Shown: piece after piece, positions 1-64,000 of the stretch | Layout: every line of letters starts with the position of its first letter | Position numbering within the stretch: position 1 is the stretch's first letter | DNA from: Candidatus Rokuibacteriota bacterium | Lineage (GTDB): Bacteria > Methylomirabilota > Methylomirabilia > Rokubacteriales > CSP1-6 | DNA: 64,000 bases | Direction of reading: 5' to 3' | Assembly: GCA_003221515.1 (NCBI GenBank) | Contig: QHSI01000106.1 | Coordinates: forward strand, 1 to 64,000 | Translations under genes and position numbers: made by a program | Notes under the pieces: model-generated | Databases searched by the model: none | Told to the model about the DNA's origin: nothing | Seen by the model: only the letters and a program-made list of their open reading frames with translations

Positions 1-935
<935 letters not shown>

Positions 936-939
<4 letters not shown>

Positions 940-1607
940 GCGGCACCCTCTTTGTCGTCGCGACGCCGATCGGCAACCTCGAGGACGTCACCTTACGCGC
1001 GCTGCGCGTCCTCCGGGAGGCCGACCTCATCGCCTGCGAGGACACCCGGCGGACGCGCGCCCTGCTCACGCACTTCGACATCCACAAGCCGACGGTCAGC
1101 TACTACGAGCACAACAAGCTGGCGCGCGGCCTCGCGCTCATGCGCGAGCTGGCGGCCGGGCGCTCGATCGCGCTGGTGACCGACGCCGGTACGCCGGGCA
1201 TCTCCGACCCGGGCGTCTTGCTGGTGCGCGAGGCGCGCGCCGCCGGGTTCACGGTCGTGCCGGTTCCGGGGCCGTCGGCCGTCGTCGCCGCGCTTTCGGC
1301 TTCGGGTGTGGCCGCCGACGGCTTCGTGTTCGAGGGCTTCCTGCCGGTGAAGCCCGGCCGGCGGATCAAGCGCCTCAAGGCGCTCCGAGAGCTCGAGACG
1401 ACGGTGGTGGTCTACGAGTCGCCCCATCGCGTCCTGGCGACCCTGGGCGCGATCGGCGAGGTCTACGGCGACGTCGAGCTGGTGGTGGCGCGCGAGCTCA
1501 CCAAGCAGTTCGAAGAGGTCGTGCGGGCGACCGCCTCCGCCCACGTCGCCCGCCTCACCGCCGCCGAGCCGCGCGGCGAGTTCACCCTGGTCATCCCGGC
1601 GAACTGA
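936..1607 (+). CDS. rsmI: 16S rRNA 2'-O-ribose C1402 methyltransferase RsmI, probable CTG start
   Basis: RsmI uses SAM to methylate C1402 in the decoding centre of 16S rRNA. The tetrapyrrole-methylase signature is clear: [13 protein letters not shown] near the N-terminus, ACEDTRRT, then [13 protein letters not shown] and [17 protein letters not shown]. No ATG, GTG or TTG lies in frame between the upstream stop (876) and 1140, and 1140 would delete the conserved first 68 residues. The only sensible start is CTG at 936, overlapping the clpX stop as CTGA and giving [14 protein letters not shown]. No strong Shine-Dalgarno is seen, so coupling to clpX translation is likely. The protein (223 aa) ends at [10 protein letters not shown] and lacks the roughly 50-residue C-terminal helical domain of E. 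coli RsmI. Confidence 0.9.
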
Positions 1608-1676
1608 GGTCGGCGCGCCGGCTCAGGGCAGCAGGTCGTCGACCGGGATACGGCTGGAGGGAGCCGCCAGCGGCGG

Positions 1677-1682
1677 TATACT
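1677..1682 (+). promoter_or_regulatory. -10-like box TATACT, 10 nt before thiD (possible leaderless promoter)
   Basis: TATACT ends 10 nt before the thiD ATG at 1693. The short leader carries no Shine-Dalgarno sequence. If this is the -10 element, the transcript would start at or within a few bases of the ATG. No clear -35 box is seen. Four other genes in the window share the arrangement. Confidence 0.5.
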
Positions 1683-1692
1683 TCGAGCGGTT

Positions 1693-2481
1693 ATGAGCGT
1701 TCCCAAAGCCCTCACCATCGCCGGCTCCGATTCCGGTGGCGGCGCGGGCATCCAGGCGGATCTCAAGACCTTCTCGGCGTTCCGCGTGTTCGGGATGAGC
1801 GTGATCACCGCGGTCACCGCCCAGAACTCCGTCGGCGTCCAGGGCGTCTTCAACCTGCCGCCCGAGTTCGTCGGGCGCCAGATCGATTCGGTGCTCTCGG
1901 ACTTCGACGCCGACGCCGTGAAGATCGGGATGCTCTCGACGGCACCGATCATCGGCGTGGTGTCCGATCGCCTGCGCGCGCACGGCAAGGCCCGAGTCGT
2001 CCTCGATCCAGTGATGATCGCCAAATCGGGCGACGCGCTGCTCCAGCCGGACGCGCGCGCCGCGCTGGCCAAGGAGCTCCTGCCGCTGGCCCTCGTGGTC
2101 ACGCCGAACCTGCCCGAAGCGGCCGCGCTCGCCGAGATGGAGGTCACGACCGAGGCCGACATGGAGGAGGCGGCGCGGCGGATCCTGGCCCTCGGTCCCC
2201 GGAACGTGCTGGTGAAGGGTGGTCATCTGCGGGACTCGGCGACCGACATCCTGTGGAACGGGCGCGACTTCACGCGCTTCACCGCGCCGAGGCTGGCGTC
2301 GACCAGCACCCACGGCACCGGCTGCACGCTCTCGTCGGCGATCGCGGCGTGCCTGGCGCGCGGCCACGCGCTGCGGGACGCGATCAGCGAGGGCAAGGCG
2401 TACGTGACCGCCGCGATCCGCGAAGGGTTCCAGGCCGGGCGAGGCGTGGGCGCGCTCCGGCACTTCGTGACAGGCTGGTAA
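1693..2481 (+). CDS. thiD: Hydroxymethylpyrimidine (phosphomethylpyrimidine) kinase ThiD
   Basis: ThiD phosphorylates HMP and HMP-P to give HMP-PP for thiamine biosynthesis. The ribokinase-fold protein is 262 aa, normal for the family. It opens with TIAGSDSGGGAGIQADLK, has the AVTAQNS segment, DPVMIAKSGD and TPNLPEAA, and ends with the anion-hole motif STHGTGCTLSSAIAA. It stands apart from rsmI by 85 bp with its own promoter-like box, and no TPP riboswitch is visible upstream. Three ThDP-dependent enzyme genes elsewhere in the window would use the cofactor it helps make. Confidence 0.96.
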   Translation: MSVPKALTIAGSDSGGGAGIQADLKTFSAFRVFGMSVITAVTAQNSVGVQGVFNLPPEFVGRQIDSVLSDFDADAVKIGMLSTAPIIGVVSDRLRAHGKARVVLDPVMIAKSGDALLQPDARAALAKELLPLALVVTPNLPEAAALAEMEVTTEADMEEAARRILALGPRNVLVKGGHLRDSATDILWNGRDFTRFTAPRLASTSTHGTGCTLSSAIAACLARGHALRDAISEGKAYVTAAIREGFQAGRGVGALRHFVTGW

Positions 2482-2489
2482 GGAGGGGC

Positions 2490-3251
2490 ATGGGGGAGTC
2501 CGTCGACGACAGCAAGATGTCCTTCATGGAGCACCTCGGCGAGCTCCGCGTTCGGATCGTCCGGGCGCTCACGGCGCTCCTCATCGGTACCGTGATCGCC
2601 CTCCCGTTCAGCCAGTACATCGTCGACTGGCTGGCGAAGTCGGTGACCAAGCTCAACTACACGCTGGTCTTCACGGCGCCGGCCGAGGCGTTCTGGGTCC
2701 AGATGAAGGTCGGGCTCATCGCCGGAGTCTTCATCGCCTCGCCGGCGATCCTCTGGCAGGTGTGGGCATTCATCGCGCCCGGGCTGCACACCCACGAGCG
2801 GAAGTACGCGCTGCCGTTCGTGATCATCGGCTCGGGACTCTTCATCGTCGGCGGCGCCTTCTCGCTCTACATCGTCACGCCCTACGCCATCGCGTTCTTG
2901 CTGAGCTACGCGCGGCCCGGGCTCACCCCGATGATCACGATCCAGAACCACGTCGACTTCCTGCTGAAGTTCACGCTGGCCTTCGGCGCCGTGTTCGAGC
3001 TGCCGCTGGCCCTCACGCTGCTGGCGCGCGTCGGGATCGTGAACGCGAAGATGCTCGCGAAGAACCGCAAGTACGCCATCCTCGGCGCGTTCATCGCCGG
3101 CGCCGTCCTCACGCCCACGCCCGACGCCTTCAACCAGACGCTGATGGCCGGGCCGCTGATCGTCCTCTACGAGGTCGGCATCGTGTGCGCGCGCATCTTC
3201 GGGAAGAAGCGCACGCCGGCGCCGGAGCCGACGCCGGCCGAGACGGCCTAG
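2490..3251 (+). CDS. tatC: Sec-independent protein translocase TatC
   Basis: TatC is the polytopic receptor of the twin-arginine translocase; it binds RR signal peptides and recruits TatA. The start at 2490 has an excellent Shine-Dalgarno (AAGGAGGGG) just after the thiD stop. The N-terminal signature SFMEHLGELRVRI is followed by six hydrophobic segments over 253 aa and a short charged tail. tatA and tatB are not in the window. The gene sits 8 bp after thiD and abuts the helicase gene, so the three are probably cotranscribed. The molybdenum hydroxylase subunits in this window show no obvious Tat signals. Confidence 0.96.
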   Translation: MGESVDDSKMSFMEHLGELRVRIVRALTALLIGTVIALPFSQYIVDWLAKSVTKLNYTLVFTAPAEAFWVQMKVGLIAGVFIASPAILWQVWAFIAPGLHTHERKYALPFVIIGSGLFIVGGAFSLYIVTPYAIAFLLSYARPGLTPMITIQNHVDFLLKFTLAFGAVFELPLALTLLARVGIVNAKMLAKNRKYAILGAFIAGAVLTPTPDAFNQTLMAGPLIVLYEVGIVCARIFGKKRTPAPEPTPAETA

Positions 3252-4715
3252 ATGGACTTCGCCTCCCTCGACCTGCCCGAGCCCGTCATGCAGGGGATCC
3301 GCGAGGCGGGATTCGTCACCGCCACACCGATCCAGGAGGCCGCGCTGCCGTTGGCGCTGCGCGGCAAGGACGTGGCTGGCCAGTCGCAGACCGGCACCGG
3401 CAAGACCGCGGCGTTCCTGATCGCGGCGTTCACTCGTATGCTGCGCACGTCGGCGCCGCCGGTGGCGCCGGGCACGGGCGCGCCCCGCATGCTCGTGATC
3501 GCGCCGACGCGGGAGCTGACGGTGCAGATCGAGTCCGATGCGCGGCTGCTCGGGCGGTTCACGCCGTTCCGGACGCTGGCCGTCTACGGCGGCATCGACT
3601 ACGGCAAGCAGCGTGAGGCGCTGGCCGCGGGCTGCGATCTGCTCGTCGGCACGCCCGGGCGCCTCATCGACTACCTCAAGCAGCGCGTGTGGACCCCCCG
3701 GCGCATCGAGGTCCTGGTGATCGACGAGGCCGACCGCATGTTCGACATGGGGTTCATCGCCGATCTCCGGTTCATCCTGCGCCGGCTACCGCCGCCGGAG
3801 AAGCGCCAATCGTACCTGTTCTCGGCCACGCTCTCGTTCCGGGTGCTCGAGCTCACCTGGGAGTTCATGAACAACCCGTCGCAGATCACGATCATGCCGC
3901 AGCAGAAGACGGCCGAGCGCGTCGAGCAGTCGCTCTTCCACGTGGGCCGCGAGGAGAAGTTCACGCTGCTGCTGGGGCTCATGCGCCGCGAGGGCGGCGA
4001 CCGGATCCTGATCTTCTCGAACACGCGCGAGGAATCGCGGCGGCTCGAGGACCGCCTGACCCGCAACGGCTACGACACCCGCGCGCTCACCGGCGACGTC
4101 GATCAGAAGCGCCGGCTCAAGATCCTCAACGACTTCAAGGAAGGCCGGCTTCCGGTGCTGGTGGCGACCGACGTCGCCTCACGCGGCCTGCACATCGAGG
4201 CGGTGAGCCACGTCATCAACTGGGACCTGCCCCAGGACGCCGAGGACTACGTGCACCGGATCGGCCGTACCGCGCGCGCCGGCGCCGGCGGCAAGGCCAT
4301 CAGCCTCGTGGATGAGGCGAGCGCGCTCAACCTCGAGGCGATCGAGAAGTTCATCGGCCAGAAGATCGCGGTCGGGTGGGCGGACGACGATCTTTTCCAC
4401 GCCGAGATCAAGCCGACGGCGGAAGAGCGCCGGCGCTATTCGGAGGAGCGGCGCGCCCGCCTCGCGGCCCGCGATCGCTTCGGCGACCGCGGCGGCCGGC
4501 GCGGCGGCGGCCGTGACCATGGCCGCGGCGGGCCCGAGCATGGCCGCGGCGGCGGGGAGCGACCCCGTCACGATCATCCGAGCGCCGCGCCGCCGCCGCC
4601 ACAATCCCCGCCGCCGCCGCGCGAGGGCGGGCCGGGCGCCGGCCGACGTCGCCGGCGCGGTGGGCGTCGCCGCAGCGGGGACGGCGGTCCGCGCCCGGAG
4701 CCTCCGCCGGCCTAG
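3252..4715 (+). CDS. DEAD-box ATP-dependent RNA helicase (RhlB/RhlE type) with Arg/Gly-rich tail
   Basis: This is a DEAD-box helicase that remodels structured RNA in the cytoplasm. The ATG follows the tatC TAG with no gap. Motifs are all present: the Q motif near residue 27, AGQSQTGTGKT at 42-52, PTREL, GTPGRLIDYL, VIDEADRMFDMGF near 157, SATLS, ATDVASRGLH and HRIGRTARAG. The closest classical pattern is RhlB (ASRGLHIEAVSHVINWDLP). From about residue 410 the protein becomes a low-complexity Arg/Gly/His-rich and then Pro-rich tail with RGG-like repeats, typical of RNA binding or condensate formation. Its exact subfamily and RNA targets are not readable from sequence. Confidence 0.94.
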   Translation: MDFASLDLPEPVMQGIREAGFVTATPIQEAALPLALRGKDVAGQSQTGTGKTAAFLIAAFTRMLRTSAPPVAPGTGAPRMLVIAPTRELTVQIESDARLLGRFTPFRTLAVYGGIDYGKQREALAAGCDLLVGTPGRLIDYLKQRVWTPRRIEVLVIDEADRMFDMGFIADLRFILRRLPPPEKRQSYLFSATLSFRVLELTWEFMNNPSQITIMPQQKTAERVEQSLFHVGREEKFTLLLGLMRREGGDRILIFSNTREESRRLEDRLTRNGYDTRALTGDVDQKRRLKILNDFKEGRLPVLVATDVASRGLHIEAVSHVINWDLPQDAEDYVHRIGRTARAGAGGKAISLVDEASALNLEAIEKFIGQKIAVGWADDDLFHAEIKPTAEERRRYSEERRARLAARDRFGDRGGRRGGGRDHGRGGPEHGRGGGERPRHDHPSAAPPPPQSPPPPREGGPGAGRRRRRGGRRRSGDGGPRPEPPPA

Positions 4716-4745
4716 CCCACCGTCCGAACCGTAGAAGCGACCCGG

Positions 4746-5825
4746 CTAGAGCGCTAGCGTCGCTCGCACGCGGCCGTATGCCGGCTGATCGGAGCGCATC
4801 GCGTCGGGGTTCACGCCCCGCCGCAGCGCCGTGTGGTAGACGAAGAGTTGCAGCGGGACCACGGTGAGGATCGGCGAGAGCAGCTCGTCGATCTCGGGAA
4901 TCGCGATCGTTTCGGCCGCGAGCGGCGGGATCTCGCGATCGTCCTCGCGCACCAGCGCGATCAGCGGCGCGCCGATCTCCTTCACGACCCGCGCGACGGC
5001 CAGACAGCGCTCGTGCGAAGGGCCGGGCGGGGCCACCAGGAACACCGCGTCCTCGGCCTCCAGCGCCGCCCAGGCGCCGTGCAGGAACTGCTCGCAGTTG
5101 AAGCCGGCTGACGTCGCGTGGGCGGCCTCGCCCATCTTCAGCGCCGCCTCGTACGCCGTCGCCGTGTTCGGCCCGCCGCCGACGAACCAGTAGCGATGGC
5201 GGTCGGCGAAGCGCCCGGCGAGATCGTCCCACGACTCCTGGCCGAGGAGCAGCGCGAGCATGTCCGGGATCGCGTCCACCTCGCGCGCGGCATCGCCACC
5301 CCCGCCGACGGCCGCCGCCAGCGTCGCGAGGAGCGCCAGCGCCGACGTGTAGCTCACGGTGTGGGCGCCCGACTGCTCCTGGTCGACGGTGCGGAGAGTC
5401 CAGTCCGCCGCCGCGAGTGCCCCGGCGCCCTTGCCCGTGATCGCGACGCCGACGCCGCCGCCGGCCTTCGCGCGGGTGAGCGCCGCGACGGCGTAGGGAA
5501 GGGTTCCCCGGTGTGTCACCGCGATGGTGGCGGTGCGCGTCTCGGGTTCCGTCCAGTAGCTCGCGAGCTCGAACGCGTGGAAAGCGCGGGCGCGCAAGCC
5601 GAGACGGCCGACGCGCGCGAAGAGCAGCTCAGCGACAAGTGCGGCGTGCCAGGACGTGCCGACGCCGGTCAGGAGCACGCGGTCCATCTCGCGCAGACGC
5701 GCCGCCGCCGCCTCGATGGCCTCGCCCTGACCGCGGGCGACGAGCCGCAGCGCCCCGGGCTGGGCGTAGATCGCGTCGTGCATGTAATACGGATGGCCGG
5801 CGCGCGCCGGCGGCTCCCCGCGCAC
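4746..5825 (-). CDS. SIS-domain sugar isomerase/deaminase-like protein (GlmS isomerase-half type)
   Basis: A double SIS-domain protein resembling the isomerase half of glucosamine-6-phosphate synthase, without the glutaminase half. Visible elements are the MHDAIYAQPGAL entry, GVGTSWHAALVAE (first sugar-phosphate loop), SGAHTVSYTSALALLA, and the second SIS domain GGGPNTATAYEAALKMGE with EQFLHGAWAALE. The GTG at 5825, two bases after the hydratase stop, gives 359 aa and keeps GHPYYMHD; the ATG at 5783 is the alternative. It is the last gene of a four-gene operon after MFS, ferredoxin and hydratase. Substrate is unknown; AgaS-like or GlmS-related amino-sugar roles are possible. Confidence 0.82.
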   Translation of the reverse strand: MRGEPPARAGHPYYMHDAIYAQPGALRLVARGQGEAIEAAAARLREMDRVLLTGVGTSWHAALVAELLFARVGRLGLRARAFHAFELASYWTEPETRTATIAVTHRGTLPYAVAALTRAKAGGGVGVAITGKGAGALAAADWTLRTVDQEQSGAHTVSYTSALALLATLAAAVGGGGDAAREVDAIPDMLALLLGQESWDDLAGRFADRHRYWFVGGGPNTATAYEAALKMGEAAHATSAGFNCEQFLHGAWAALEAEDAVFLVAPPGPSHERCLAVARVVKEIGAPLIALVREDDREIPPLAAETIAIPEIDELLSPILTVVPLQLFVYHTALRRGVNPDAMRSDQPAYGRVRATLAL

Positions 5826-5827
5826 GA

Positions 5828-6625
5828 CTATCTCGCCGACGGAAACGCGGGCGCGCGCTTCTCGCGGAGCGCGCGAACGCCCTCGCGCACGTCGGGGCGG
5901 GTGAATGAGAGCATCTCGAGCGCCAGCGACTGGTCGAAGATAGGCCCGGCCTGCCGCAGCCAGTTGTTGAGCGCGCGCTTGGTCCAGCGGATCGACGGCT
6001 GACTGCCCTGCGCGAGCCGGTCGGCGACGTCCCAGGCCTTCGCCATCAGCTGATCCGGCGGCACGCACAGGCTCACGAGGCCGATGCGCTCGGCCTCCTT
6101 GCCGTCGATGAAGTCGGCGGTGAGCAGGTAGTACTTCGCCTTCGCCATCCCGCAGAGCAGCGGCCAGAGGATCGCTGCGTGGTCGCCGGCGGCGACGCCG
6201 AGACGCGTGTGACCGTCGGTGAACCGCGCGGTCTCCGCGATGATGCTGACGTCGGCCAGGAGCGCGACGACGAGCCCCGCGCCGACCGCGACGCCGTTGA
6301 TGGCCGAGACGACCGGCTTGTCGAGGTTGATCATGTTGTAGACGAGGTCGGAGGCCTCGCGCATCGTGCGCATGAGCGCGTCGGGATTCCCCGCCATCTC
6401 TTCGACCAGCCCCAGGTCGCCGCCCGCCGAGAACGCCTTGCCGGCGCCGGTGACGAGGACCACGCGGGTCTTCGGATCGGCGTCGACGGTGAGCCAGACC
6501 TGGGTGAACTCCCAGTGCAGGCGCGCGTTCGCCGCGTTCAGGACCTCGGGACGGTTGATCGTGACCAGGAGCACACCGTTCGGCTTCGGCTCGAACGTGA
6601 GGTGCTTGTAGTCGGCGTAGTCCAT
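5828..6625 (-). CDS. Enoyl-CoA hydratase/isomerase family protein
   Basis: A crotonase-fold protein of 265 aa. It shows NRPEVLNAANARL, the oxyanion-hole segment GKAFSAGGDLG, and NGVAVGAGLVVALLADV. Of the two catalytic glutamates of classical hydratases, neither is obvious: the second site reads GVAAGDHAA. The activity may therefore be isomerase, hydrolase or something else. A good Shine-Dalgarno (GAGGAGAAG) precedes the ATG at 6625. It lies between the ferredoxin gene and the SIS gene. The paralogue at 8211 shares its overall size and N-terminal motif. Confidence 0.9.
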   Translation of the reverse strand: MDYADYKHLTFEPKPNGVLLVTINRPEVLNAANARLHWEFTQVWLTVDADPKTRVVLVTGAGKAFSAGGDLGLVEEMAGNPDALMRTMREASDLVYNMINLDKPVVSAINGVAVGAGLVVALLADVSIIAETARFTDGHTRLGVAAGDHAAILWPLLCGMAKAKYYLLTADFIDGKEAERIGLVSLCVPPDQLMAKAWDVADRLAQGSQPSIRWTKRALNNWLRQAGPIFDQSLALEMLSFTRPDVREGVRALREKRAPAFPSAR

Positions 6626-6635
6626 GCGCTTCTCC

Positions 6636-6995
6636 TCAGGCGAGCTCAGGGCCGACGCCGCCGCCGGTCCACGAGAACGAGTACGGCATCAGCGTATCGG
6701 GCAGCGACGTGTCGGGCGCCGAGAGGGCGGCGCGCACGTGGGCGAACACGGCCTGGAACAGGTCGGGCGTGTTGATCCGCTTGAACCACAGCGCGCGGCC
6801 GTGCAGATAGACGAAGACCACGTTCGCCTCGCTGCACGGCCCGAGGCACTCGGAGAAGGCGAGGCGCACGCGGCCCTGGAGCCCGGCGGCGTCGAACGCG
6901 CGCCGCGTCGCCGGCCGCGAGAAGCGGGCCGCGCCGTTGTTGGTGTGGCCGCAGCAGCAGCCGAAGCACGCGAAGATCAGTCCCGCGTCAGCCAT
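6636..6995 (-). CDS. Thioredoxin-like [2Fe-2S] ferredoxin domain protein
   Basis: A 119-aa protein with an N-terminal cysteine cluster (FACFGCCCGH) and a second pair in SECLGPCSEANV, followed by a TPDLFQAVFAHVRAAL helix. This arrangement matches small thioredoxin-fold [2Fe-2S] ferredoxins of the type fused to or encoded beside metal and cofactor enzymes. The extra cysteines in the first cluster are unusual. The start overlaps the end of the MFS gene by 8 bp. It probably delivers electrons, but its partner is not evident in the operon. Confidence 0.75.
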   Translation of the reverse strand: MADAGLIFACFGCCCGHTNNGAARFSRPATRRAFDAAGLQGRVRLAFSECLGPCSEANVVFVYLHGRALWFKRINTPDLFQAVFAHVRAALSAPDTSLPDTLMPYSFSWTGGGVGPELA

Positions 6996-8193
6996 GTATC
7001 GCCATGGTACCCGAGCTTCGGGCGCGCGCGAGCAGGAGCAGCGCGGTGAGGGCGAGTGCCGCCGTCCAGGCGATGGGCAGCAGCCCCACGAAGCGCGTGC
7101 CCAGCACGCCCGCGAGGAACGGGCCCAGGAACATTCCGGCGTCGACGCAGACGCGATAGAGTCCGGTGCGCCAGGCGATGCGCTCAGGCGGGGTCTCTTG
7201 CCGCAGGACGCTGAGCGGCAGCATCCAGCCCGTCATCGCGAGGCCGAACAGCGCGCAGCCGACGACGACCACCGGCAACCCGCCGAAGCCGACCAGCGCG
7301 TTCGCCGCCGCCATCAACAGGAGGTTCACGACGAGCACGCGGGCGGCGCCCTGTCGGTCGGCGAGCACGCCGGCCGGGATCAGCGCGAAGAGGTCGAAGA
7401 GCTGCGCGATCATCAGGAGCCGCGCGACGCCGGCTCGCTCGAGCCCGAACTCGCGGCTGGCGCGGAGCGGGATCAGGAACTGCTCCATCGTCGAGTAGGC
7501 GATGGCGACCGACGCGCCGGCCGCGAACGCCAGCGGCACCATCGAGCGGCGTCCGTTCGCGCCGGCCGCCGCGTACGCGTCGGTCGCCATGCCGCTCGTT
7601 GCCGGGAGGCGCGACGGCGTGCCGGCGCCGGAGGACGCCGGCAGCTCCGCCAGCAGCGCCGGCACCACCGCAAGGGCGATGAGCTGCGGAGAACACGTGA
7701 GCAGGTAGGCGATGTTCCACTCGAACTGCGACGGCAGCGACGCGATCACGACGGTGCCGCCGAGCATGCCGATCATCGCCGCGAACTCGTTGGCGTTCAG
7801 GGACGAAGCAAGGCTCCGCGATGTCTGGAAGCGCAGGATCGCGGTGATCGACGCCATGATGCCGAGCGCCTGGCCGATGCCCATGAGCAACCGACCGAGG
7901 ACCAGGATCCAGAAGCCGCCGCCGCTCGTGAGGAAGAGGACACCGGACGCCATGACGAGCGGCCCGAGCCACAGCGCCCGTCGCAAGTGGTGCGTGAGGA
8001 AGAGACCGAGGGGGACGTCGGCGACCATCCGCGCGAAGCCGAAGGCGCCGGCGACGATGCCGAGCTGCCAGTCGGCCAGCGCTCCGGCGCGTGCGATCTC
8101 GGGAAGAACCGCGGGGAACGCGCCGCTCGCGAACGTGCTCGAGAAGGTCAGCAGGCACAGCAGGCCGGTCAGGGACGTCACGAGGGCTTTCAT
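6988..8193 (-). CDS. Major facilitator superfamily (MFS) transporter
   Basis: A 401-aa membrane protein with about twelve hydrophobic segments and MFS features, including GRLLMGIGQALG and the short basic loops between helices. The ATG at 8193 gives MKALVTSLTGLLCLLTF directly as the first helix; a GTG/ATG 30 bp upstream would add a polar leader and overlap the divergent hydratase gene. It is the first gene of the leftward operon continuing with ferredoxin, hydratase and SIS protein. Its start codon is only 17 bp from that of the divergent gene. Substrate is unknown; a drug or metabolite exporter is the default guess. Confidence 0.88.
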   Translation of the reverse strand: MKALVTSLTGLLCLLTFSSTFASGAFPAVLPEIARAGALADWQLGIVAGAFGFARMVADVPLGLFLTHHLRRALWLGPLVMASGVLFLTSGGGFWILVLGRLLMGIGQALGIMASITAILRFQTSRSLASSLNANEFAAMIGMLGGTVVIASLPSQFEWNIAYLLTCSPQLIALAVVPALLAELPASSGAGTPSRLPATSGMATDAYAAAGANGRRSMVPLAFAAGASVAIAYSTMEQFLIPLRASREFGLERAGVARLLMIAQLFDLFALIPAGVLADRQGAARVLVVNLLLMAAANALVGFGGLPVVVVGCALFGLAMTGWMLPLSVLRQETPPERIAWRTGLYRVCVDAGMFLGPFLAGVLGTRFVGLLPIAWTAALALTALLLLARARSSGTMAIHG

Positions 8194-8210
8194 GGTACAA
8201 CCGATTGCCC

Positions 8211-8975
8211 ATGACCCAGGCACAAACGGTCCGCCTCGACGTCGACGGCGCGCTCGCCCGCATGACCTTCAACCGGCCCGAGGTGCTCAACGCGGGCAAC
8301 GCGCGGTTCGCCGCCGAGCTCGGCGAGGTGGTCGACGCCCTCGCCGCGCATCGCGACGTGCGCGTGGTGGTGATGACCGGCGCCGGGCGCGCGTTCCAGA
8401 CCGGCGTCGACCTCACGGCGCTCGCCGCCGGCGAGCTCGGGATCGACGATCTTGTCCGATGGGAAGACGCGATGACCGCGATCGAGCGCATGGACAAGCT
8501 GTTCATCGCGGGCATCAACGGACACTGCGTCGGGGGCGGGCTGCAGCTCGCGCTGGTGTGCGACTACCGGCTGGCCGTGGAGGACGCGCTGCTGAGCCTG
8601 CCCGCCGTCAAGGAGTGCCTCATCCCGTCGATGGCGCTCTACCGGCTGCCGCGGCTCATCGGCCTGGCCCGGGCGAAGGAGCTGATCCTGCTGGGCGAGC
8701 CGATCTCGGCGCGCGAGGGCGAGCGCATCGGCCTCGTGAACCGCGTGGTCGCCGCGGCGGACTTCGCGAAGGCGCTCGACCAGACGATCGAGCGGTTCCT
8801 GGCGCTGCCGCCGGTGAGCGTGTCCGCGAGCAAGCGCTTGAGCACCCGCGCCTTCGATCTCGACTTCGAGACGTTCCGCCGGGAGATGAACGCTGCCCTG
8901 GCCGGGTGCTTCGAGTCCGACGAGCACCGGCGCGCGATGGACAACATCCGATCGAAGAAACGGAGCCCACGATGA
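8211..8975 (+). CDS. Enoyl-CoA hydratase/isomerase family protein
   Basis: A second crotonase-fold protein, 254 aa. NRPEVLNAGNARFAAELG, GAGRAFQTGVDL and NGHCVGGGLQLALVCDY mark the CoA-binding and oxyanion-hole segments; the region LPAVKECLIPSMALYRLPRL covers the second catalytic site, with a glutamate two residues off the classical position. The ATG at 8211 is chosen because it gives the usual family N-terminus. The stop overlaps the next start as ATGA, so it is coupled to the 2-hydroxyacid dehydrogenase, suggesting a short acyl-CoA or hydroxyacid route. Confidence 0.9.
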   Translation: MTQAQTVRLDVDGALARMTFNRPEVLNAGNARFAAELGEVVDALAAHRDVRVVVMTGAGRAFQTGVDLTALAAGELGIDDLVRWEDAMTAIERMDKLFIAGINGHCVGGGLQLALVCDYRLAVEDALLSLPAVKECLIPSMALYRLPRLIGLARAKELILLGEPISAREGERIGLVNRVVAAADFAKALDQTIERFLALPPVSVSASKRLSTRAFDLDFETFRREMNAALAGCFESDEHRRAMDNIRSKKRSPR

Positions 8976-9934
8976 AGATCCTCTACACCCCGCTGATGAT
9001 CGTGCCGTCCGTCTCCCCCGAGCAGCGCGCGGCGATCCTCGAGGCCGCCGGCCCGGGCTCGACCTTCGTCGAAGCGAAGGACGCCGCGACCCAGCGACGC
9101 GAGATCGTCGACACCGACGCGCTCTTCGGCCGTGTGTCGCCCGAGATCTTCGGCCTCGCCAAGCGCCTGCGCTACTACCAGTCGATCGGCGCCGGCGTGG
9201 ACTCGATCCTCACCCAGGAGCTGGTGGAGAGCGACGTGCCGCTGGCCAGCGAGAAGGGCGGCGTCGGCATCCACCTGGCCGAGCACGCGTTCGCGCTGCT
9301 GCTGGCGCTGACGCGCGGCCTGCACACCGCGATCCGCAAGCCGGACTACAGCCTGCGCGAGCCGATCCGGATCCGGCAGCTCGAGCTCTACGACCTGACG
9401 ATGGGCATCGTTGGCTTCGGGGGCACCGGCCGCGAGGTCGCCCGGCGCGCGCTCGGCTTCGGCATGCGCGTGCTGGCGGTCGACATCGAGGACGTCGCGC
9501 CCGAGCCCGGGGTCGAGGCGATCTGGAAGCCGGATCGGATGGGCGACCTGCTGGGCGCGTCCGACGCGGTGGTGATCTGCCTGCCGCTCACGAAGGCGAC
9601 CCATCACCTCTTCAGCCGCGACCTCTTCCGCAAGATGAAGAAGACCGGCTACCTGATCAACGTGACCCGCGGCGCGATCGTCTACGGCGACGATCTGGTG
9701 ACGGCCCTCGACGAGGAGACGATCGCCGGCGCCGGGCTCGACGTCACCGATCCGGAGCCGCTGCCGGACGGCCACCGGCTCTGGAACCATCCGCGCGCGA
9801 TCGTGACCCCGCATACCGCCGGCGGCTCGCCCCGGCGGGCCGGCCGCGTCATCGAGACGTTCTGCGAGAACCTGCGCCGCCTGCGCGGCGGCCAGCCGCT
9901 GATCGCGCTGATCGACAAGCGCAAGGGGTACTAG
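8972..9934 (+). CDS. D-isomer-specific 2-hydroxyacid dehydrogenase (NAD(P)-binding)
   Basis: A 320-aa oxidoreductase interconverting 2-keto acids and D-2-hydroxyacids. The Rossmann loop GFGGTGREVARR lies in the middle, followed by the acidic residue that favours NAD (VDIED). The catalytic triad is visible as NVTRGAI (Arg), DVTDPEPLP (Glu) and TPHTAGGS (His). Family members act on phosphoglycerate, glyoxylate or hydroxypyruvate; the specific substrate cannot be read here. It is translationally coupled (ATGA) to the upstream enoyl-CoA hydratase. Confidence 0.92.
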   Translation: MKILYTPLMIVPSVSPEQRAAILEAAGPGSTFVEAKDAATQRREIVDTDALFGRVSPEIFGLAKRLRYYQSIGAGVDSILTQELVESDVPLASEKGGVGIHLAEHAFALLLALTRGLHTAIRKPDYSLREPIRIRQLELYDLTMGIVGFGGTGREVARRALGFGMRVLAVDIEDVAPEPGVEAIWKPDRMGDLLGASDAVVICLPLTKATHHLFSRDLFRKMKKTGYLINVTRGAIVYGDDLVTALDEETIAGAGLDVTDPEPLPDGHRLWNHPRAIVTPHTAGGSPRRAGRVIETFCENLRRLRGGQPLIALIDKRKGY

Positions 9935-9986
9935 CGACCGCCCGGCGCACGGTTCGCGAGATCTTCGAGCGTCCTGCCCATTAGCA

Positions 9987-10007
9987 GTACCGTGAAGTCG
10001 GCGGTAC
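9987..10007. promoter_or_regulatory. Inverted repeat GTACCG-N9-CGGTAC upstream of the aldolase gene
   Basis: Perfect 6-bp arms GTACCG (9987-9992) and CGGTAC (10002-10007) flank 9 nt in the 96-bp gap before the aldolase start. It could be an operator for the aldolase-PFK pair or a small hairpin in the leader. No regulator gene is adjacent, and the function is inferred from position only. Confidence 0.35.
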
Positions 10008-10030
10008 GCTGAGGTCTGGAGGTGCTCGCG

Positions 10031-11062
10031 ATGGCGTCAGCGAGCCTCGAGGGGACGGCGGTTGCTCTGGTCGCGCCCGGGAGGGGAATTCTCGCGGCCG
10101 ACGAAAGTCACGCGACGATCGGTCGGCGCTTCGACGCGCTCGGGATCGCCAACAGCGCGGAAAACCGGCGCCGCTACCGGCAGCTGCTCTTCACGACCAA
10201 GGGCATCGGCGACTTCATCAGCGGCGTGATCCTCTTCGACGAGACCATCCGCCAGACGGCGGACGACGGTCGTTCGTTCACCGAGGTGCTGGCCAGCGCA
10301 GGCGTCATCGCGGGGATCAAGGTGGACCGTGGGTCGAAGCCGCTGGCCGGCGCCCCGGGCGAGCAGGTCACCGAGGGACTCGACGAGCTTCGTGAGCGCT
10401 TGGCCGAATACAAGACGCTCGGCGCCCGATTCGCCAAATGGCGCGCGGTGATCACCCTCGGCGAAGACGGCCGCACGCCCACGAGGCGTGGTCTCGAGGC
10501 CAACGCACACGCGCTCGCGCGCTATGCCGCGCTCTGTCAAGAAGCGGGGATCGTGCCGATCGTGGAGCCGGAAGTTCTGATGGACGGCAGCCATTCGATC
10601 GAGCGCTGCTTCGACGTCACCGAGGCCACGCTGTACACGGTGTTTCAGGCGCTGCGGGAGCAGGGCGTGTCGCTCGAGGGCGTCCTTCTCAAGCCGAGCA
10701 TGGTCCTGCCGGGCACGACCGCGCCGCGCCGGGCAGCCGTGGCCGACGTCGCCCAGGCGACCGTGCGATGTCTGCTCCGCACGGTGCCAGCGGCCGTGCC
10801 CGGCATCGTCTTCCTGTCGGGCGGGCAGGCCGATGAGCTCGCGACGGCCCACCTCGACGCGATGAACCGTCTTCCCGGGCCGCGGCCGTGGCCGCTCAGC
10901 TTCTCCTACGCGCGCGCCCTCCAGGCCTCGCCGCTGAAGGCGTGGGGCGGCGATCCCGCGCGCGTCGCCGACGCCCAGCGAGCGTTCTATCACCGGGCCC
11001 GCTGCAACAGCGCCGCGCGCTCGGGCGCGTACACGCCGGAGCTCGAGCGGAGCGCGGCGTGA
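10031..11062 (+). CDS. Class I fructose-bisphosphate aldolase
   Basis: This Schiff-base (metal-independent) aldolase cleaves fructose 1,6-bisphosphate to DHAP and glyceraldehyde 3-phosphate. The family hallmark PGRGILAADESHATIGRRF is near the N-terminus, ILFDETIRQ follows, and the Schiff-base lysine is in GVLLKPSMVLPG; the C-terminal phosphate-binding LSGGQ is present. The ATG at 10031 has GGAGG eight bases upstream; a GTG at 10022 is the alternative. Length is 343 aa, as in animal and plant-type class I enzymes. The stop overlaps the PFK start, so the two glycolytic steps are coupled. Confidence 0.95.
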   Translation: MASASLEGTAVALVAPGRGILAADESHATIGRRFDALGIANSAENRRRYRQLLFTTKGIGDFISGVILFDETIRQTADDGRSFTEVLASAGVIAGIKVDRGSKPLAGAPGEQVTEGLDELRERLAEYKTLGARFAKWRAVITLGEDGRTPTRRGLEANAHALARYAALCQEAGIVPIVEPEVLMDGSHSIERCFDVTEATLYTVFQALREQGVSLEGVLLKPSMVLPGTTAPRRAAVADVAQATVRCLLRTVPAAVPGIVFLSGGQADELATAHLDAMNRLPGPRPWPLSFSYARALQASPLKAWGGDPARVADAQRAFYHRARCNSAARSGAYTPELERSAA

Positions 11063-12315
11063 GCATGAAGACGCTCGCCATCCTGGTCGGCGGAGGGCCG
11101 GCGCCCGGAATCAACGCCGTCATCGCGGCGGCGACCATCGAGGCCCGCAACCGCGATCTTCGTGTGCTCGGGTGCCACGACGGCTACAAGTGGCTCATGC
11201 AGAACGATCTCTCCCACGTCGAAGAGCTCGAGGTGGCGGCGCTCTCCCGGATTCACTTCGACGGAGGCTCGATCTTACGGACCTCGCGAGCGAACCCGGC
11301 GCGATCGGCCGAGACCCTTCGGAGCGTCGCCGAGTCGTTGCGGCGTCTCGACGTCTCGTACCTGCTGACCATCGGCGGGGACGACACCGCGTCCGGCGCG
11401 GCCGCCGTCGCGCTGGCGTTCGACGGCAAGCTCGCGGTGGCCCACGTCCCCAAGACGATCGACAACGATCTGCCGCTGCCGCCCGGCATCCCGACGTTCG
11501 GCTTCACGACGGCCGTCGACGTCGGCAAGGATCTCGTGCGTAACTTGATGAAGGACGCCGCGACGACCGACAAATGGTTCTTCGTCACGGTCATGGGCCG
11601 TCACGCCGGGCACCTGGCGCTCGGGATCGGCAGCGCCGCCGGCGCGACGCTGACCGTCATTGGCGAGGAGTTTCCCGATGGGCCGGTGGATCTCGACGGG
11701 ATCGCCCGCATCCTCGAGGGGGCGATCGTCAAGCGGCGTGTTCAGGGGCGGGAGCACGGGGTCGCGCTGCTGGCGGAAGGACTCATCGAGCGCGTCGACC
11801 CCGAGACGCTCGGACCGGTCGAGCGCGATCCGTACGGCAACGTGCGCCTGGCCGAGTTGGCGCTCTCGCGCTTGCTCAAGGATCGGGTCGCGGCGAGCCT
11901 GCAGGCACGGGGAATTGGATGCAGCATCGTGGCCGACGACCTCGGTTACGAGCTCCGATGCGCGCCTCCGGGCGGCTTCGACATCCACTACTGCCGTGGC
12001 CTCGGCTACTGGGCGACGCGATTCCTGATCGACGGGGGCACCCAAGCGATGGTGACCATCCAGGGCGAGCGGTGCGTGCCCGTACCGTTCGGCGACCTGA
12101 TCGACCGGAAGACCGGGCGTTTCAGGGTACGGTACGTCGATGTCACCTCCGAGGCGTACGGGATGCTCGCCGCGTATATGATCCGGCTGAACCGGGCCGA
12201 CCTCGAGGCGCCCGACCGGGTCCGCGCCCTGGCCAAAGCTGCCGCGCTCGACGAAGAAGCGTTCATCGAACGATTCTCGGGGATCGTGGACCGGAAACGG
12301 AGTCCGGCATCGTGA
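11059..12315 (+). CDS. pfp: 6-phosphofructokinase, predicted pyrophosphate-dependent
   Basis: Phosphofructokinase acts one step before the adjacent aldolase. Family motifs include GGGPAPGINAVI, GGDDT, PKTIDNDLPLP and MGRHAGHLALGIG. Two residues that distinguish phosphoryl donors both favour pyrophosphate: Asp109 in GGDDT (Gly in ATP enzymes, GGDGS) and Lys132 in PKTIDND (Gly in E. coli PfkA). A PPi enzyme is reversible and could serve gluconeogenesis. The GTG at 11059 overlaps the aldolase stop (GTGA) with GGAG six bases upstream; the ATG at 11065 is an alternative. Length is 418 aa. Donor specificity is predicted, not proven. Confidence 0.92.
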   Translation: MSMKTLAILVGGGPAPGINAVIAAATIEARNRDLRVLGCHDGYKWLMQNDLSHVEELEVAALSRIHFDGGSILRTSRANPARSAETLRSVAESLRRLDVSYLLTIGGDDTASGAAAVALAFDGKLAVAHVPKTIDNDLPLPPGIPTFGFTTAVDVGKDLVRNLMKDAATTDKWFFVTVMGRHAGHLALGIGSAAGATLTVIGEEFPDGPVDLDGIARILEGAIVKRRVQGREHGVALLAEGLIERVDPETLGPVERDPYGNVRLAELALSRLLKDRVAASLQARGIGCSIVADDLGYELRCAPPGGFDIHYCRGLGYWATRFLIDGGTQAMVTIQGERCVPVPFGDLIDRKTGRFRVRYVDVTSEAYGMLAAYMIRLNRADLEAPDRVRALAKAAALDEEAFIERFSGIVDRKRSPAS

Positions 12316-12327
12316 CGCCAGCGGCCG

Positions 12328-12720
12328 TCAGACCGGACGCTCGAAGCCGTACTCGCGCGTCTGGTTGAGGTCGTCGGGCAGGGTGCGCTCGCCCCGCCGC
12401 TCGAAGCCCATGCGCTCGTAGAGGCGGTGAGCCTGGTCGAATCGCGTATCCGACCAGAGGGTCAAGCGAGAGATCTTTTCCGCGCGGCACCAGTCGAGCA
12501 CGGCTTCGACCAGGGCGCGGCCGGTGCCTCGACCTCGCAGGTTGGCGTCGAGATAGAGGCGATGGAGCTCGGCGGCGCCGCCGTCGAGCCGCTCGACGCC
12601 GACCGATCCCACCACGCGGTTTCCGTCACGGATGACGAAGAAGGCTCCGCGCGGTGGCGTGTAGTGCGCGTCGCCGGCACGACGCCGAGCGAGTGGCGGA
12701 ACCCGGCGCCACGCGACGCA
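12328..12720 (-). pseudogene. GNAT N-acetyltransferase domain without a start, in a different frame from the upstream permease
   Basis: This frame encodes the C-terminal two-thirds of a GNAT acetyltransferase: YTPPRGAFFVIRDGNRVVGS, then the acetyl-CoA loop LRGRGTGRALV and LWSDTRFDQAHRLYERMGF. The family's first 40-50 residues are missing and no start codon is in frame nearby; instead the frame runs open upstream through the permease gene. Either a frameshift separates an EamA-GNAT fusion, or a deletion joined a headless GNAT to the permease. The 3' boundary (12328) is certain, the 5' boundary is a guess. Confidence 0.65.
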
Positions 12721-13568
12721 CGCGCCGAGAGCACGATCACGCCGATCCCAAGCAGCACGAGCGCCATGCCCGCGAGCCGGAGCGCGCCGAATCGCTCGCC
12801 GAACACGAGCGCCGACGAGGACGCGCCCACGAACGGCACGAGGAGCGCGAACGGCGTCACCGTGGCCGCCGGATACCGGCGCAGCAGCTGGCCCCAGATC
12901 GCGTAGGCGAGGATCGTCGCGACCAGACCGAGGTAGAGGACCGACGCCACGCCGGTCCACGACGCGCTCGCGACTGATCGGACGAGCGCGGTCGGCCCGT
13001 CGATGGTCAGCGAGAGCGCCAGCGCCGGCAGGGGAGGCACCAGGCTCATCCACACCACCAGGTCGAGCATCTCGACGTCCCGGATCCGTTTCAGCAGCAC
13101 GTTGCCCACGCCCCAGCTGATCGCCGAGCCCATCGCCAGGCCGAACCCGACGCCGGTCAGGTCGTGGCCGACCGTGAGGACGATGAGCACGAGCCCGGCG
13201 AACGCGAGCGCGACACCAGAGAGCTGACGCGGCGTCGGCGTCTCGCGCAGCACCATCGCCGCGAACAGGATCGTGAAGAGCGCCTGTGTCTGCACGAGCA
13301 GCGACGCCAGGCCCGGCGGCACGCCGTTGGCGATGGCGAAAAACTGCAGCAGGAACTGGCCGGTATAGAGCGTCAGCCCGATCGCGACGAGGGTCGACCA
13401 CGCGAGCGGCGGCCGCGCCAGAACCAAGGCCGGGACGGCGGCGACGAGGAACCGCAGCGCGGTCAGCTGGGCGGGCGAGAAGCTGTCGAGTGCGAGCCTG
13501 GTCGCGACGAAGGCCAACCCCCAGGTAAGGACGACGAGCAGCGCGAGACCGACGTGAAGTGCTTTCAG
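12462..13568 (-). CDS. EamA/DMT-family permease, probable CTG start and out-of-frame tail
   Basis: A ten-helix drug/metabolite-transporter (EamA) permease with two repeated five-helix halves. No ATG, GTG or TTG lies between the in-frame TGA at 13587-13589 and the TTG at 13517, yet homologues start before LALLVVLTWGLAFVATR; CTG at 13568 gives LKALHVGLALLVVLTWG. The last helix (GMALVLLGIGVIVL) ends near residue 300; the roughly 70 following residues are an out-of-frame reading of the GNAT domain, so the real C-terminus was probably near 12710. It follows three small or Fe-S genes on the same strand. Substrate is unknown. Confidence 0.8.
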   Translation of the reverse strand: MKALHVGLALLVVLTWGLAFVATRLALDSFSPAQLTALRFLVAAVPALVLARPPLAWSTLVAIGLTLYTGQFLLQFFAIANGVPPGLASLLVQTQALFTILFAAMVLRETPTPRQLSGVALAFAGLVLIVLTVGHDLTGVGFGLAMGSAISWGVGNVLLKRIRDVEMLDLVVWMSLVPPLPALALSLTIDGPTALVRSVASASWTGVASVLYLGLVATILAYAIWGQLLRRYPAATVTPFALLVPFVGASSSALVFGERFGALRLAGMALVLLGIGVIVLSARASRGAGFRHSLGVVPATRTTRHRAEPSSSSVTETAWWDRSASSGSTAAPPSSIASISTPTCEVEAPAAPWSKPCSTGAARKRSLA

Positions 13569-13586
13569 GGCTGCGAGGCCTGGGAC

Positions 13587-13814
13587 TCAGCTCAGGATGG
13601 CGCGGCGATAGTGGCTCGGGTAGACGATGGTCGGCCGCGAGGGCACCGCGGTGAGGTCCTGAGCGATCTGCCAGCCGAGCGCCTTCAGCGCATCGACGTC
13701 GGCTCGCTCGCGGCCGGCGAGGAGGCCCCACGCGGTCGTCTCGTCCGGCGCGGCCACGATGACGGGGCCGATGAAGTCGTCATCGGCGATGCGCTCGAAG
13801 AAGTAGAGGGTCAC
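13587..13814 (-). CDS. Small conserved-looking protein of unknown function
   Basis: A 75-aa protein starting VTLYFFERIADDDFIGPV and ending RPTIVYPSHYRRAILS. It is not recognised. The GTG start overlaps the stop of the upstream HTH gene (GTGA), which is the reason for choosing it. Composition is mixed, with no membrane segment or signal peptide. Its position between the HTH protein and the permease suggests cotranscription with the QueG-like pair. Confidence 0.6.
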   Translation of the reverse strand: MTLYFFERIADDDFIGPVIVAAPDETTAWGLLAGRERADVDALKALGWQIAQDLTAVPSRPTIVYPSHYRRAILS

Positions 13815-14092
13815 TGGGGCTTGAGGTCGGGACGCTTCAGCGCGAGCGCGGACCACTCGAGCGTCGCCTTCTTCTTGAACTCGATCGCCTTCTCCCACTC
13901 GTCCAGCGAATAGCAGTCGCGCTCGGCGACGCAGCGGATCTCCGTCACCGTGCGCTCGTCGAGGCCGAGGCGCTCGGCGATCTGCTGGTCGGAGAGGCCA
14001 GGCTGGTCGATCTTCTGGAACGAGTTGCAGAGCTTGAGCACCTCGTCCTTGTAGCGCTTGTAGACGTCCGGATCGAGCTTGAAGACGCTCAT
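13811..14092 (-). CDS. Small helix-turn-helix-containing protein
   Basis: A 93-aa protein. Residues about 30-55 (LSDQQIAERLGLDERTVTEI) form a good helix-turn-helix of the sigma/LuxR recognition type. The N-terminus is basic (DPDVYKRYKDEVLKLCNSFQ) and the C-terminus is helical (EWEKAIEFKKKATLEW). It starts 2 bp after the second QueG-like gene and could be a dedicated regulator or structural partner for it. No known family is recognised. Confidence 0.65.
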   Translation of the reverse strand: MSVFKLDPDVYKRYKDEVLKLCNSFQKIDQPGLSDQQIAERLGLDERTVTEIRCVAERDCYSLDEWEKAIEFKKKATLEWSALALKRPDLKPQ

Positions 14093-14094
14093 CG

Positions 14095-14934
14095 CTACCT
14101 CATCTCCTTGCGGCCGTGGGCGGCGGGGCAGACGCGCATGCACTCGAAGCACTGGGCGATGTTGGTCGACGAGTACGTGATGGCCCAGAGGCTCCGCGTG
14201 AAGAAATCTCCGTAGAGGAGCATCTTGCGCTTGTCGCGATCGGGCTCGTTCAGCGTTTCCTCGAGGACCTTCTGGAAGCCGCCGACCCAGTGCGTGTGCA
14301 CGCGTGTGTTGCAGCGGGCGGCGTCGTAGTAGGTCTGCACGGCGCGGCCGTTCTCGAGCTTGCCGGAGAGACAGCCGCCGGCCGAGGCGGGACAGATCTT
14401 CAGGCACGGCGTCGTCCCCTCGCGCTCCCACATCTCGCGGCAGGGTGGGGCCGGGCAGGCGGCAGCGCTCTCGGGGCCGTCGGCATCCAGCGGCGCGGTG
14501 GTGATCACGGCGCTCCAGTACATGAAGCCGTGCTCGCGGTTCAGCACGGGGCCGGCCAGCGACTTCGAGCCCAGGCCGGCGAGCTGGGCGGCGAGCATGA
14601 ACGAGAGGAACGGGGTGTCGCCGCTCGCGGTGCCGGGCGGCACGTAGAGCGCGTAGTAACCGAGCTCGCTCTCGATGTACTGGGCGAGCCTGCGCCCGAC
14701 CGACTGGATGCGCTCGGTCGTGCCCATCGATTGCATGACCCACGGCGAGGTCGCCGCCCAGTCGCCCTCACGCGGCTGCGCCCCGCCGACGACCACGACC
14801 GACCGGGCGCCCGGCAAGAGATCGCCGGGGCGGTGCTTCTCGGGCGCGTGAACGTCGAAGGCGCTCGCGGCAGCGACGCCGCAGACGGTCGCGCCGGACT
14901 TGAGCGCGACGGATTTGAGCACGCTGCTGTTCAC
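14095..14934 (-). CDS. QueG-like / reductive-dehalogenase-like 4Fe-4S protein, paralogue 2
   Basis: A 279-aa protein with an N-terminal domain like that of epoxyqueuosine reductase (LKSGATVCGVAAASAF, then PGDLLPGARSVVVVGG) and C-terminal cysteine clusters CPAPPCREMWEREGTTPC, KICPAS and CFECMRVCP, enough for [4Fe-4S] binding. It is shorter than true QueG (about 350 aa), and one cysteine run is spaced differently, so it is unlikely to be the housekeeping tRNA enzyme. The GTG start at 14934 lacks a clear Shine-Dalgarno. It is a diverged tandem copy of the gene at 15062-15895. Confidence 0.75.
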   Translation of the reverse strand: MNSSVLKSVALKSGATVCGVAAASAFDVHAPEKHRPGDLLPGARSVVVVGGAQPREGDWAATSPWVMQSMGTTERIQSVGRRLAQYIESELGYYALYVPPGTASGDTPFLSFMLAAQLAGLGSKSLAGPVLNREHGFMYWSAVITTAPLDADGPESAAACPAPPCREMWEREGTTPCLKICPASAGGCLSGKLENGRAVQTYYDAARCNTRVHTHWVGGFQKVLEETLNEPDRDKRKMLLYGDFFTRSLWAITYSSTNIAQCFECMRVCPAAHGRKEMR

Positions 14935-15061
14935 GGTAGCGGGGTCCGTGAGGCCGGCTCGGACCGAGGGTGGCCTGAGAAAGATGCGAGCCGGCTCCGC
15001 AGGGCCTGCTTCGTCGGATGGAGGCGTGCGAGCCCGGCTCGTGGCGAATGGGTTCGAGCCG

Positions 15062-15895
15062 TCATTGCAGCTTCCGGTATTTGCGGCCGACCGGGCAGAC
15101 GCGCATGCACTCGAAGCACTGGGCGATCGAGTCGCGGAAGAAGCCCAGGGACTGGATACTCCTGGTGAAGAAGTCGCTGTAGAGCATCGTGCGGCGGCGC
15201 GCCGGGTCGTCCTCGTTCACGATCTGGAGCAGGCCCTTCTGGAACGAGCCGATCCCGTAGGTCTGCGCCCGCGAGTGGCATTTCTCGCGATCGTAGGTCG
15301 ACTGCCGGATGCGCCCGTCCTGCACGGTTCCGCTGAGGCACGCCGGGCACACGCGCAGGCACGGCGTGGTCCCGATGCGCTTGTACATCGCGACGCAGCC
15401 GGGATGCGGACACGCGGGCTCGGCCAGCGGCGCGTCGGGCTCGAGCGGCAGCGTCGTGATGAGCGCCGCGTAGTAGAGCAGGCCGTACTCCGGGTTCAGG
15501 ATGATGTGCGCGGCCAGCGAGCGGGTGCCGAGGCCGGCCAGCTCGGCGGCGTGCATCATCGACATCGGCGGCTCGTGGCCGTGGACCGGCAGCGACGGCG
15601 CCTGGATCGCGTGGTGCGCCAGCGTGCCCTCGATGAAGTCGCACATCGCGTGGACCGCGACGTTCTCGCGGAGGTCGTAGCCGGTGATCTCCATCACGCG
15701 GTTGTCGGGGGAGCGCCACGCCCCGGCGGTCGGCCCGTCGCCGCCGGCGACCACCACGCTGCGCGCGCCGGGCAGGATGTCCTCCGGGCGGTAGCCCTCG
15801 GGCACCTTCTCCCGGAACGCCTCGACGGGCGCGATGCCGACCACGCGCGCGCCGGCCTTGAGGCCTACCGCCTTCACCTGCTCTTCACGCGTCAT
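15062..15895 (-). CDS. QueG-like / reductive-dehalogenase-like 4Fe-4S protein, paralogue 1
   Basis: A 277-aa paralogue of the downstream gene: LKAGARVVGIAPVEAF, PEDILPGARSVVVAGG, CPHPGCVAMYKRIGTTPC, VCPACLSG and CFECMRVCPVGRKYR. The shared C-terminal pattern suggests two iron-sulphur clusters fed from the same electron donor, and the N-terminal domain is where corrinoid binds in QueG and reductive dehalogenases. No Tat signal or membrane anchor is present, so it is cytoplasmic. It is the first gene of the leftward cluster, and its start lies 41 bp from the divergent acyl-CoA ligase. Function is unknown. Confidence 0.75.
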   Translation of the reverse strand: MTREEQVKAVGLKAGARVVGIAPVEAFREKVPEGYRPEDILPGARSVVVAGGDGPTAGAWRSPDNRVMEITGYDLRENVAVHAMCDFIEGTLAHHAIQAPSLPVHGHEPPMSMMHAAELAGLGTRSLAAHIILNPEYGLLYYAALITTLPLEPDAPLAEPACPHPGCVAMYKRIGTTPCLRVCPACLSGTVQDGRIRQSTYDREKCHSRAQTYGIGSFQKGLLQIVNEDDPARRRTMLYSDFFTRSIQSLGFFRDSIAQCFECMRVCPVGRKYRKLQ

Positions 15896-15921
15896 GACGG
15901 CCTCAGGATAATCCCCTCCGG

Positions 15922-15927
15922 TATAAT
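15922..15927 (+). promoter_or_regulatory. Consensus -10 box TATAAT, 9 nt before the acyl-CoA ligase ATG
   Basis: A perfect TATAAT ends 9 nt before the ATG at 15937 in an otherwise GC-rich 41-bp divergent gap. There is no Shine-Dalgarno between them. This is the best of five candidate leaderless promoters in the window. No clear -35 element is seen. Confidence 0.6.
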
Positions 15928-15936
15928 CCGCCCGGC

Positions 15937-17823
15937 ATGAATTTCAGCGCGTTGCGCGCCAGCACGCTGCCCGGGCTGCTCGTCGACCAGACGCAGACGC
16001 GCCCCGACCGCGTCGCGTATCGCTCGAAGGAGCTCGGCGTGTGGCGCGAGACGACGTGGCGCCAATACGCGGAGCGCGTGGCCGCAGTCGCGGTGGGCTT
16101 CGTGAGCGAGTACCGCGTGGCGCGCGGCGAGACGGTGGCGATCATCGGCAACCCGTGCCCGGAGTGGGCGATCGCCGATCTGGCGGCGCAGGCGCTCGGC
16201 GCGATCACCTACGGGATCTATCCGACCAGCGCGCCCGGCGAAGTGCGCCATCTCCTCCAGCACGGCGGCGCGTCGCTCGTGGTGGCCGAGGACCAGGAGC
16301 ACCTCGACAAGACCCTCGCGGTGCTGGACGAGTGCCCGGGCGTTCGCGTCGTGCTGGTGATCGACACCCGAGCGTTGTTCATGTACCGGAACGCGCGCGT
16401 GCGCCCGCTGGCCGAGGTCGAGCGCCTCGGTCGCAACGCGCTGGCCGGCGAGCCCGACGCGCTCGCCCAGCTGGTGCGGGCGCTGTCGTCCGAGGACGCC
16501 GCGACGATCATCTACACGTCGGGGACGACCGGACATCCGAAGGGCGCGGTGTACCGCCACGGCCCGCACCTGGCGGCGTGCGCCAACATCATCGCCCACT
16601 ATCCGCTCCTGGCCGCGCGCGAGCATCGCGCCGTCGCGATGCTGCCGCTCTGTCACGCGATGGGCCGAAACCTCGCGATCACGATGCCGCTCATGTCCGA
16701 GATCGTGCCGCACTACCCGGAGTCCATCGACACGTTCGCCGACGCGCTCTACGAGATCCAGCCGACGTTCGTCTTCACGGTGCCCCGCTACCTGCAGAAG
16801 TTCGCGGCCCACCTGCTGGTCGGGCTGGACCAGAGCTCCTGGATCAAGCGCGCGGCCTACCGCGCGGCGATGGCGGCCGGCCGGCGGGCGCTCGAGCTTC
16901 GCTGGAGCGGCGAGGGCATCGGCGCCCCGTGGCGGCTCTCGTCCAGGCTGGCGCGGGCGACCGTCTTCCACTGGCTGCTGGAGAAAGTGGGATTCGCCAG
17001 GGCCGAGCTGGTGATCTCGAGCGGTGCGCCACTGCCGCCGCCGGTCGCCATGCTCTGGCAGACGTGGGGCGTGAACCTCTGCGAGGCCTACGGCCAGACC
17101 GAGACGGGTGGCGCGCTCGTCACCGGCCAGCGTGGCCCCTATCCGCGCCCGGGCGACGTCGGCACCGGCGCGCCGAACATCGAGATCGAGCTGGACGCAG
17201 ACGGCGAGGTGCTGGTGAGCGCGCGGGAGTTCTTCGGCGGCTACTGGCGCGACCCGGACGCGACGCGGGCGCTGTACCGCGACGGCAAGCTGCTGACCGG
17301 CGACGTCGGCGAATGGACCGCCGCGCGCGCGCTCAAGCTGGTCGACCGCAAGAAGGACATCGTGATCACCGCGGGCGGTACGAACGTCAGCCCCTCGCGC
17401 GTCGAGAATCTCTTGCGGGCGAGCCCGTACATCAGCGAGGCCGCGGTGTTCGGCGAGGGCCGGCGCTACCTGGTGGCGCTGCTCGAGGTGGACGGCGAGA
17501 CGGTCGGCGAGTGGGCGCGTGAGCACGGCGTCGTGCACACGGGCTACGGGTCGCTGGTGGCGCACGCGGACGTGCAGGCGCTGATCGACGCCGAGGTGGG
17601 GCGCGCGAACGACGATCTCACGCGCGTCGAGCAGGTGAAGGCGTTCCGGCTCCTGCCGCGCGAGCTCGATCCCGAGCTCGAGGGCGAGCCGGTGACCCCG
17701 ACGCGTAAAGTGAAGCGGCGGCTCATGGCCGAGCGCTACGGCGAGCTGGTCGAGTCGATGTACGCCGAAGACGAGGAACAGCGGATCGCCGCCGAGGTGG
17801 CGGATCTCCAGACGGAGGATTGA
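15937..17823 (+). CDS. AMP-dependent acyl-CoA synthetase/ligase
   Basis: A 628-aa ANL-superfamily enzyme that adenylates a carboxylic acid and transfers it to CoA. The P-loop-like TIIYTSGTTGHPKGAVY lies near residue 190, YGQTETGGA near 388, and the hinge and C-terminal DRKKDIVITAGGTNVSPSR follow. Length and architecture match the FadD15-like long-chain or aryl-acid ligases often encoded next to branched-chain-type ABC transporters. It heads that operon: the binding-protein gene begins 1 bp after its stop. The likely role is to activate the imported acid; chain length or ring specificity cannot be read. Confidence 0.93.
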   Translation: MNFSALRASTLPGLLVDQTQTRPDRVAYRSKELGVWRETTWRQYAERVAAVAVGFVSEYRVARGETVAIIGNPCPEWAIADLAAQALGAITYGIYPTSAPGEVRHLLQHGGASLVVAEDQEHLDKTLAVLDECPGVRVVLVIDTRALFMYRNARVRPLAEVERLGRNALAGEPDALAQLVRALSSEDAATIIYTSGTTGHPKGAVYRHGPHLAACANIIAHYPLLAAREHRAVAMLPLCHAMGRNLAITMPLMSEIVPHYPESIDTFADALYEIQPTFVFTVPRYLQKFAAHLLVGLDQSSWIKRAAYRAAMAAGRRALELRWSGEGIGAPWRLSSRLARATVFHWLLEKVGFARAELVISSGAPLPPPVAMLWQTWGVNLCEAYGQTETGGALVTGQRGPYPRPGDVGTGAPNIEIELDADGEVLVSAREFFGGYWRDPDATRALYRDGKLLTGDVGEWTAARALKLVDRKKDIVITAGGTNVSPSRVENLLRASPYISEAAVFGEGRRYLVALLEVDGETVGEWAREHGVVHTGYGSLVAHADVQALIDAEVGRANDDLTRVEQVKAFRLLPRELDPELEGEPVTPTRKVKRRLMAERYGELVESMYAEDEEQRIAAEVADLQTED

Positions 17824-17824
17824 G

Positions 17825-18976
17825 ATGGCCCGGCTCACGCGGCTCGTGGCGCTCCTCACCGTCGTCGCGCTGGCGCCCCCGGCGGCGGCGCAGTACCGCA
17901 TCGGCATGAGCGCGGCCATCACGGGCCCCGCGTCGTCCACCTACGCGCCGACCTACGAGGCCTACAAGGTCTACTTCCAGCGCGTGAACGACGCCGGCGG
18001 CATCAACGGCCAGAAGGTCGAGATCGCCTACGAGGACGACCGCGGCGAGCCCCAGCGCGCGGCGGCCAACGCCAAGAAGCTCGGCGAGGGCACGATCCTC
18101 ATGGTCAACGCGTCGACCTCCGCCACCTACAAGCCGTTCATGACCGAGTCGGAGAGCGAGAAGATCCCGCTGCTGTTCGGCGGCGGTGTTTGCCCGCGCG
18201 AAGCGTTCCCGCCGGCGAGCCCGCTCATCTTCTGCTCGACGTCGTTCGGCTCGAAGTGGGACAGTCGCTTCGCGCTCGGCTTCATCAAGGAGCAGTCAGG
18301 CGGCAAGAAGGTGAAGGTCGGCTTCGCCGCGCAGGACATTCCGCTCTCGCGGATCGAGCTCGAGTTCGCCGAGCAGCTCGCGAAAGAGATGGGCCTCGAT
18401 CCGATCCCGGTCGTCGTGGTGCCGGGCAACACACCGGACTTCACGCCGTTCGCCCAGAAGCTGAAGGACGCCGGCGCCGAGTGGGTGCTCTCGTGGGCGC
18501 TGTGGCACGTCGAGGTGGGCGTGTTCGAAGCGCTTCAGCGCATCGGCTGGCCGGGGAGGTACTTGCTGTACGGCCACCAGCAGACCCAGGACGAGCTGGC
18601 GCGCTTGAAGGCGCCGAGCCTGCACGCGTTCGGCGGCAACACGCTGTTCATGGAAAACCTGCCGATCCACACCGAGATCACCGGCCTGGTGAAGGGCCAG
18701 ACGACCCATCCGCCGCACTACATGGCGGAAGGCTGGGTCTCGGCGATGGTGCTCGAGGCCGCGCTGAAGAAGTGCGGCTGGCCGTGCTCGCGCGACAAGC
18801 TGGCGGCGGCGATGGCCGGAGTGAGCATCGACACCAGAGGGCTGCGCGGCGGATCCATCGAGTGGAGCGCGGACAACCACTACCGGAAGAACACCTACTA
18901 CAAGGTCTACCGGTGGGACCCCGCCCGGAGCTCCATCGTGTCGGTCGGCGGCTGGACGCGCCTCGAGATCAAGTGA
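17825..18976 (+). CDS. ABC transporter substrate-binding protein, LivJ/LivK type
   Basis: A 383-aa periplasmic binding protein (type 1 fold) of the branched-chain amino acid transporter family. A signal peptide (about residues 1-22, ending PPAAAQ) precedes RIGMSAAITGPAS; VNDAGGINGQKVEIAYEDD is the family hallmark. GGAGG lies just before the ATG. It opens the H-M-F-G transporter operon, and the GTG of the first permease overlaps its stop. The neighbouring acyl-CoA ligase suggests the ligand is an organic or aromatic acid rather than an amino acid; this is an inference. Confidence 0.92.
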   Translation: MARLTRLVALLTVVALAPPAAAQYRIGMSAAITGPASSTYAPTYEAYKVYFQRVNDAGGINGQKVEIAYEDDRGEPQRAAANAKKLGEGTILMVNASTSATYKPFMTESESEKIPLLFGGGVCPREAFPPASPLIFCSTSFGSKWDSRFALGFIKEQSGGKKVKVGFAAQDIPLSRIELEFAEQLAKEMGLDPIPVVVVPGNTPDFTPFAQKLKDAGAEWVLSWALWHVEVGVFEALQRIGWPGRYLLYGHQQTQDELARLKAPSLHAFGGNTLFMENLPIHTEITGLVKGQTTHPPHYMAEGWVSAMVLEAALKKCGWPCSRDKLAAAMAGVSIDTRGLRGGSIEWSADNHYRKNTYYKVYRWDPARSSIVSVGGWTRLEIK

Positions 18977-19848
18977 CGCAAGTTCTCGCCACGACCGTCG
19001 TCGTCGCGAGCCTGTACGCGCTGCTCGCGGCGGGCTACGTGCTGGTCTACCGCGCAACCCGCGTGCTGAACCTCGCGCAGGGCGACATGATGACGCTCGG
19101 CGGGTACTTCCTGTTCCTGGTCGCCACGGCGGCGCCGGGCGAGCCCGCGCGCGCGATCGCCGGCGCGGCGGCGCTGAGCGCGCTGGCCGGCTTCCTCATC
19201 TATCGCCTGCTCATGCGCCCGATGGCGGGCCATCCGATCTTCGCCGCCGTTCTCGTCACCGTGACGCTCGGCATTCTCCTGCGCGCGGCGATCGTGCTCG
19301 TGTACACCGACCGCATCCGGCACCCGCTGGGGCTGCTGGGGCTCGCCAACCCGGCTCGGCCGCTGATCGGCGGCGCGGTCGTCTCGACGTTCGACCTCTT
19401 CACGGTGGGCGCGGCCGCGGCGCTCTTCGCCGCGCTGTTCCTGTTCCTGCGATTCTCGCCGCTGGGCATCCAGATGCGCGCCGCCGGCGAGAAGCCGCTG
19501 CTCGCCTCCCAGCGCGGCATCAACTTCCACCTGGTCTTCGCGCTGTCGTGGGCGCTCGCCGGGTTCGCGGGCGCGCTGGCCGGCATCCTCTACGCCAACA
19601 ACGTGCGCCTCGATCCCTCGCTCGGCGTCCTCGGCCTCAAGGCCTTCGCGGTGGCGCTGGTCGGCGGGCTCGACAGCCTGGGCGGCGTCGTTCCCGGCGC
19701 CCTGATCGTCGCGCTCGTGGAAGTGCTCTCGGTCCGCTACGGCGATCCGCTGCTGGCCGACGTCTCGCCGTTCCTCTGCCTGCTCGCGATGCTGCTCGTT
19801 CGGCCGTGGGGGCTCTACGGCACGAAGGAAGAGCTGGAGCGCGTGTGA
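18973..19848 (+). CDS. Branched-chain-type ABC transporter permease, LivH type
   Basis: A 291-aa inner-membrane permease with about eight hydrophobic helices. LLAAGYVLVYRATRVLNLAQGDM is the LivH N-terminal hallmark, and the C-terminal half contains GLKAFAVALVGGLDSLGG, the loop that contacts the ATPases. It starts at GTG overlapping the binding-protein stop (GTGA). Confidence 0.93.
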   Translation: MTQVLATTVVVASLYALLAAGYVLVYRATRVLNLAQGDMMTLGGYFLFLVATAAPGEPARAIAGAAALSALAGFLIYRLLMRPMAGHPIFAAVLVTVTLGILLRAAIVLVYTDRIRHPLGLLGLANPARPLIGGAVVSTFDLFTVGAAAALFAALFLFLRFSPLGIQMRAAGEKPLLASQRGINFHLVFALSWALAGFAGALAGILYANNVRLDPSLGVLGLKAFAVALVGGLDSLGGVVPGALIVALVEVLSVRYGDPLLADVSPFLCLLAMLLVRPWGLYGTKEELERV

Positions 19849-19874
19849 GCCGCACAACCGCCGAAGGATAGACG

Positions 19875-20939
19875 GTGCGGGGCGGCGGGTACTTCAAGAC
19901 CACGTACGCGGCCGACTTGGCGCTGGTGGACACGCGCCTGCGCCGACGCGCGCTCGCCGCGCTCGTCTTCCTGCTGCTGGTGCTGCCGCGCGTCGCCTCG
20001 CCGTTCATCCTCGACCTCGTCGCGCAGACGGCGCTCGCCGCGGTCGGCGCCCTCGCGCTGAATGTGCTCACCGGGCTCGCGGGCCAGATCTCCCTCGGTC
20101 ACGCGGGCTTCATCGCCGCCGGCGCCTTCACGACGGGCCTGCTCGTCGAGAACGGCTTGAGATCGCCGCTGATCGCGCTGCCGGCCGCCGCCGTGGTCGG
20201 CGCGGCGCTCGGGATCGTCGTGGGCATCCCGGCCCTGCGCCTCAAGGGACTCTATCTGGCGCTCGGCACGCTCGCGCTGCATCACGTGGTGCTCTACGCG
20301 TGCGCCGAGTTCCAGAACCACTGGGGCGCCAACACGGGCGTGTCGGTCCCGCCGCCTGCCCTCGGTCCCTGGGTGCTCAAGGGCGTCGTCGCCTGGTACT
20401 ACGCGCTGACGCTCGCGGCCGCGCTCACGCTGGCGCTGTCGGTGAACCTCCGGCGCTCGCGCGCCGGCCGGGCGTGGATGGCGATCCGCGACCGCGAGAT
20501 CGCCGCGGAGTCGGTCGGGATCGACGTCGCGCGCTACAAGGTCCTGGCGTTCGTGTGGTCGAGCGCGATCACCGCCGTCGCCGGCGCCCTGTTCGCGTAC
20601 CATCGCGCGTTCGTGTCGGTCGAGGCGTTCGGCTTCTTCCTGGCGGTCGAGTACATCGCGATGATCATCATCGGCGGTCTCGGCTCGGCCTTGGGCGCCG
20701 TGCTGGGCGCCGCGTTCGTCACGCTGCTGCCGCATGTGCTCGACGCGATGGTGGCGGGGCTACGCCTCGCGGGCGGCGCGGCGTACTATCTGTTCCCGCT
20801 GAAGTTCGGCGCCTTCGGCTTGTTGATGGCGGTCTTTCTGCTCTTCGAGCCGCAGGGGCTGGTCGGCATCTGGCGCCGCGTGCGCAACTGGTTCGCGCTG
20901 TGGCCGCTGCGCTACCGGCCGCTGCGTTCGGCGTCGTGA
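19875..20939 (+). CDS. Branched-chain-type ABC transporter permease, LivM type
   Basis: A 354-aa permease, the LivM partner of the preceding gene. It shows LTGLAGQISLGHAGFIAAGA, the LivM hallmark, RDREIAAESVGIDVARYK (the ATPase-contact loop) and EYIAMIIIGGLGSALGAVLG. The start is GTG at 19875, 26 bp after livH; no strong Shine-Dalgarno is seen. Its stop overlaps the start of the next gene (GTGA). Confidence 0.93.
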   Translation: MRGGGYFKTTYAADLALVDTRLRRRALAALVFLLLVLPRVASPFILDLVAQTALAAVGALALNVLTGLAGQISLGHAGFIAAGAFTTGLLVENGLRSPLIALPAAAVVGAALGIVVGIPALRLKGLYLALGTLALHHVVLYACAEFQNHWGANTGVSVPPPALGPWVLKGVVAWYYALTLAAALTLALSVNLRRSRAGRAWMAIRDREIAAESVGIDVARYKVLAFVWSSAITAVAGALFAYHRAFVSVEAFGFFLAVEYIAMIIIGGLGSALGAVLGAAFVTLLPHVLDAMVAGLRLAGGAAYYLFPLKFGAFGLLMAVFLLFEPQGLVGIWRRVRNWFALWPLRYRPLRSAS

Positions 20940-21763
20940 CGTCGTTCTTCGAGCTGACGCCGTCGCTCGAGCTCGAGAACCTGGAGGTCGTCTACCACCA
21001 CGTCGCGACGGCGATCCAGGGGGTGTCCCTCCGGGTGATGCCGGGCTCGATCGTCACGTTGCTCGGGACCAACGGCGCCGGCAAGACGACCACGCTCCGG
21101 GCGATCTCAGGTTTTCTCGGCGCGGACAACGCCCAGATCGTGGGCGGCCGTGTCCTGTTCCTGGGTCAGCCCGTCACCGGCCGCCGGCCCCACGAGCTGG
21201 TGCGCCGCGGGCTCGTCCTGGTGCCCGAGCGCGACAAGGTCTTCGAGACGCTGACGGTCCAGGAGAATTTGCGCGCGCTCGTTCCCGGGTGGCGCGCTTG
21301 GCGCGGGGCCGATCGCCCCAGGATTCGCCTCGACCAGGTGTTCGAGTACTTTCCGCTCCTCGCCGACCGGCGTCGCCAGCTCGCCGGCTATCTCTCGGGC
21401 GGCGAGCGCCAGATGCTCGCGCTCGCCACCGCGCTGCTCTGCCGGCCGGCGGTGCTGCTGGTGGACGAGCTCTCGCTCGGGCTGGCGCCCGCCGTCATCG
21501 AGCGGCTCATGATCCTGGTCGCGCGCCTGCGCGACGAGCTGGGGCTGGCCGTGCTGCTCGTCGAGCAGAACGCCGGCGCGGCGCTGGCCGTCGCCGACTA
21601 CGGGTACGTGATGGAGCACGGGCGGATCGTCTACGACGGGCCGCGCGACCGGCTGCTCGCCCACGCCGACGTCCGCGAGTTCTATCTCGGCGTCGGCCAC
21701 CGCGCCGGCCGCAAGAGCTACACCGACGTGAAGCAATACCGGAGGCGCCGGCGGTGGTTCTGA
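20936..21763 (+). CDS. ABC transporter ATP-binding protein, LivF type
   Basis: A 275-aa ATPase. Walker A is GTNGAGKTTTLRA, the signature is YLSGGERQMLALATALL and Walker B is VLLVDELSLGLAP; the switch histidine position reads LLVEQNAG, with Q replacing the usual H as in LivF-family members. The GTG at 20936 overlaps the livM stop. A long basic C-terminus (KSYTDVKQYRRRRRWF) is unusual. It presumably pairs with the LivG-type subunit encoded next. Confidence 0.92.
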   Translation: MTSFFELTPSLELENLEVVYHHVATAIQGVSLRVMPGSIVTLLGTNGAGKTTTLRAISGFLGADNAQIVGGRVLFLGQPVTGRRPHELVRRGLVLVPERDKVFETLTVQENLRALVPGWRAWRGADRPRIRLDQVFEYFPLLADRRRQLAGYLSGGERQMLALATALLCRPAVLLVDELSLGLAPAVIERLMILVARLRDELGLAVLLVEQNAGAALAVADYGYVMEHGRIVYDGPRDRLLAHADVREFYLGVGHRAGRKSYTDVKQYRRRRRWF

Positions 21764-22536
21764 CCATCGAGGGGCTCACGCTCGAGTTCGAGGGGCTCCA
21801 TCCGCTGACCGGCGTCAGCATGTCGGTCGACGACGGGGCGCTGGCGGCGCTCGTCGGGCCCAACGGGGCCGGCAAGACGTGCGTGCTCAACTGCGTCGGC
21901 GGCTTCTACACGCCGAAGGCGGGACGGATCAGGTTTGGCGACGCCATGATCCAGGGGCTGGCGCCGTACCAGATCGCGGCGCGCGGGATCGCGCGGACCT
22001 TCCAGTTCGTCGAGCTGTTCCGCGGGATGAGCGTGCTCGACAACATCCTGCTCGGCCGCCACCGTCACATGCGCTCGGGCGTGCTGGCGGGCGGGATCTT
22101 CTGGGGGCGCTCGCGCCGAGAGGAGACGCTCCATCGCCGACGCGCCGAGGAGATCATCGAGTTCCTCGAGCTGGAGCGCCACCGGACCGAGCTGATCGCC
22201 ACCCTCCCGTTCGGCGTCCAGAAGCTCGTCGCGATCGGCCGGGCGCTGGCCATGGAGCCGACGCTCTTGCTGCTCGACGAGCCGTCGACCGGCATGAATC
22301 GCGAGGAGAAGGAGAACCTCGCCCGCTTCCTGCTGCGGATCAAGCACGAGCTCCGGACGACGATGCTCTGGGTCGAGCACGACATGGAGCTGGTCGGCGA
22401 TCTCGCCGACACCGTGACGGTGCTGGACTTCGGGCGCAAGATCGCGGAGGGCCCACCGGCCGAGGTGCTCCGCGACCCGCTGGTGGCCGAGGCGTACCTC
22501 GGCCGCGCCTACGCGCGCGAGAGAGGAGCTGGATGA
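21754..22536 (+). CDS. ABC transporter ATP-binding protein, LivG type
   Basis: The second ATPase of the transporter, 260 aa. Walker A is GPNGAGKTCVLNC, Walker B is LLLLDEPSTGMN, and the switch histidine is in MLWVEHDMELV; the signature loop is degenerate (LPFGVQKLVAIGRALA), as in other LivG proteins of ligase-linked transporters. RTFQFVELFRGMSVLDNILLGRH is a LivG hallmark. The GTG at 21754 has GGAGG eight bases upstream and overlaps the previous gene by 10 bp. Confidence 0.92.
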   Translation: MVLTIEGLTLEFEGLHPLTGVSMSVDDGALAALVGPNGAGKTCVLNCVGGFYTPKAGRIRFGDAMIQGLAPYQIAARGIARTFQFVELFRGMSVLDNILLGRHRHMRSGVLAGGIFWGRSRREETLHRRRAEEIIEFLELERHRTELIATLPFGVQKLVAIGRALAMEPTLLLLDEPSTGMNREEKENLARFLLRIKHELRTTMLWVEHDMELVGDLADTVTVLDFGRKIAEGPPAEVLRDPLVAEAYLGRAYARERGAG

Positions 22537-23549
22537 TGTTGCTGCCGACGTCGGTGGTGGGGAGCCACGGGCTCCCGGGATGGGTCTGGCTGGCGCGCGA
22601 GGCGATGGACGCGGGCCGCCTGGGCGCGCTCGACGTGCAGGAGCTCATGGAAGACGCGACCCAGGTGGCGTTGCTCGACCAGGAGCGCGCCGGCGTCGAC
22701 GTGCTGAGCACGGGCGAGATGATGCGCGTGCGCTTCATCATCGGCTTCTACGACCGCATCCAGGGCATCCGCCCGCTCCCGGCGGCGCGCAAGCTCGGCC
22801 AGCCCCTCTGGGATACCAACACGCCGTTCGAGGTGGTCGAGACGATCAGCGCGCCGCGCGGCCTCGGCATCGTCGAGGAATTCAAGCTGGCCCGCTCGCT
22901 CACGTCGCGGCCGCTCAAGGCCACGGTGCCCGGCCCCTACACGCTGCTGGTGCCGCTCAAGCTCGGCGCCGGCTACCGCGACAAGGACACGCTGCTGGGC
23001 GACCTCGTGCGGATCGTGAACGCCGAGTGCCGGGCGCTGGTGGAGGCGGGCGCCGACTGCATCCAGATCGACGAGCCGCACAGCGGAATGTACCCGGGCG
23101 CCGCGCCGCGCTTCGACCAGGGCGTGAATCGGGTCGTCGAGGGCGTGCGCGCGAAGATCGCCGTGCACGTGTGCTTCGGCAACCTCTACGGCCGCCCGTT
23201 CGCCGCCGTCCGCGATTTCCGCGCGCTCTATCCGGTGCTGCGCGATCTGCGCGCGTCCCAGATCATCCTCGAGTTCGCCAACCGCGGCATGGAGGATCTC
23301 AAGCTCTGGCGCGAGTTCCCGACCGACAAGGAGCTCGGCGCCGGCGTGATCGACGTCAAGGCCTTCAAGGCGGAATCGCCCCTCGAGGTGGCCGCGCGGA
23401 TCCGCGCCCTGCTCGAGCACGTGGCGCCCGAGAAGCTCTGGCTCACACCCGATTGCGGATTCTGGGAGACGCCGCGCTGGGTCGTGAAGCAGAAGCTCGC
23501 CGCGCTCGTCGAGGGCGCGCGGATCGTCCGCAAGGAGCTCGGCGGGTGA
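22533..23549 (+). CDS. Cobalamin-independent methionine synthase (MetE C-terminal) family protein
   Basis: A 338-aa zinc-dependent methyltransferase-like protein corresponding to the catalytic half of MetE. The zinc ligands are all visible: HVCFGN (His, Cys), IILEFANR (Glu) and LTPDCGFWETPR (Cys); the acidic substrate-binding IQIDEPHSG is also present. Proteins like this lack the N-terminal folate-binding half and often use other methyl donors or acceptors. It is coupled (ATGA) to the LivG gene, so its role is probably linked to the transported compound, perhaps O-demethylation; this is speculative. Confidence 0.88.
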   Translation: MMLLPTSVVGSHGLPGWVWLAREAMDAGRLGALDVQELMEDATQVALLDQERAGVDVLSTGEMMRVRFIIGFYDRIQGIRPLPAARKLGQPLWDTNTPFEVVETISAPRGLGIVEEFKLARSLTSRPLKATVPGPYTLLVPLKLGAGYRDKDTLLGDLVRIVNAECRALVEAGADCIQIDEPHSGMYPGAAPRFDQGVNRVVEGVRAKIAVHVCFGNLYGRPFAAVRDFRALYPVLRDLRASQIILEFANRGMEDLKLWREFPTDKELGAGVIDVKAFKAESPLEVAARIRALLEHVAPEKLWLTPDCGFWETPRWVVKQKLAALVEGARIVRKELGG

Positions 23550-23726
23550 GGCGCGCGCTGGCGCTCCTGGCCGTGCTCGCGACCGCGGGCGGAGCTCAGG
23601 CTCACGCTGCCGCCCACGGCGATCGGCAAGGACTTCCTGCCCGGCGGCGCGCTCGCCGGCACGACGCCGAGCGGCACGGGCCCGGCGCTCAAGCGGCCGA
23701 TGGCCGGACGCCTCGGCCCGTCCTGA
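23546..23726 (+). pseudogene. Small secreted-protein gene, apparently frameshifted
   Basis: A GTG at 23546 overlaps the upstream stop (GTGA) and has AAGGAG about ten bases before it. It encodes a good signal peptide (MRRALALLAVLATAGGAQA). Directly after the cleavage region the plausible mature sequence is in another frame (LTLPPTAIGKDFLPGG... ending RLGPS) and stops at 23724-23726; the original frame continues as Arg-rich noise to 23836. This looks like a short periplasmic protein broken by a one-base indel, or a sequence error. No family is recognised. Confidence 0.4.
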
Positions 23727-23804
23727 GCTCACGGCGGGGGCCAGCTACACCAACCTTCCCCGCGGTGGTATCTTCGGGGCAATCACGGACCCGGGGGAAA
23801 ATTC

Positions 23805-24587
23805 ATGGACACGCTCGAGCTCGGTCTCGCCGGTAAGGTCGCGATCGTCACGGGTGGCAGCGAAGGGCTCGGCCTCGCGTGCGTGGAGCGGTTCGCTCGC
23901 TCCGGCGCGAAGGTCGCGGCCTGCGCGCGTCGCAAGGACGTGCTCGAGCGCGGTGTGGAGCACGTGCGGCGCGCGACCGGCGGCGACATCCTCGCGATGA
24001 CCGCGGACGTGACGAAAGGCGCGGAGGTCGAGGCCTTCGTCAAGGCGACGCTGGCGCGCTTCGGCGGCGTCGACATCCTCGTGAACAACGCGGGCACGTC
24101 GTCCGCCGCGGGCTTCGATCAGGTCGACGAGGCCACCTGGCAGTACGACTTCGACCTCAAGGTGATGGGCGCCATCCGGCTCTGCCGGCTCGTCATTCCC
24201 CACATGAAGCAGCGGGGCGGCGGCCGCATCATCAACGTGACCACCGTCGGCGGCAAGGCGCCGCTGGCCCGCTCGCTGCCGACCAGCGTCACGCGCGCGG
24301 CCGGCATCAACCTCACGAAGTCGCTCGCCCACGAGCTGGCGCCCGACCGGATCCTGGTCAACACCGTGTGCCTCGGCCTGGTGAAGTCCGCGCAGCACGA
24401 GCGGCGCGCAAAGGGCGACGTCGAGGAGTACTACAAGGAAATCTCGGACAGGCGGAAGCTGCCGCTCGGGCGCTTCGGCGAGGCGAGCGAGTTCGCCGAT
24501 CTCGTCGCGTTCCTCGCCTCGGAGCGCGCGGCCTACATCACCGGTACCGCCATCAACTTCGACGGCGGCATCTCGGCGGCGGTGTAG
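23805..24587 (+). CDS. SDR-family protein lacking the catalytic Tyr and Lys
   Basis: A 260-aa short-chain dehydrogenase fold: VTGGSEGLGLACVERF is the cofactor loop, ILVNNAG and GRIINVTTVGG follow, and GTAINFDGGISAAV is the C-terminus. At the active site, where SDRs have YxxxK, this protein reads TSVTR, so both catalytic residues are replaced. A distinct subfamily with this sequence style probably exists. It may bind NAD(P) without classical catalysis or use other residues. A TATCTT box at 23769 and a GGGGGAAA Shine-Dalgarno suggest its own promoter and a normal short leader. Confidence 0.88.
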   Translation: MDTLELGLAGKVAIVTGGSEGLGLACVERFARSGAKVAACARRKDVLERGVEHVRRATGGDILAMTADVTKGAEVEAFVKATLARFGGVDILVNNAGTSSAAGFDQVDEATWQYDFDLKVMGAIRLCRLVIPHMKQRGGGRIINVTTVGGKAPLARSLPTSVTRAAGINLTKSLAHELAPDRILVNTVCLGLVKSAQHERRAKGDVEEYYKEISDRRKLPLGRFGEASEFADLVAFLASERAAYITGTAINFDGGISAAV

Positions 24588-24617
24588 CCGGACGCGGCGA
24601 ACCGTGAGGAGGAGCAG

Positions 24618-24923
24618 ATGCTGAAGAGAAACGTGATCGTCATCGTCGTGCTGGCGCTGGGATTCGTCCTGGGCTACGGGACGCTCGCTTTCACACAGGA
24701 CAAGAAGCAGGGGGCGCCGCCGCTCCGCCAGATCCACGCCGCCGCGAAAGCGCTCGAACAGGCGCAGAACCAACTCGAGAAGGCCGAATACCACTTCGGC
24801 GGACACCGCGCCAAGGCGCTCGAGCTGGTCAAGCAGGCCGAGGGCGAGCTGAAGCAAGCGGTCGAGTACGCGAAGGCGACGACAGCGCCCGTCGCGCCCG
24901 CGACGCCGGCGCCGAAGCCGTGA
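24618..24923 (+). CDS. Small membrane-anchored or secreted helical protein
   Basis: A 101-aa protein with an N-terminal hydrophobic segment (residues about 5-25, VIVIVVLALGFVLGYGT) acting as signal or anchor, a helical, charged middle (KALEQAQNQLEKAEYHFGGHRAKALELVKQAEGELKQAVEY) with two similar halves, and an Ala/Pro tail. The Shine-Dalgarno GAGGAGGAG is strong. The helical part resembles the small periplasmic repeats found in many soil bacteria. The GTG of the next gene overlaps its stop. Function is unknown. Confidence 0.75.
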   Translation: MLKRNVIVIVVLALGFVLGYGTLAFTQDKKQGAPPLRQIHAAAKALEQAQNQLEKAEYHFGGHRAKALELVKQAEGELKQAVEYAKATTAPVAPATPAPKP

Positions 24924-25726
24924 CCACCATGCTGGCCCTCCACACCTGGACGCTCGACACGACGCCGCTGGCCGACGTGCTCCGCGTCACGAAGGCCGCC
25001 GGCTGGGACGGCATCGAGCTGCGCCGCATCGACTTCGCGCGTGCGGCCGACAAGGGGCAGACCGCGGCGCAGGTGCTGTCGCTGGTGAAGGCCAGCGGGC
25101 TCCGCGTCGCCTGCGTGGGCGTCGAGATGGGCTGGATCTTCGCCGACGGCGCCGACCGGAAGAAGCTGCTGGACGCGTTCGCCGAGTCCTGCCGCTGGGC
25201 GGGTGAGCTCGGCTGCGCCACCGTGATGAGCGCGTCCGACCGCGGCCGCGGCGATCTGGCCCGCGCCGCCACGAGCGTACGCGAGGCGGCGGGCATCGCG
25301 GCCGAGCACCGCGTGCGCCTGGCCATCGAGTTCAACTCGCAAGCCGAGCAGCTCAACAACCTCGACGTGATGCGCGGGATCGTCAGCAAGGCCGCCCATC
25401 CGAGCTGCGGGCTGCTCCTCGACACGTACCATCTCCAGCGCAGCGGCGCCTCGCTGGCCGCCGTCGAGGCCGTGCCGCTCAGCGAGATCGCGTACGTCCA
25501 GTACAGCGACGTGCCCAAGACCGGCCTCGAGCCCGGCAAGGCGCTCGACCGGCTGCCGCCTGGCCGCGGGTCCGTGCCGTTCAAGGAGATCTTCGGGCTC
25601 ATCGACCGGAAGGGCTATCACGGCTTCATGAGCTACGAGGCGCCGAACCCGGCGGCGTGGGCGCGCCCGGCCGACGACGTCGCGCGCGAGGCGCTGGAGG
25701 CGACGCGCGCCCAGCTGCCGCGCTAG
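24920..25726 (+). CDS. Sugar phosphate isomerase/epimerase (xylose-isomerase-like TIM barrel)
   Basis: A 268-aa AP-endonuclease-2/xylose-isomerase-fold protein. Typical segments are AAGWDGIELRRIDFA, RLAIEFNSQAEQLNN (metal-ligand Glu), GLLLDTYHLQRSG (Asp and His) and VQYSDVPKTGL, ending YHGFMSYEAPNP. Such enzymes isomerise keto-sugars, inositol derivatives or hydroxypyruvate. The GTG start overlaps the previous stop (GTGA). Exact substrate is unknown. Confidence 0.88.
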   Translation: MTTMLALHTWTLDTTPLADVLRVTKAAGWDGIELRRIDFARAADKGQTAAQVLSLVKASGLRVACVGVEMGWIFADGADRKKLLDAFAESCRWAGELGCATVMSASDRGRGDLARAATSVREAAGIAAEHRVRLAIEFNSQAEQLNNLDVMRGIVSKAAHPSCGLLLDTYHLQRSGASLAAVEAVPLSEIAYVQYSDVPKTGLEPGKALDRLPPGRGSVPFKEIFGLIDRKGYHGFMSYEAPNPAAWARPADDVAREALEATRAQLPR

Positions 25727-25750
25727 CGATGGCTCTCGGAGGCGACCTGC

Positions 25751-25756
25751 TATAGT
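25751..25756 (+). promoter_or_regulatory. -10-like box TATAGT, 9 nt before the small antitoxin-like gene
   Basis: TATAGT ends 9 nt before the ATG at 25766, with no Shine-Dalgarno in between. This is one of five such arrangements in the window and would make the two-gene nucleotidyltransferase module start from a leaderless mRNA. Confidence 0.5.
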
Positions 25757-25765
25757 CGAATCACG

Positions 25766-25993
25766 ATGCGCAGCGTCGCCGAAGAGCTCCGCGCCGATGA
25801 TCGTGCCGCGCTCCGAAGGCTGACGCCGAGCGAGCGCGTCGCGCTGGCGCTCGCGTTGGGCGCCCGCGATCTAGAGACCTTCCGCATGGCGCAGCGGCCG
25901 CCGCTTTCACCCTCGGAGGCCGTGCGTTCCCTGGAGCGGCGGCGCCAGGCGGGGCGCCTGCGCTCGCGCTGCATCGAGGAGCTCATCGGCTGA
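25766..25993 (+). CDS. Small helical protein, possible partner of the adjacent nucleotidyltransferase
   Basis: A 75-aa charged, helical protein (VAEELRADDRAALRRLTPSE... VRSLERRRQAGRLRSRCIEELIG). No family is recognised, but small Arg/Glu-rich proteins translationally coupled to an MNT/AbiEii-type nucleotidyltransferase are common in toxin-antitoxin-like pairs. Its stop overlaps the CTG start proposed for the next gene, and GAGGAG near its 3' end would serve as that gene's ribosome-binding site. Confidence 0.6.
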   Translation: MRSVAEELRADDRAALRRLTPSERVALALALGARDLETFRMAQRPPLSPSEAVRSLERRRQAGRLRSRCIEELIG

Positions 25994-26535
25994 GCCTGCT
26001 GCGCCCGGTCGTCGCGCTGCTTCGGGAGCGCGGGACCGCGTTCGCCGTGATCGGCGCGGCCGCGATGGCCGTCCACGGGGTGAGCCGCGCGACCCGCGAC
26101 ATCGACCTCTTCACGCTCTCCCAGGAATGTCTGGAGACGTCCTTCTGGACGTCGCTACGGACGACCGCCAGCATCGAGGCCTACGTCCGGAAGGGAGACG
26201 CCGCGGATCCTCTCGCCGGTGTCGTCAGGCTCACCGCGGCGGGCGAGAATCCGCTCGATGTCGTCGTCGGCAAGAGCTCCTGGCAACGGGCCGTGACCGA
26301 ACGCGCGCAGGACGCGGTGATCGAGGACGTGGCGGTCCGTGTGGCCGGCGCGCTCGATCTGATACTTCTCAAGTTGTACGCGGCCGGCCCACAGGACGCG
26401 TGGGACGTCGAGCAGCTGCTCACGGGCTCCGACGAGCCCGCACTGGTCGCTCAGATCGACGTGGCGGTCCGCGCGCTACCGCCGGATGGTCGGGCGCTTT
26501 GGGCGCGTATCCGGGCCGGGCGCCGCCCCGCCTGA
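25990..26535 (+). CDS. Nucleotidyltransferase-fold (AbiEii/MNT-like) protein, probable CTG start
   Basis: The motif IGAAAMAVHG...RATRDIDLF has the G-A-A/D-x-D pattern of polymerase-beta-like nucleotidyltransferases; DLILLKLYAAGPQDAWDVEQLL is the C-terminal helix shared with AbiEii-like and related proteins. The first ATG/GTG/TTG in frame is GTG at 26047, which would remove the helix before the motif. CTG at 25990 gives LSLLRPVVALLRERGTAFAV, overlaps the upstream TGA as CTGA, and has GAGGAG eight bases upstream. With it the protein is 181 aa. It could be a toxin of a TA pair or a simple NTase of unknown target. Confidence 0.78.
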   Translation: MSLLRPVVALLRERGTAFAVIGAAAMAVHGVSRATRDIDLFTLSQECLETSFWTSLRTTASIEAYVRKGDAADPLAGVVRLTAAGENPLDVVVGKSSWQRAVTERAQDAVIEDVAVRVAGALDLILLKLYAAGPQDAWDVEQLLTGSDEPALVAQIDVAVRALPPDGRALWARIRAGRRPA

Positions 26536-26545
26536 TTCGATGGGC

Positions 26546-27427
26546 TCACGCGCTGCGCGCGCCGTCGCGTAGCGACGTCAGCAGGCGACGGACCCAGACG
26601 CGAATCATCTCCCGTCGGTAGTCCGCGCTGCCCATCAGATCGGAGAGCGGCTCGGCCTCGCGCGCGGCGGCCTCCGCGGCCGCCCGCAGCGTCGCGTCGC
26701 CGGGCGCCTCACCGCGGAGGACCGCCTCGGCGCGAGGCGCGCGGATCGGCGTCGGAGCGACGCCGCCGAGACCGATGCGCACATCGTCCCAGCGTCCGCT
26801 CGAATCACGTACGACGAGCGCGGCCACACCCACGAGCGGCCGGTCCTCGGCCGAGCGCGACGTGAACTTCACGTAGCCGCTCCGCGCTCCGGCCGGGGTC
26901 GCCGGCACGCGGATCGCGGTGACGATCTCACCGGGCGCGAGCGCCGTCTCGTAGAAGCCGCGGAAGAAGTCCACGACCGGCACCGTGCGCCCGCCGGCCG
27001 CGCCGGCCACGCGCACCTCGGCCTCGAGGCACAACAGCGCCGGCGCCGGATCCGACGCGGCCTCCGCGTAGCAGAGGTTGCCGCCGATCGTTCCGGAGAC
27101 GCGGATGGCCGGCGTGGCCACGCGGCGCGCCGCCTCGGCGAGGAGCGGCCAGCCCTCGCGCACGGTCGGCGCCGTATCGATGTCGGCGAGGCGCGCCATC
27201 GCGCCGAGCTGCAACGTGCCGCCGTCGCGCCGGACCTCGGCGAGCTCCGGGAGGCGATGCAGCGAGATCACTCGATCGGGCTTGACGAGGCCCAGCCGGA
27301 TCATCGGCACGAGCGCGGTGCCGCCGGCGACCAGGCGCGCCTCGCCGTCGAGCGGGGACAGCGCGTCGAGCGCCGCGGGCAGCGTGTCCGGCTCGACCAG
27401 GTCGAAGGGGTAGAGGCGCACGCTCAC
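26546..27427 (-). CDS. FAD-binding subunit of a molybdenum hydroxylase (CoxM/XdhB type)
   Basis: The medium subunit of a xanthine-dehydrogenase-family enzyme, 293 aa. It binds FAD and passes electrons from the 2Fe-2S subunit to the acceptor. LVAGGTALVPMIRLG and VSGTIGGNLCYAEAASDPAPALL are the two FAD-binding motifs. The GTG at 27427 overlaps the stop of the small-subunit gene. It is the last gene of a four-gene operon ordered large, G, small, medium. Confidence 0.93.
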   Translation of the reverse strand: MSVRLYPFDLVEPDTLPAALDALSPLDGEARLVAGGTALVPMIRLGLVKPDRVISLHRLPELAEVRRDGGTLQLGAMARLADIDTAPTVREGWPLLAEAARRVATPAIRVSGTIGGNLCYAEAASDPAPALLCLEAEVRVAGAAGGRTVPVVDFFRGFYETALAPGEIVTAIRVPATPAGARSGYVKFTSRSAEDRPLVGVAALVVRDSSGRWDDVRIGLGGVAPTPIRAPRAEAVLRGEAPGDATLRAAAEAAAREAEPLSDLMGSADYRREMIRVWVRRLLTSLRDGARSA

Positions 27428-27885
27428 CTCGCGCCGGGCGCGGCGGCCAGCACGGCGTCGACGATCTTCGTGTAGCCGGTGCAGCGACACAGGTTGCCGG
27501 CGAGGGCCTCGCGGACGTCGTCCACCGTCGGCGCCGGATTCTGAGCGAGCAGCGCCTTCGCGGCCAGCAGCATGCCCGGCGTGCAGAAGCCGCACTGCGC
27601 GGCGCCGCGCTCGGCGAACGACGTCTGCAGCGGGTCGAGCCGCCCGTCCCGCTCGAGCCCTTCGACGGTCACCAGCGCGCGGCCCCGCACGTGCGCGGCG
27701 AGCACGAGGCAGGCGCGGATCGGCCGGCCGTCGGCCAGCACGGTGCACGTGCCGCACACGCCCTCGCCGCAGCCGTACTTGGTCCCCATCAAGTTGAGCC
27801 CGTCGCGCAGGAGGTCGAGCACGGTCCAGTGGCCCGGCGCCTCCGTGACGCAGGGACGCCCGTTGAGCGTCAGCTCGAGCTTCAC
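27424..27885 (-). CDS. 2Fe-2S subunit of a molybdenum hydroxylase (CoxS type)
   Basis: A 153-aa ferredoxin-like small subunit with both clusters: the plant-ferredoxin type KYGCGEGVCGTCTVL plus a downstream Cys, and the C-terminal QCGFCTPGM...CRCTGY. It moves electrons from the molybdenum site in the large subunit to FAD in the medium subunit. The GTG start overlaps the stop of the CoxG-like gene. Confidence 0.95.
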   Translation of the reverse strand: MKLELTLNGRPCVTEAPGHWTVLDLLRDGLNLMGTKYGCGEGVCGTCTVLADGRPIRACLVLAAHVRGRALVTVEGLERDGRLDPLQTSFAERGAAQCGFCTPGMLLAAKALLAQNPAPTVDDVREALAGNLCRCTGYTKIVDAVLAAAPGAR

Positions 27886-28337
27886 GCCAGCCGCCCGATC
27901 GCGGCGCGCACGTTGGCGGCGAACTCGCTCGCGAGCTGGCTGGCCTTGACCTTCATGACCGCGTCGCCGACGGCGCCGAGCCGCCCGAGCACGCGCACCT
28001 CGCTGCGATATCGCACGCGCGTGGCGGTCGGGGAGACCGGCTCGAGATCGAGGGTGCTACGCACCTCGACCTGGCTGGCGAGCTTGCGGTCGTCTCCGCG
28101 GCCCACCGACACCAGGTGACGCGGGCGATCGGCCTCGATGATCGTGATCCGAAGATTCTGGGTGGTCGAGAGGAACCCGACCTTGATCGTCAGGCGGACG
28201 CGATATGTAGTCGCGTCCTCTACTTCGAGGCTTTCGCAGCCCGGCAGACAGGGAGCGAGCCGCTTCGGGTCGAGCAAGAAGTCCCAGACGGTCTCGGCAG
28301 TGCCGTTGACGGTGAACTCTTCCTCGAAGAGAGGCAC
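27882..28337 (-). CDS. CoxG-like SRPBCC protein
   Basis: A 151-aa START/SRPBCC-fold protein (FEEEFTVNGTAETVWDFLLDP, CLPGCESLEVED) of the carbon monoxide dehydrogenase subunit G family. CoxG helps anchor or mature the hydroxylase at the membrane and, in CODH systems, can bind quinone. The GTG start lies 2 bp after the large-subunit stop. Its presence suggests the complex is matured or membrane-associated as CODHs are, though the large subunit is not a form I CODH. Confidence 0.9.
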   Translation of the reverse strand: MPLFEEEFTVNGTAETVWDFLLDPKRLAPCLPGCESLEVEDATTYRVRLTIKVGFLSTTQNLRITIIEADRPRHLVSVGRGDDRKLASQVEVRSTLDLEPVSPTATRVRYRSEVRVLGRLGAVGDAVMKVKASQLASEFAANVRAAIGRLA

Positions 28338-28339
28338 GG

Positions 28340-30628
28340 CTATGCCGGCGAGCCGAGAGCGGCGCGCACGCGCTCGGCCGTGATCGGCAGCTGCGTTACG
28401 CGCGCGCCCACCGCGCTCGAGACCGCGTTGGCCACGGCGGCGATGCTCGGGGTCATCGCCGGCTCGCCGAGGCCCTTGGCGCCGAACGGCCCGAGCCCGT
28501 CGCCGGACTCGAGCAGCAGGGTCTCGATCGGGGGGACGTCGAGCGAGGTCGGGATGCGATAGTCGACCAGGTGCGGGTTCTTGCTCACGCCGTTCTCCAG
28601 CGCGATCTCCTCCATGAGCGCGTACCCAAGGCCCTGGACGGCGCCGCCCTCGAGCTGCCCCTCGGCGCTCGCCCGGTTGATGACGCGCCCGGCGTCGAAG
28701 CAGGCCACGAACCGGCTCACGCGCGTGCGGCCGGTCTCTTCATCGACTTCGACCTCGATCGCGTGCGTGCCGAAGGTGTAGTCGTTGAAGGCCTTACCCT
28801 GCCCGGTGAGTGGATCGATGGTCGGCGCCGAGGGCGCATCGTATTTCTCCAGCGCCTGCACGGGCCGGCCCTCGGCGATCGCGCCCTTCACGACGCTCGC
28901 CATCGTCAGCGCGCGGCCCGGCGCGCCGCGGACGAACGCGTGGCCGTCGGCCAGCTCGACGTCGCCGGGCGCGGCCTCCAGCAGCGCCGCCGCAGCGGCG
29001 AGCAGGTGGTGGCGCACCTCCCGCGCGGCATTGAGCACGGCGTTGCCCGACATCAGCAGCTGGCGCGTCGCGGTGGTCGTGCCGGCGCGCGGCGTGAAGT
29101 GGCTGTCGCGCCCGACCGCGACGACCTGCGCCACGTCGAGGCCCAGCACCTCCGCCGTGATCGCGCAGAGCGACGAGGTCTGGCCGCCGCCCACGTCGGG
29201 CGCGGCGCAGCGCACGACGGCGGTGCCGTCCAGCTCCATGCCGACCCAGGCGCTCGCCGAATCACGCGTCCAGCACATGCGCCCGTACGGCGTGAACGAG
29301 GCGGCCACCGCGCGGCCGATGCGTGTCGGCCGCCGCGGTGAACGCGGCTCGCCCAGCCCCGCCCACGCGCGCCTCATCGTCTCGGAAAGCCGTGGCTCGG
29401 TCTCGAGCACCTGACCGGTGGCGAGCGCGTCGCCCTTGCGGAGGAAGTTCTTCTCGCGCAGCGCGAGCGAGTCCATGGCGAGCGTCGCCGCGAGCGCGTC
29501 CATCTGGCCTTCGTACGCGAGACAGGTCTGGATCGAGCCGAAGCACCGGTAGGCGCTCGCCACGGGGTTGTTCGTATAGACAGTGGTCGCGTCGACCTTG
29601 ACGTGCGGCACGCGGTACGGCCCCGTCGCGGTCACGAGGCTGTAGAGCAGCACCCAGGGCGAGAGCGCGGCGTAGGCGCCGGAGTCCGAGACCAGCTCGG
29701 CTTCGACCGCGGTCAGCGTGCCGTCGCGCGTGGCGCCCGTGCGATAGCGCATCACGTACGGATGGCGTTTGCCGTGGCCGATGAACGACTCTTCGCGCGA
29801 GAAGACCAGCTGCACGGGGCGGCGCGTCTTCCAGACGAGGAGCCCCAGCAGACACTCGACGGTGACGTCCTCCTTGCCGCCGAAGCCGCCGCCGAGGTAC
29901 GTGCCCTCGAGTCGCACGCGCCCGTGCGGCAGCTGGAGGATCTCGGCCACGTCGCGATAGTGCTCGAGCACTTGGGTGCTCACGCGCAGCACCAGGACGC
30001 CCTCGGCGTCGATCCAGCCGAGCCCGGTCTCGGTCTCGAGGTACACGTGGTCGACGAACGGCGTCCGGTACGTGTGCTCCACGACCACCGCGGCCTCGCT
30101 GAAGCCCCGCGCGACGTCGCCGGTGCGCAGGTGCCAGCGGCGGAGCACGTTGCCGCCGTCGTGGACGCGCGGCGCACTCGGGTCCAGCGCCGCGAGCGGA
30201 TCGTACACCCCCGGCAGCTCCTCGTACTCGACCTCGACGAGATCGGCCGCGCCGGCGGCGATCTCGGGAGTCTCGGCCGCGATCGCCACGACGGGCTCGC
30301 CCTGGAAGCGCACGCGGTCGGCGGCGAGCGCGGGCTGGGTCGCCAGCACGGCGCCGGCGGTGGCCTCGGCCATGCGGCCGGGCAGCTCCATGCGCAGCTC
30401 GTTGCGCGGCACGTCGGCCGCGGTGAGGACGGCGATCACGCCGGGCAGCGCGCGGGCGGCGCGCGTGTCGAGCCGCGCGATGCGCGCCGAGGCGTACGGG
30501 CTCCGCACGATCCGGCCGTGGAGCATGCCGGCCACCGCGAGGTCGCCGGCGTAGATCGGCCGGCCGCGCACCTTCTCCCACGCGTCCGCCCGCGCGGGGC
30601 TGGTGCCGATCACGCGATAGGCGGGCAT
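28340..30628 (-). CDS. Molybdopterin-binding large subunit of a xanthine dehydrogenase/CoxL-family hydroxylase
   Basis: A 762-aa catalytic subunit. It contains the aldehyde oxidase/xanthine dehydrogenase N-terminal domain (GRPIYAGDLAVAGMLHGRIV), the molybdenum-site loop AYRCFGSIQ, GGGFGGKEDV and the C-terminal catalytic glutamate in GAKGLGEPAM. The active-site loop is neither AYRCSFR (form I CO dehydrogenase) nor AYRGAGR (form II), and is closer to the AFRGFGGPQ of xanthine dehydrogenases, so the substrate is probably an N-heterocycle or aldehyde rather than CO. It is the first gene of the hydroxylase operon. Confidence 0.92.
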   Translation of the reverse strand: MPAYRVIGTSPARADAWEKVRGRPIYAGDLAVAGMLHGRIVRSPYASARIARLDTRAARALPGVIAVLTAADVPRNELRMELPGRMAEATAGAVLATQPALAADRVRFQGEPVVAIAAETPEIAAGAADLVEVEYEELPGVYDPLAALDPSAPRVHDGGNVLRRWHLRTGDVARGFSEAAVVVEHTYRTPFVDHVYLETETGLGWIDAEGVLVLRVSTQVLEHYRDVAEILQLPHGRVRLEGTYLGGGFGGKEDVTVECLLGLLVWKTRRPVQLVFSREESFIGHGKRHPYVMRYRTGATRDGTLTAVEAELVSDSGAYAALSPWVLLYSLVTATGPYRVPHVKVDATTVYTNNPVASAYRCFGSIQTCLAYEGQMDALAATLAMDSLALREKNFLRKGDALATGQVLETEPRLSETMRRAWAGLGEPRSPRRPTRIGRAVAASFTPYGRMCWTRDSASAWVGMELDGTAVVRCAAPDVGGGQTSSLCAITAEVLGLDVAQVVAVGRDSHFTPRAGTTTATRQLLMSGNAVLNAAREVRHHLLAAAAALLEAAPGDVELADGHAFVRGAPGRALTMASVVKGAIAEGRPVQALEKYDAPSAPTIDPLTGQGKAFNDYTFGTHAIEVEVDEETGRTRVSRFVACFDAGRVINRASAEGQLEGGAVQGLGYALMEEIALENGVSKNPHLVDYRIPTSLDVPPIETLLLESGDGLGPFGAKGLGEPAMTPSIAAVANAVSSAVGARVTQLPITAERVRAALGSPA

Positions 30629-30632
30629 GGCG

Positions 30633-32081
30633 TCAGTTCGGTTTCCCGGCCTCGTAGCATGCAGCGAAGAAGCGATCGTAGGCCTTGTCCTTCAAGCCAC
30701 GTCGGGTCCCTTCCTCGAGGCACTTGCGCGCGACCTTGTCGGACATGATCTGGCGCTCGAGGTCCGGCGAGACGAGCCCCAGCCCCTTGAGATAGGCCAC
30801 GTTCGGCTGGCGGTCGGCTCGCAGCGCGTAGGCCGTGGCGTTGTCGCCCAGCCCGTCGACCTCGTGCAGCCGCGCGCCACGGCGAAGCAGCAGCTGGAGC
30901 ATGGCAACGTCCGCATGCTGAGCGGCGTGCATCAGTGGGGTCCTGGCCGTGTGCTCGATGTCGTAGCGGCAGTCGAACTTGTCCTTCTTGTCGCTCGACA
31001 CGTAGCGATGATTGACGTCGGCCCCACGGCCGAGGAGGAGCTCGACGAGCGGTCGGTCGTTGAACCCGATCGCGTAGAAGAGCGGGGTCTTGCCGAACCC
31101 GTTCTGGTAGTCGATCTTCGCTCCGCGGTCGAGCAGGAAGCGGACGTTGCGGTGATTGCGAAGCGCGAAGAACAGCGCGGATTCGTCGCCGTAGTCGAGC
31201 GACCCCACGCGGTCGACGAGGAGGGTGAGGTGGGCCGGCGGCCGCTGCAGCAGCAGGGCGACGTTGAGGGCCATGCGGAGGTCGTCTTCGCCCGGGTCGA
31301 GGTCGAACAGCGCCTCCAGGTCGTCCAGCGAGCCCCTCGCGGGACGGGCGATGCCAAGGAGGCGCGAGGTCTCGGCTACGGAGACTCTCGGGAAGCTGCC
31401 GGCGGCGAACCGAACATAGATGTCGATCGCGAGGCTCGCGAGTGACCGGGCCTTTTGCTCCGGGTACTTGAAGTTACGCTGGTAGTGGCGCGTCAGCATC
31501 GGTGTCGCCTTCGCGATCTCGACCATGTAGGCCTGGTAGAGATCGAAGTTGTAGAGGCTCTCGTACGACCACCGCTCGAAGTAGTCGGAGACCGCGGCGT
31601 CGGTCGGCTGGAGCTCTGCGTCGGCGAACTTCTGAATCAGCGCTCTTTTGTCCAGGAGCCTTTCCGGAGCGAACCCAGCCTCGAGGAGGGAGAAGTTATA
31701 GCTGGCCCAGTGATAGCGGACGATCGTTCCGGTGCATCGCGGGGAGCCGTCGCTTCGTATGGTCTTGGTCAGCTCGTCCAGCCTTCGAAGAAATGGGAGC
31801 GAGCCGAGGTTCTCTTTGCAGGACCAGTCGATGTCGATGTTGAGCTGGGACGGCCACCCGAGATCGACGTTGTCCGTGAAGATCCGATCTCGGTAGCGCC
31901 TCATCTCCCAGCACGTCAGCTTCTTGTCGGCGAAGGGGTCGTAGGGCGGCTTCGGCTGGGGACACCGGTCGAGGTCGACCATGCCCTTCTCAGGATCGCA
32001 GTTCACGGGGTCGGCGCCTTCTGGGGACCGCCCGAATGGGGACAGAAGCGCGACCGCCAACGGTAGGAAGCAGCGCTTCAT
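30633..32081 (-). CDS. Secreted ankyrin-repeat protein
   Basis: A 482-aa protein with an N-terminal signal peptide (MKRCFLPLAVALLSPFG), a unique domain of about 270 residues with several Cys (NCDPEKG, LDRCPQP, KLTCWEM), and four or so C-terminal ankyrin repeats, for example NGFGKTPLFYAIGFNDRPLVELLL and RTPLMHAAQHADVAMLQLLL. Base composition looks less GC-rich than the neighbours. ATG at 32081 is chosen for its signal peptide; it overlaps the upstream gene by about 90 bp in another frame. It interrupts the catabolic operon and may have been inserted. Role unknown, possibly a periplasmic binding or interaction protein. Confidence 0.78.
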   Translation of the reverse strand: MKRCFLPLAVALLSPFGRSPEGADPVNCDPEKGMVDLDRCPQPKPPYDPFADKKLTCWEMRRYRDRIFTDNVDLGWPSQLNIDIDWSCKENLGSLPFLRRLDELTKTIRSDGSPRCTGTIVRYHWASYNFSLLEAGFAPERLLDKRALIQKFADAELQPTDAAVSDYFERWSYESLYNFDLYQAYMVEIAKATPMLTRHYQRNFKYPEQKARSLASLAIDIYVRFAAGSFPRVSVAETSRLLGIARPARGSLDDLEALFDLDPGEDDLRMALNVALLLQRPPAHLTLLVDRVGSLDYGDESALFFALRNHRNVRFLLDRGAKIDYQNGFGKTPLFYAIGFNDRPLVELLLGRGADVNHRYVSSDKKDKFDCRYDIEHTARTPLMHAAQHADVAMLQLLLRRGARLHEVDGLGDNATAYALRADRQPNVAYLKGLGLVSPDLERQIMSDKVARKCLEEGTRRGLKDKAYDRFFAACYEAGKPN

Positions 32082-32625
32082 ACGTCGGGTCGAGTCGCGT
32101 TTGAGCAGGGGGCAGGTCGATCGTGATCTGAAATACATCCGTCTTGTTCAACGCGACGAAGAAACTGAACATTCGGCTCAGGCTCCCCACCATCTCCATG
32201 CGCACCGCGGCCCGGCCGCCGATCACGGGGTATGCCGTCGCAAGCGGCCGCGAAGTCTGTCGACTCAGCTGATCGGCATACCACTGCTGGATCGACAGCC
32301 CGTTGGGGTTCATCTGCCGCTGGACCCAGAACTGCACGCGTAGATTCGATCCCTCGACCCGGGGCGGTCCACCGAGCATCACGTTCTCGGGCGCCGTTCC
32401 CTTCAGGGCACCCACGCTCCAGGTGCTCGGATACTTCGTCTCGAAGCCCATGGACTCGTTCCGATAGGTCTTCCAGCCCGAGGTGTCGATCGGAGGAACG
32501 GACTGTGCGGGTGCCGCGGTGACGGCGACGATGAACGTCAGGACGCTACCGAACCATTGGCACCACGACAGTCTTTTCCACCGAGGGGCGCCACGCGCGA
32601 CGGCCGCGCCCTCATCGCCGGCCAC
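31990..32625 (-). CDS. Secreted PsbP/DUF1795-like small protein of unknown function
   Basis: A 211-aa protein with a signal peptide ending near VTAAPAQS. The mature part (WKTYRNESMGFETKYPSTW ... GRAAVRMEMVGSLSRMFSFFVALN ... VFQITIDLP) looks like the PsbP/DUF1795-type fold, in which one domain follows an FxxxYPxxW opening. GTG at 32625 overlaps the SDR stop (TAGTG) and is the only standard start ahead of the signal peptide. The C-terminus overlaps the ankyrin gene by about 90 bp. Like that gene it looks less GC-rich, so the two may have arrived together. Confidence 0.6.
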   Translation of the reverse strand: MAGDEGAAVARGAPRWKRLSWCQWFGSVLTFIVAVTAAPAQSVPPIDTSGWKTYRNESMGFETKYPSTWSVGALKGTAPENVMLGGPPRVEGSNLRVQFWVQRQMNPNGLSIQQWYADQLSRQTSRPLATAYPVIGGRAAVRMEMVGSLSRMFSFFVALNKTDVFQITIDLPPAQTRLDPTYEALLPTVGGRASVPIRAVPRRRRPRELRS

Positions 32626-33404
32626 TAGACATCCCAGCCGCCGTCGACCGTGACCGACTGCCCGGTCATGTTCGACGAGTCGTCGGACACGAGGAAGAGC
32701 ACGGCGTTGGCGACGTCCTGCGCGATCGTGACGCGCTTGAGCGCCATCTCGTCGACGTACTCCTGGTAGACGCGCTCCGGCGTCCAGCCGCGCCTGCGCG
32801 CTTTCTCGCGACAGAGCTTGTCCATGCGGTCGCCGCCCACGATCCCGGGATGAAGCGCGTTGACGTTGACGTTGTACGGACCCGCCTCGAGCGCCACCGT
32901 CCGCGTGAAGCCGCGCAGCGCCCACTTCGAGGACGAGTACGCGGCACGGTTCTTGTAACCGCGCAGGCCCGAGGTGCCGCTGATGTTCACGATCTTGCCC
33001 CAGCGCTGCTGGATCATCCCGGGCAGCACGTGCTTCGTCGGCAGGAACGTCCCGCGCAGGTTGATCGCGATGACCTGATCGAAGTCGTCGGCCTTGATCT
33101 CCCAGACCGGTGTCTCGATGGGCCCGGTGATTCCGGCCGCGTTGACGAGGATGTCGACCCGTCCAAATGTTTCACGCGCGCGGGCGACCAGGCGCTCCAC
33201 TGCGGGCTCGTCGGTGACGTCGGTCGGCACCACGAGCGCGCGGCGGCCGAGCGCCTCGACCTCGCGCGCGAGGGCCTCGAGGGGCGCGGCCTCGCGCGCG
33301 GCGAGCGTCAAGTGCGCGCCTTCGCGGGCCAGCGTCAGACAGATGTCGCGGCCCATACCCTTGGCGGCGCCGGTGACGATGGCGATCCGGTCGGCGAGCT
33401 TCAT
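32625..33404 (-). CDS. SDR-family oxidoreductase (3-oxoacyl-ACP reductase-like)
   Basis: A 259-aa short-chain dehydrogenase with an intact active site. VTGAAKGMGRDICLTLA binds the cofactor, ILVNAAGITGP follows, and the catalytic residues are in NISGTSG (Ser) and AAYSSSKWAL (Tyr, Lys); the C-terminus is NMTGQSVTVDGGWDV. The ATG overlaps the hyuB stop (ATGA), so it belongs to the hydantoinase transcript and may oxidise or reduce a product of that pathway. Substrate is unknown. Confidence 0.92.
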   Translation of the reverse strand: MKLADRIAIVTGAAKGMGRDICLTLAREGAHLTLAAREAAPLEALAREVEALGRRALVVPTDVTDEPAVERLVARARETFGRVDILVNAAGITGPIETPVWEIKADDFDQVIAINLRGTFLPTKHVLPGMIQQRWGKIVNISGTSGLRGYKNRAAYSSSKWALRGFTRTVALEAGPYNVNVNALHPGIVGGDRMDKLCREKARRRGWTPERVYQEYVDEMALKRVTIAQDVANAVLFLVSDDSSNMTGQSVTVDGGWDV

Positions 33405-35026
33405 CCTCTGTAGTCCTCCGCGCGATCGCGCGCCGTCAGGTCGACGGGCCGCTCGGCCGGCGGCCCGTAGCCTCCGCCCCCGCACGTCTCGATGACGACC
33501 AGGTCGTTGGCGGCGAGCTGCACCGTCTCCTTGCCGCGGATCACTCGCTCACGCGGCCCGGGGTTCAGCGTGATGCGGAAGGGCGCGCCGTCGCGGCCGC
33601 CGGCGAGGCCGTACGGCGGCACCACGCGCCGGTCGAGCATGCTCGTGAGCGTGAGCTCCGGCGCCAGGATCCGGTAGGCGCGCCGGAAGCCGAGGCCGCC
33701 GCGGTGAGCGCCGTCGCCCCCCGAGCCGAGGCGGAGCGCCTGCTCCTCGACCATGATCGGATATTCGCCCTCGATGACCTCGATCGGCGTGTTCATCACG
33801 TTCGACATGTGAACTCGCACCGCCGAGGCGCCGTCCTTCGCGGCGGTCGCGCCCTCGCCGCCGCCGTGGACCTCGTAGAGGATCGCCCACCGGCCGTCGG
33901 GCTGGCGCGCGCCGAAGATCAGGACGCCGGAGGTCGTCGGCCCGCCGGCGATCACGCGATCCGGAAGGACAGGGGCCAGCGCCTTGATGATCGCGTCGAC
34001 CACGCGCTGCGACGTCTCGTGGTTGCCGCCGACGACGGGGCGATCCGGGTCCGCGCTCAGGACCGTGCCGGGCGGCACGTGGACGTGCAGCGGCCGGTAA
34101 CAGCCGTCGTTGGGCGGGACGTCCGGCGCGATCAGCGCCTTCATGGCGTAGTAGACCGCCGAGCACGCGATGTAGTAGGTCGTGTTCACGGGCCCGCGCG
34201 TCTGCGGCGCCGTGCCCGTGAAGTCGAAGCGCGCCTGGTCTCCGGCGATTTCAACGCGCACGTGGATTCGGATCGGCCGATCGTCGACGCCGTCGTCGTC
34301 GACCCAGTCCTCGCCTTCCCAGACGCCGTCCGGCAGCGCGCGGATGGCCGCCCGCATCTGGGTCTCCGACTCGGCGTGGAGCCGCTCGAAGCAGGCGCCG
34401 ATCGTGTCCCCGCCGTGGTGGGCGAAGAGCTCCTGCAGCCGGCGGGCCGCGACGTCGTTGGCGGCGAACTGGGCGAACATGTCGCCCTCGCGCTCGTCGC
34501 GTCCGCGCAGATTGGCGAGCACGAGGTCGATCGCGTCGCGCTGCGGTCCATCGGCCGCGAAGAGGGGGATCGGCGCGATGCGGAGTCCTTCCTGATAGCA
34601 CTCGGTCGCCGACGGCACGTAGCTGCCCGGCACGGCGCCGCCGATGTCCGCCCAGTGGGCGAGGTTGATCGCAAAGGCGACCAGGCGCCCGCCGACGAAG
34701 ACCGGCCGCACCGCCTTCACGTCGGGCAGATGGTTGCCGCCCACCTCCGGCAAGTTGAGGAACCACACGTCGCCCTCGCGCAGGCGCTCGCGTGGCACGC
34801 GCTTGAGGAACTCCTTGACGGTGAACCCCATGACGCCCAGGTGGATCGGGATGTCGCGCCCCTGCGCGATCAACCGGCCCTCGGCGTCGGTCAGCGCCGA
34901 CGAGAGATCGCCCGCCTCCTTGAGCAGCGGCGAGCGCGCCGAGCGCGTGACGATCACGCTCATCTCCTCCGCGATCGCGTAGAGCGCGTTGCGCACGACC
35001 TCGAGGGTGGCCGGGTGGAGGTTCAC
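33401..35026 (-). CDS. hyuB: Hydantoinase B / acetone-carboxylase-beta-like subunit (HyuB)
   Basis: A 541-aa protein of the hydantoinase B family. It contains the N-terminal EVVRNALYAIAEEMSVIVTR, GDVWFLNLPEVGGNHLPD, the DFTGTAPQTRGPVNTTYY and GCYRPLHVHVPPGT segments, and a Gly-rich C-terminus. HyuB acts with HyuA in ATP-dependent cyclic-amide hydrolysis (N-methylhydantoin, 5-oxoproline) or carboxylation reactions. The partner hyuA just upstream is broken, so the complex may be non-functional here. The GTG start at 35026 lies 13 bp after the hyuA stop. Confidence 0.93.
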   Translation of the reverse strand: MNLHPATLEVVRNALYAIAEEMSVIVTRSARSPLLKEAGDLSSALTDAEGRLIAQGRDIPIHLGVMGFTVKEFLKRVPRERLREGDVWFLNLPEVGGNHLPDVKAVRPVFVGGRLVAFAINLAHWADIGGAVPGSYVPSATECYQEGLRIAPIPLFAADGPQRDAIDLVLANLRGRDEREGDMFAQFAANDVAARRLQELFAHHGGDTIGACFERLHAESETQMRAAIRALPDGVWEGEDWVDDDGVDDRPIRIHVRVEIAGDQARFDFTGTAPQTRGPVNTTYYIACSAVYYAMKALIAPDVPPNDGCYRPLHVHVPPGTVLSADPDRPVVGGNHETSQRVVDAIIKALAPVLPDRVIAGGPTTSGVLIFGARQPDGRWAILYEVHGGGEGATAAKDGASAVRVHMSNVMNTPIEVIEGEYPIMVEEQALRLGSGGDGAHRGGLGFRRAYRILAPELTLTSMLDRRVVPPYGLAGGRDGAPFRITLNPGPRERVIRGKETVQLAANDLVVIETCGGGGYGPPAERPVDLTARDRAEDYRG

Positions 35027-35039
35027 GGGTCGACCTCGT

Positions 35040-36939
35040 TCACGCGCCGACCTCGATCAACAGATTGCCGAGCCGATCCGCGTGGCAGCGCTGGCCCGGA
35101 CGGACGAGCGTCGTCGACCACTCGTCCTCGACCAGCGCTGGTCCGGGAATCGTTTGGCCGGTCGCCAGCGAGGCGCGCTCGTAGCGCGGCATCGTGATGC
35201 CGCCGGTCTCGCGGAAGTAGGCGCGGAGCGTGCCGGCGGGCGACGCGGGATTCGAGTTGGCGGGGGCCGGCAGCGTGGCGTCGTCGCGGACGAGCTGCGC
35301 GGTCACCCGGAGGTTGATGCACTCGACGCTCTCTCCGGTCGCGTAGCCGTAGAGCTGGCGATGGCGCCGCTCGAACGCCGTCCGCAGCGCGTCGGGGCTC
35401 GCCTCGCCCACGTCGATCTCGAGCTCGTAATTCTGGCCGGCGTAACGGAGGTCGGCGCTGCATCCGGGAGGTCTGCACGGCGTCGTAACGAAGCGGCGAG
35501 ACCAGGCACCCGAGCGCCGAGAAGGCGCCGGAGTGCGCGGGCACGACGATGCGCGAAATGCCGGCGTCGCGCGCCAGCGCGCCGGCGTGCACGGGTCCGG
35601 CGCCGCCGTAGGCGATCAGCGTGAACTCGCGCAGGTCGTAACCGCGCTGCACGGAGACCAGACGGAGCGCGCGCTGCATGTTGGCGTTGGCGACTTCGAC
35701 GACCGCGTGCGCGGCGTCGAGCAGCGAGAGCCCGAACCGGCGGCGCAGCGGGTCGAGCGCCGCCTCCGCCCGCGCGCGGTCGAGCCGGATCGATCCGCCG
35801 TAGATCCGCTCGGGGTTGAGATAGCCGAGGATCAGATCGGCGTCGCTGACCGTGGGCTCGTGGCCGCCGAGGCCGTAGCAGGCGGGGCCGGGCGCAGCGC
35901 CGGCGCTCCGCGGGCCGACCTTGAGCCCGCCGGTCGTCTCGACCCACGCGACCGAGCCGCCGCCGGCGCCGATCGACTCGACGGCGACCGCGGGCAGCCG
36001 CACCGGATAGTCACCGAGCTTGCGCTGGCGCGCCGTCTCCGGCACGCCGTCGGCGACGAGGCACACATCGGTGGTGGTGCCGCCCATGTCGAACGCGAGC
36101 GCGCGCGGCAGGCCCAGCGTGCGCGAGAGGTGCGCGGCCGCCGCCACGCCGGCGGCGGGGCCAGACATGGCCATCGTGAGCGGCCGCGCCCGCGCGGCCT
36201 CGACGGACATCATGCCGCCGGCCGAGTGCAGGAGATGGATCGGCACCGCGCGTTCGCCGGAGGCCAGCCGCGCCACGAGATCATCGAGGTAGCGGGCCGC
36301 GAGCGGCATGACGGCGGCGTTGAGCACCGTCGTGGACGTGCGCTCGTATTCGCGAAACTCGGCGTTGATCTCGCTCGAGACCGACACGAAGGGGAAATGC
36401 GGCGCCAGCGCCAGGCGGAGCGCCTGCTCGTGGGCCGGGTTCGCGTAGGCGTGGAGGAGACAGATCGCGACGCTCTCCACGCCCTCGCTCCGGAAGTGTC
36501 GGATGATGTCGGGGAGCTCGGCGAGCTCGAGCGCGGCGAGCACCGAGCCGTCGGGGCCGATGCGCTCGCTGACCTCGGCGCGGAGCCGCCGGGGCACCAG
36601 GGGCTCGGGCTTGGCGGGCAAGTCGAGCCGGTAGAGGTGCGGCCGGTTCATGCGGCCGATCTCGAGCACGTCGCGGAAGCCGCGCGTGGTAACGAGACCG
36701 ACGACGCCGACGCGCCGCTCGACGATCGCGTTGGTGACCAGCGTGGTGCCGTGGGCCAGCGACGCGCACGGCCCGGCGACACGCGCGACCGCGGCCAGGC
36801 CGGCGAGGACGCCGCCCGCCGGATTGTCGGGCGTGGTCGGCACCTTCAGCGTGCTCATCTGGCCGGCGCCGTCCCACGCGACGAGATCGGTGAAGGTGCC
36901 GCCGACGTCCACGCCCACGCGCACGCCGGCGGTCGTCAT
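35040..36939 (-). pseudogene. hyuA: Hydantoinase A / N-methylhydantoinase A gene with internal deletion and frameshift
   Basis: The first 490 codons encode a normal HyuA of the acetate-kinase/Hsp70 fold: GVDVGGTFTDLVAWD, HGTTLVTNAIVERR, MSGPAAGVAAAAHL, FDMGGTTTDVCLV, SIGAGGGSVAWV, ending SPLRYDAVQTSRM near 35470. The frame then reads Arg-rich noise. The true C-terminal segment (ADLRYAGQNYELEIDVG ... GNLLIEVGA) resumes in another frame at about 35456 and ends at 35040. About 50 residues that normally lie between these blocks are missing. This is therefore a deletion plus frame change, not a simple indel, unless the consensus is wrong. Confidence 0.9.
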
Positions 36940-37493
36940 GCCACCGTGAACCGTGCGCGGATCTCGTCCGGCCGCTCCGAGTACGGCGGGATCTCCTCGT
37001 GCGGGTCGAACGCGACGTCGAGCACCAGCAGCGCCGGCGAGCGAGCGTCGCGAGCCCGCGGAAACGCGGCGTGTAGGGTCGCGACGTCAGGGACGGGCTC
37101 GACGTGCGTGAGGCCCAGGCCGCGCGCGAGCCCGACCCAGTCCACGGGCGCCGCCGGCAGCGCCTGGCCGCCGGAGGATTCGTAGTGGCGATTCACCCAC
37201 AGCAGCGCCGTGAGGTTTTCCGGCCGCGCGGCGGCGACCGTCGCCAGCACGTTCGGGCTCATCATCAGCGAGCCGTCGCCCTCCAGCGCGATCACGTGGC
37301 GGTCGGGCCGCTGCAGCGCCATGCCGAGCGCCAGGGGGATCGCCGCGCCCATCGAGTCGCAGAGAGCGATGCACGGCGCGGGCACCGCGAGGTGAGGCAG
37401 ATAGCGCGCGTTGGCGCCGAGGCAGGAGACCAGCACGTCGCGCGGTGTGAGCATCGCGACGAGCGCCTCGAGGAACGTCTTGCGGGGCGTCAC
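36936..37493 (-). CDS. ThDP-dependent decarboxylase beta subunit (sulfopyruvate/phosphonopyruvate decarboxylase-like)
   Basis: A 185-aa protein corresponding to the ThDP-diphosphate (C-terminal) half of 2-keto acid decarboxylases. The ThDP motif GDGSLMMSPNVLATVAAARP is followed by an N in WVNRHYESSGG; CDSMGAAIPLALGMALQRP precedes it. In the ComD/ComE-type enzymes this is the beta chain and needs the alpha chain encoded just upstream. GTG at 37493 overlaps the alpha-chain stop (GTGA), and its own stop overlaps hyuA (ATGA). Likely substrate is a phosphono-, sulfo- or other 3-substituted pyruvate; this is inferred from family only. Confidence 0.85.
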   Translation of the reverse strand: MTPRKTFLEALVAMLTPRDVLVSCLGANARYLPHLAVPAPCIALCDSMGAAIPLALGMALQRPDRHVIALEGDGSLMMSPNVLATVAAARPENLTALLWVNRHYESSGGQALPAAPVDWVGLARGLGLTHVEPVPDVATLHAAFPRARDARSPALLVLDVAFDPHEEIPPYSERPDEIRARFTVA

Positions 37494-37984
37494 TCGAGAT
37501 CCCCGCCGGTGATCAGCAGCACGTACGGGCCGCGCGACTCGTCCGCGAGCTCCACCCCGCGGGCCACCTGGGCCGCGAGGTCTTCGGCGCGGTCCGCCAG
37601 GGCGTAGGGCAACCGCCAGGCGCCGAGCGTCGCCTCGGTCACGCGTCCCTTCGGGGTGTGGTAGTAGATCGGATCGCGCCCGTCACCGCGGTAGGACACG
37701 ATGAAGAAGCACGGGATCCGGTAGAGCTCGACGAGCCCGGCCAGGACGCCGCCGCAGTTGAGGAGGCCGGCGTTCTGGATCAGCACGGCGCCGCGCCCGC
37801 CGGCGAGGCTCGCTCCGCAGGCGATCGCCACCGCTTCTTCTTCGCGCGCGACGTCGACCGCCCGGATCTTGGCAGACGCGCGGACGGCCTGCATCAGCCG
37901 CCCGATCCAGGTGTCGGGCACCGAGGCCGCCAGCGTCACCCCCGCGGCCTCGAGGCCGGCGACGATCCGTCGCGCGCCGCTCAG
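37490..37984 (-). CDS. ThDP-dependent decarboxylase alpha subunit (sulfopyruvate decarboxylase-like), probable CTG start
   Basis: A 164-aa ThDP pyrimidine-binding half: REEEAVAIACGASLAGGRG carries the catalytic Glu, and NAGLLNCGGVLAGLVELYRIP and FIVSYRGDG follow. Homologues begin MSGAxRIVAGLxAAGV; here that stretch reads LSGARRIVAGLEAAGV starting at CTG 37984, which follows the upstream TGA by one base. The first standard start in frame is GTG at 37939, 15 codons inside the conserved block. With CTG the length matches ComD-type subunits. No clear Shine-Dalgarno is present. Confidence 0.82.
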   Translation of the reverse strand: MSGARRIVAGLEAAGVTLAASVPDTWIGRLMQAVRASAKIRAVDVAREEEAVAIACGASLAGGRGAVLIQNAGLLNCGGVLAGLVELYRIPCFFIVSYRGDGRDPIYYHTPKGRVTEATLGAWRLPYALADRAEDLAAQVARGVELADESRGPYVLLITGGDLE

Positions 37985-37985
37985 C

Positions 37986-39194
<1,209 letters not shown>

Positions 39195-39213
39195 CAGGCT
39201 CTCTCCTTCGTAC

Positions 39214-39265
39214 GCGCGCCTCGGCCGGCGGGGCCCCAGCCCCGCGACGGCCTGCAGCGCGCACT
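39214..39265 (-). repeat. REP-like hairpin repeat, single copy
   Basis: One unit of the dispersed repeat, on the minus strand in the 75-bp gap between the ThDP gene and the acyl-CoA dehydrogenase. It keeps the core GCGGGGC-TGGG-GCCCCGC stem-loop and the flanking GGCCG/CGGCC arms. Outer ends differ slightly (GCGCGCTGC and GAGGCGCGCG) but still pair. No second tandem copy is present here. Confidence 0.75.
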
Positions 39266-39269
39266 GCCG

Positions 39270-40901
39270 TCAGTGCTGATAGCGCGGCAGCGTCTTGAGC
39301 GGCGCGAAGAACACCGGTCGCGCCATCCGCCCGACCGGCACCTCGATCAGCACGGGGCGGTCCATCTGGATCGCGTCCGCGACGAGCTTGCCCACCTCGC
39401 TGGGCTCCTTCGTGCGCCGGCCCACCGCGCCGTACGCCTCGGCGAGGCGGACGAAGTCGGGGTTGTGCAGCTCGGCCGCGAACTTTCCGCCCCAGTGCTC
39501 GTCGAGGTCGCGCGCGACGTTACCGTAGGCGTTGTCGTTGAACACGACCGCGACCACGTTGATGCCGTGCTGGACCGCGGTCGCCATCTCCTGGGCGTAG
39601 TACATGAAGCCGCCGTCGCCCGCGATCATGACCACCGGCTTGCTGGGGCACGCGACCTTGGCGCCGAGCGCGGTCGGGTACTCGAAGCCGAGGTTGCCGG
39701 AGTACGACGAGTTGATGTAGGTCCGCGGGCGGTAGACCGGGAAGAACGGGCGCGAGAAGTAGCCGATCTGCGTCATCCCCGCGATGACCACCGCGTCCTC
39801 GGGGATGCCCTGGCGCAGGGAGCGTAAGATCGACGAGTTGGGCTCCTGCGTCATGAGCGCGGCGACCTCGCGGCGGAGCTTCTCCCGCTCGCTCTTGCGC
39901 GAGGCGCGCGGCTTGCCGCCGGCGCGCAGTCGCTCCAGCAGCGCTTCCAGCGTAGCCTTCGCGTCGCCGACGAGGCCGGAGGTCTTCTTGTGGTTGCGAC
40001 CGATCTCGTCAGGGTCGGCGTCGATCTGGATCACCGGCAAGTCCGGCGGGAACATCGCGATCGCGCAGCGGGTGCCGACGGCCAGGACCACGTCGACGCC
40101 GTCGAGGTAGCCGCGCAGCGGGCTCTTCGGGAAGAGCCCGGCGCCGAGCGAGAGATCGTTCGCGTCGCTGATCGCGCCCTTGCCCTCGGCCGTCTCCACC
40201 ACGCCGGCCTGGAGGTGCTCGGCCACCGCCGCCAGCGCCTCGTGAGCGCCCGAGAGGTGGACGCCGCCGCCCGCGTAGATCGCGACTCGCTCGGCGCGCA
40301 GCAGCGCCTCGGCGGCCCGGTCGACCTCGGCGGCCGGTGCGCCGGCACGCGGCGGATGCGCTCCCACGGCCGGCAGCGTCAGCTCGACTTCTTCCTCCAT
40401 CGTGTCCCAGGGCATGTCGATCGCGACCGGGCGCGGCCGACCGCTGCGGAGCTGGGCGAACGCCTCGCGCACGATCCCCGGCGCGTCCGCGACCTGCGTG
40501 ATCGTGCGACGCCATTTCGTGGAGCCGGCCAGCGCGTCGAGCTGGTCGTCGAGCTCGTGCAGCACGCCGATCTTCTTGCCGATCTGGTTGCGCGGGATCT
40601 GTCCCGCGATCATCAGCACCGGTGAGGAGGCGGCGTACGCGGTGTTGAGACCGGCGGAAGCGTTGAGGAGCCCGGGCCCCGGCACGGCGACGGCGACGCC
40701 GATCCCACCGCCGGCGCGCGCATAGCCGTCGGCCATGTAGGTCGACGAGCCTTCGTGTCGCACGGTGATGAAGCGAATCGGCTCGTCGCGGAACGCGGTG
40801 ACGATGCCGTAGAGCTGGACGCCGGGCAGGCCGAACGCGACCTTGACGCCTTCACGGGCCAGAGCTTTCACGATCGCTTCGCCGCCGGTCATCCGCGCCA
40901 T
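39270..40901 (-). CDS. Thiamine-diphosphate-dependent enzyme, acetolactate-synthase-like
   Basis: A 543-aa full-length ThDP enzyme with the three classical domains: N-terminal pyrimidine-binding (FGLPGVQLYG, VRHEGSSTYMADGYARA with the catalytic Glu), a central domain, and the C-terminal ThDP motif GDGGFMYYAQEMATAVQHG with NDNAYGN. It lacks the acetolactate-synthase FAD-domain features that can be checked by eye, and likely acts as a benzoylformate- or oxalyl-CoA-type decarboxylase or carboligase. AGAGAGGA precedes the ATG, and a GATAAT box lies about 45 bp upstream. It heads the 14-kb leftward run. Confidence 0.92.
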   Translation of the reverse strand: MARMTGGEAIVKALAREGVKVAFGLPGVQLYGIVTAFRDEPIRFITVRHEGSSTYMADGYARAGGGIGVAVAVPGPGLLNASAGLNTAYAASSPVLMIAGQIPRNQIGKKIGVLHELDDQLDALAGSTKWRRTITQVADAPGIVREAFAQLRSGRPRPVAIDMPWDTMEEEVELTLPAVGAHPPRAGAPAAEVDRAAEALLRAERVAIYAGGGVHLSGAHEALAAVAEHLQAGVVETAEGKGAISDANDLSLGAGLFPKSPLRGYLDGVDVVLAVGTRCAIAMFPPDLPVIQIDADPDEIGRNHKKTSGLVGDAKATLEALLERLRAGGKPRASRKSEREKLRREVAALMTQEPNSSILRSLRQGIPEDAVVIAGMTQIGYFSRPFFPVYRPRTYINSSYSGNLGFEYPTALGAKVACPSKPVVMIAGDGGFMYYAQEMATAVQHGINVVAVVFNDNAYGNVARDLDEHWGGKFAAELHNPDFVRLAEAYGAVGRRTKEPSEVGKLVADAIQMDRPVLIEVPVGRMARPVFFAPLKTLPRYQH

Positions 40902-40945
40902 CGCCGGTCCTCTCTCAGAGCCGCTGGTTCGGGTCAGAGCCGCAG

Positions 40946-40951
40946 ATTATC
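40946..40951 (-). promoter_or_regulatory. -10-like box GATAAT upstream of the ThDP enzyme gene
   Basis: GATAAT read on the minus strand (40951 to 40946) lies 44 bp before the ATG at 40901, in the 101-bp divergent gap shared with the Fpg/Nei gene. Unlike the leaderless candidates it leaves room for a leader with a Shine-Dalgarno (AGAGAGGA). No convincing -35 box is seen. Confidence 0.4.
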
Positions 40952-40988
40952 ACGTTGCCTCGGCTCCCCGCTCGCGGGGGTCCCATCG

Positions 40989-40994
40989 TACACT
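40989..40994 (+). promoter_or_regulatory. -10-like box TACACT, 8 nt before the Fpg/Nei gene
   Basis: TACACT ends 8 nt before the ATG at 41003, with no Shine-Dalgarno. It fits the leaderless arrangement seen at four other starts in the window. Confidence 0.45.
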
Positions 40995-41002
40995 ACCGCC
41001 CG

Positions 41003-41845
41003 ATGCCCGAGCTTCCTGAGGTCGAAGCCGCGCGGCGGCTGCTCACGCGCACGGCGGTTGGACGGCGCATCGTCACGGTCAACGTCGTGCGCGACCCGAT
41101 CGTATTCCAGGGCGTGAGCCCGGCGCGCGTGCGGAGGGCGCTGCTCGGACGCCGAATCCTGGCGGCACGGCGGCATGGCAAGCATCTGTGGCTCGAGCTC
41201 GACGGCCGCCCCTGGCCCTGCATCCACTTCGGGATGTCCGGCGAGATCGAAGTCCGTGGCCAGCGCCGCGGCCGATTGATGACCGAGGGCCGTCGCGCGA
41301 ACCAGGACGTCTGGCCACCGCGTTTTCTCCGCCTGCTCCTCGCGCTCGACGACGGCACCGAAGTCGCGTTTCGCGACGCGCGCCGGCTCGGCCGCGTGCG
41401 CCTGCGCCACGACCCGCGCGCGGAGCCGCCGATCAGCCTGCTCGGCTTCGACGCCCTCCACGAGCTGCCACCCCTACGTCGGCTCATCGCGCTCTGCGGC
41501 GAGCGCGCGGCGCCGATCAAGGCCCTGCTGCTCGATCAGTCGTTCTCGGCGGGCGTCGGGAACTGGATCGCCGACGAGGTGCTCTATCAAGCCCGCATCG
41601 ACCCACGCCGGCGCGCGCACACGCTGACGGCGGCCGAAGTCGGACGCATCCGCGCCCAGCTACGTCTCGTCATCACCACCGCGGTGCGCGCCGGCGCCGA
41701 CAGCGACCGGTTCCCCGCGAAGTGGCTCTTTCACACGCGATGGAGCAAGCGCGAGCGGCGTCCGATGACGGTGAGTGGCGAGCGCATCCGGTATCTCACC
41801 GTCGGCGGGCGTACCACGGCGTGGGTTGCTGAGGTTCAGCGCTAG
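41003..41845 (+). CDS. Formamidopyrimidine-DNA glycosylase family protein with zinc-less finger
   Basis: A 280-aa Fpg/Nei DNA glycosylase/AP lyase for oxidised bases. The catalytic N-terminus PELPEVEAARR (Pro2, Glu3) is intact, and the H2TH domain (LLDQSFSAGVGNWIADEVLYQA) is present. Bacterial Fpg normally ends with a four-Cys zinc finger; here there are no such cysteines and the C-terminus reads WLFHTRWSKRERRP ... YLTVGGRTTAWVAEVQR, matching the zinc-less finger of plant and fungal FPG1 and NEIL1-type enzymes. The ATG choice is forced because Pro2 is the nucleophile. Confidence 0.95.
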   Translation: MPELPEVEAARRLLTRTAVGRRIVTVNVVRDPIVFQGVSPARVRRALLGRRILAARRHGKHLWLELDGRPWPCIHFGMSGEIEVRGQRRGRLMTEGRRANQDVWPPRFLRLLLALDDGTEVAFRDARRLGRVRLRHDPRAEPPISLLGFDALHELPPLRRLIALCGERAAPIKALLLDQSFSAGVGNWIADEVLYQARIDPRRRAHTLTAAEVGRIRAQLRLVITTAVRAGADSDRFPAKWLFHTRWSKRERRPMTVSGERIRYLTVGGRTTAWVAEVQR

Positions 41846-41899
41846 CGTGTGTCGGGGAGCGGTCGGGCGTAGGATGACGGATCGACGGAGGGCTTGTCG

Positions 41900-42424
41900 A
41901 TGGCGAACATCGCGCCGCTGCATCTGATGAGGTGGATCGAGGAGCACAAGGGCCACTTCAGTGGGCCAGTCGCGAACAAGGAAGTCTTTCCCGAGAGCGA
42001 GTTCATCTATCAGATCGTCCGCGGGCCGAACGCGCGGAACGACTTTCACATCGACCCCGGCGACGAGATCTTCTTCCAGCTCGAGGGCGATATCACCGTG
42101 CGCTGCATCGACGAGACCGGCACGCCGCGCGACATTCCCGTGCGTGAGGGCGAGGTGATGCTCTGCCGCGCCGGCACGCCGCACTGCCCGATCCGTCCCG
42201 CCAACACGTGGGGTCTCGTCATCGAGCGCAAGCGGAAGGCCGACGAGCTCGACAAGCTCGCGTGGTTCTGCGAGCGCTGCGGTGGGCGCCTCCACGAGGC
42301 GACCTTCTCGTGCGCGAACATCGAGGTGGAGCTTCGCGAGGTCATCCAGAAGTTCAACGCGAGCGAGGCCCTGAGGACCTGCCGGAAGTGCGGCGCGGTG
42401 CTCCCGGTGCCCGCGGGGGCCTAG
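41900..42424 (+). CDS. nbaC: 3-hydroxyanthranilate 3,4-dioxygenase
   Basis: A 174-aa cupin dioxygenase that opens the ring of 3-hydroxyanthranilate, an intermediate of the kynurenine route and of nitroaromatic breakdown. NDFHIDPGDEIFFQLEGD carries the iron ligands His and Glu, GTPHCPIRP the third His, and two CxxC pairs (CERCGG, CRKCGA) form the bacterial rubredoxin-like site. The ATG at 41900 has CGGAGG eight bases upstream; TTG at 41894 is an alternative. No other kynurenine-pathway gene is visible nearby. Confidence 0.93.
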   Translation: MANIAPLHLMRWIEEHKGHFSGPVANKEVFPESEFIYQIVRGPNARNDFHIDPGDEIFFQLEGDITVRCIDETGTPRDIPVREGEVMLCRAGTPHCPIRPANTWGLVIERKRKADELDKLAWFCERCGGRLHEATFSCANIEVELREVIQKFNASEALRTCRKCGAVLPVPAGA

Positions 42425-42875
42425 ACCGCAGAGCCGGCTGGGTCACCCCGCAGAAACGCCGCGACGCGTCCGGCCGCGGTCTTCCCCTTGCGGGTCATGA
42501 CACGGATCGCCGTCTCCCACACGGCCTTCGTGACGGTCTTCGTAAGCTCCGCGACGACGCCACCGAGCATGACGGACGCTTCTCGGGTGGCCGCCTTCCG
42601 TGTCAGCTTGGGGCTCGGCAGGGGCATCCCCGAGCTGTAGCGCTTCGCGATGCAGCCAACCCGGAACGTGAGCAGCGCGTTCACGGTGCCCTGAAGCAGG
42701 CAATCGGCGAGCACCGTGGCGACCGGCGCGAGGACGTGTTCTTCACGAGACGCCTTCTCAAGTTGGTCAAATGACCGGGAAAGGCCGGATCGGTGTCCGA
42801 CATCGGCGGGACCAGCGGCTTCGGCAGGCGGACGAACAGGAACAGTGGAACGCCGAGGCAGACCTGCTCGGTCAT
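42421..42875 (-). pseudogene. DUF697-like protein remnant with disrupted 5' part
   Basis: This fills the 42425-42894 stretch. The frame ending at 42421 encodes a DUF697-like segment: FDQLEKASREEHVLAPV, ADCLLQGTVNALLTFRVG, CIAKRYSSGMPLP and a helical, basic C-terminus. Its only standard start is GTG at 42714, inside the conserved block; the frame is open further upstream but has no start there. The ATG at 42875 opens a different frame (MTEQVCLGVPLFLFVRLPKP) that ends at 42681. The two look like halves of one frameshifted gene. Confidence in the family is moderate. Confidence 0.45.
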
Positions 42876-42894
42876 GGCACCGCCGCTGCCGGCG

Positions 42895-43752
42895 TCAGCG
42901 CCCGTAGTTGTCGATGAGGAAGCGCGAGATGCTGTGGCGCGACGGGAGCCCGGGGAGGTTCGAGCAGGGGAACCACCGCGCGTCCTCGAGCTCTTCCGGA
43001 TCCACCTTGATCTCGCCCCCGGCGTAGGTCGCGACGAAGCCGACCATGAGCTGGCTCGGGAACGGCCAGTTCTGGCTGCCGACGTAGCGGATGTCCTTCA
43101 CGTCCACGCCGACCTCTTCCTTCACCTCGCGCGCCACGGTGCTCTCGAGCGATTCGCCGTTGTCGACGAAGCCGGCGACGAGCGCGTAGCGATTGGGCGC
43201 CCAGCCCGCCTTCCGCGCGAGCAGCACGCGGTCGCCGTCGCGCACGATGACGATGATGGCCGGATGCAGGTGCGGGTAGTGCTCGTACCGGCAAGCCGGG
43301 CAGCGCTTGCCCCACTCGCCCTCCAGGCGCTCGGTGCGATCGCCGCAGCGCGGGCAGAAGCCGCTGGTCGTCTCCCACCAGAGCGCCTGCATCGCCATGC
43401 CGCCGAGCGAGAGCATGTCGTCGGGCAGCCGCGCCCCCGCCATCGGCACCAGCGTCTCGCGCACGTAGCCGTCGGGCACGGCGGCCTCGCGCGGGAGCGA
43501 GACCACCCAGCACTCGGTCTGGCCCAGCGTGCCGAGCCAGAACGGCTCGCTGGATCCGCCCAGGCCGGCAGGCCGCGCGCCCGTCGGAAAGCGAAAGCCC
43601 TCGCCGTCCGGCTGCACGATCAGCTTCTGGTCCTGGACGATGAGCCAGTGACCGCGCCGATCCGGCGGCTTCGTGCCCTTCTTGGCGGGGACGAACGACG
43701 CGCCGATGCAGTCGCGGTTGAACGGGAGGTTGACGGTGAGCGGTGTCGTCAC
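42895..43752 (-). CDS. nudC: NAD(+) diphosphatase / deNADding Nudix hydrolase NudC
   Basis: NudC hydrolyses NAD(H) and removes NAD caps from RNA. The 285-aa protein has the zinc ribbon CPRCG ... CPACRYEHYPH, the Nudix box GFVDNGESLESTVAREVKEE (GX5EX7REX2EE) and the NudC-specific SQNWPFPSQLMVGF. GTG at 43752 has GAGAGG just upstream and follows the LLM flavoprotein stop by 26 bp. The N-terminal domain is divergent, as usual. Confidence 0.94.
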   Translation of the reverse strand: MTTPLTVNLPFNRDCIGASFVPAKKGTKPPDRRGHWLIVQDQKLIVQPDGEGFRFPTGARPAGLGGSSEPFWLGTLGQTECWVVSLPREAAVPDGYVRETLVPMAGARLPDDMLSLGGMAMQALWWETTSGFCPRCGDRTERLEGEWGKRCPACRYEHYPHLHPAIIVIVRDGDRVLLARKAGWAPNRYALVAGFVDNGESLESTVAREVKEEVGVDVKDIRYVGSQNWPFPSQLMVGFVATYAGGEIKVDPEELEDARWFPCSNLPGLPSRHSISRFLIDNYGR

Positions 43753-43763
43753 GGTGTCCTCTC

Positions 43764-43793
43764 TCAGAACCCGAGGGTTCAGAACCCGAGCGC
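43764..43793. repeat. Tandem 15-bp micro-duplication spanning the LLM gene stop
   Basis: TCAGAACCCGAG occurs at 43764-43775 and again at 43779-43790, with period 15. On the minus strand it duplicates the last codons (CTCGGGTTC) and TGA of the flavoprotein gene, leaving two in-frame stops in a row ahead of nudC. It is probably a slippage product. Confidence 0.7.
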
Positions 43794-44903
43794 CCTGATT
43801 TCCGTGGGCTCGCCGGCGCGCGGGGCCGCCGCGGGCGCCGTCCCGAGCTTCTTGAGCGCGGGCATCACCTCGGTGGCGAACAGCCGCATATTGCGCTCGG
43901 CCTCGTCGTAGGGCATACCGGCGTACGAGAACACGCCCACGAAGTGGCTGTTGCCCACGCGGTCGCGCACGTCGAGGATCTTCTCGAAGCACTGCTCGGG
44001 CGTGCCGTACACCTGAAGGTCGGTGAAGTAGTCGATGACCTTGTCGGTGCCGTACTGCGCGATCTTCTCCGACATCTTGCCGTAGTACTCGTAGCCCTTC
44101 GTGTGGGTCAGGTGATCACCGGCGAACTGGTAGTGGTCGAGCACGGTCAGGTAGTAACCGCCGATCCAGCGGCGCGCCATCTCGCGGGCCCGCGCGGCGC
44201 TCGGGTCGCAGAAGGTCCAGCCGGCCGACACCGGCGGCGGCGCGTCCACGCCGTTGATCTCGCGGTAGATCCCCCGGTAGGTGTCGAGCTCGCGCGCGAC
44301 TTCCGGCCACGGCTTTTGGGGAATGATCAGGAGGCCGACGCCGAGGCGAGCGATGATCGGCATCGAGTCCGGCGAGACGGCGGCGGCGTAGGCGCGGCCG
44401 CGGAACGACTTGAACGGCGCCGGCCGGATCGCCGCGCGGGGCTGGTGCACGAACTGTCCCTGGTACTCGCAGTAGCCGGTCTCGAGCCCGTGTAGCAGCA
44501 TCTCGGCGGATTCGACGAAACGCTGGCGCGACTCGTCCATCGAGAGGCGGAAACCGTCGAACTCGACCTTGCCGGCACCGCGCCCGAGGCCCAGGATGAG
44601 CCGGCCGCCGGAGATGCTGTCGAGCATCGAGACTTCCTCGGCGACCCGCATCGGATCGTGCCACGGCAGGACGACCACCATCGAGCCGAGCTGCGCGCGC
44701 TCCGTGCGCCCGGCCATGTAGGTGAGGAACTGGAGCACGTCCGGACACATCGTATAGTCGGTGAAGTGGTGCTCGACGCCCCAGATCGACTCGAACCCCA
44801 GCGGCTCGGCGAGGTCGGCGAGCCTGAGCTCGTTGCGGTAGACCTCGCGATCGGCGCGCGCCTTGCCGGGATTCTGAAAGACGGCGGCCATTCCGACGTG
44901 CAT
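43779..44903 (-). CDS. LLM-class flavin-dependent monooxygenase
   Basis: A 374-aa luciferase-like (F420 or FMNH2) TIM-barrel oxidoreductase. MHVGMAAVFQNPG at the start, FESIWGVEHHFTDY, SMVVVLPWHDPMRVAEEVSMLD and GRLILGLGRGAG are the family hallmarks. A Shine-Dalgarno (GGGGAG) precedes the ATG at 44903. It oxidises an unknown small molecule, and a linked reductase is not visible. It is transcribed towards nudC and diverges from pepP across a 36-bp gap. Confidence 0.92.
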   Translation of the reverse strand: MHVGMAAVFQNPGKARADREVYRNELRLADLAEPLGFESIWGVEHHFTDYTMCPDVLQFLTYMAGRTERAQLGSMVVVLPWHDPMRVAEEVSMLDSISGGRLILGLGRGAGKVEFDGFRLSMDESRQRFVESAEMLLHGLETGYCEYQGQFVHQPRAAIRPAPFKSFRGRAYAAAVSPDSMPIIARLGVGLLIIPQKPWPEVARELDTYRGIYREINGVDAPPPVSAGWTFCDPSAARAREMARRWIGGYYLTVLDHYQFAGDHLTHTKGYEYYGKMSEKIAQYGTDKVIDYFTDLQVYGTPEQCFEKILDVRDRVGNSHFVGVFSYAGMPYDEAERNMRLFATEVMPALKKLGTAPAAAPRAGEPTEIRALGF

Positions 44904-44926
44904 AGGAGGCTCCCCTTTCGCCGTTG

Positions 44927-44932
44927 TATTAT
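44927..44932 (+). promoter_or_regulatory. -10-like box TATTAT, 7 nt before pepP
   Basis: TATTAT ends 7 nt before the ATG at 44940, so a transcript starting at the usual distance would begin at the ATG itself. There is no Shine-Dalgarno. Read on the other strand the same AT-rich patch gives TAATAC, a possible -10 for the divergent flavoprotein gene. Confidence 0.5.
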
Positions 44933-44939
44933 TGCGCCG

Positions 44940-46397
44940 ATGAGCCCATTCGATCCAGCCCCCTTCGTGGAACGGCGCCAGCGGTTCGCGGCGGCGATCG
45001 GTGATGCGCTGGCCATCATCCCCGGCGCGCAGGAGCTCCGGCGCAACAACGACGTCAACTACGAGTTCCGGCAGGCCTCCGACTTCTTCTTCCTGACAGG
45101 ATTCGACGAGCCCGACGCCGTCGCCGTCATCAATCCGGCCGACGCCAAGGAGCGCTTCGTGCTCTTCGTGCGCCCGCGCGACCGCGAGATGGAGATCTGG
45201 AACGGACGGCGCGCCGGGGTCGAGGGCGCCATCGCGACCTTCGGCGCGGATGCCGCCTACACGATCGACCGGCTCGACGACAAGCTGCGCGAGTACATGA
45301 TCGACCGGCCGACGGTCTACTACCGCCTGGGCAGCGGCTCGTTCGACGGCCGGGTGACGCGGCTGATCTCCGAGCTGCGCGGAGCCCGCGCCCGCGGCTA
45401 CGCGGCGCCCCTGCGCGTGGAGGATCCCGGGCCCATCCTGAGCGAGTTGCGACTGCGCCGCTCGGATGCCGAGCTGGCGCGCCACCGTCGGGCCTGCGAG
45501 ATCAGCCGCGACGCGCACACCGAGGCGATGCGCTACGCGCGCCCCGGGCTCTACGAGTACCAGGTGCAGGCGGCGCTCGAGTTCGTCTTCCGCGCCAGCG
45601 GCTCGCCCCGCAACGGCTATCCGTCCATCGTGGCGTCGGGCGCCAACGCGTGCATCCTCCACTACACCGAGAACACGCGACGGATGGAGGACGGCGACCT
45701 GCTCTTGATCGACGCCGGCTGCGAGTGGGGCTACTACTCGGCTGACATCACCCGCACGTTCCCCGTCAACGGCCGGTTCACGGCCGCCCAGCGCGCGGTC
45801 TACGAGATCGTCCTGCGCGCCCAGCTCGCCGGCATCGCCGCCGCGCGGCCCGGGAACCGCTACGAGGCGATCCACGAGGCCGCGCGGCGTGTCCTCACCG
45901 AGGGGCTCGTCGCGCTCGGCGCGCTGCCCCGCGGGCTCGAGGAATCGCTCGCGATGCACCACTACCGGGAGTTCTACATGCACGGTACCGGCCACTGGCT
46001 CGGCATGGACGTGCACGACGTCGGCGACTACCGGATCGATCGGAAGTCACGCCTCCTCGAGCCCGGCATGGTGCTGACGGTCGAGCCGGGCCTCTACTTC
46101 GATCCCGGTCGCGAGACCGTCACCTATCATCTGCGCGAGTACGGCGAGGAGGAGATGTGGGAGCGCCGTCTCCGCCTCGGCGCCGCCACCGCCAGGAAGA
46201 TGGAGGACGAGGAGAAGGCGAAGGCCGAGAAAGTCTCGCACGGCGTCCCCCGCGAGCTGCGCGGGATCGGCATCCGGATCGAGGACGACGTGCTGATCAC
46301 CGATACGGGCTGCGAGGTGCTCACCGCGGGCACGCCGAAGACCATCGACGAGGTCGAGCGCGCCTGCGCGGAGCCGCCGCGGCTGCCGCGGCCCTGA
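44940..46397 (+). CDS. pepP: Xaa-Pro aminopeptidase (PepP family)
   Basis: A 485-aa M24B metallopeptidase that removes N-terminal residues preceding proline. The N-terminal creatinase-like domain contains NYEFRQASDFFFLTGF. The metal ligands of the catalytic domain are visible: LLIDAGCEWGYYSADITRTF (two Asp), HGTGHWLGMDVHD (His), TVEPGLYFDP (Glu) and RIEDDVLIT (Glu). The charged insert KMEDEEKAKAEKVSH near the C-terminus is typical of PepP. Identity is secure. Confidence 0.95.
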   Translation: MSPFDPAPFVERRQRFAAAIGDALAIIPGAQELRRNNDVNYEFRQASDFFFLTGFDEPDAVAVINPADAKERFVLFVRPRDREMEIWNGRRAGVEGAIATFGADAAYTIDRLDDKLREYMIDRPTVYYRLGSGSFDGRVTRLISELRGARARGYAAPLRVEDPGPILSELRLRRSDAELARHRRACEISRDAHTEAMRYARPGLYEYQVQAALEFVFRASGSPRNGYPSIVASGANACILHYTENTRRMEDGDLLLIDAGCEWGYYSADITRTFPVNGRFTAAQRAVYEIVLRAQLAGIAAARPGNRYEAIHEAARRVLTEGLVALGALPRGLEESLAMHHYREFYMHGTGHWLGMDVHDVGDYRIDRKSRLLEPGMVLTVEPGLYFDPGRETVTYHLREYGEEEMWERRLRLGAATARKMEDEEKAKAEKVSHGVPRELRGIGIRIEDDVLITDTGCEVLTAGTPKTIDEVERACAEPPRLPRP

Positions 46398-46435
46398 CGC
46401 GAACACCCGTTTCACCGCGGCCGAGGTCCACTGCG

Positions 46436-46810
46436 ATGGTCCCTGACATCCCGATCGCGTGCTCGCTCTCCGACCCCGAGCTTCGAGAGCGCGAAGCCAC
46501 CGTGCTCAGGACGTTCGCCGCCCATGTCCGCGGGGTCGAGGCCCGACCCGACGGCTACCTCATCGAGCTCGAGCCGACCGACGAGGCGATCGCGGCCGCG
46601 ACCGCGGTGATCGTGGCCGAGCGCCTATGCTGCCCGTTTCTCCCCTTCGATCTCACGGTCGACGCCCCGCGAAAACGCGCGCAGCTGGCGCTGAGCGGTC
46701 CGCCGGGCACACGCGAGTTCCTCGCGACGTGGCTCGAGCCGCGCATCGGGCCGACGGGGACGCCGAACACGCGCGATGCGAAGACCGCCGCGCCGAGACA
46801 AGAACGCTAA
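46436..46810 (+). CDS. Small protein of unknown function with a LCCPF motif
   Basis: A 124-aa protein starting MVPDIPIACSLSDPELRERE. The central stretch AVIVAERLCCPFLPFDLTVD resembles a motif seen in small mercury-resistance-linked and related hypothetical proteins with an RxCCPF core; the C-terminus is Arg/Thr-rich and probably disordered. No firm family or function can be assigned. The start is 38 bp after pepP, and the stop overlaps the proposed start of the next gene. Confidence 0.6.
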   Translation: MVPDIPIACSLSDPELREREATVLRTFAAHVRGVEARPDGYLIELEPTDEAIAAATAVIVAERLCCPFLPFDLTVDAPRKRAQLALSGPPGTREFLATWLEPRIGPTGTPNTRDAKTAAPRQER

Positions 46811-47235
46811 TCGCATCAAAGGGAATTCCGTACTGGATCCAGCGGGCCGACTACTCGGCCACCGACTATGACGCGGCGGAGGTGGCTGAAGGTCTCCGCG
46901 CCTTCGAGACCCACGATTGGCGCACCGAGCTGGAGCTCTACGGAGAGCTCGAGCGCGATGGATCCGACTGCTGCCCACCGGGGATCGGGTTCGTCGACCC
47001 CGACGGGGACATCCTCCATGTGTGTCTGGAAGTCGACGGGCGCGCAACGGTCCACTACGACTTCACGGCTCCCGGCAAGCTCTTCGGGCTCATCCCATGG
47101 TCCCGATGGCGAGTGGAAACCTGGAAGGGCGTGCCGCGGTCCGACGTGCTGGACCTGATCCGCTTTTTCTTCGACGGGCAGCGTGACTGGATGCTCCAGA
47201 AGCTCGGGACCAGCACCGCGGGGGATCGACGGTGA
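46810..47235 (+). CDS. Unknown protein with uncertain (possibly ATC) start
   Basis: A protein of about 141 aa, with the coding signal beginning near GIPYWIQRADYSATDYDAAEVAEGL and ending LQKLGTSTAGDRR. It contains YGELERDGSDCCPPGIGFVDPDGDILHVCLE, resembling small SMI1/immunity-like or DUF-type proteins, but no assignment is safe. No ATG, GTG or TTG lies close upstream in frame. ATC at 46810 overlaps the previous TAA (TAATC) and gives IASKGIPYWIQ; ATT at 46825 is another option. The stop overlaps the GNAT start (GTGA). Confidence 0.55.
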   Translation: MASKGIPYWIQRADYSATDYDAAEVAEGLRAFETHDWRTELELYGELERDGSDCCPPGIGFVDPDGDILHVCLEVDGRATVHYDFTAPGKLFGLIPWSRWRVETWKGVPRSDVLDLIRFFFDGQRDWMLQKLGTSTAGDRR

Positions 47236-47666
47236 CGTTCTGGTTCGCGACCGCCGACGATTGCCCGCTGCTCGCCGAGCTCAACCACCAGTTGATCCAG
47301 GACGAGGGCCATCGAAGCCGGATGCGGGTGGCCGAGCTCGAGCGCCGGATGCGGGACTGGCTCGCCGGAGACTATCGCGCGGTGCTGTTCGAGGAGCGGA
47401 GCGAGGTCGTGGCCTACGCGCTCTTCCGCGAGTTACCGGACGAGGTCTACGTGCGCCAGCTCTTCGTCGTCCGGCACCGGCGTCGCGAGGGGATCGGCCG
47501 CCGCGCGGTCGACACGCTGCGCACCGAGGTCTGGCCGAAGGACAAGCGGCTCACGGTGGAGGTGCTGGTCGCCAACGAGCGCGGTGTGGCGTTCTGGCGG
47601 TCGGTGGGCTACGCGGACTACGCGTTGACGCTCGAGATCCTGCCAGATTCCCGGCGGGACCAGTGA
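47232..47666 (+). CDS. GNAT-family N-acetyltransferase
   Basis: A 144-aa acetyltransferase. VYVRQLFVVRHRRREGIGRRAV is beta-4 plus the acetyl-CoA loop (RxxGIG), and NERGVAFWRSVGYADYALT is the C-terminal motif. The N-terminus FWFATADDCPLLAELNHQLI is typical. GTG at 47232 overlaps the previous stop (GTGA). Substrate is unknown. Confidence 0.88.
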   Translation: MTFWFATADDCPLLAELNHQLIQDEGHRSRMRVAELERRMRDWLAGDYRAVLFEERSEVVAYALFRELPDEVYVRQLFVVRHRRREGIGRRAVDTLRTEVWPKDKRLTVEVLVANERGVAFWRSVGYADYALTLEILPDSRRDQ

Positions 47667-47711
47667 CGGCTTGCCGATGAGGCGCTCGACCTCGACGGTC
47701 TTCAGTCCCCG

Positions 47712-48617
47712 TCAGCCGCCGAGCTCGTGGCGGAGAGCACCTTCAAGGGTGGGGTGCCGAAACGTAAAGCCGCTCGCCTGAAGCCGCGCCGGCATCACGC
47801 GCTGGCTCGTGAGCAGCAGCTCGTCGGCCATTTCGCCGCCGAAGGCGAGGCGCGCGGCGAAGGCCGGAACTCGTAGGATCGTGGTGGGGCGGCCGAGCAC
47901 GCGGCCGAGCGTCCGGGTGAACTCGGCGTTGGTCACTGGCGTCGGCGCGACCGCGTTGACGGGACCGTGTAGCGGTTCGGTCGCCAGCGCGTGGTGGATC
48001 GCGCCGATCAGGTCCGCGAGGGCGATCCAGCTCATCCACTGGGCCCCGTCACCGATGACGCCACCGAGGCCGAGCCGGAACGGCGTCAGCATCTTGGCCA
48101 GGGCGCCGCCGGCCGGGCTCAGCACGAGGCCGATCCGCAGATTCACGACGCGGATCCCACGCGCCGTCGCGGGCGCGGTGGCCGCCTCCCACTCGCGGCA
48201 GACCTGGGCGAGGAATCCGGTGCCGGGCGGGCTGTTCTCGATGAGCACCTCGTCGCGGCGGTTCGCGTAGTACCCAATCGCCGACGCGCACACCAGAACG
48301 CGCGGCGGCGGCGTCGCGCGCGAGAGCGTGTGGGCCAGGCGCGCGGTGGCGGCGACGCGGCTGTCGCGGATCCGCGCCTTGCGAGCCGCCGTCCAGCGGC
48401 CGGCGGTCACGCTCTCGCCGGCGAGGTGGACCACCGCGTCGGCGATCGCGGAACGGGTCGGGGTGATCGCGCCGGTCGTGGGCTCCCATCGGAGCGCATT
48501 TTCGGTCCCGAGCGGCGCGCGCCGCACGATGGGGATGACCCGGTCGCCGCGCGCCCTCAGCGAAGACACCAGCGCCGAGCCTACCAGCCCGTTCGAGCCG
48601 GTGATGGCGACGATCAC
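47712..48617 (-). CDS. TIGR01777/YfcH-family NAD-dependent epimerase-like protein
   Basis: A 301-aa extended SDR of the TIGR01777 family (with C-terminal DUF1731). AITGSNGLVGSALV binds the cofactor; VVHLAGESVTAGRWTAARKARIRDSR, ASAIGYY and PVNAVAPTPVTNAEFTRTLG are family hallmarks; the C-terminus is LQASGFTFRHPTLEGALRH. GTG at 48617 overlaps the SDR stop (GTGA). The biochemical role of the family is not established. Confidence 0.93.
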   Translation of the reverse strand: MIVAITGSNGLVGSALVSSLRARGDRVIPIVRRAPLGTENALRWEPTTGAITPTRSAIADAVVHLAGESVTAGRWTAARKARIRDSRVAATARLAHTLSRATPPPRVLVCASAIGYYANRRDEVLIENSPPGTGFLAQVCREWEAATAPATARGIRVVNLRIGLVLSPAGGALAKMLTPFRLGLGGVIGDGAQWMSWIALADLIGAIHHALATEPLHGPVNAVAPTPVTNAEFTRTLGRVLGRPTTILRVPAFAARLAFGGEMADELLLTSQRVMPARLQASGFTFRHPTLEGALRHELGG

Positions 48618-49366
48618 GCCATCGCGCCGCCGTCGACCGTGTAGATCGCGCCGGTCACGTACGCCGCGTCGGAGCTCGCCAGGAACGCGACGAGCGCGGC
48701 GACCTCCTCGGGCGAGCCGTAGCGTCGCATCGGGATCGTCGCGGTGAGCCGCTCGCGCCGCATCTGGCTGTCGAGCAGCTGGGCCATTGGCGTCTCGATC
48801 GGCGCCGGGCAGACGGCGTTGACGCGGATCCCGTGGCGCGCCAGCTCGAGCGCGGCGGAGCGCGTCATGCCCACCACTGCGTGCTTGCTCGCGGTGTAGG
48901 CGATGATGTTCGGCGAGCCGCGGAGCCCCGCGATCGAGGCCGTGTTGACGATGGCGCCACCGCCGCGCGCCCGAAGGAGCGGGGTCACGACCTTCATGCC
49001 CAGCCATACGCCCTTCAGGTTCACGGCGATCACGCGGTCGAAGACCTCCTCGGGGTAGTCGACGAGGGGCTTGAGGGCGCCGAGCACGCCGGCGTTGTTG
49101 AAGAAGATGTCGATCCCGCCGAACGTCTTGACCGCGGCGGTGGCGTAGCGCTCGACGTGGGCGAGCTTCGTCACGTCGGCCTCGACCGCCAGGACCTCGC
49201 CGCCTGCCCGCTCGACCGCCCCGACGCTCAGCGCAAGCGCGGGCGCCGCGAGGTCGACGAGTACGACGCGCGCGCCCTCGGAAGCGAAGCGCACCGCGGT
49301 GGTGCGTCCGATGCCGCCAGCGCCGCCGGTGACCACCACGACCTTGCCGGAGAAGCGCGCGTCCAT
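48614..49366 (-). CDS. SDR-family oxidoreductase
   Basis: A 250-aa classical short-chain dehydrogenase. VTGGAGGIGRTTAVRFA and IFFNNAGVLG mark the cofactor domain; the catalytic residues are in NTASIAG (Ser) and AYTASKHAVVG (Tyr, Lys); PIETPMAQLL and GAIYTVDGGAM close it. It is the first gene of a two-gene operon. Substrate is unknown. Confidence 0.93.
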   Translation of the reverse strand: MDARFSGKVVVVTGGAGGIGRTTAVRFASEGARVVLVDLAAPALALSVGAVERAGGEVLAVEADVTKLAHVERYATAAVKTFGGIDIFFNNAGVLGALKPLVDYPEEVFDRVIAVNLKGVWLGMKVVTPLLRARGGGAIVNTASIAGLRGSPNIIAYTASKHAVVGMTRSAALELARHGIRVNAVCPAPIETPMAQLLDSQMRRERLTATIPMRRYGSPEEVAALVAFLASSDAAYVTGAIYTVDGGAMA

Positions 49367-49423
49367 AGTGTCAGGCGCCCCATCTTGCTCTTGGCGCCGG
49401 ACCGACGCAAGCTTAGGGGCGCC

Positions 49424-49900
49424 ATGACCGAGGACGAGGCCCTGGGAGCCCTACGCGGTAGCGACGCCGGCGCCGCCGCGCGCGCCGGAGCTCTGCTGTG
49501 GGAGATGTGGCACCGCTCCGGAGACCGCGAGCTGGACGCCCTGCTGCGCGAAGGCATCGCCACGATGGAGCGCCGTGATCTCGCCGAGGCGGAGACGATC
49601 TTCGCCCGCCTGATCGCCAAGGCGCCGGCGTTCGCCGAGGGCTGGAACAAGCGCGCGACGGTCCGCTACGTGGCCGAGAACTACGAGGGCTCGATCGCCG
49701 ATTGCGAGGAGACCCTCAAGCGCAACCCGAACCACTTCGGCGCGCTGTCGGGCCAGGGACTCTGCTACATGGCGCTCGGCCGCCACCGCGAGGCGGCGGC
49801 GGTGTTCCGGCGCGCGCTGCTGGTGCATCCGCACCTGGCCAGCGTGCGCCAAAACTTGGCCGCGGCGCTCGGCGAAGCGGTGCGGGGCAACGGACACTAG
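49424..49900 (+). CDS. Tetratricopeptide-repeat protein
   Basis: A 158-aa protein with three TPR-like units: DLAEAETIFARLIAKAPAFA, NYEGSIADCEETLKRNPNHF and RHREAAAVFRRALLVHPHL. It has no signal peptide and is a short cytoplasmic TPR scaffold. It diverges from the SDR gene across 57 bp. A pair of REP-like hairpins starts exactly at its stop codon. Confidence 0.88.
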   Translation: MTEDEALGALRGSDAGAAARAGALLWEMWHRSGDRELDALLREGIATMERRDLAEAETIFARLIAKAPAFAEGWNKRATVRYVAENYEGSIADCEETLKRNPNHFGALSGQGLCYMALGRHREAAAVFRRALLVHPHLASVRQNLAAALGEAVRGNGH

Positions 49901-49963
49901 GTCGTGCGCGCCGCAGGCCGTCGCGGGGCTGGGGCCCCGCCGGCCGAGGCGCGGCTACAACCG
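49899..49963 (+). repeat. REP-like hairpin repeat, tandem unit 1 of 2
   Basis: A 65-bp unit. It folds as GCCGC-A-GGCCG-TC-GCGGGGC, loop TGGG, GCCCCGC-CGGCC-GAGGC-GCGGC, giving three helices of 5, 5 and 7 bp. It begins inside the TAG of the TPR gene. The second unit follows head to tail with one core difference outside the stem (GGCTACAACCG versus GGCCACAACCG). Confidence 0.85.
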
Positions 49964-50028
49964 AGGTCGTGCGCGCCGCAGGCCGTCGCGGGGCTGGGGC
50001 CCCGCCGGCCGAGGCGCGGCCACAACCG
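49964..50028 (+). repeat. REP-like hairpin repeat, tandem unit 2 of 2
   Basis: The second 65-bp unit, identical to the first through the whole hairpin. The following GGGGGA serves as Shine-Dalgarno for the kinase gene at 50042, so the hairpin ends immediately before a translation start. Confidence 0.85.
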
Positions 50029-50041
50029 GGGGAGCGACGGA

Positions 50042-51073
50042 ATGATCGCGCAGACGGCGGAAGTGCGTGACGCGCACCGCTTCGACGTGACCGCGCTCGA
50101 GCGCTACATGCGCGGGCACGTGGAGGGCTTCGCCGGCTCGCTGACCGTCAGCCAGTTCCGCGGCGGCCAGTCGAACCCGACCTACCATCTGTCGGCCGGG
50201 GGGCGGGAGTACGTGCTGCGCCGGAAGCCGCCGGGCAAGCTGCTGCCTTCCGCGCACGCGGTCGACCGCGAGTATCGGGTGATCACCGCGCTGGGGAAGA
50301 CGGGATTCCCGGTGCCCCGGACGTTCGCGCTCTGCGAGGACGACGCGGTCATCGGCACCGCGTTCTACGTCATGGACTGCGTCCACGGGCGCATCATCAC
50401 CGATCCGGCGATCCCCGACGTGACCCCTCGCGAGCGCGGGCAGATCTACGACTCGCTGAACGACGTGCTGGCGCGCCTGCACACTACCGACTGGCAGGCG
50501 CTCGGGCTCGCCGACTTCGGGCGGCCTGGCAACTACTTCGCCCGCCAGATCCATCGCTGGACCCAGCAGTACCGCGCGTCCGAGACGGAAAAGATCGACT
50601 CGATGGAGCGTCTGATCCCGTGGCTGCCGGAGCACATTCCGGCCGGCGACGAGACCGCGCTCGTCCACGGCGACTTCCGGCTCGGGAACGTCATCGTCCA
50701 TCCGACCGAGCCGCGCGTCATCGCCGTGCTCGACTGGGAGCTCTCGACGCTCGGCCATCCGCTCGCGGACCTCGCCTACTTCTGCCTGCCGTACCGGTTC
50801 ACGCGCGAGTGGGAAGGGCTGGCCGACAAGAACCTGGTCGAGCTGGGCGTGCCGAGCGAAGGGGACTACGTCGCGACCTACTGCCGGCGGGCCGGACGCG
50901 CCACGATCGCCGACTGGGAGTTCTGCCTGGCCTTCGCGATGTTCCGGCTGGCCGCGATCGCCCAGGGCATCATGGGGCGCGTCGTCGCCGGCACCGCGAA
51001 CGACCCGAATGCCCAGGAGCGCGGGCGGCGCGCCCGCCCGCTCGCCGACTCCGCCTGGAAGTTGATTGGGTGA
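50042..51073 (+). CDS. APH-fold phosphotransferase (ACAD10/11 N-terminal-kinase type)
   Basis: A 343-aa aminoglycoside-phosphotransferase/choline-kinase-fold protein. SQFRGGQSNPTYHLSAGG is the Gly-rich loop, LRRKPPGKLLPSAHAVDREY carries the ATP-binding Lys and Glu, LVHGDFRLGNVIVHP is the catalytic loop and VLDWELSTLGHPLADLAY the metal-binding loop. This subgroup (LRRKPPG...S AHAVDRE) is the one fused to acyl-CoA dehydrogenase in ACAD10/11 and encoded as LvaA in levulinate degradation. The matching dehydrogenase type is at 37986-39194. Confidence 0.92.
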   Translation: MIAQTAEVRDAHRFDVTALERYMRGHVEGFAGSLTVSQFRGGQSNPTYHLSAGGREYVLRRKPPGKLLPSAHAVDREYRVITALGKTGFPVPRTFALCEDDAVIGTAFYVMDCVHGRIITDPAIPDVTPRERGQIYDSLNDVLARLHTTDWQALGLADFGRPGNYFARQIHRWTQQYRASETEKIDSMERLIPWLPEHIPAGDETALVHGDFRLGNVIVHPTEPRVIAVLDWELSTLGHPLADLAYFCLPYRFTREWEGLADKNLVELGVPSEGDYVATYCRRAGRATIADWEFCLAFAMFRLAAIAQGIMGRVVAGTANDPNAQERGRRARPLADSAWKLIG

Positions 51074-51118
51074 GGGGCCTCGAAGGGCCGCTCACACTCC
51101 CCGGGGCGCTCCTCGATG

Positions 51119-52729
51119 TCAGCCGCCGAGCTTGGGCGCGTACGTCTCGTAGAAGGTGTTGGTGAGAAGCCCGGTCGGATCCAGCTGACGCTTGGTCGCG
51201 AAGAACTCCCTCACGCCCGGGTAGGCCCGCTGGAGCTGCGCCGCGGTGTAGTGCAGCTGGTACGGCAGGAAGAAGGTGCCGCCCACGCGTGCGGCCAGAT
51301 CGATCAGGTCGCCGGTGAGCGCCCGCATCCGCGCGTCGCCCTCGGCATCGGTGGCCTGGTTCAGGTAGAGCACCACCGCGAACATGTCGGTCGGCGCGTA
51401 CGAAAGCACGTTGTCCTCGCGGTGCACGACGCGCACCGACGCGTTCAAGAGGTTCGCCTCGTGGGTCCGGAGCGCCGAGCGCAGACCGTCGACGAACGCG
51501 ACGAACTGCGCGCGCGGCACGAAGTACTCGTGCAGGATGTCGGTCTCGTCCTCGAGCGCGTTCTTGAGGTAGCGCACCGAGTCGTGCATCGGGTGGTTGC
51601 GCGACACCAGGCACGCCTCGCCCTCGCCGAGCGCCTGGTTCCGGCTGACCGGGCAGGATTCGAGCCTCGGCTCGACGTACTTCTCGGCGAACCACTTGAG
51701 GCGCATCGGCAGCGTGCCGTGCTTGGCGAGGTTGAAGACGAGCCGCCGGAGCTTCACCGCGCGCACGTCGCCGAGCGGGGGGATCTCGGCGCCGCGCACC
51801 TCGACCCGCCGGTAGGTGTAGAGAAGCATCTCCTCCAGGAACGACTGCGGGGCGGTCGAGAGGTGGCCGTACATCAGCTCGTACCGCTCCTCGCGGTGGA
51901 TCTCGTCGGCGAAGACGGCGGGGAAGTCACGATAGTCGATGACCCGCCGCTCCGAGCGGTAGACCGGGTTGTCGGTCACCTCGAGGTCGGCCTCGAGGAT
52001 GACGCCGAACAGGCCGTAGCCGCCCACCACCAGGTGGAACAGCCGCGTGTTCTCGGTCGGGCTCACGTTCTGAACGGTGCCGTCGGGGAGCATGACGCGC
52101 ATCGAGCGGATCGTGCGCCCGACCGAGCCGGCCTGATGGTCCATGCCGTGGGCGTTCACGGAGATCGATCCGCCGACGGTGAAGATGTCGGTCGACTGCA
52201 TCGCCCGCACGGCGAACCGCGGGTGCAGGAACTTCTGGATGTCGTGCCAGGTGGCGCCGCTCTGCACCGTCAGGGTTCGGCTTCGCGTGTCGAGGGACAT
52301 CCGATTGAGCCGGGTCATGTCCAGCACGAGCGCGTTGCGCGCGAACGCCTGCCCGCCCATGCTGTGCCGCACGCCGGCGGTCGCGACCTTCAACCCGTTG
52401 TCGCGGGCGAACTGGAGCGCGGCGCGGACGTCGTCGATCTCGCGAACGGCCACGACGCCGTAGACGGCGGTGCGGCTCAGGCAGCTCGCGTCGTTCACGG
52501 TGCCGCCCCGCTGCACCCAGACCAGTGACGCGGGCGCCGAGGCCGGGCGATCGGGTCGGGCCGGGCTCGCGTCAGCGGGGGACACCGGAGGGCAATCCTT
52601 CTCGCCCACCGGATCCGCGGCGTAGAGGATCGCCTTGCGCAGGGCGAAGACGGTCACGATCACGAACAGGAGCAGGGCGATCACCAGCGGCCTGGCGAGC
52701 ACTCGTTGGAGCCTGGTCCACACGATCAC
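51119..52729 (-). CDS. Membrane-anchored FAD-linked oxidase (PCMH/BBE-like)
   Basis: A 536-aa flavoprotein. An N-terminal membrane anchor (residues about 15-32, PLVIALLLFVIVTVFALRK) precedes a PCMH-type FAD domain: AVREIDDVRAALQFARDNG, GVRHSMGGQAF and FTVGGSISVNAHGMDH. The C-terminal half is a substrate domain ending LDPTGLLTNTFYETYAPKL, like L-gulonolactone-oxidase/alditol-oxidase family proteins. Substrate is unknown. It is the last gene of a group with the two membrane genes that follow upstream. Confidence 0.87.
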   Translation of the reverse strand: MIVWTRLQRVLARPLVIALLLFVIVTVFALRKAILYAADPVGEKDCPPVSPADASPARPDRPASAPASLVWVQRGGTVNDASCLSRTAVYGVVAVREIDDVRAALQFARDNGLKVATAGVRHSMGGQAFARNALVLDMTRLNRMSLDTRSRTLTVQSGATWHDIQKFLHPRFAVRAMQSTDIFTVGGSISVNAHGMDHQAGSVGRTIRSMRVMLPDGTVQNVSPTENTRLFHLVVGGYGLFGVILEADLEVTDNPVYRSERRVIDYRDFPAVFADEIHREERYELMYGHLSTAPQSFLEEMLLYTYRRVEVRGAEIPPLGDVRAVKLRRLVFNLAKHGTLPMRLKWFAEKYVEPRLESCPVSRNQALGEGEACLVSRNHPMHDSVRYLKNALEDETDILHEYFVPRAQFVAFVDGLRSALRTHEANLLNASVRVVHREDNVLSYAPTDMFAVVLYLNQATDAEGDARMRALTGDLIDLAARVGGTFFLPYQLHYTAAQLQRAYPGVREFFATKRQLDPTGLLTNTFYETYAPKLGG

Positions 52730-52748
52730 GGTGCGCTCCGTTCCACGC

Positions 52749-53879
52749 TCAGTAGTCGTAGAGGTGTTCGAGGATCACGCCGCTACGCTCCAGGCCCGCC
52801 AGGATCACGTGCAGCGAGGCCACGGGCGCCTTCACCGCGATCCGCTTGGCGGCCGGGTTCGTGAGGATCGGCGCGCTGAGCACGACCTCGCCGCTCGGAA
52901 ACCGGTAGTCCCAGGCGCGGGGCGCGATCGCCGTCAGGACGATCGTCTCGTTGCCGGCGAAGTCACGGAACCGCACGCCTTGCTTCACCAGCAGGGCGAC
53001 GACCTCGGTGAACGGCTCGTAGCGGGGAAGCCTGACGAGGTAAGAGCCCGGGCCGACGATCCGGACCCGCCGGACCCGGTCGTCGTCGAAGATCCGATCG
53101 GGCGCGTCCTCGACCCAGGCGTGGATCACGAGCTCTTCGGCGGCGTACACCGCGCCGGTGGAGCGGGCGATCATCCAGCCGTACACCGCCTTGATCCCGT
53201 ACTCGGCGGTGAGGGCGAGCCGCCGCTCCCATTTGCGGACCAGGCCCTTGCCCAGGAGCGGCGTCTCACGCCAGAGCGCCGTCAGCGCGCTCGCGAACGG
53301 GAACTCGTACCACGGCGCCGTGTGCATGAACGCGCCGTACTCACCGGCGGTCCGCCGCGCGAACGCGTCTTCCTCGGTGTGATAGCCGGCGATCAGCTCC
53401 GTGAATCGGCCGACCGTGCGCTCGTACGCGCCGCGGACCGCGTTCTCGGCCGAGAAGCTGGTGCCGATGACGCCGAGCATGAGGTGGACACCCGTGTCGT
53501 AGCGGTAGACGCCCTTGGTGGCCCGGCACACGTCCGCGTAGTAGCTCCAGTACTGGCGGATCGCGCCGAGGTAGGGAAACTGGCTCGGCGGCCGCGACTC
53601 GAGGAACCGCGCGTACTCCTGGGTGCTGTAGACGATGTACCACTCCGGTAGCGCGAGAAAGGTCGGCGCCTCCTCGCGGAAGTACCCCTTCACGTCGGTG
53701 GTCGCGCGCCGCAGCTCCAGCGAGCGCGCGATCGGTTGGTTGCGCTTGGCGTAGCAGTGGACGCCGATGAACCGCACGGGAAACGCGACGGCGAGCACCG
53801 CCAGCACTGCGACCGTCGCGGCCGCCAGCTTGACGAAGGTCAGGGCGCGTCGCGGGCGTTCTCGCCTACGCTGCACCAC
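52749..53879 (-). CDS. Uncharacterised membrane-anchored protein
   Basis: A 376-aa protein with one N-terminal hydrophobic segment (FVKLAAATVAVLAVLAVAFPV) after a basic stretch (VVQRRRERPRR), then a large soluble domain rich in aromatic residues (WSYYADVCRATKGVYRYDTGVHLMLGVIG, FMHTAPWYEFPFASALTALW, KAVYGWMIARSTGAVYAAEE). No known family is recognised. GTG at 53879 or 53876 overlaps the previous gene by about 10 bp and is preferred over the upstream GTG/ATG because it gives a compact basic-hydrophobic N-terminus. Confidence 0.72.
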   Translation of the reverse strand: MVQRRRERPRRALTFVKLAAATVAVLAVLAVAFPVRFIGVHCYAKRNQPIARSLELRRATTDVKGYFREEAPTFLALPEWYIVYSTQEYARFLESRPPSQFPYLGAIRQYWSYYADVCRATKGVYRYDTGVHLMLGVIGTSFSAENAVRGAYERTVGRFTELIAGYHTEEDAFARRTAGEYGAFMHTAPWYEFPFASALTALWRETPLLGKGLVRKWERRLALTAEYGIKAVYGWMIARSTGAVYAAEELVIHAWVEDAPDRIFDDDRVRRVRIVGPGSYLVRLPRYEPFTEVVALLVKQGVRFRDFAGNETIVLTAIAPRAWDYRFPSGEVVLSAPILTNPAAKRIAVKAPVASLHVILAGLERSGVILEHLYDY

Positions 53880-54282
53880 GTGCGGGCGTGAGGCTCTTGC
53901 GGAACCCGAACACGAGCGCGATTCCGGCAAGCACGATGTGGGGCAGGTTCACCGCGAAGTTCTTCCCGCTGAAATCGGGCGTGCCCATGCCCTGCATGAA
54001 GATGCTCAGGTCGAGAAGTCCCCGGCTCTGCGTGAGGCCGATCACGGCGTCGAGTCCGTAGAGGATGCCCACCCACAGGAGGTACGTGCGAATCCAGTTC
54101 CGGGCCCGCAGGGCGACGACCGCGCCGACGAGGCCGGAGAGCAAATGGACGACGTCGTCGATGGGATCGATCTTGAACAGGCCGAACAGGAAGCCGTCGG
54201 CGTCCGTGAATCCGGGCGCGTGCGTGATGAGAAAAACGCCGACGAACCCCACCGTGTACACCCACGCGAGCGTCGTAAGCAT
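53866..54282 (-). CDS. DUF4383-like four-helix membrane protein
   Basis: A 138-aa integral membrane protein with four predicted helices: TLAWVYTVGFVGVFLI, LFKIDPIDDVVHLLSGLVGAVVAL, YLLWVGILYGLDAVIGL and LPHIVLAGIALVFGF. The DPIDDVVHLLSG segment and overall plan resemble DUF4383. GAGGCGACAC provides a Shine-Dalgarno for the ATG at 54282. It is the first gene of the small leftward group ending with the FAD oxidase. Confidence 0.78.
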   Translation of the reverse strand: MLTTLAWVYTVGFVGVFLITHAPGFTDADGFLFGLFKIDPIDDVVHLLSGLVGAVVALRARNWIRTYLLWVGILYGLDAVIGLTQSRGLLDLSIFMQGMGTPDFSGKNFAVNLPHIVLAGIALVFGFRKSLTPARGAA

Positions 54283-54377
54283 CGTGTCGCCTCCTCTCAG
54301 CCGTCGCCAGTCGGAGATGAAGCGGCTCTGACGCTTTATAGCACACGTGGTCCGGACCGCCGCCATGCCGCGCGCGG

Positions 54378-56705
54378 TCACGGAACGACCTCGACGCTCA
54401 CGTCACGCGCGTCGGCGCCGCCGGCGTCGTCGAGGACGCGCAGGGTGTAGCGGCCCGCTCGCGACGGGTGCCACGCGAAACTTTCCCCCGCGCCCGTCCG
54501 GCCGAGGAAGCCCTGATCGGCGAACCAGAAGAGGGCGCGCGTCGAGTCGGTGGCCTGCAGATCGATGGCGATCGGCTGCGACAGCCGGATCGTGTAGACG
54601 GCGCCGCGCGATGGCGACGTGATCCGGGGCGCCGACGCGTCGGCCTCCGCGCCGCCGCGGCCGCACGGCATCGCGGGCGGCGGCTCGCGCCGGGGCAGGC
54701 CGGCCTCGCGAAAGAGGCGGAGCATGTCCGCCGGCCAGTATTCGAAGACCTCTCGCCGGGTGAAGGGCCCGTCCTCGCAGACCGCGCGGCCCGAGCGAGT
54801 GTCGACGATGACCGCGCGGTGCAGGCGGCTGACTCGGATCGGCGACTTGCCGGGAATGAACCACGTGGTCGCGCGCTCGCGGCAGTGCGCGTTCGGCAGA
54901 TCGCCGCTGGCCCGGCACACCTCGACGCGCGCGACGTGGGGCGGGAGTGGACGCGGCCGCTCGCCCGGATCGAGCCCTTGCCCGCGGATCGCGTCGACCA
55001 CGTTGAAGAACAGTGGCGCCGCGATCTTGACGCCGACCAGCGCCGGGTTACCGGCGCCGTCGAAGTTCCCGACCCACACGACGAGGGCATAGGGACCGAA
55101 GACGCCCACCGACCATGCATCGCGAAAGCCCCACGACGTGCCGGTCTTCCAGGCCACCGAGGGCGCCGCCGGCCGGCCCGTGTCGGGCCGCGGATTCGCG
55201 CGGAGCATGTCGAGGGTGATGAACGCGGCTTCGGCGCTGATCAGCCGCGTGGTGGAAGGCGGCGCCGGATCGCGCGTGTAGCGAAGGGCGCGTGGCTCGC
55301 CGCCGTTCGCGAGCATGGCATAGAGACGCACGAGCTCCTCGCCGGTGACGTCGCCGCCGCCGAGCACGAGGGCCAGGCCGTAGTGCCGCTCGGGCGCCAG
55401 CTTCGTCACGCCGGCGCTCTTGAGCAGCTCGTAGAGACTCGGGCGCGAGAGCCGGGCGGCCACGGCGACCGCCGGCACGTTGCGGCTCCGCACCAGCGCG
55501 TCCTGCACGCTGATCGGCCCCACGAAGCGGCCGTCGAAGTTCTCGGGGCTGAACGGGCCGAAGGCCGTCGGCACGTCCCTCAGGATCGTCAGCGGATGGA
55601 CCAGACCCTGGTCGAGCCCCAGGGCGTACACGAAGGGCTTCAGGGTCGACCCCGGCGAGCGCTTGGCGAAGACTCCGTTGACCTGGCCGTCGATCGCGTC
55701 GTCGAAATAGTCGGCCGAGCCGACGAGCGCCTTGACCGCCATGGTGCGGGTGTCCACCAGGAGCGCGGCGGCGTTGCGGATGCCGAGGGGCCGCTGCGTC
55801 TCGACGTACCGGGCGATCATCCGCTCGACGGTCGACTGCAGGCGCGGGTCGATGGTCGACCAGATCTCGGTCTCCGCGCCGCGTCTCGTTCTCAAGAGGG
55901 CCTCGACCAGGTGCGGCGCGCGGAAGGGCAGTGCGGTCGGCGACGGCGGAGCCAGCGGCAGCGCCAGGTCGGCTTCCCGGTGACGGTCGCGCGGGTGCCG
56001 CGAGACCCACCGCCGCCACAAGCGCTCGCGCGCGTCGACGAGCTCGCGCTCCGCTTCGCGCGCCGTCCCCTCCCGAGCCGGCGAGACTCGGCGGCGGGGA
56101 TTCTGTGGGATGACGGCGAGGGTCAGCGACTCGGCCAGACCGAGCTCAGCCGCCCGCTTGCCGAAGTACACGAGGCCGGCGGCGCCGACCCCCTCGACGT
56201 TGCGTCCGAAGGGCACGAGGTTCAAATAGGCTTCGAGGATCTCGCGCTTGCCGTAGCGCAGCTCGAGCCACGCGGCGGCGCCGATCTGCCACAGCTTGCC
56301 GCCCACCGTACGGCTGTCGATCCCGTCGAGCCGCCTCGCCAGCTGCATCGTGATCGTCGATCCGCCCTGGCGCCGGCGGCCGAACCAGCTCGCGCCCGCG
56401 CTCCGAGCCAGCGCGTACGGATTGACGCCGGGATGCCAGAAAAACCACCGGTCTTCGTACAGCAGCACCGCCTCCCGGGTCGCCGGCGCGATCTGATCGA
56501 GAGGGACCCAGAGGCGGTACTGCTGGTCGGCGGCCAGCGTGAGACGGAGCAGCTCGCCGTTCTCCGCGAAGACGGCCGACGAGAACGTCGCCCGGCTACC
56601 CAGCGATGGCGCGGCCACGATGCGCGGCGCGACCAGTGCGGCGGTCGTGAGCGCGCCCACGACGAGCGCGAGCCGCCATCGGCCCCGGCGCGCGGGACGG
56701 CTCAC
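54378..56705 (-). CDS. pbpC: Penicillin-binding protein 1C (bifunctional peptidoglycan glycosyltransferase/transpeptidase-like)
   Basis: A 775-aa PBP1C. A transmembrane helix (residues about 10-30) is followed by the GT51 glycosyltransferase (EDRWFFWHPGVNPYALARS with the catalytic Glu, RRQGGSTITMQLAR), the transpeptidase domain (SPGSTLKPF with SxxK, SRN, KTGTS) and the PBP1C-specific C-terminal domain from about residue 660. PbpC and the alpha-2-macroglobulin next door are a classical coupled pair; their genes overlap (ATGA). Confidence 0.96.
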   Translation of the reverse strand: MSRPARRGRWRLALVVGALTTAALVAPRIVAAPSLGSRATFSSAVFAENGELLRLTLAADQQYRLWVPLDQIAPATREAVLLYEDRWFFWHPGVNPYALARSAGASWFGRRRQGGSTITMQLARRLDGIDSRTVGGKLWQIGAAAWLELRYGKREILEAYLNLVPFGRNVEGVGAAGLVYFGKRAAELGLAESLTLAVIPQNPRRRVSPAREGTAREAERELVDARERLWRRWVSRHPRDRHREADLALPLAPPSPTALPFRAPHLVEALLRTRRGAETEIWSTIDPRLQSTVERMIARYVETQRPLGIRNAAALLVDTRTMAVKALVGSADYFDDAIDGQVNGVFAKRSPGSTLKPFVYALGLDQGLVHPLTILRDVPTAFGPFSPENFDGRFVGPISVQDALVRSRNVPAVAVAARLSRPSLYELLKSAGVTKLAPERHYGLALVLGGGDVTGEELVRLYAMLANGGEPRALRYTRDPAPPSTTRLISAEAAFITLDMLRANPRPDTGRPAAPSVAWKTGTSWGFRDAWSVGVFGPYALVVWVGNFDGAGNPALVGVKIAAPLFFNVVDAIRGQGLDPGERPRPLPPHVARVEVCRASGDLPNAHCRERATTWFIPGKSPIRVSRLHRAVIVDTRSGRAVCEDGPFTRREVFEYWPADMLRLFREAGLPRREPPPAMPCGRGGAEADASAPRITSPSRGAVYTIRLSQPIAIDLQATDSTRALFWFADQGFLGRTGAGESFAWHPSRAGRYTLRVLDDAGGADARDVSVEVVP

Positions 56706-59700
56706 CGGGACAGACGCTCGACCGTGATCTGTCCCGCGGGCGAGCGCGCCCGGACCGTGCGGTCGTACAGCGACTCACCGTACGCGGGCGGCACGACGAA
56801 GCGGCCGACGTTGGTGGCCTTGATCCGGTACGTGAACTCGGCCATGTCGGGGCCGACGGTGCCGTAGAGCACGACGCGCTCTTCGCGAATGTCGGCGAAC
56901 TCCGCTGACCAGGTCCCGCCGCCGCCCAGCGGATTGGCCCAGCCCGGCCCACCGGACGTGCCGCCGATCGGGGTCGGGATGAGCACGGGCTCGAACCCGC
57001 CGGGCAGCAGATCGACCAGCGCGACGTCGCGCAGCGCGGGCCGGTCGACCACCCGGAAGCGCAGGCGCACGGTGATCTCTTCGCCGAGCCTCACCGACGT
57101 GATCGGCGTGCCGGCCGCGTCGAGATACTCGCGGAACACCTCGAGCCCCGACCGGAGCTCGCCGGCTGGCGGTGTGCGATCGAAGCCGGATTCGGTGACG
57201 GAGTAGAACGTCGTCAGCGGCTCGGAATTCGCGAACCGCAGCGTGGCCGTGTCGGACGCGAATGGCACGCGCGGCACGAGCGTGCCCGGCAATGCCAGGG
57301 ACCGCGCGGCACCGTCACGCGGCACTTCCGTGATCGCGAGCTTGCCGAGGACGACCGGGCTCACCAGCGTGGCGTAGGCGTCGAGCGCCAGGATCGTGTA
57401 GGCCGCCGACAGCGTGTGGAAGCGTCCCTGCTGGATCGGCTTGATCATGTCCGCCAGCGTCGCCGCCGAGAGCGCCCGCGCCCGCTGCGGGAAGTGACGC
57501 GCGACGAGGTACAGGACCTGCGCGTCGTGCACGAGCGGGTCGTAGTACGACTCGTAGCGATACGGTGCGGCGCTCTGGCCGATCCGCTCGAGCGGCTTGT
57601 CGATGAGGCTCCCGGCGAGGCGCTCCTGCTTGAGGAGCTGATAGCTCGCCGCCAGGTATGCGGCCGCCAGGTCCGCCGGCCAGTCCTTCGGATACCTGTC
57701 GTCGAGCCTCTCGCGCAGGCCCGTGAGCATGGGCGTGGTCACGATCCCTTGCCGGGTCAGCAGATAGGCGGCGTAGGCCCGGGTCCGCGCCTGCGCCAGA
57801 TCCTGCGCCGGAATGGTCCCGAGCTGCTGCAGGTACGCGTTGCCCTTCTGGATCATGTCGGCGGGAACGTACTCGTCCCGCTCGGCGGCCTCGAGCAGGA
57901 GGTGCACCGCGTAGACCGACGCGAACTCGCTGGCCTGCACCGACGCGGTCCACAGGCCGAAGCCACCCTCGGCGTTCTGGCGCGTGCGCAACACCCGAAC
58001 GGCATCCGCGAAGTTTCGGCCCGGCGTGAGCCCCGGCCGGGGCGGCGCCAGGAGCTCGGGGCGGCGCGCGAGAACCACCTGTGGCATCGCCTTGCTCACG
58101 AGCTGCTCCGTGCACATATGGCCGAAGGCCACGAGATAGGTGCTGAGGCCATGGGCGAGAACGAGCGGGAGGGGCGAGATGGCCGCTTCGAGCTGCCGGT
58201 GCTCTCGGTGGAGGTCGCGCTGCACCGGCACGTCGATCGAGCCGGTGAAGCCGCCGGCGGTGACGATCGTGTAATGCGGCGTCGCCGGGCGCACGGACAC
58301 GTCGGTGTCGAGCGCCGCGCCGTAGGGTCCTGAGCCGGCCGTGAAGCTGAGCGTCGCCGACCCCAGGCGCGTGTCGGCTCCCATCCTGGCCCGCACGCGG
58401 AACGTGGCGACCCCTTCGCGCAACGCGCCGACCCTGAGCGAGTGCTGCGCGGGGCCTGCGACCTCGAGGTGCGGCGTGGTCGAGAGCGCGACCGTCACGG
58501 CCGCGTCAGGCCCGGATGCGCGCACGTTGTTGGCGACGCCGACCGAGACGTCGAACTCGTCGCCGGGTGCGACCGCCACCGGCGCGTTGGGCGACAGCAC
58601 GAAGTCGCCGCGGACCAGGGACTGCACGCTGGCCACGCCCAGGCTCGTGTCGTTGACGGCCACCGCCATCACGCGCAGCGCGCCGTTGAAGGTTCCCGGC
58701 ACCTGGTAGACGAACTCGCGCGAGCCCTTCACGTCGACGACGCCCGACCAGAAGACCACCGGCGCGTCGCGTCGACGCTTGAACGGGTTCAGGTGTCGGC
58801 CGAGCTCCGCTCCCGCGTCGCCGCCGGGCGCCGCGGCGCTCATGATCCGCTTGAACTCGGGCAGGATCAGGTCGAGGATCTGCGCGGTCCGCACCTCGAG
58901 CATGCGCTTGCGGAAGAAGTGTCCGAGCGGATCGGGCGTCTGATAGCGGGCGACCTGCAAGATCCCCTCGTCCACCGCGAAGACGACCGCGCGGGCCGGC
59001 TGGGTGGCCGCGAGCGTGATCCGCAGCGGTTGTCCTGGCTGCACCGTCTCGGCCGCGGTCAGCGTGAGCGTATTGGTCCGCTGGGCGAGGCTCAGCGTGA
59101 ACGGCACGACGCCGAACGAGAGCGGGCTCATGAAGATCTCCTCCGACGCCGGATCGCGGACGTAGTGCACGGCGACGTAGCCGTTGCCCTCGAAGTCGCC
59201 CGGGATCCGGATCCGCTGCACCGAGCCCAGCGTCGAGCTCTTGAACCACTGATGGGCGTAGACGCGCTCGCGCTCGATGGTGACGAGGCCGGCACCGGCG
59301 TACGGGGCGCGGATGCTGACCTCGATCTCGTCGCCGGGCGCGTAGTCCTTGCGGTCGAGCGCGAGCTGCAGCTCGGCGTTCCGCTCGAGCGAACGGGTGA
59401 CGTTGGCGTGGCCGGTCACCGTGTACTCGATGCGGTTCATCTCGAGCCCCTGCGCGTCGCGGACGACGTACGCGAAGCTGCCGGCACGCGTGGTGGCCAG
59501 CGCCAGCGACAGGCCGGCCGCCCGGATCGCGAGCGGCTGCTCGGTGATCGTGATCTCTTTTCGCCGCGACTCGTACTTGTACGTGTTGTTGGCCTGCCGG
59601 GTCAGCACGGAGACCCAGGCGCGTTCGACCAGCACGAGCTTCAACCCGCTCACGGCGGTCTTTCTGGCGTTGGGATCGATGGCGATCACCGAGACCGTGC

Positions 59701-62575
59701 GCTTCGCGCCCCGCGTGACGTAGTCGAGCGGGCCATCGGGCTTGTAGCCGACCAGGAACGGCAGCTCGGAGACCAGGGCCGCCGTCTCGGCGGAGACGCT
59801 TCGCCCGCCTTCGGGCTCGAACGCGCGCGCCAGGAAATGCAGGTGATACGTCGCCCGGGCGTAGCGGTCGAGGCGGAGCTCCAGGTCGGCCTCGCCGCGC
59901 TCGTCGGTCGTCGCCTCGCCGAGCGGATTGCTGTAGCCCTCCCTGGCGCGCTGCGGGTCGAAGAAGCTGTAGCCCGCGTGGCTCCGGAAGGCCGGGAACG
60001 CCGGCGAGAGCGTCAGCACCGCTTCGACGCGACGCTTCTCCGCCGGCGTGCCGAAGAGGTTCTGCACCCGGACGCGCGCGGTGAGCCCGGACGGGCTCAG
60101 CCAGCCCTCGGCGGTGTCGCGGGACAGCGCGGCGGTGATCTTCATGCGATCGGGCAGGAACTCCTGCACGTTCACGGTGGTCGATCCGATCTGCTGGTTG
60201 GGCTTGCCGTCCTTCACGATCGAGAGCGTGACGGCGTAGGCGCCGGTGGGCGAGCTCTCGACGGTCTGGTGCGACAGGTCGCTGAAGCCGCCGGCGCCCA
60301 GCGCGAGCTTCTCGCGCTTGACCGTCAAACCGCGTGGATCGACGACCTCGACCTCCAGCGGCAGCCCGACGAGGCTCTTCACCCATCCCGCGGCCTTCAC
60401 GATCGCGGCCACGTGGATCGTGTCGCCCGGCCGGTAGAGCCCTCGATCCGAGAACAGGTAGGCGCTCAGCTGGTCGGGGATGCGGGCGTTCTGGACACCG
60501 CCCACGTCGAAGCGCGTGAGGTCGAGCCCGCGATCGGAGCGCGTGAGCGGCAGGAAGCTCGTGTCGTCACCGCGACGCACGACGTACATCAGCGCCGCAC
60601 GCTCGCGGGTCAACCCGTCGAGCCTCGGGAACTGCGCGCGCCCGGTCGCGTCAGTCGGGCGCGAGAACGCGACCAGGCCGTTCTTCCCGATGACGTCGAC
60701 GGTCGCCCCGGTCACCGCGTTGCCGGAGTGAATCGACTGGACGAAGACGTCCTGGGCGCCGTCGAGCGCCTTCTTGACGAGGATGCCGAGATCGGTCACG
60801 AGCACGAGCCGCCGGTCGCTGTAGCGCCCGTCGAGCCCCCACCGCTCGCGGTTCCATCGCGGGTCCGCGCCACCCGGCTCGGCGTCGGTCGGACGATCCA
60901 TCGCCGGGTCGTAGCTCTGGACCGTGAGCAGGAAGACGCCGCGCCGCTCGGCGCCGTCGGCCCTCAGATATTCCGAGAGGTCGAGCGCGTGGTAGTGCGG
61001 GCGCCCGCGTGGCAGGTTCGGCAGCGGCACTTTGCGCTCGAAGCGCTCGACCAGATTGTCGGATCCGAACTGGTTGCCGAACTGGGGGTGGGCGAAGTCT
61101 CCGAACGATTGGGACACCAGGTGCTGGAGCTGCGAGGGCAGCACGCGACCGACCTCGATGCGCAGGCCGGGAAGATCGCGGACGAGAATGGCGACCTTGC
61201 GCTCGCCGCTCACGGCCAGGAGCGAGCCCTGGCTGAGGATCTTCAGCTCGGGCGGAAACGGCGGCACCCGCACGAGACGCTGCATCCGGTCGCCCAGCAG
61301 GTAGCCGCCGAAGCCGCGCAATCCCCGCTCGACCTGGACGTACACGTAGCGCCCGACGTCGGCGCGGTACTTGAACGAGTGCGTCTCGACGTTCTCGCGC
61401 TCGGCGGCGATCGGATCGAGCGTCAAGCGTGTGCTCGCGGCGAGGATGGCGTCGGTGATCTCGGCCGGGTCGCGCCAGTCGTGGATCTTTTCGCGCGGAT
61501 CGCGAGGCTCCGGGTGCTGCACGGGCAGGACCCACGCCGCGATCCTCTTCTGCATCTCGTTCTCGTGGGCCGCGGCAGACAGCTCCACGACGAGGACCTG
61601 CTCCTGCTCACCGGCGACGCCGCTGACGACGGCGGGCCCGACGGTGTTGACCCGCAGGCTGTAGAGCCCGGGGATGGTGATCGTCTGCGTCGGCGCGTAG
61701 TCGGCGGCCTTGCCACCGCGCGCCGCCACCACGCCCTTGTGGACGGTGACCGTCAGCGTCGTGCTCTCCCGAGGGATCGGCAGTGCCGCCGAATGGATGT
61801 AGGCGTTCAGCCCTAGCTTGTCGTAGCTGATCGTGAACTTCGTGGTCTGCCGCCCCACGCCCAGGACGCCGGCCGACTGGCCGGCGAGCCTGAGCTCGAT
61901 GCGCTTCTCCAGCTCGGCGGCGTCGACCGGATGGCTGAAGCTCAGCCCGATCACCGCCTTCTTCAGGGCGGGATCGACCGGGTCCTGGAAGAACTCCGCG
62001 TTGGCCAGCGTCAGCACGAAGAGAGGTGTCTGAAAGGTGAACCAGCTCTCGGCGAGGCGAACGTCTCGCGTGAAGGCGCGTTTGTCGAACGTCACCGTGT
62101 ACTGGGCGCCGATCGGCCAGTCGTCCTTCGGCTGGAACCCGAGCGTGGTGTCCGACGTCCAGCGCCAGGTTCCTGCCAGCGCGGGGCTCATCGCGATCCC
62201 GCTCGACACGTCCTTGCCGACGCCGGAGAGCGGAGCGACTGATCGATGAAACGTGACCACGAGGGGGTTGGGCTTCTTGTCGCTCTCGATCTCGGTGCGC
62301 TCCGGCGCCTTCACCGTGTACGTGACAACGACCGGCCGCGGCCGAGCCTGCCACCAGAGATAGCCCCACGACCCGCCGACGGCGAGGACGAGGATCGCCC
62401 CGGACAGCGCGCCGGTGAGCCGGGGCCGCGCCGCCAGGCGCCGCGCGGTGAGGCTGACCAGCTCGACGAGCCGGCGCAGCCAAACGGGCGCATCCCAGGT
62501 CACGCGGCCGAACAGCGCCGCCGTCGACGCGCGTAGAACTCGCCAACCCAACCCGAGCGCAGGGCGGAGACGCAT
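56702..62575 (-). CDS. Bacterial alpha-2-macroglobulin with thioester motif
   Basis: A 1957-aa protein of the YfhM type, thought to trap proteases in the periplasm while PbpC repairs the wall. The N-terminus has a transmembrane anchor (ALSGAILVLAVGGSWGYLWW near residue 55-75) rather than a lipobox. MG-type beta domains fill the middle; near residue 1490 GHMCTEQLVSKAMP contains the CxEQ thioester motif, followed by the alpha-helical toroid (YLQQLGTIPAQDLAQARTRAYAAYLL). The reading frame is intact throughout. It overlaps pbpC and lies downstream of a tandem REP-like pair and the OmpA gene. Confidence 0.94.
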   Translation of the reverse strand: MRLRPALGLGWRVLRASTAALFGRVTWDAPVWLRRLVELVSLTARRLAARPRLTGALSGAILVLAVGGSWGYLWWQARPRPVVVTYTVKAPERTEIESDKKPNPLVVTFHRSVAPLSGVGKDVSSGIAMSPALAGTWRWTSDTTLGFQPKDDWPIGAQYTVTFDKRAFTRDVRLAESWFTFQTPLFVLTLANAEFFQDPVDPALKKAVIGLSFSHPVDAAELEKRIELRLAGQSAGVLGVGRQTTKFTISYDKLGLNAYIHSAALPIPRESTTLTVTVHKGVVAARGGKAADYAPTQTITIPGLYSLRVNTVGPAVVSGVAGEQEQVLVVELSAAAHENEMQKRIAAWVLPVQHPEPRDPREKIHDWRDPAEITDAILAASTRLTLDPIAAERENVETHSFKYRADVGRYVYVQVERGLRGFGGYLLGDRMQRLVRVPPFPPELKILSQGSLLAVSGERKVAILVRDLPGLRIEVGRVLPSQLQHLVSQSFGDFAHPQFGNQFGSDNLVERFERKVPLPNLPRGRPHYHALDLSEYLRADGAERRGVFLLTVQSYDPAMDRPTDAEPGGADPRWNRERWGLDGRYSDRRLVLVTDLGILVKKALDGAQDVFVQSIHSGNAVTGATVDVIGKNGLVAFSRPTDATGRAQFPRLDGLTRERAALMYVVRRGDDTSFLPLTRSDRGLDLTRFDVGGVQNARIPDQLSAYLFSDRGLYRPGDTIHVAAIVKAAGWVKSLVGLPLEVEVVDPRGLTVKREKLALGAGGFSDLSHQTVESSPTGAYAVTLSIVKDGKPNQQIGSTTVNVQEFLPDRMKITAALSRDTAEGWLSPSGLTARVRVQNLFGTPAEKRRVEAVLTLSPAFPAFRSHAGYSFFDPQRAREGYSNPLGEATTDERGEADLELRLDRYARATYHLHFLARAFEPEGGRSVSAETAALVSELPFLVGYKPDGPLDYVTRGAKRTVSVIAIDPNARKTAVSGLKLVLVERAWVSVLTRQANNTYKYESRRKEITITEQPLAIRAAGLSLALATTRAGSFAYVVRDAQGLEMNRIEYTVTGHANVTRSLERNAELQLALDRKDYAPGDEIEVSIRAPYAGAGLVTIERERVYAHQWFKSSTLGSVQRIRIPGDFEGNGYVAVHYVRDPASEEIFMSPLSFGVVPFTLSLAQRTNTLTLTAAETVQPGQPLRITLAATQPARAVVFAVDEGILQVARYQTPDPLGHFFRKRMLEVRTAQILDLILPEFKRIMSAAAPGGDAGAELGRHLNPFKRRRDAPVVFWSGVVDVKGSREFVYQVPGTFNGALRVMAVAVNDTSLGVASVQSLVRGDFVLSPNAPVAVAPGDEFDVSVGVANNVRASGPDAAVTVALSTTPHLEVAGPAQHSLRVGALREGVATFRVRARMGADTRLGSATLSFTAGSGPYGAALDTDVSVRPATPHYTIVTAGGFTGSIDVPVQRDLHREHRQLEAAISPLPLVLAHGLSTYLVAFGHMCTEQLVSKAMPQVVLARRPELLAPPRPGLTPGRNFADAVRVLRTRQNAEGGFGLWTASVQASEFASVYAVHLLLEAAERDEYVPADMIQKGNAYLQQLGTIPAQDLAQARTRAYAAYLLTRQGIVTTPMLTGLRERLDDRYPKDWPADLAAAYLAASYQLLKQERLAGSLIDKPLERIGQSAAPYRYESYYDPLVHDAQVLYLVARHFPQRARALSAATLADMIKPIQQGRFHTLSAAYTILALDAYATLVSPVVLGKLAITEVPRDGAARSLALPGTLVPRVPFASDTATLRFANSEPLTTFYSVTESGFDRTPPAGELRSGLEVFREYLDAAGTPITSVRLGEEITVRLRFRVVDRPALRDVALVDLLPGGFEPVLIPTPIGGTSGGPGWANPLGGGGTWSAEFADIREERVVLYGTVGPDMAEFTYRIKATNVGRFVVPPAYGESLYDRTVRARSPAGQITVERLSR

Positions 62576-62597
62576 GATCGGCCCTCAGAAGGTGGCA

Positions 62598-62650
62598 GTG
62601 CGCGCCGCAAGCCGTCGCGGGGCTGGGGCCCCGCCGGCTGAGGCGCGGCT
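62598..62650 (+). repeat. REP-like hairpin repeat, tandem unit 1 of 2 (with compensatory change)
   Basis: The hairpin differs from the 49899 copies at two paired positions: the 5' arm is AGCCG and the 3' arm CGGCT, replacing GGCCG/CGGCC. The pairing is kept, which is covariation. The unit is followed by CTAGAAATTCTAG (62648-62660), an AT-rich near-palindrome, and then the second unit 63 bp after the first. Confidence 0.85.
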
Positions 62651-62660
62651 AGAAATTCTA

Positions 62661-62712
62661 GTGCGCGCCGCAAGCCGTCGCGGGGCTGGGGCCCCGCCGG
62701 CCGAGGCGCGGC
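62661..62712 (+). repeat. REP-like hairpin repeat, tandem unit 2 of 2
   Basis: The second unit has the AGCCG 5' arm but the CGGCC 3' arm, so one base pair is lost (A opposite C) relative to unit 1. The core GCGGGGC-TGGG-GCCCCGC is unchanged. It lies in the 248-bp gap between the OmpA-domain gene and the alpha-2-macroglobulin gene. Confidence 0.85.
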
Positions 62713-62823
62713 GACAGATCCTGGACGACGCGGAGCCGCGGTGCGTGGCCGGACCGCTGAAGCTCTCCGCCCCGGCGGCGACGGCCGCCGAGGCGGAGAT
62801 CAGAACGGCGCCCATGGAGCCGA

Positions 62824-63462
62824 CTACCGGTCGCCCGCGGGCGACGCGGCGTCGGCCTGCGCCTGGTCGCCGCCCTTCGTCGCCGCCACCGTGGTGGTGG
62901 CGGGGATGGACGCGGCGAGCTTGCGGAACTCGAGGTGAACGCGACGGTTGAGCTGCTGGCACTCCGCGCTCAGGTCTTCGCACAGCGCGCCGTCCGCGCC
63001 GATCGTTACCAGCCTGATCGAGGCCTCGGGGACGCCAAGCTCGACGAGGAACTGCTTGACCGACTCCGCGCGCTTCTGGGCCAGGGCCTTGTTGTACTCG
63101 GCCGGCCCCTGGCGGTCGGTGTGGCCGTGGACGAGTACGACCCATGCGTTGGTCAGATCCATGAGCCCGGCCGTCTCCTGGAGCACCTTGACGGCGTCGG
63201 CGCGAAGGCGGGTGCTCTTGAAGTCGAAATAGACGTCGGTGTGGAACACGCCGGCGGGCGGCGCGGGCACCGCGACCCGCGAGGCCTTCGGCTCGGCGGC
63301 CGGCTTCACCGCGACGACGCTCGCCGCCTCGACCTCCACTCCTCTCGAGTGGATCCAGTACGTCCCGATGGCTCCGGCGACGACCGTCAGGAGGATCCCG
63401 ACGAGGATCGCCAGCTCCTTCGCGCCCCCGCTCTCGCCCGTCTGCTGCTGAGTGTTGGCCAT
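62824..63462 (-). CDS. OmpA-family peptidoglycan-binding protein with N-terminal membrane anchor
   Basis: A 212-aa protein. An N-terminal helix (ELAILVGILLTVVAGAIGTYWI) anchors it in the inner membrane; the OmpA-like domain from about residue 75 has HTDVYFDFKSTRLRADAV, VLVHGHTDRQGPAEYNKALAQKRAESV and LNRRVHLEF, the peptidoglycan-binding hallmarks. CEDLSAEC contains two Cys. The Shine-Dalgarno GGAAGGA precedes the ATG at 63462. It resembles a Pal/MotB-type wall anchor and sits with alpha-2-macroglobulin and PbpC as an envelope cluster. Confidence 0.9.
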   Translation of the reverse strand: MANTQQQTGESGGAKELAILVGILLTVVAGAIGTYWIHSRGVEVEAASVVAVKPAAEPKASRVAVPAPPAGVFHTDVYFDFKSTRLRADAVKVLQETAGLMDLTNAWVVLVHGHTDRQGPAEYNKALAQKRAESVKQFLVELGVPEASIRLVTIGADGALCEDLSAECQQLNRRVHLEFRKLAASIPATTTVAATKGGDQAQADAASPAGDR

Positions 63463-63713
63463 TGTCCTTCCCCTCTCTCTGTCTCGAGACGTCCTCGCGT
63501 CTCGGTGATCGGGCGTCCGGCGCCGCCCCGTGCGGACCGTGCCCGGCTGAGGCGAAGAGCAACGCACACGCCAGGCGCTACGGGCGATGCCGGGAGAGGA
63601 AGAGCGCTAATGGCGTCGCGAACTTGGCGCTGGAGCGAGTGAGCGAGAGGGATCAGCTGGGTGCGGGGCTTCCCCGCATCCCCGCATGAGCGGTGGCCCG
63701 TCCCCGCGAGGGA

Positions 63714-64000
63714 TCAGACCTTGGCGGGCGCGCGGCGGTCGAAGTGCTGTCGGACCAGCAGCTCCAGGGAGCGGAAATGGCGCTCCGGCAGGTTCTTGAA
63801 GCGCCGGCGGCAGGCGACGATCGCCTCATCCGCCGATTCGAATCGCTCGATCGCCCGGAGCAGGTGCTCGTGGTATTCGCGGAGCTTCAGCTCCACGGTG
63901 GGGCCGAGGACCGCGTCGCCGGCCAGGGCCAGCGCCGCCCTGGTCCGGTCGCCGCCCGAATCGACCAACGCCCGAAAGCCCAGCCCCTTGAGCCGCTGGG
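63714..64000 (-). CDS. Unknown protein, 5' end beyond the window
   Basis: The C-terminal 95 or so residues of a longer protein; the frame stays open to the window edge (...RLKGLGFRALVDSGGDRTR). The visible part is helical: GPTVELKLREYHEHLLRAIERF, then ADEAIVACRRRFKNLPERHFRSLELLVRQHF. TTG at 63968 could be a start, but the upstream sequence looks coding. No family is recognised. The 251-bp gap to the OmpA gene holds nothing identified beyond a short hairpin. Confidence 0.6.
   Translation of the reverse strand, partial: QRLKGLGFRALVDSGGDRTRAALALAGDAVLGPTVELKLREYHEHLLRAIERFESADEAIVACRRRFKNLPERHFRSLELLVRQHFDRRAPAKV

Follow-up and report, generated by a model that had tools for sequence, protein, structure and literature searches.

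The acyl-CoA ligase-like gene of a Candidatus Rokuibacteriota bacterium (GenBank assembly GCA_003221515.1, contig QHSI01000106.1) is preceded, a few nucleotides before its ATG, by the hexamer TATAAT, which raises the question of whether a promoter can lie so close to a start codon and, if it does, how the resulting message is translated. The gene is part of a window of 64,000 nucleotides, the whole stretch of DNA that was analysed, which has a GC content of 70% and belongs to a contig of 175,536 bases (C64) in an assembly of 5.10 Mb and 191 contigs. The original prediction had named five genes in this window with a TANNNT box 7-10 nt before the ATG and without a Shine-Dalgarno (SD) sequence, and had read the boxes as candidate leaderless promoters. 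The analysis presented here suggests that the five boxes are very probably -10 elements of σ70-type promoters, from which transcription would start 0-4 nt before the start codon, and that the messages would be translated in the leaderless mode.

Materials and methods

Enrichment was scored for TANNNT at distances of 5-10 nt upstream of the start codon, with the expectation taken from positions 15-63. First genes were defined as those with an upstream gap of at least 60 nt or a divergent neighbour, and genes less than 70 nt from the end of a stretch or with N upstream were left out. Genes were called with GC3-based training in all genomes except the outgroup G025, a single-contig genome of the same class with 58.5% GC, which we read as Methylomirabilis-like; family f1, called the family below, is likewise our reading as a Rokubacteriales family. 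Five genome samples of the family were counted, and the sample of the present genome comprised 41 stretches with a total of 583 kb. Promoter anatomy was aligned over the 95 candidate boxes of the five family samples, chance boxes included. For the lineage comparison, matches to TATAAT-N4-9-ATG and TATAAT-N24-29-ATG were counted in 95 genomes of the phylum. Rows left out of the conservation analysis were L029 (5' end of the acyl-CoA ligase gene, acl, absent), L060 and L077-L079 (thiD partial or secondary), L088 and L093 (Fpg partial), and L108-L110 and L112 (pepP partial, distant, or with N).

Results

The five boxes and their genes

All five boxes were found at exactly the positions given in the original prediction, and a gene caller that uses codon statistics only returned identical starts for all five genes (Table 1). 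The absence of SD sequences was likewise borne out, as no SD-like core was found between -18 and -4 at any of the five; four genes were scanned and pepP was judged from the sequence, because a rival longer ORF made the scan take another pepP start. The start of the Fpg gene is fixed at its ATG by the catalytic proline, which we take to be residue 2, and by the Pfam match from residue 1. No match in Pfam or NCBIfam was found for the 75-aa antitoxin-like protein, and the gene downstream of it matches AbiEii at 0.0017, under the cut-off; the two (25766-26532) are possibly a type IV toxin-antitoxin pair.

A sixth box, TATCCT, had been overlooked; it lies on the minus strand opposite the acyl-CoA ligase box. 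The gene that it precedes has weak matches to reductive dehalogenase or QueG-type models, all under curated cut-offs, and a GAGG between box and ATG was scored as SD-like by the scan.

Table 1. Candidate -10 boxes, the genes that they precede, and divergent partners in the window
Feature	Position	Strand	Remarks
thiD -10 box TATACT	1677..1682	+	N10 to ATG 1693
thiD, hydroxymethylpyrimidine phosphate kinase	1693..2481	+	Pfam PF08543, 2e-97; start by codon statistics
acl divergent neighbour	15062..15895	-	Pfam: no match
Divergent neighbour's -10 box TATCCT	15905..15910	-	9 nt before ATG at 15895
acl divergent gap, 41 bp, two back-to-back -10 boxes	15896..15936	.	From sequence; conserved in relatives
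Acyl-CoA ligase -10 box TATAAT	15922..15927	+	N9 to ATG 15937
Acyl-CoA ligase-like gene (AMP-binding; acl)	15937..17823	+	Pfam PF00501, 2.8e-59
Antitoxin-like gene's -10 box TATAGT	25751..25756	+	N9 to ATG 25766
Antitoxin-like gene, 75 aa	25766..25990	+	Upstream of weak AbiEii-like nucleotidyltransferase 26047-26532
Fpg/Nei -10 box TACACT	40989..40994	+	N8 to ATG 41003
Fpg/Nei DNA glycosylase	41003..41845	+	N-terminus MPELPEV; Pfam PF01149 from residue 1
pepP -10 box TATTAT	44927..44932	+	N7 to ATG 44940
Candidate minus-strand -10 AATAAT	44928..44933	-	Putative; overlaps pepP box
pepP, aminopeptidase P	44940..46397	+	Pfam PF00557, PF05195

TANNNT enrichment before called genes

The original prediction had proposed a genome-wide search for TANNNT enrichment at this position, and the search proved positive, with 78 boxes at the first genes of the five family samples against 22.9 expected (n=533); about 23 of the 78 would be chance boxes. 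The excess extends to genes with gaps of 30-59 nt (11 vs 4.0 expected, n=108) and to operon-internal genes (18 vs 2.8, n=591), and the box position peaks 6-10 nt before the start. In the present genome the corresponding counts are 35 vs 10.2 (n=230), 6 vs 1.3 (n=49) and 7 vs 1.2 (n=245). First genes show the excess in four of the five family samples; the fifth, G069 (100 kb), is without it (1 vs 1.3), and has 2 operon-internal boxes where 0.1 are expected. No excess was found at the first genes of the outgroup G025 (12 vs 11.8, n=170), which has 0 boxes against 1.7 at gaps of 30-59 nt (n=25) and 1 against 3.6 at operon-internal genes (n=107). That such boxes are unlikely by chance therefore holds for the set, as the 230 first genes of this genome attest, while a single box alone is weak, since chance is expected to place TANNNT at 5-10 nt in ~4% of genes preceded by a gap.

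The internal genes, which had been taken to be promoterless and often SD-led, live up to only half of that description. SD-like cores are present in 104 of the 235 boxless internal genes (shuffling the sequences of all 241 gives 21%), whereas the 18 internal boxes speak against freedom from promoters. The operon-internal excess, located at 6-9 nt, suggests promoters within the ends of upstream genes.

Anatomy of the candidate promoters and Shine-Dalgarno sequences

The 95 candidate boxes have A at position 4 with a frequency of 0.53, and a TGn-like extended -10 with frequencies of 0.38 for T and 0.53 for G. At spacers of 16-18 nt, 10 cases matched TTGACA in at least 5/6 positions, as against 2 over the other 23 spacers tried; a clear -35 is thus seen in 10/95, and most candidate promoters are without one. 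The elements of a σ70-type promoter, namely a TATAAT-like -10 together with TTGACA at 16-18 nt or an extended TGn, are therefore found with a weak -35. This anatomy is that of a housekeeping σ70-type promoter whose strong -35 is usually absent, and it points to the main σ factor as the probable partner.

As a rule, transcription begins about 7 nt after a -10 box, so that the leader would equal the spacing minus 6, which gives predicted leaders of 4 nt for thiD, 3 nt for acl and the antitoxin-like gene, 2 nt for Fpg and 1 nt for pepP. The reading as leaderless promoters fits the enrichment at this spacing, the exclusion of SD sequences and the conservation of box and ATG (see below); with spacings of 7-10 nt and leaders of 1-4 nt, near-leaderless would be the more exact term. 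SD-like cores occur at 8 of the 77 first genes with a box in the family samples, and at 189 of the 456 without. A 16S gene, sought for its anti-SD, was not found in this assembly.

Divergent gene pairs

The boxes are found mainly at divergently transcribed neighbours, a feature that is new here. Divergent genes of the family samples carry 65 boxes against 14.4 expected (n=290); codirectional genes with gaps of at least 60 nt are weakly enriched (13 vs 8.4, n=243). In divergent gaps of 15-65 bp a box is found at 31 of 74 genes, dinucleotide shuffles giving 5.5 (maximum 12 of 500), as compared with 13 of 132 genes in gaps >130 bp (Fisher 2e-7). Two promoters facing away from each other in one short gap, the hallmark of overlapping divergent promoters, are present as boxes at both starts in 10 of the 37 pairs whose gap measures 15-65 bp (shuffles 0.31, maximum 3), a number modestly above the 6.5 expected under independence at the per-gene rate. 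Gaps of this size separate 37 of the 145 divergent pairs sampled in the family vs 0 of 17, a small number, in the outgroup sample.

The acl gap has hardly changed among relatives, unlike the two drifting genes beside it, and its conservation extends past the -10, where a regulator site may overlap. In an aminotransferase pair with a 45-bp gap (L007), one box is kept at 10 of 11 loci, the facing TATAAT at 9 of 11; in another pair, L012, the spacing of 34 is kept only in G048. In the window, pepP has a divergent partner 36 bp away, a luciferase-like monooxygenase gene (Pfam PF00296) whose ATG is at 44903. This partner carries an SD-like GGGGAG at 44910-44915, and the minus-strand AATAAT that overlaps the pepP box may be its -10; in this pair (44901-44942) pepP looks leaderless and its partner SD-led.

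Counts without gene calls and spread across lineages

Counts that need no gene calls gave the same picture. The whole genome contains 24 matches to TATAAT-N4-9-ATG (22 distinct boxes) vs 1 for the reversed pattern; of the 52 matches to TATAAT-N0-30-ATG, the remaining 28 are spread over the 25 spacings other than N4-9. Across the phylum, N4-9 exceeds N24-29 in 57 of 57 genomes of the family (988 vs 286 matches). The counts are 17 vs 2 in f2, 24 vs 8 in f4, 58 vs 50 in f5 (7 genomes), 97 vs 119 in f6 (7 genomes), 4 vs 14 in f8, 42 vs 47 in f9, and 385 vs 363 in the outgroup family f10 (15 genomes), and the order-level relative f3 has a short/long ratio of 1.0 (10 vs 10). Short spacing thus characterizes the Rokubacteria side. 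The outgroup family f7 (G015-G018, 4 genomes) also favours short spacing (21 vs 9), so that the trait may extend beyond the Rokubacteria order.

These counts bear on the possibility of an artefact of chance or start calling, in which a stop codon (TAA, TAG) or an AT-rich word just before a called start would mimic TANNNT. Some 4% of first genes are indeed expected to carry a box by chance, but the outgroup, passed through the same type of pipeline, is without an excess, the divergent-gap shuffles fall far below the 31 boxes observed, and the counts free of gene calls agree. We regard such an artefact as extremely improbable, and as an explanation of the whole set it is refuted by the outgroup, the shuffles and the gene-call-free counts, single non-conserved sites aside.

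Conservation among relatives

Box and ATG are conserved against drifting flanks at all five genes, to varying depth. Of the 16 family genomes that include the 5' end of thiD, 15 have TATACT adjacent to the start, at a distance of 8-10 nt from the ATG. Although the box identity of 1.00 merely reflects the choice of these 15 box-bearing genomes, a G, which was not a selection criterion, directly precedes the box in 15/15, and the 7th nucleotide past it is G in 11/15; the flanks have pairwise identities of 0.30-0.34, i.e. they are unrelated. In the outgroup family f10, a GGAG-type, SD-like block stands before the thiD start in 5 of 6 loci, and this contrast makes a switch between initiation modes traceable. 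The named relatives of the acyl-CoA ligase in the genome collection all come from Candidatus Rokuibacteriota assemblies (9/9), and box and spacing are identical in seven of the nine loci; L027, with TAGAAT at 12 nt, was excluded from this count. The divergent neighbour's TATCCT is present in 6 of 9 compared loci. Fpg has TACACT at 6 or 8 nt in 8/8 genus genomes with the 5' end, and pepP has an identical box and spacing in 9/9 genus genomes; beyond the genus, four of five loci of each gene have lost the box at the aligned start, the fifth having a different TANNNT in Fpg and retaining a box in pepP. At the antitoxin-like gene, TATAGT is found at 7-9 nt in 3 of 4 loci.

If the boxes were -10 elements and the real start codons lay farther downstream, the mRNAs would have normal leaders. 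The starts are, after all, predictions, and G071, G092 and G094 keep the thiD TATACT farther from the start. However, the ATG is conserved at a fixed spacing while the flanks drift, codon statistics give the same starts, the presumed position of the catalytic proline pins the start of Fpg, and SD-like cores are rare at box-bearing genes; downstream starts are accordingly very unlikely. The conserved stretches might instead be operators of regulators rather than promoters, which would suit the acl gap with its conserved stretch of ~24 nt around the box. Identity over -24 to -1 is 0.98 in the seven acl loci, as compared with 0.87 in the first 300 coding nucleotides, and in L028 the last 24 nt are still conserved though the sequence farther upstream is unrelated (0.25). 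Across genes, though, the -10 consensus and the spacing are the only common features, and thiD conserves little outside its box, so we hold operators in place of promoters to be highly improbable; at acl, operator and promoter could both be true.

Discussion

Taking the boxes as -10 elements, we propose that RNA polymerase with the main σ factor would recognize the -10 and start transcription within a few nucleotides of the ATG. With a start 0-4 nt before the ATG, the messages would have no room for an SD sequence, and the ribosome would take the start codon at the 5' end of the mRNA. The trait would belong to the Rokubacteria lineage and be most used between divergent genes, with gaps of about 35-65 bp accommodating two back-to-back -10 boxes. 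In tight gaps each -10 would lie inside its partner's spacer or -35 region, and a polymerase bound to one should therefore exclude another. More tentatively, and with rather more doubt than confidence, we suggest a genome-scale layout of divergent promoter islands (about 35-65 bp) in Rokubacteria, in which the -10s abut both starts, each -35 overlaps the -10 or the first codons of the partner, and the two genes might be transcribed in turn, never together, with neither message having a leader.

On this evidence a deep, uncultivated soil lineage would join the bacteria that use leaderless genes, and it offers a contrast within one class, the box excess being present across the Rokubacteria family and absent in the sampled outgroup. 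Gene finders that expect SD sequences may misplace starts in Rokubacteria genomes. Within the open-licence literature, no report was found of leaderless genes in Rokubacteria, Methylomirabilota or Methylomirabilis, nor of Rokubacteria promoters together with SD sequences; for Methylomirabilota and leaderless, that literature yielded only a soil coassembly study that mentions the latter. We regard Rokubacteria as a new lineage for leaderless genes, and the association of leaderless starts with very short divergent gaps as the aspect that merits follow-up.

A TANNNT located some 10 bp upstream of the start is an established sign of leaderless genes in Actinobacteria and Deinococcus-Thermus, according to Zheng et al. 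2011 (PMC3160421). Rokubacteria resemble the TA-like leaderless genes described there, with a TANNNT core enriched about 10 bp upstream, SD sequences rare at boxed genes, a high-GC genome, and SD-led genes alongside. The group averages given there are 19.2% and 39.4%, whereas in the Rokubacteria samples TANNNT alone yields an excess of ~6% of genes, a lower bound because other -10 variants were not counted. The strong link to divergent pairs also sets Rokubacteria apart; the word "divergent" is absent from the main text of PMC3160421. In Deinococcus-Thermus, a -10 adjoining the ORF start has been experimentally shown to drive leaderless expression, as PMC12340547 describes; the -10 lies beside the start in both systems. 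The main text of that paper does not mention Rokubacteria or Methylomirabilota; common phyla are the subject of its figure S7.

Single cases of overlapping divergent promoters that include a leaderless member have been described. In lysG-lysE of Mycobacterium tuberculosis (PMC5648196), the divergent promoters overlap and one transcript is leaderless. The Rokubacteria pairs likewise combine divergent genes with overlapping candidate promoters. Unlike lysG-lysE, which has a 108-bp gap and a regulator, they have gaps of 15-65 bp and boxes at both starts in more than a quarter of such pairs (10/37).

Follow-up and report, generated by a model that had tools for sequence, protein, structure and literature searches.

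A dispersed hairpin repeat of about 60 bp, mostly in sense before Shine-Dalgarno sequences, in genomes of Candidatus Rokuibacteriota

Introduction

Repeats of the REP type are in most cases linked to RAYT transposases and located behind genes, and mycobacterial interspersed repetitive units (MIRUs) lie in gene orientation and form direct tandem arrays. The CGTC-tagged REPs have a stem of 8-9 bp headed by A-T pairs and a CCA tail, form head-to-head dimers and are found near the 3' ends of upstream ORFs, with a varying spacing to downstream ORFs (PMC3733652). RNA structure just 3' of a stop codon reportedly correlates with lower translational coupling (review PMC12548453).

We analysed a stretch of 64,000 nucleotides (hereafter referred to as the window; contig QHSI01000106.1) from a draft genome of a Candidatus Rokuibacteriota bacterium (hereafter referred to as the source genome). 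A sequence-only reading of this DNA had described an imperfect hairpin present in five copies at three intergenic sites, and had likened it to a REP/RAYT-type or MITE-like family. We report here that the copies belong to a large family, which is probably a non-coding, non-autonomous REP/MITE-like mobile hairpin of about 60 bp, copied in trans and surviving as an mRNA-leader hairpin beside Shine-Dalgarno sequences (SDs). The literature retrieved for Rokubacteria with REP or inverted repeat contained no description of this hairpin family.

Results

All five copies were located in the window as 58-nt units (Table 1), at three sites that are indeed intergenic. At 39.2 kb and 49.9 kb, the element has the orientation of the next gene and immediately precedes its SD and start codon; the tandem pair at 62.6 kb lies between two minus-strand genes and is antisense to both. 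Two bases separate the TAG stop codon of the TPR gene (49898-49900) from the first copy of the pair at 49.9 kb, and the two copies of this pair differ at one base. Pfam confirmed the neighbours proposed for this site, a TPR gene and an APH kinase. The contact of the element with stop codons and ribosome-binding sites had also been seen in the sequence-only reading, but the rule of sense placement before an SD was not recognised there. An 18-mer from the core of the element (GCGGGGCTGGGGCCCCGC), used as the search pattern, matched the window five times at ≤3 mismatches, a count reached by none of 100 dinucleotide-shuffled sequences. As a separate observation, the window carries a gene for a bacterial alpha-2-macroglobulin-like protein of 1957 aa with a bMG10 domain (56702-62575, minus strand), which overlaps by 4 nt with the gene for a 775-aa neighbour (54378-56705, minus strand); we assume that these may be the usual A2M/PBP1C pair.

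Table 1. Locations of the element copies, neighbouring genes and composite elements. Positions refer to the window unless a locus is named.
Feature	Location	Strand	Remark
Single copy	39208..39265	-	between TPP-enzyme gene and acyl-CoA dehydrogenase gene
Shine-Dalgarno AGGAGAGAG of acyl-CoA dehydrogenase gene	39199..39207	-	sequence reading
Acyl-CoA dehydrogenase gene, downstream of single copy	38193..39194	-	
Thiamine pyrophosphate (TPP) enzyme gene, upstream of single copy	39270..40901	-	ends 4 bases before copy
Gene with TPR repeats, C-terminal part, upstream of first tandem pair	49451..49900	+	
Tandem pair 1, copy 1	49903..49960	+	58-nt unit; hairpin 49907-49953
Tandem pair 1, copy 2	49968..50025	+	65-bp spacing
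Shine-Dalgarno GGGGGAG of APH gene	50028..50034	+	directly 3' of copy 49968-50025; sequence reading
APH phosphotransferase family gene (PF01636), downstream of first tandem pair	50042..51073	+	
Tandem pair 2, copy 1	62597..62654	+	A-T variant of pair 14-43
Tandem pair 2, copy 2	62660..62717	+	63-bp spacing
Composite element, locus of the source genome	L083:5375-5494	-	
Composite element, G002 loci	L262 and L264		
Composite element, G007 locus	L152 about 15500-15620	+	

The element is not confined to the window. A BLAST search of the source genome returned at least 50 copies, and the core pattern matched 107 times at ≤2 mismatches, against seven matches for the reversed-pattern control. The draft genome, of 5.1 Mb, holds about 100 copies. 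Within about 1.16 Mb centred on the matches (window included), 101 distinct copies were identified at 88 loci (77 single, 9 double and 2 triple), these copy numbers being lower bounds. The 11 arrays are all direct, with a period of 62-65 bp; relatives have more tandem arrays than the source genome, with up to four units (L266). A composite form of about 118 nt, in which a second hairpin of the same architecture lies in the apical loop of the first, has identical junctions at four loci (Table 1), suggesting that it is perhaps a longer mobile form. No autonomous parent bounded by half-elements was found in 1.9 Mb searched, in which only the composite form was met, with 68 nt between the halves. 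One copy, at L050:4327-4384 (plus strand), apparently lies in frame inside a coding sequence, comparable to the in-frame REPs/RPEs of other bacteria.

The element is 58-63 nt long, and its imperfect hairpin has 18 base pairs arranged as three stacked helices (6+5+7). Its consensus is G-Y-N-G-TG-CGCGCC-GCA-GGCCG-TC-GCGGGGC-TGGG-GCCCCGC-CGGCC-GA-GGCGCG-SCTAYAA, in which the conserved unpaired parts are GCA/GA (internal loop), TC (bulge) and TGGG (loop). Among 74 distinct copies, standard pairs occupied 95.3% of cells, versus 36-47% when the partners were slid, and 25 cells had double changes, distributed over five pairs, versus 2.8 in shuffles. For example, pair 14-43 changes from G-C to A-T, and pair 16-41 from C-G to A-T, T-A or G-C. 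Single copies folded as sense-strand RNA gave modest z-scores (-0.85 to -2.1), because GC-rich sequence generally folds well; covariation is better evidence for the hairpin than single-copy folding energies. In a GCGAGCC subfamily (e.g. L053:9881 and L084:8771), which is the common form in other genera, two outer Watson-Crick pairs give way together to tandem G.A/A.G mismatches (GCGAGCC/GGCGAGC), as would be expected if sheared G.A pairs were tolerated in their place.

The family was also recovered with a covariance model, which was run on 95 genomes of the class Methylomirabilia, 60 of them from the order of the source genome (Rokubacteria), and found matches in 43, all within this order. The genomes with the element represent most genera of its own family and include one genome of a second family, and the number of copies per genome ranged from 0 to >58. 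With the same model, no element was found in the other families of the class, including a single-contig genome of 2,752,854 bp. Named hits of the core pattern came solely from Candidatus Rokuibacteriota/Methylomirabilota MAGs, and no match was found in viral contigs (exact pattern) or in plasmids and phages (blastn). The element can also serve as a lineage marker in a group known mainly from environmental genomes.

In three genomes, with our own gene models, 84 of 148 loci lay in sense with an SD and a start codon within 70 nt, versus 12 of 148 in antisense. The distance from hairpin to start codon peaked at 18-27 nt, with a usual range of 16-28 nt. Among codirectional single leaders, 39 of 51 fell within 16-28 nt, versus 14.7 expected from uniform insertion in the same gaps (0 of 20,000 simulations). 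A test of the source genome performed without gene models gave 58 of 89 in sense, against 13 in antisense; the value for random positions was 13.7%, so that antisense placement corresponds to background. In other genera, the leader bias was weaker (8 of 26 in sense versus 2 of 26 in antisense). Copies often lie directly 3' of the stop codon of the upstream cistron, and the element likely causes misassigned start codons. The rpmI-rplT operon (L048:9429-9765, minus strand) has one element before each gene, in a position for which translational coupling is known from E. coli.

This placement could have arisen in more than one way. In a variant of the mobile-hairpin reading that we regard as a serious contender, albeit one we would not favour, copies insert at random, and selection alone accounts for the position before the SD by purging insertions everywhere else. 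At least one-third of the copies are not clear 5' leaders, and the presence of such copies at convergent and antisense sites is consistent with random insertion, as is a coding density of about 92% (own gene models), at which few insertion sites would be tolerated. Nevertheless, copies adjoin the SD even at sites with 50-110 nt of free intergenic room upstream, and the background level of antisense placement upstream of starts likewise argues against purging as the sole cause.

A fixed distance to the SD and start, a single orientation and a conserved secondary structure with conserved bulges are also features expected of a resident cis-regulatory leader RNA, riboswitch-like or protein-bound, controlling the translation of a large regulon and kept for its function. 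We consider this improbable, in view of the gene content and the turnover described below. The genes behind the copies are unrelated, encoding L20, L35, S20, NrdR, RNase J, UbiD, a CoA-transferase, an amidohydrolase, a xanthine-dehydrogenase type protein, APH and an acyl-CoA dehydrogenase, with no common theme, and the share of copies that are not clear leaders is itself at odds with a leader function. Rfam 15 gave no match above the gathering score in the window; for the element itself, hits at E ≤10 did not exceed chance level.

We infer movement from the comparison of syntenic sites among eight genomes of the genus, which are species-level drafts with about 75-95% identity. In the nearest relative (G002, about 90% nucleotide identity), a recognisable copy was present at only 11 of the 24 testable sites of the source genome, the others being empty or occupied by a relic, and few copies were shared with other relatives. 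Empty sites in relatives keep conserved flanks. The copy in the rplT leader is common to the source genome and G002, and its site is empty in five relatives. G002 carries a copy before a TPP gene at a site that is empty in G001 and G008, with the 9-bp repeat ACAGTGAGG on both flanks, and a copy at L138:6102, a junction at which six others have none and which has no flanking repeat. In all, 9-bp direct repeats were found at two copies (TGAACAAGA and ACAGTGAGG) and at none of the other clean gains; the left and right flanks of single copies were slightly more alike than permuted pairs (3.88 versus 3.62, sd 0.07, 0 of 300).

Losses leave halves or loop-deleted hairpins, as at the acyl-CoA dehydrogenase site in G008, the APH site in G002 and the rpmI site in G003 and G007. 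At the acyl-CoA dehydrogenase site (39.2 kb), the copy is near-intact in G002, loop-deleted in G008 and decayed in G006, and no recognisable copy was found in G001, G003, G005 and G007. At a glycine-reductase-like gene (L077:8323, with orthologous sites in G002, G005, G006, G007 and G008), our reading of the sequence is that the gene pair overlaps in four relatives; in the source genome and G007, the element separates the two genes and supplies the stop codon of the upstream gene. At retained orthologous copies, 12 one-sided stem changes were pair-breaking and seven pair-preserving, and one change was compensatory, indicating no strong conservation of the hairpin at a given site. The decay of retained copies in place, together with the lack of relationship between the downstream genes, argues against a regulon and against the leader-RNA reading.

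A MIRU-like element would insert at start or stop codons and carry a short frame (GTG...CTATGA/TAA, 19 codons including the stop) keeping coupling to the next gene. The position between the stop and start of adjacent genes, the single orientation and the direct tandem arrays are all in keeping with this, as is the description of MIRUs as mobile and inserting at start codons (PMC12548453). An in-frame stop codon was present at columns 56-58 in 42 of 108 copies (39%), with about 31 estimated from column composition. However, this stop is missing in 61% of copies and no clear SD precedes the GTG. Changes in the unit follow base pairing, not codons, on which ground a peptide as its main function was rejected; a MIRU-like frame has little probability.

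The search for a mobilising enzyme covered three families. The Y1 transposase family (PF01797) was absent from the source genome and from the eight repeat-carrying genomes of the same genus (0 of 9; completeness 87-98%), so that the RAYT-type link proposed in the sequence-only reading was not borne out; the rest of that reading is supported, since the repeat is palindromic, dispersed between genes in many copies, some of them in tandem, and behaves as a mobile one. The absence in all nine genomes makes the loss of transposase genes in draft assembly an unlikely excuse. PF01797 was present in a related genome with no element copies (G010), in G014 and in six of the seven Methylomirabilis-type genomes tested, which lack the repeat. 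Reverse transcriptase (PF00078) was found in two of the nine genomes of the genus and IS256-type transposase (PF00872) in six, the source genome having only a fragment of the latter; both were rejected as the mobiliser, being patchy and not shared across the genus. The ends of the element (GGTGCGCGCC and GGCGCGSCTA) form no exact terminal inverted repeats, and none matching an IS were seen. A true REP/REPIN family, with its RAYT missing from the assemblies, is very unlikely and the RAYT-mobilised reading is largely refuted: despite a length, palindromic form, copy number and tandem clustering like those of REPs, a conserved bulge and a 5' foot of GNNG, the Y1 family is missing from the genus although present in relatives without the repeat, a GTAG tag occurs at chance level (14 of 108 copies versus 14.2 expected from the columns), the pairs are direct rather than inverted, and the location follows the downstream start codon, whereas REPs are found close to where upstream ORFs end and vary in their distance to downstream ORFs (PMC3733652).

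Discussion

Copies of this element are gained and lost among the species of a single genus, occur in tandem and nested arrangements, and lie mostly in sense before an SD. Against a mobile hairpin stand the lack of a mobilising enzyme among the three families searched, the small number of copies with clear 9-bp flanking repeats, the share of copies that are not clear leaders and the weaker leader bias in other genera. If the family is a mobile hairpin copied in trans, its imperfect palindrome would fold on one strand, as DNA or RNA, into a hairpin of three helices whose bulges are conserved, and the copying would probably be performed by an enzyme or host process that recognises this hairpin and is not a Y1/RAYT transposase. 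Selection on copying-competent lineages may maintain the hairpin, and copies left in place would drift and lose the palindrome by deletion. We propose that compensatory changes are seen between dispersed copies because selection acts on these lineages; selection on copying has likewise been proposed for REPs. The position before the SD would be favoured for insertion or, alternatively, the only one in which the element does little harm. There, a copy would become an mRNA-leader or intercistronic hairpin, predicted to part the downstream cistron from upstream translation. As RNA structure after a stop codon reportedly correlates with lower coupling, an intercistronic insertion would be expected to uncouple the downstream gene and to leave its own SD free.

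A more specific reading, which we put forward tentatively and think rather unlikely, takes the ribosome-binding site as an address: a non-Y1 system would insert the hairpin in one orientation next to the SD, spread it without breaking genes and rewire the coupling of adjacent cistrons. If this reading were true, an element would have a means of spreading through a gene-dense genome without gene disruption. For the mobile hairpin in general, the family offers a concrete starting point for finding the mobilising agent, and its gene pairs allow natural comparisons of the presence and absence of an intercistronic hairpin, as at L077, where the two genes overlap in four relatives and the element parts them in two genomes. 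Unlike the usual REPs, the element appears to spread without a RAYT and stands before genes, with a fixed spacing to the ribosome-binding site.

By structure, the CGTC-tagged REPs (Di Nocera et al. 2013, PMC3733652) appear to be the nearest described relatives. They too are short, palindromic, high-copy and intergenic, or sometimes intragenic, with a loop of 4, and the CGTC motif precedes the inner stem of our element (GGCCGTC-GCGGGGC-TGGG-GCCCCGC). There is no dedicated transposase in CGTC REPs and, here, the three families looked for (Y1, reverse transcriptase and IS256) are not genus-wide. The element differs in its three-part stem of 18 bp, CTAYAA-like tail, direct tandem pairs and fixed distance to the downstream start, and does not conform to the definition of a CGTC REP: its inner stem consists of 7 bp, all G-C, a CCA tail is lacking, and two extra outer helices are present.

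The GTAG REPs and REPINs (PMC3116915, PMC3733652) are likewise mobile, palindromic and non-autonomous, with a hairpin that is maintained across dispersed copies, clusters in tandem whose flanks are nearly identical, and insertion into existing copies. In our element, by contrast, GTAG is not above chance, the genus is without Y1, the doublets are direct and the position is that of a leader; inverted doublets were not found as a replicative unit, 77 of the 88 loci of the source genome being single and the 11 arrays direct. Bacterial MITEs (NEMIS, ERIC and RUP; per PMC3733652) share with it a non-coding, mobile nature, a location beside coding regions and the capacity to fold into RNA hairpins, but differ in that, here, no IS-matching terminal inverted repeats were found, few copies have flanking duplications, and the unit, of about 60 bp, is shorter.

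MIRUs (PMC12548453) resemble the element in lying at the junction of adjacent genes and in being apparently mobile, and our element has their placement, between the stop and start of adjacent genes, in sense and in direct tandem. However, the MIRU frame is coupled at -4 nt to the downstream gene, whereas here a strong hairpin with covariation precedes an independent SD; an in-frame stop occurs in 39% of copies only, and the downstream start typically lies 16-28 nt after the hairpin and has its own SD. Since the resemblance to REPs and REPINs fails on RAYT, GTAG and doublets, and that to MIRUs concerns placement and not anatomy, the element is of the REP/MITE kind, outside the named families. 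It is best read as an element that works like REPs and, by placement, like MIRUs, and is a member of neither.
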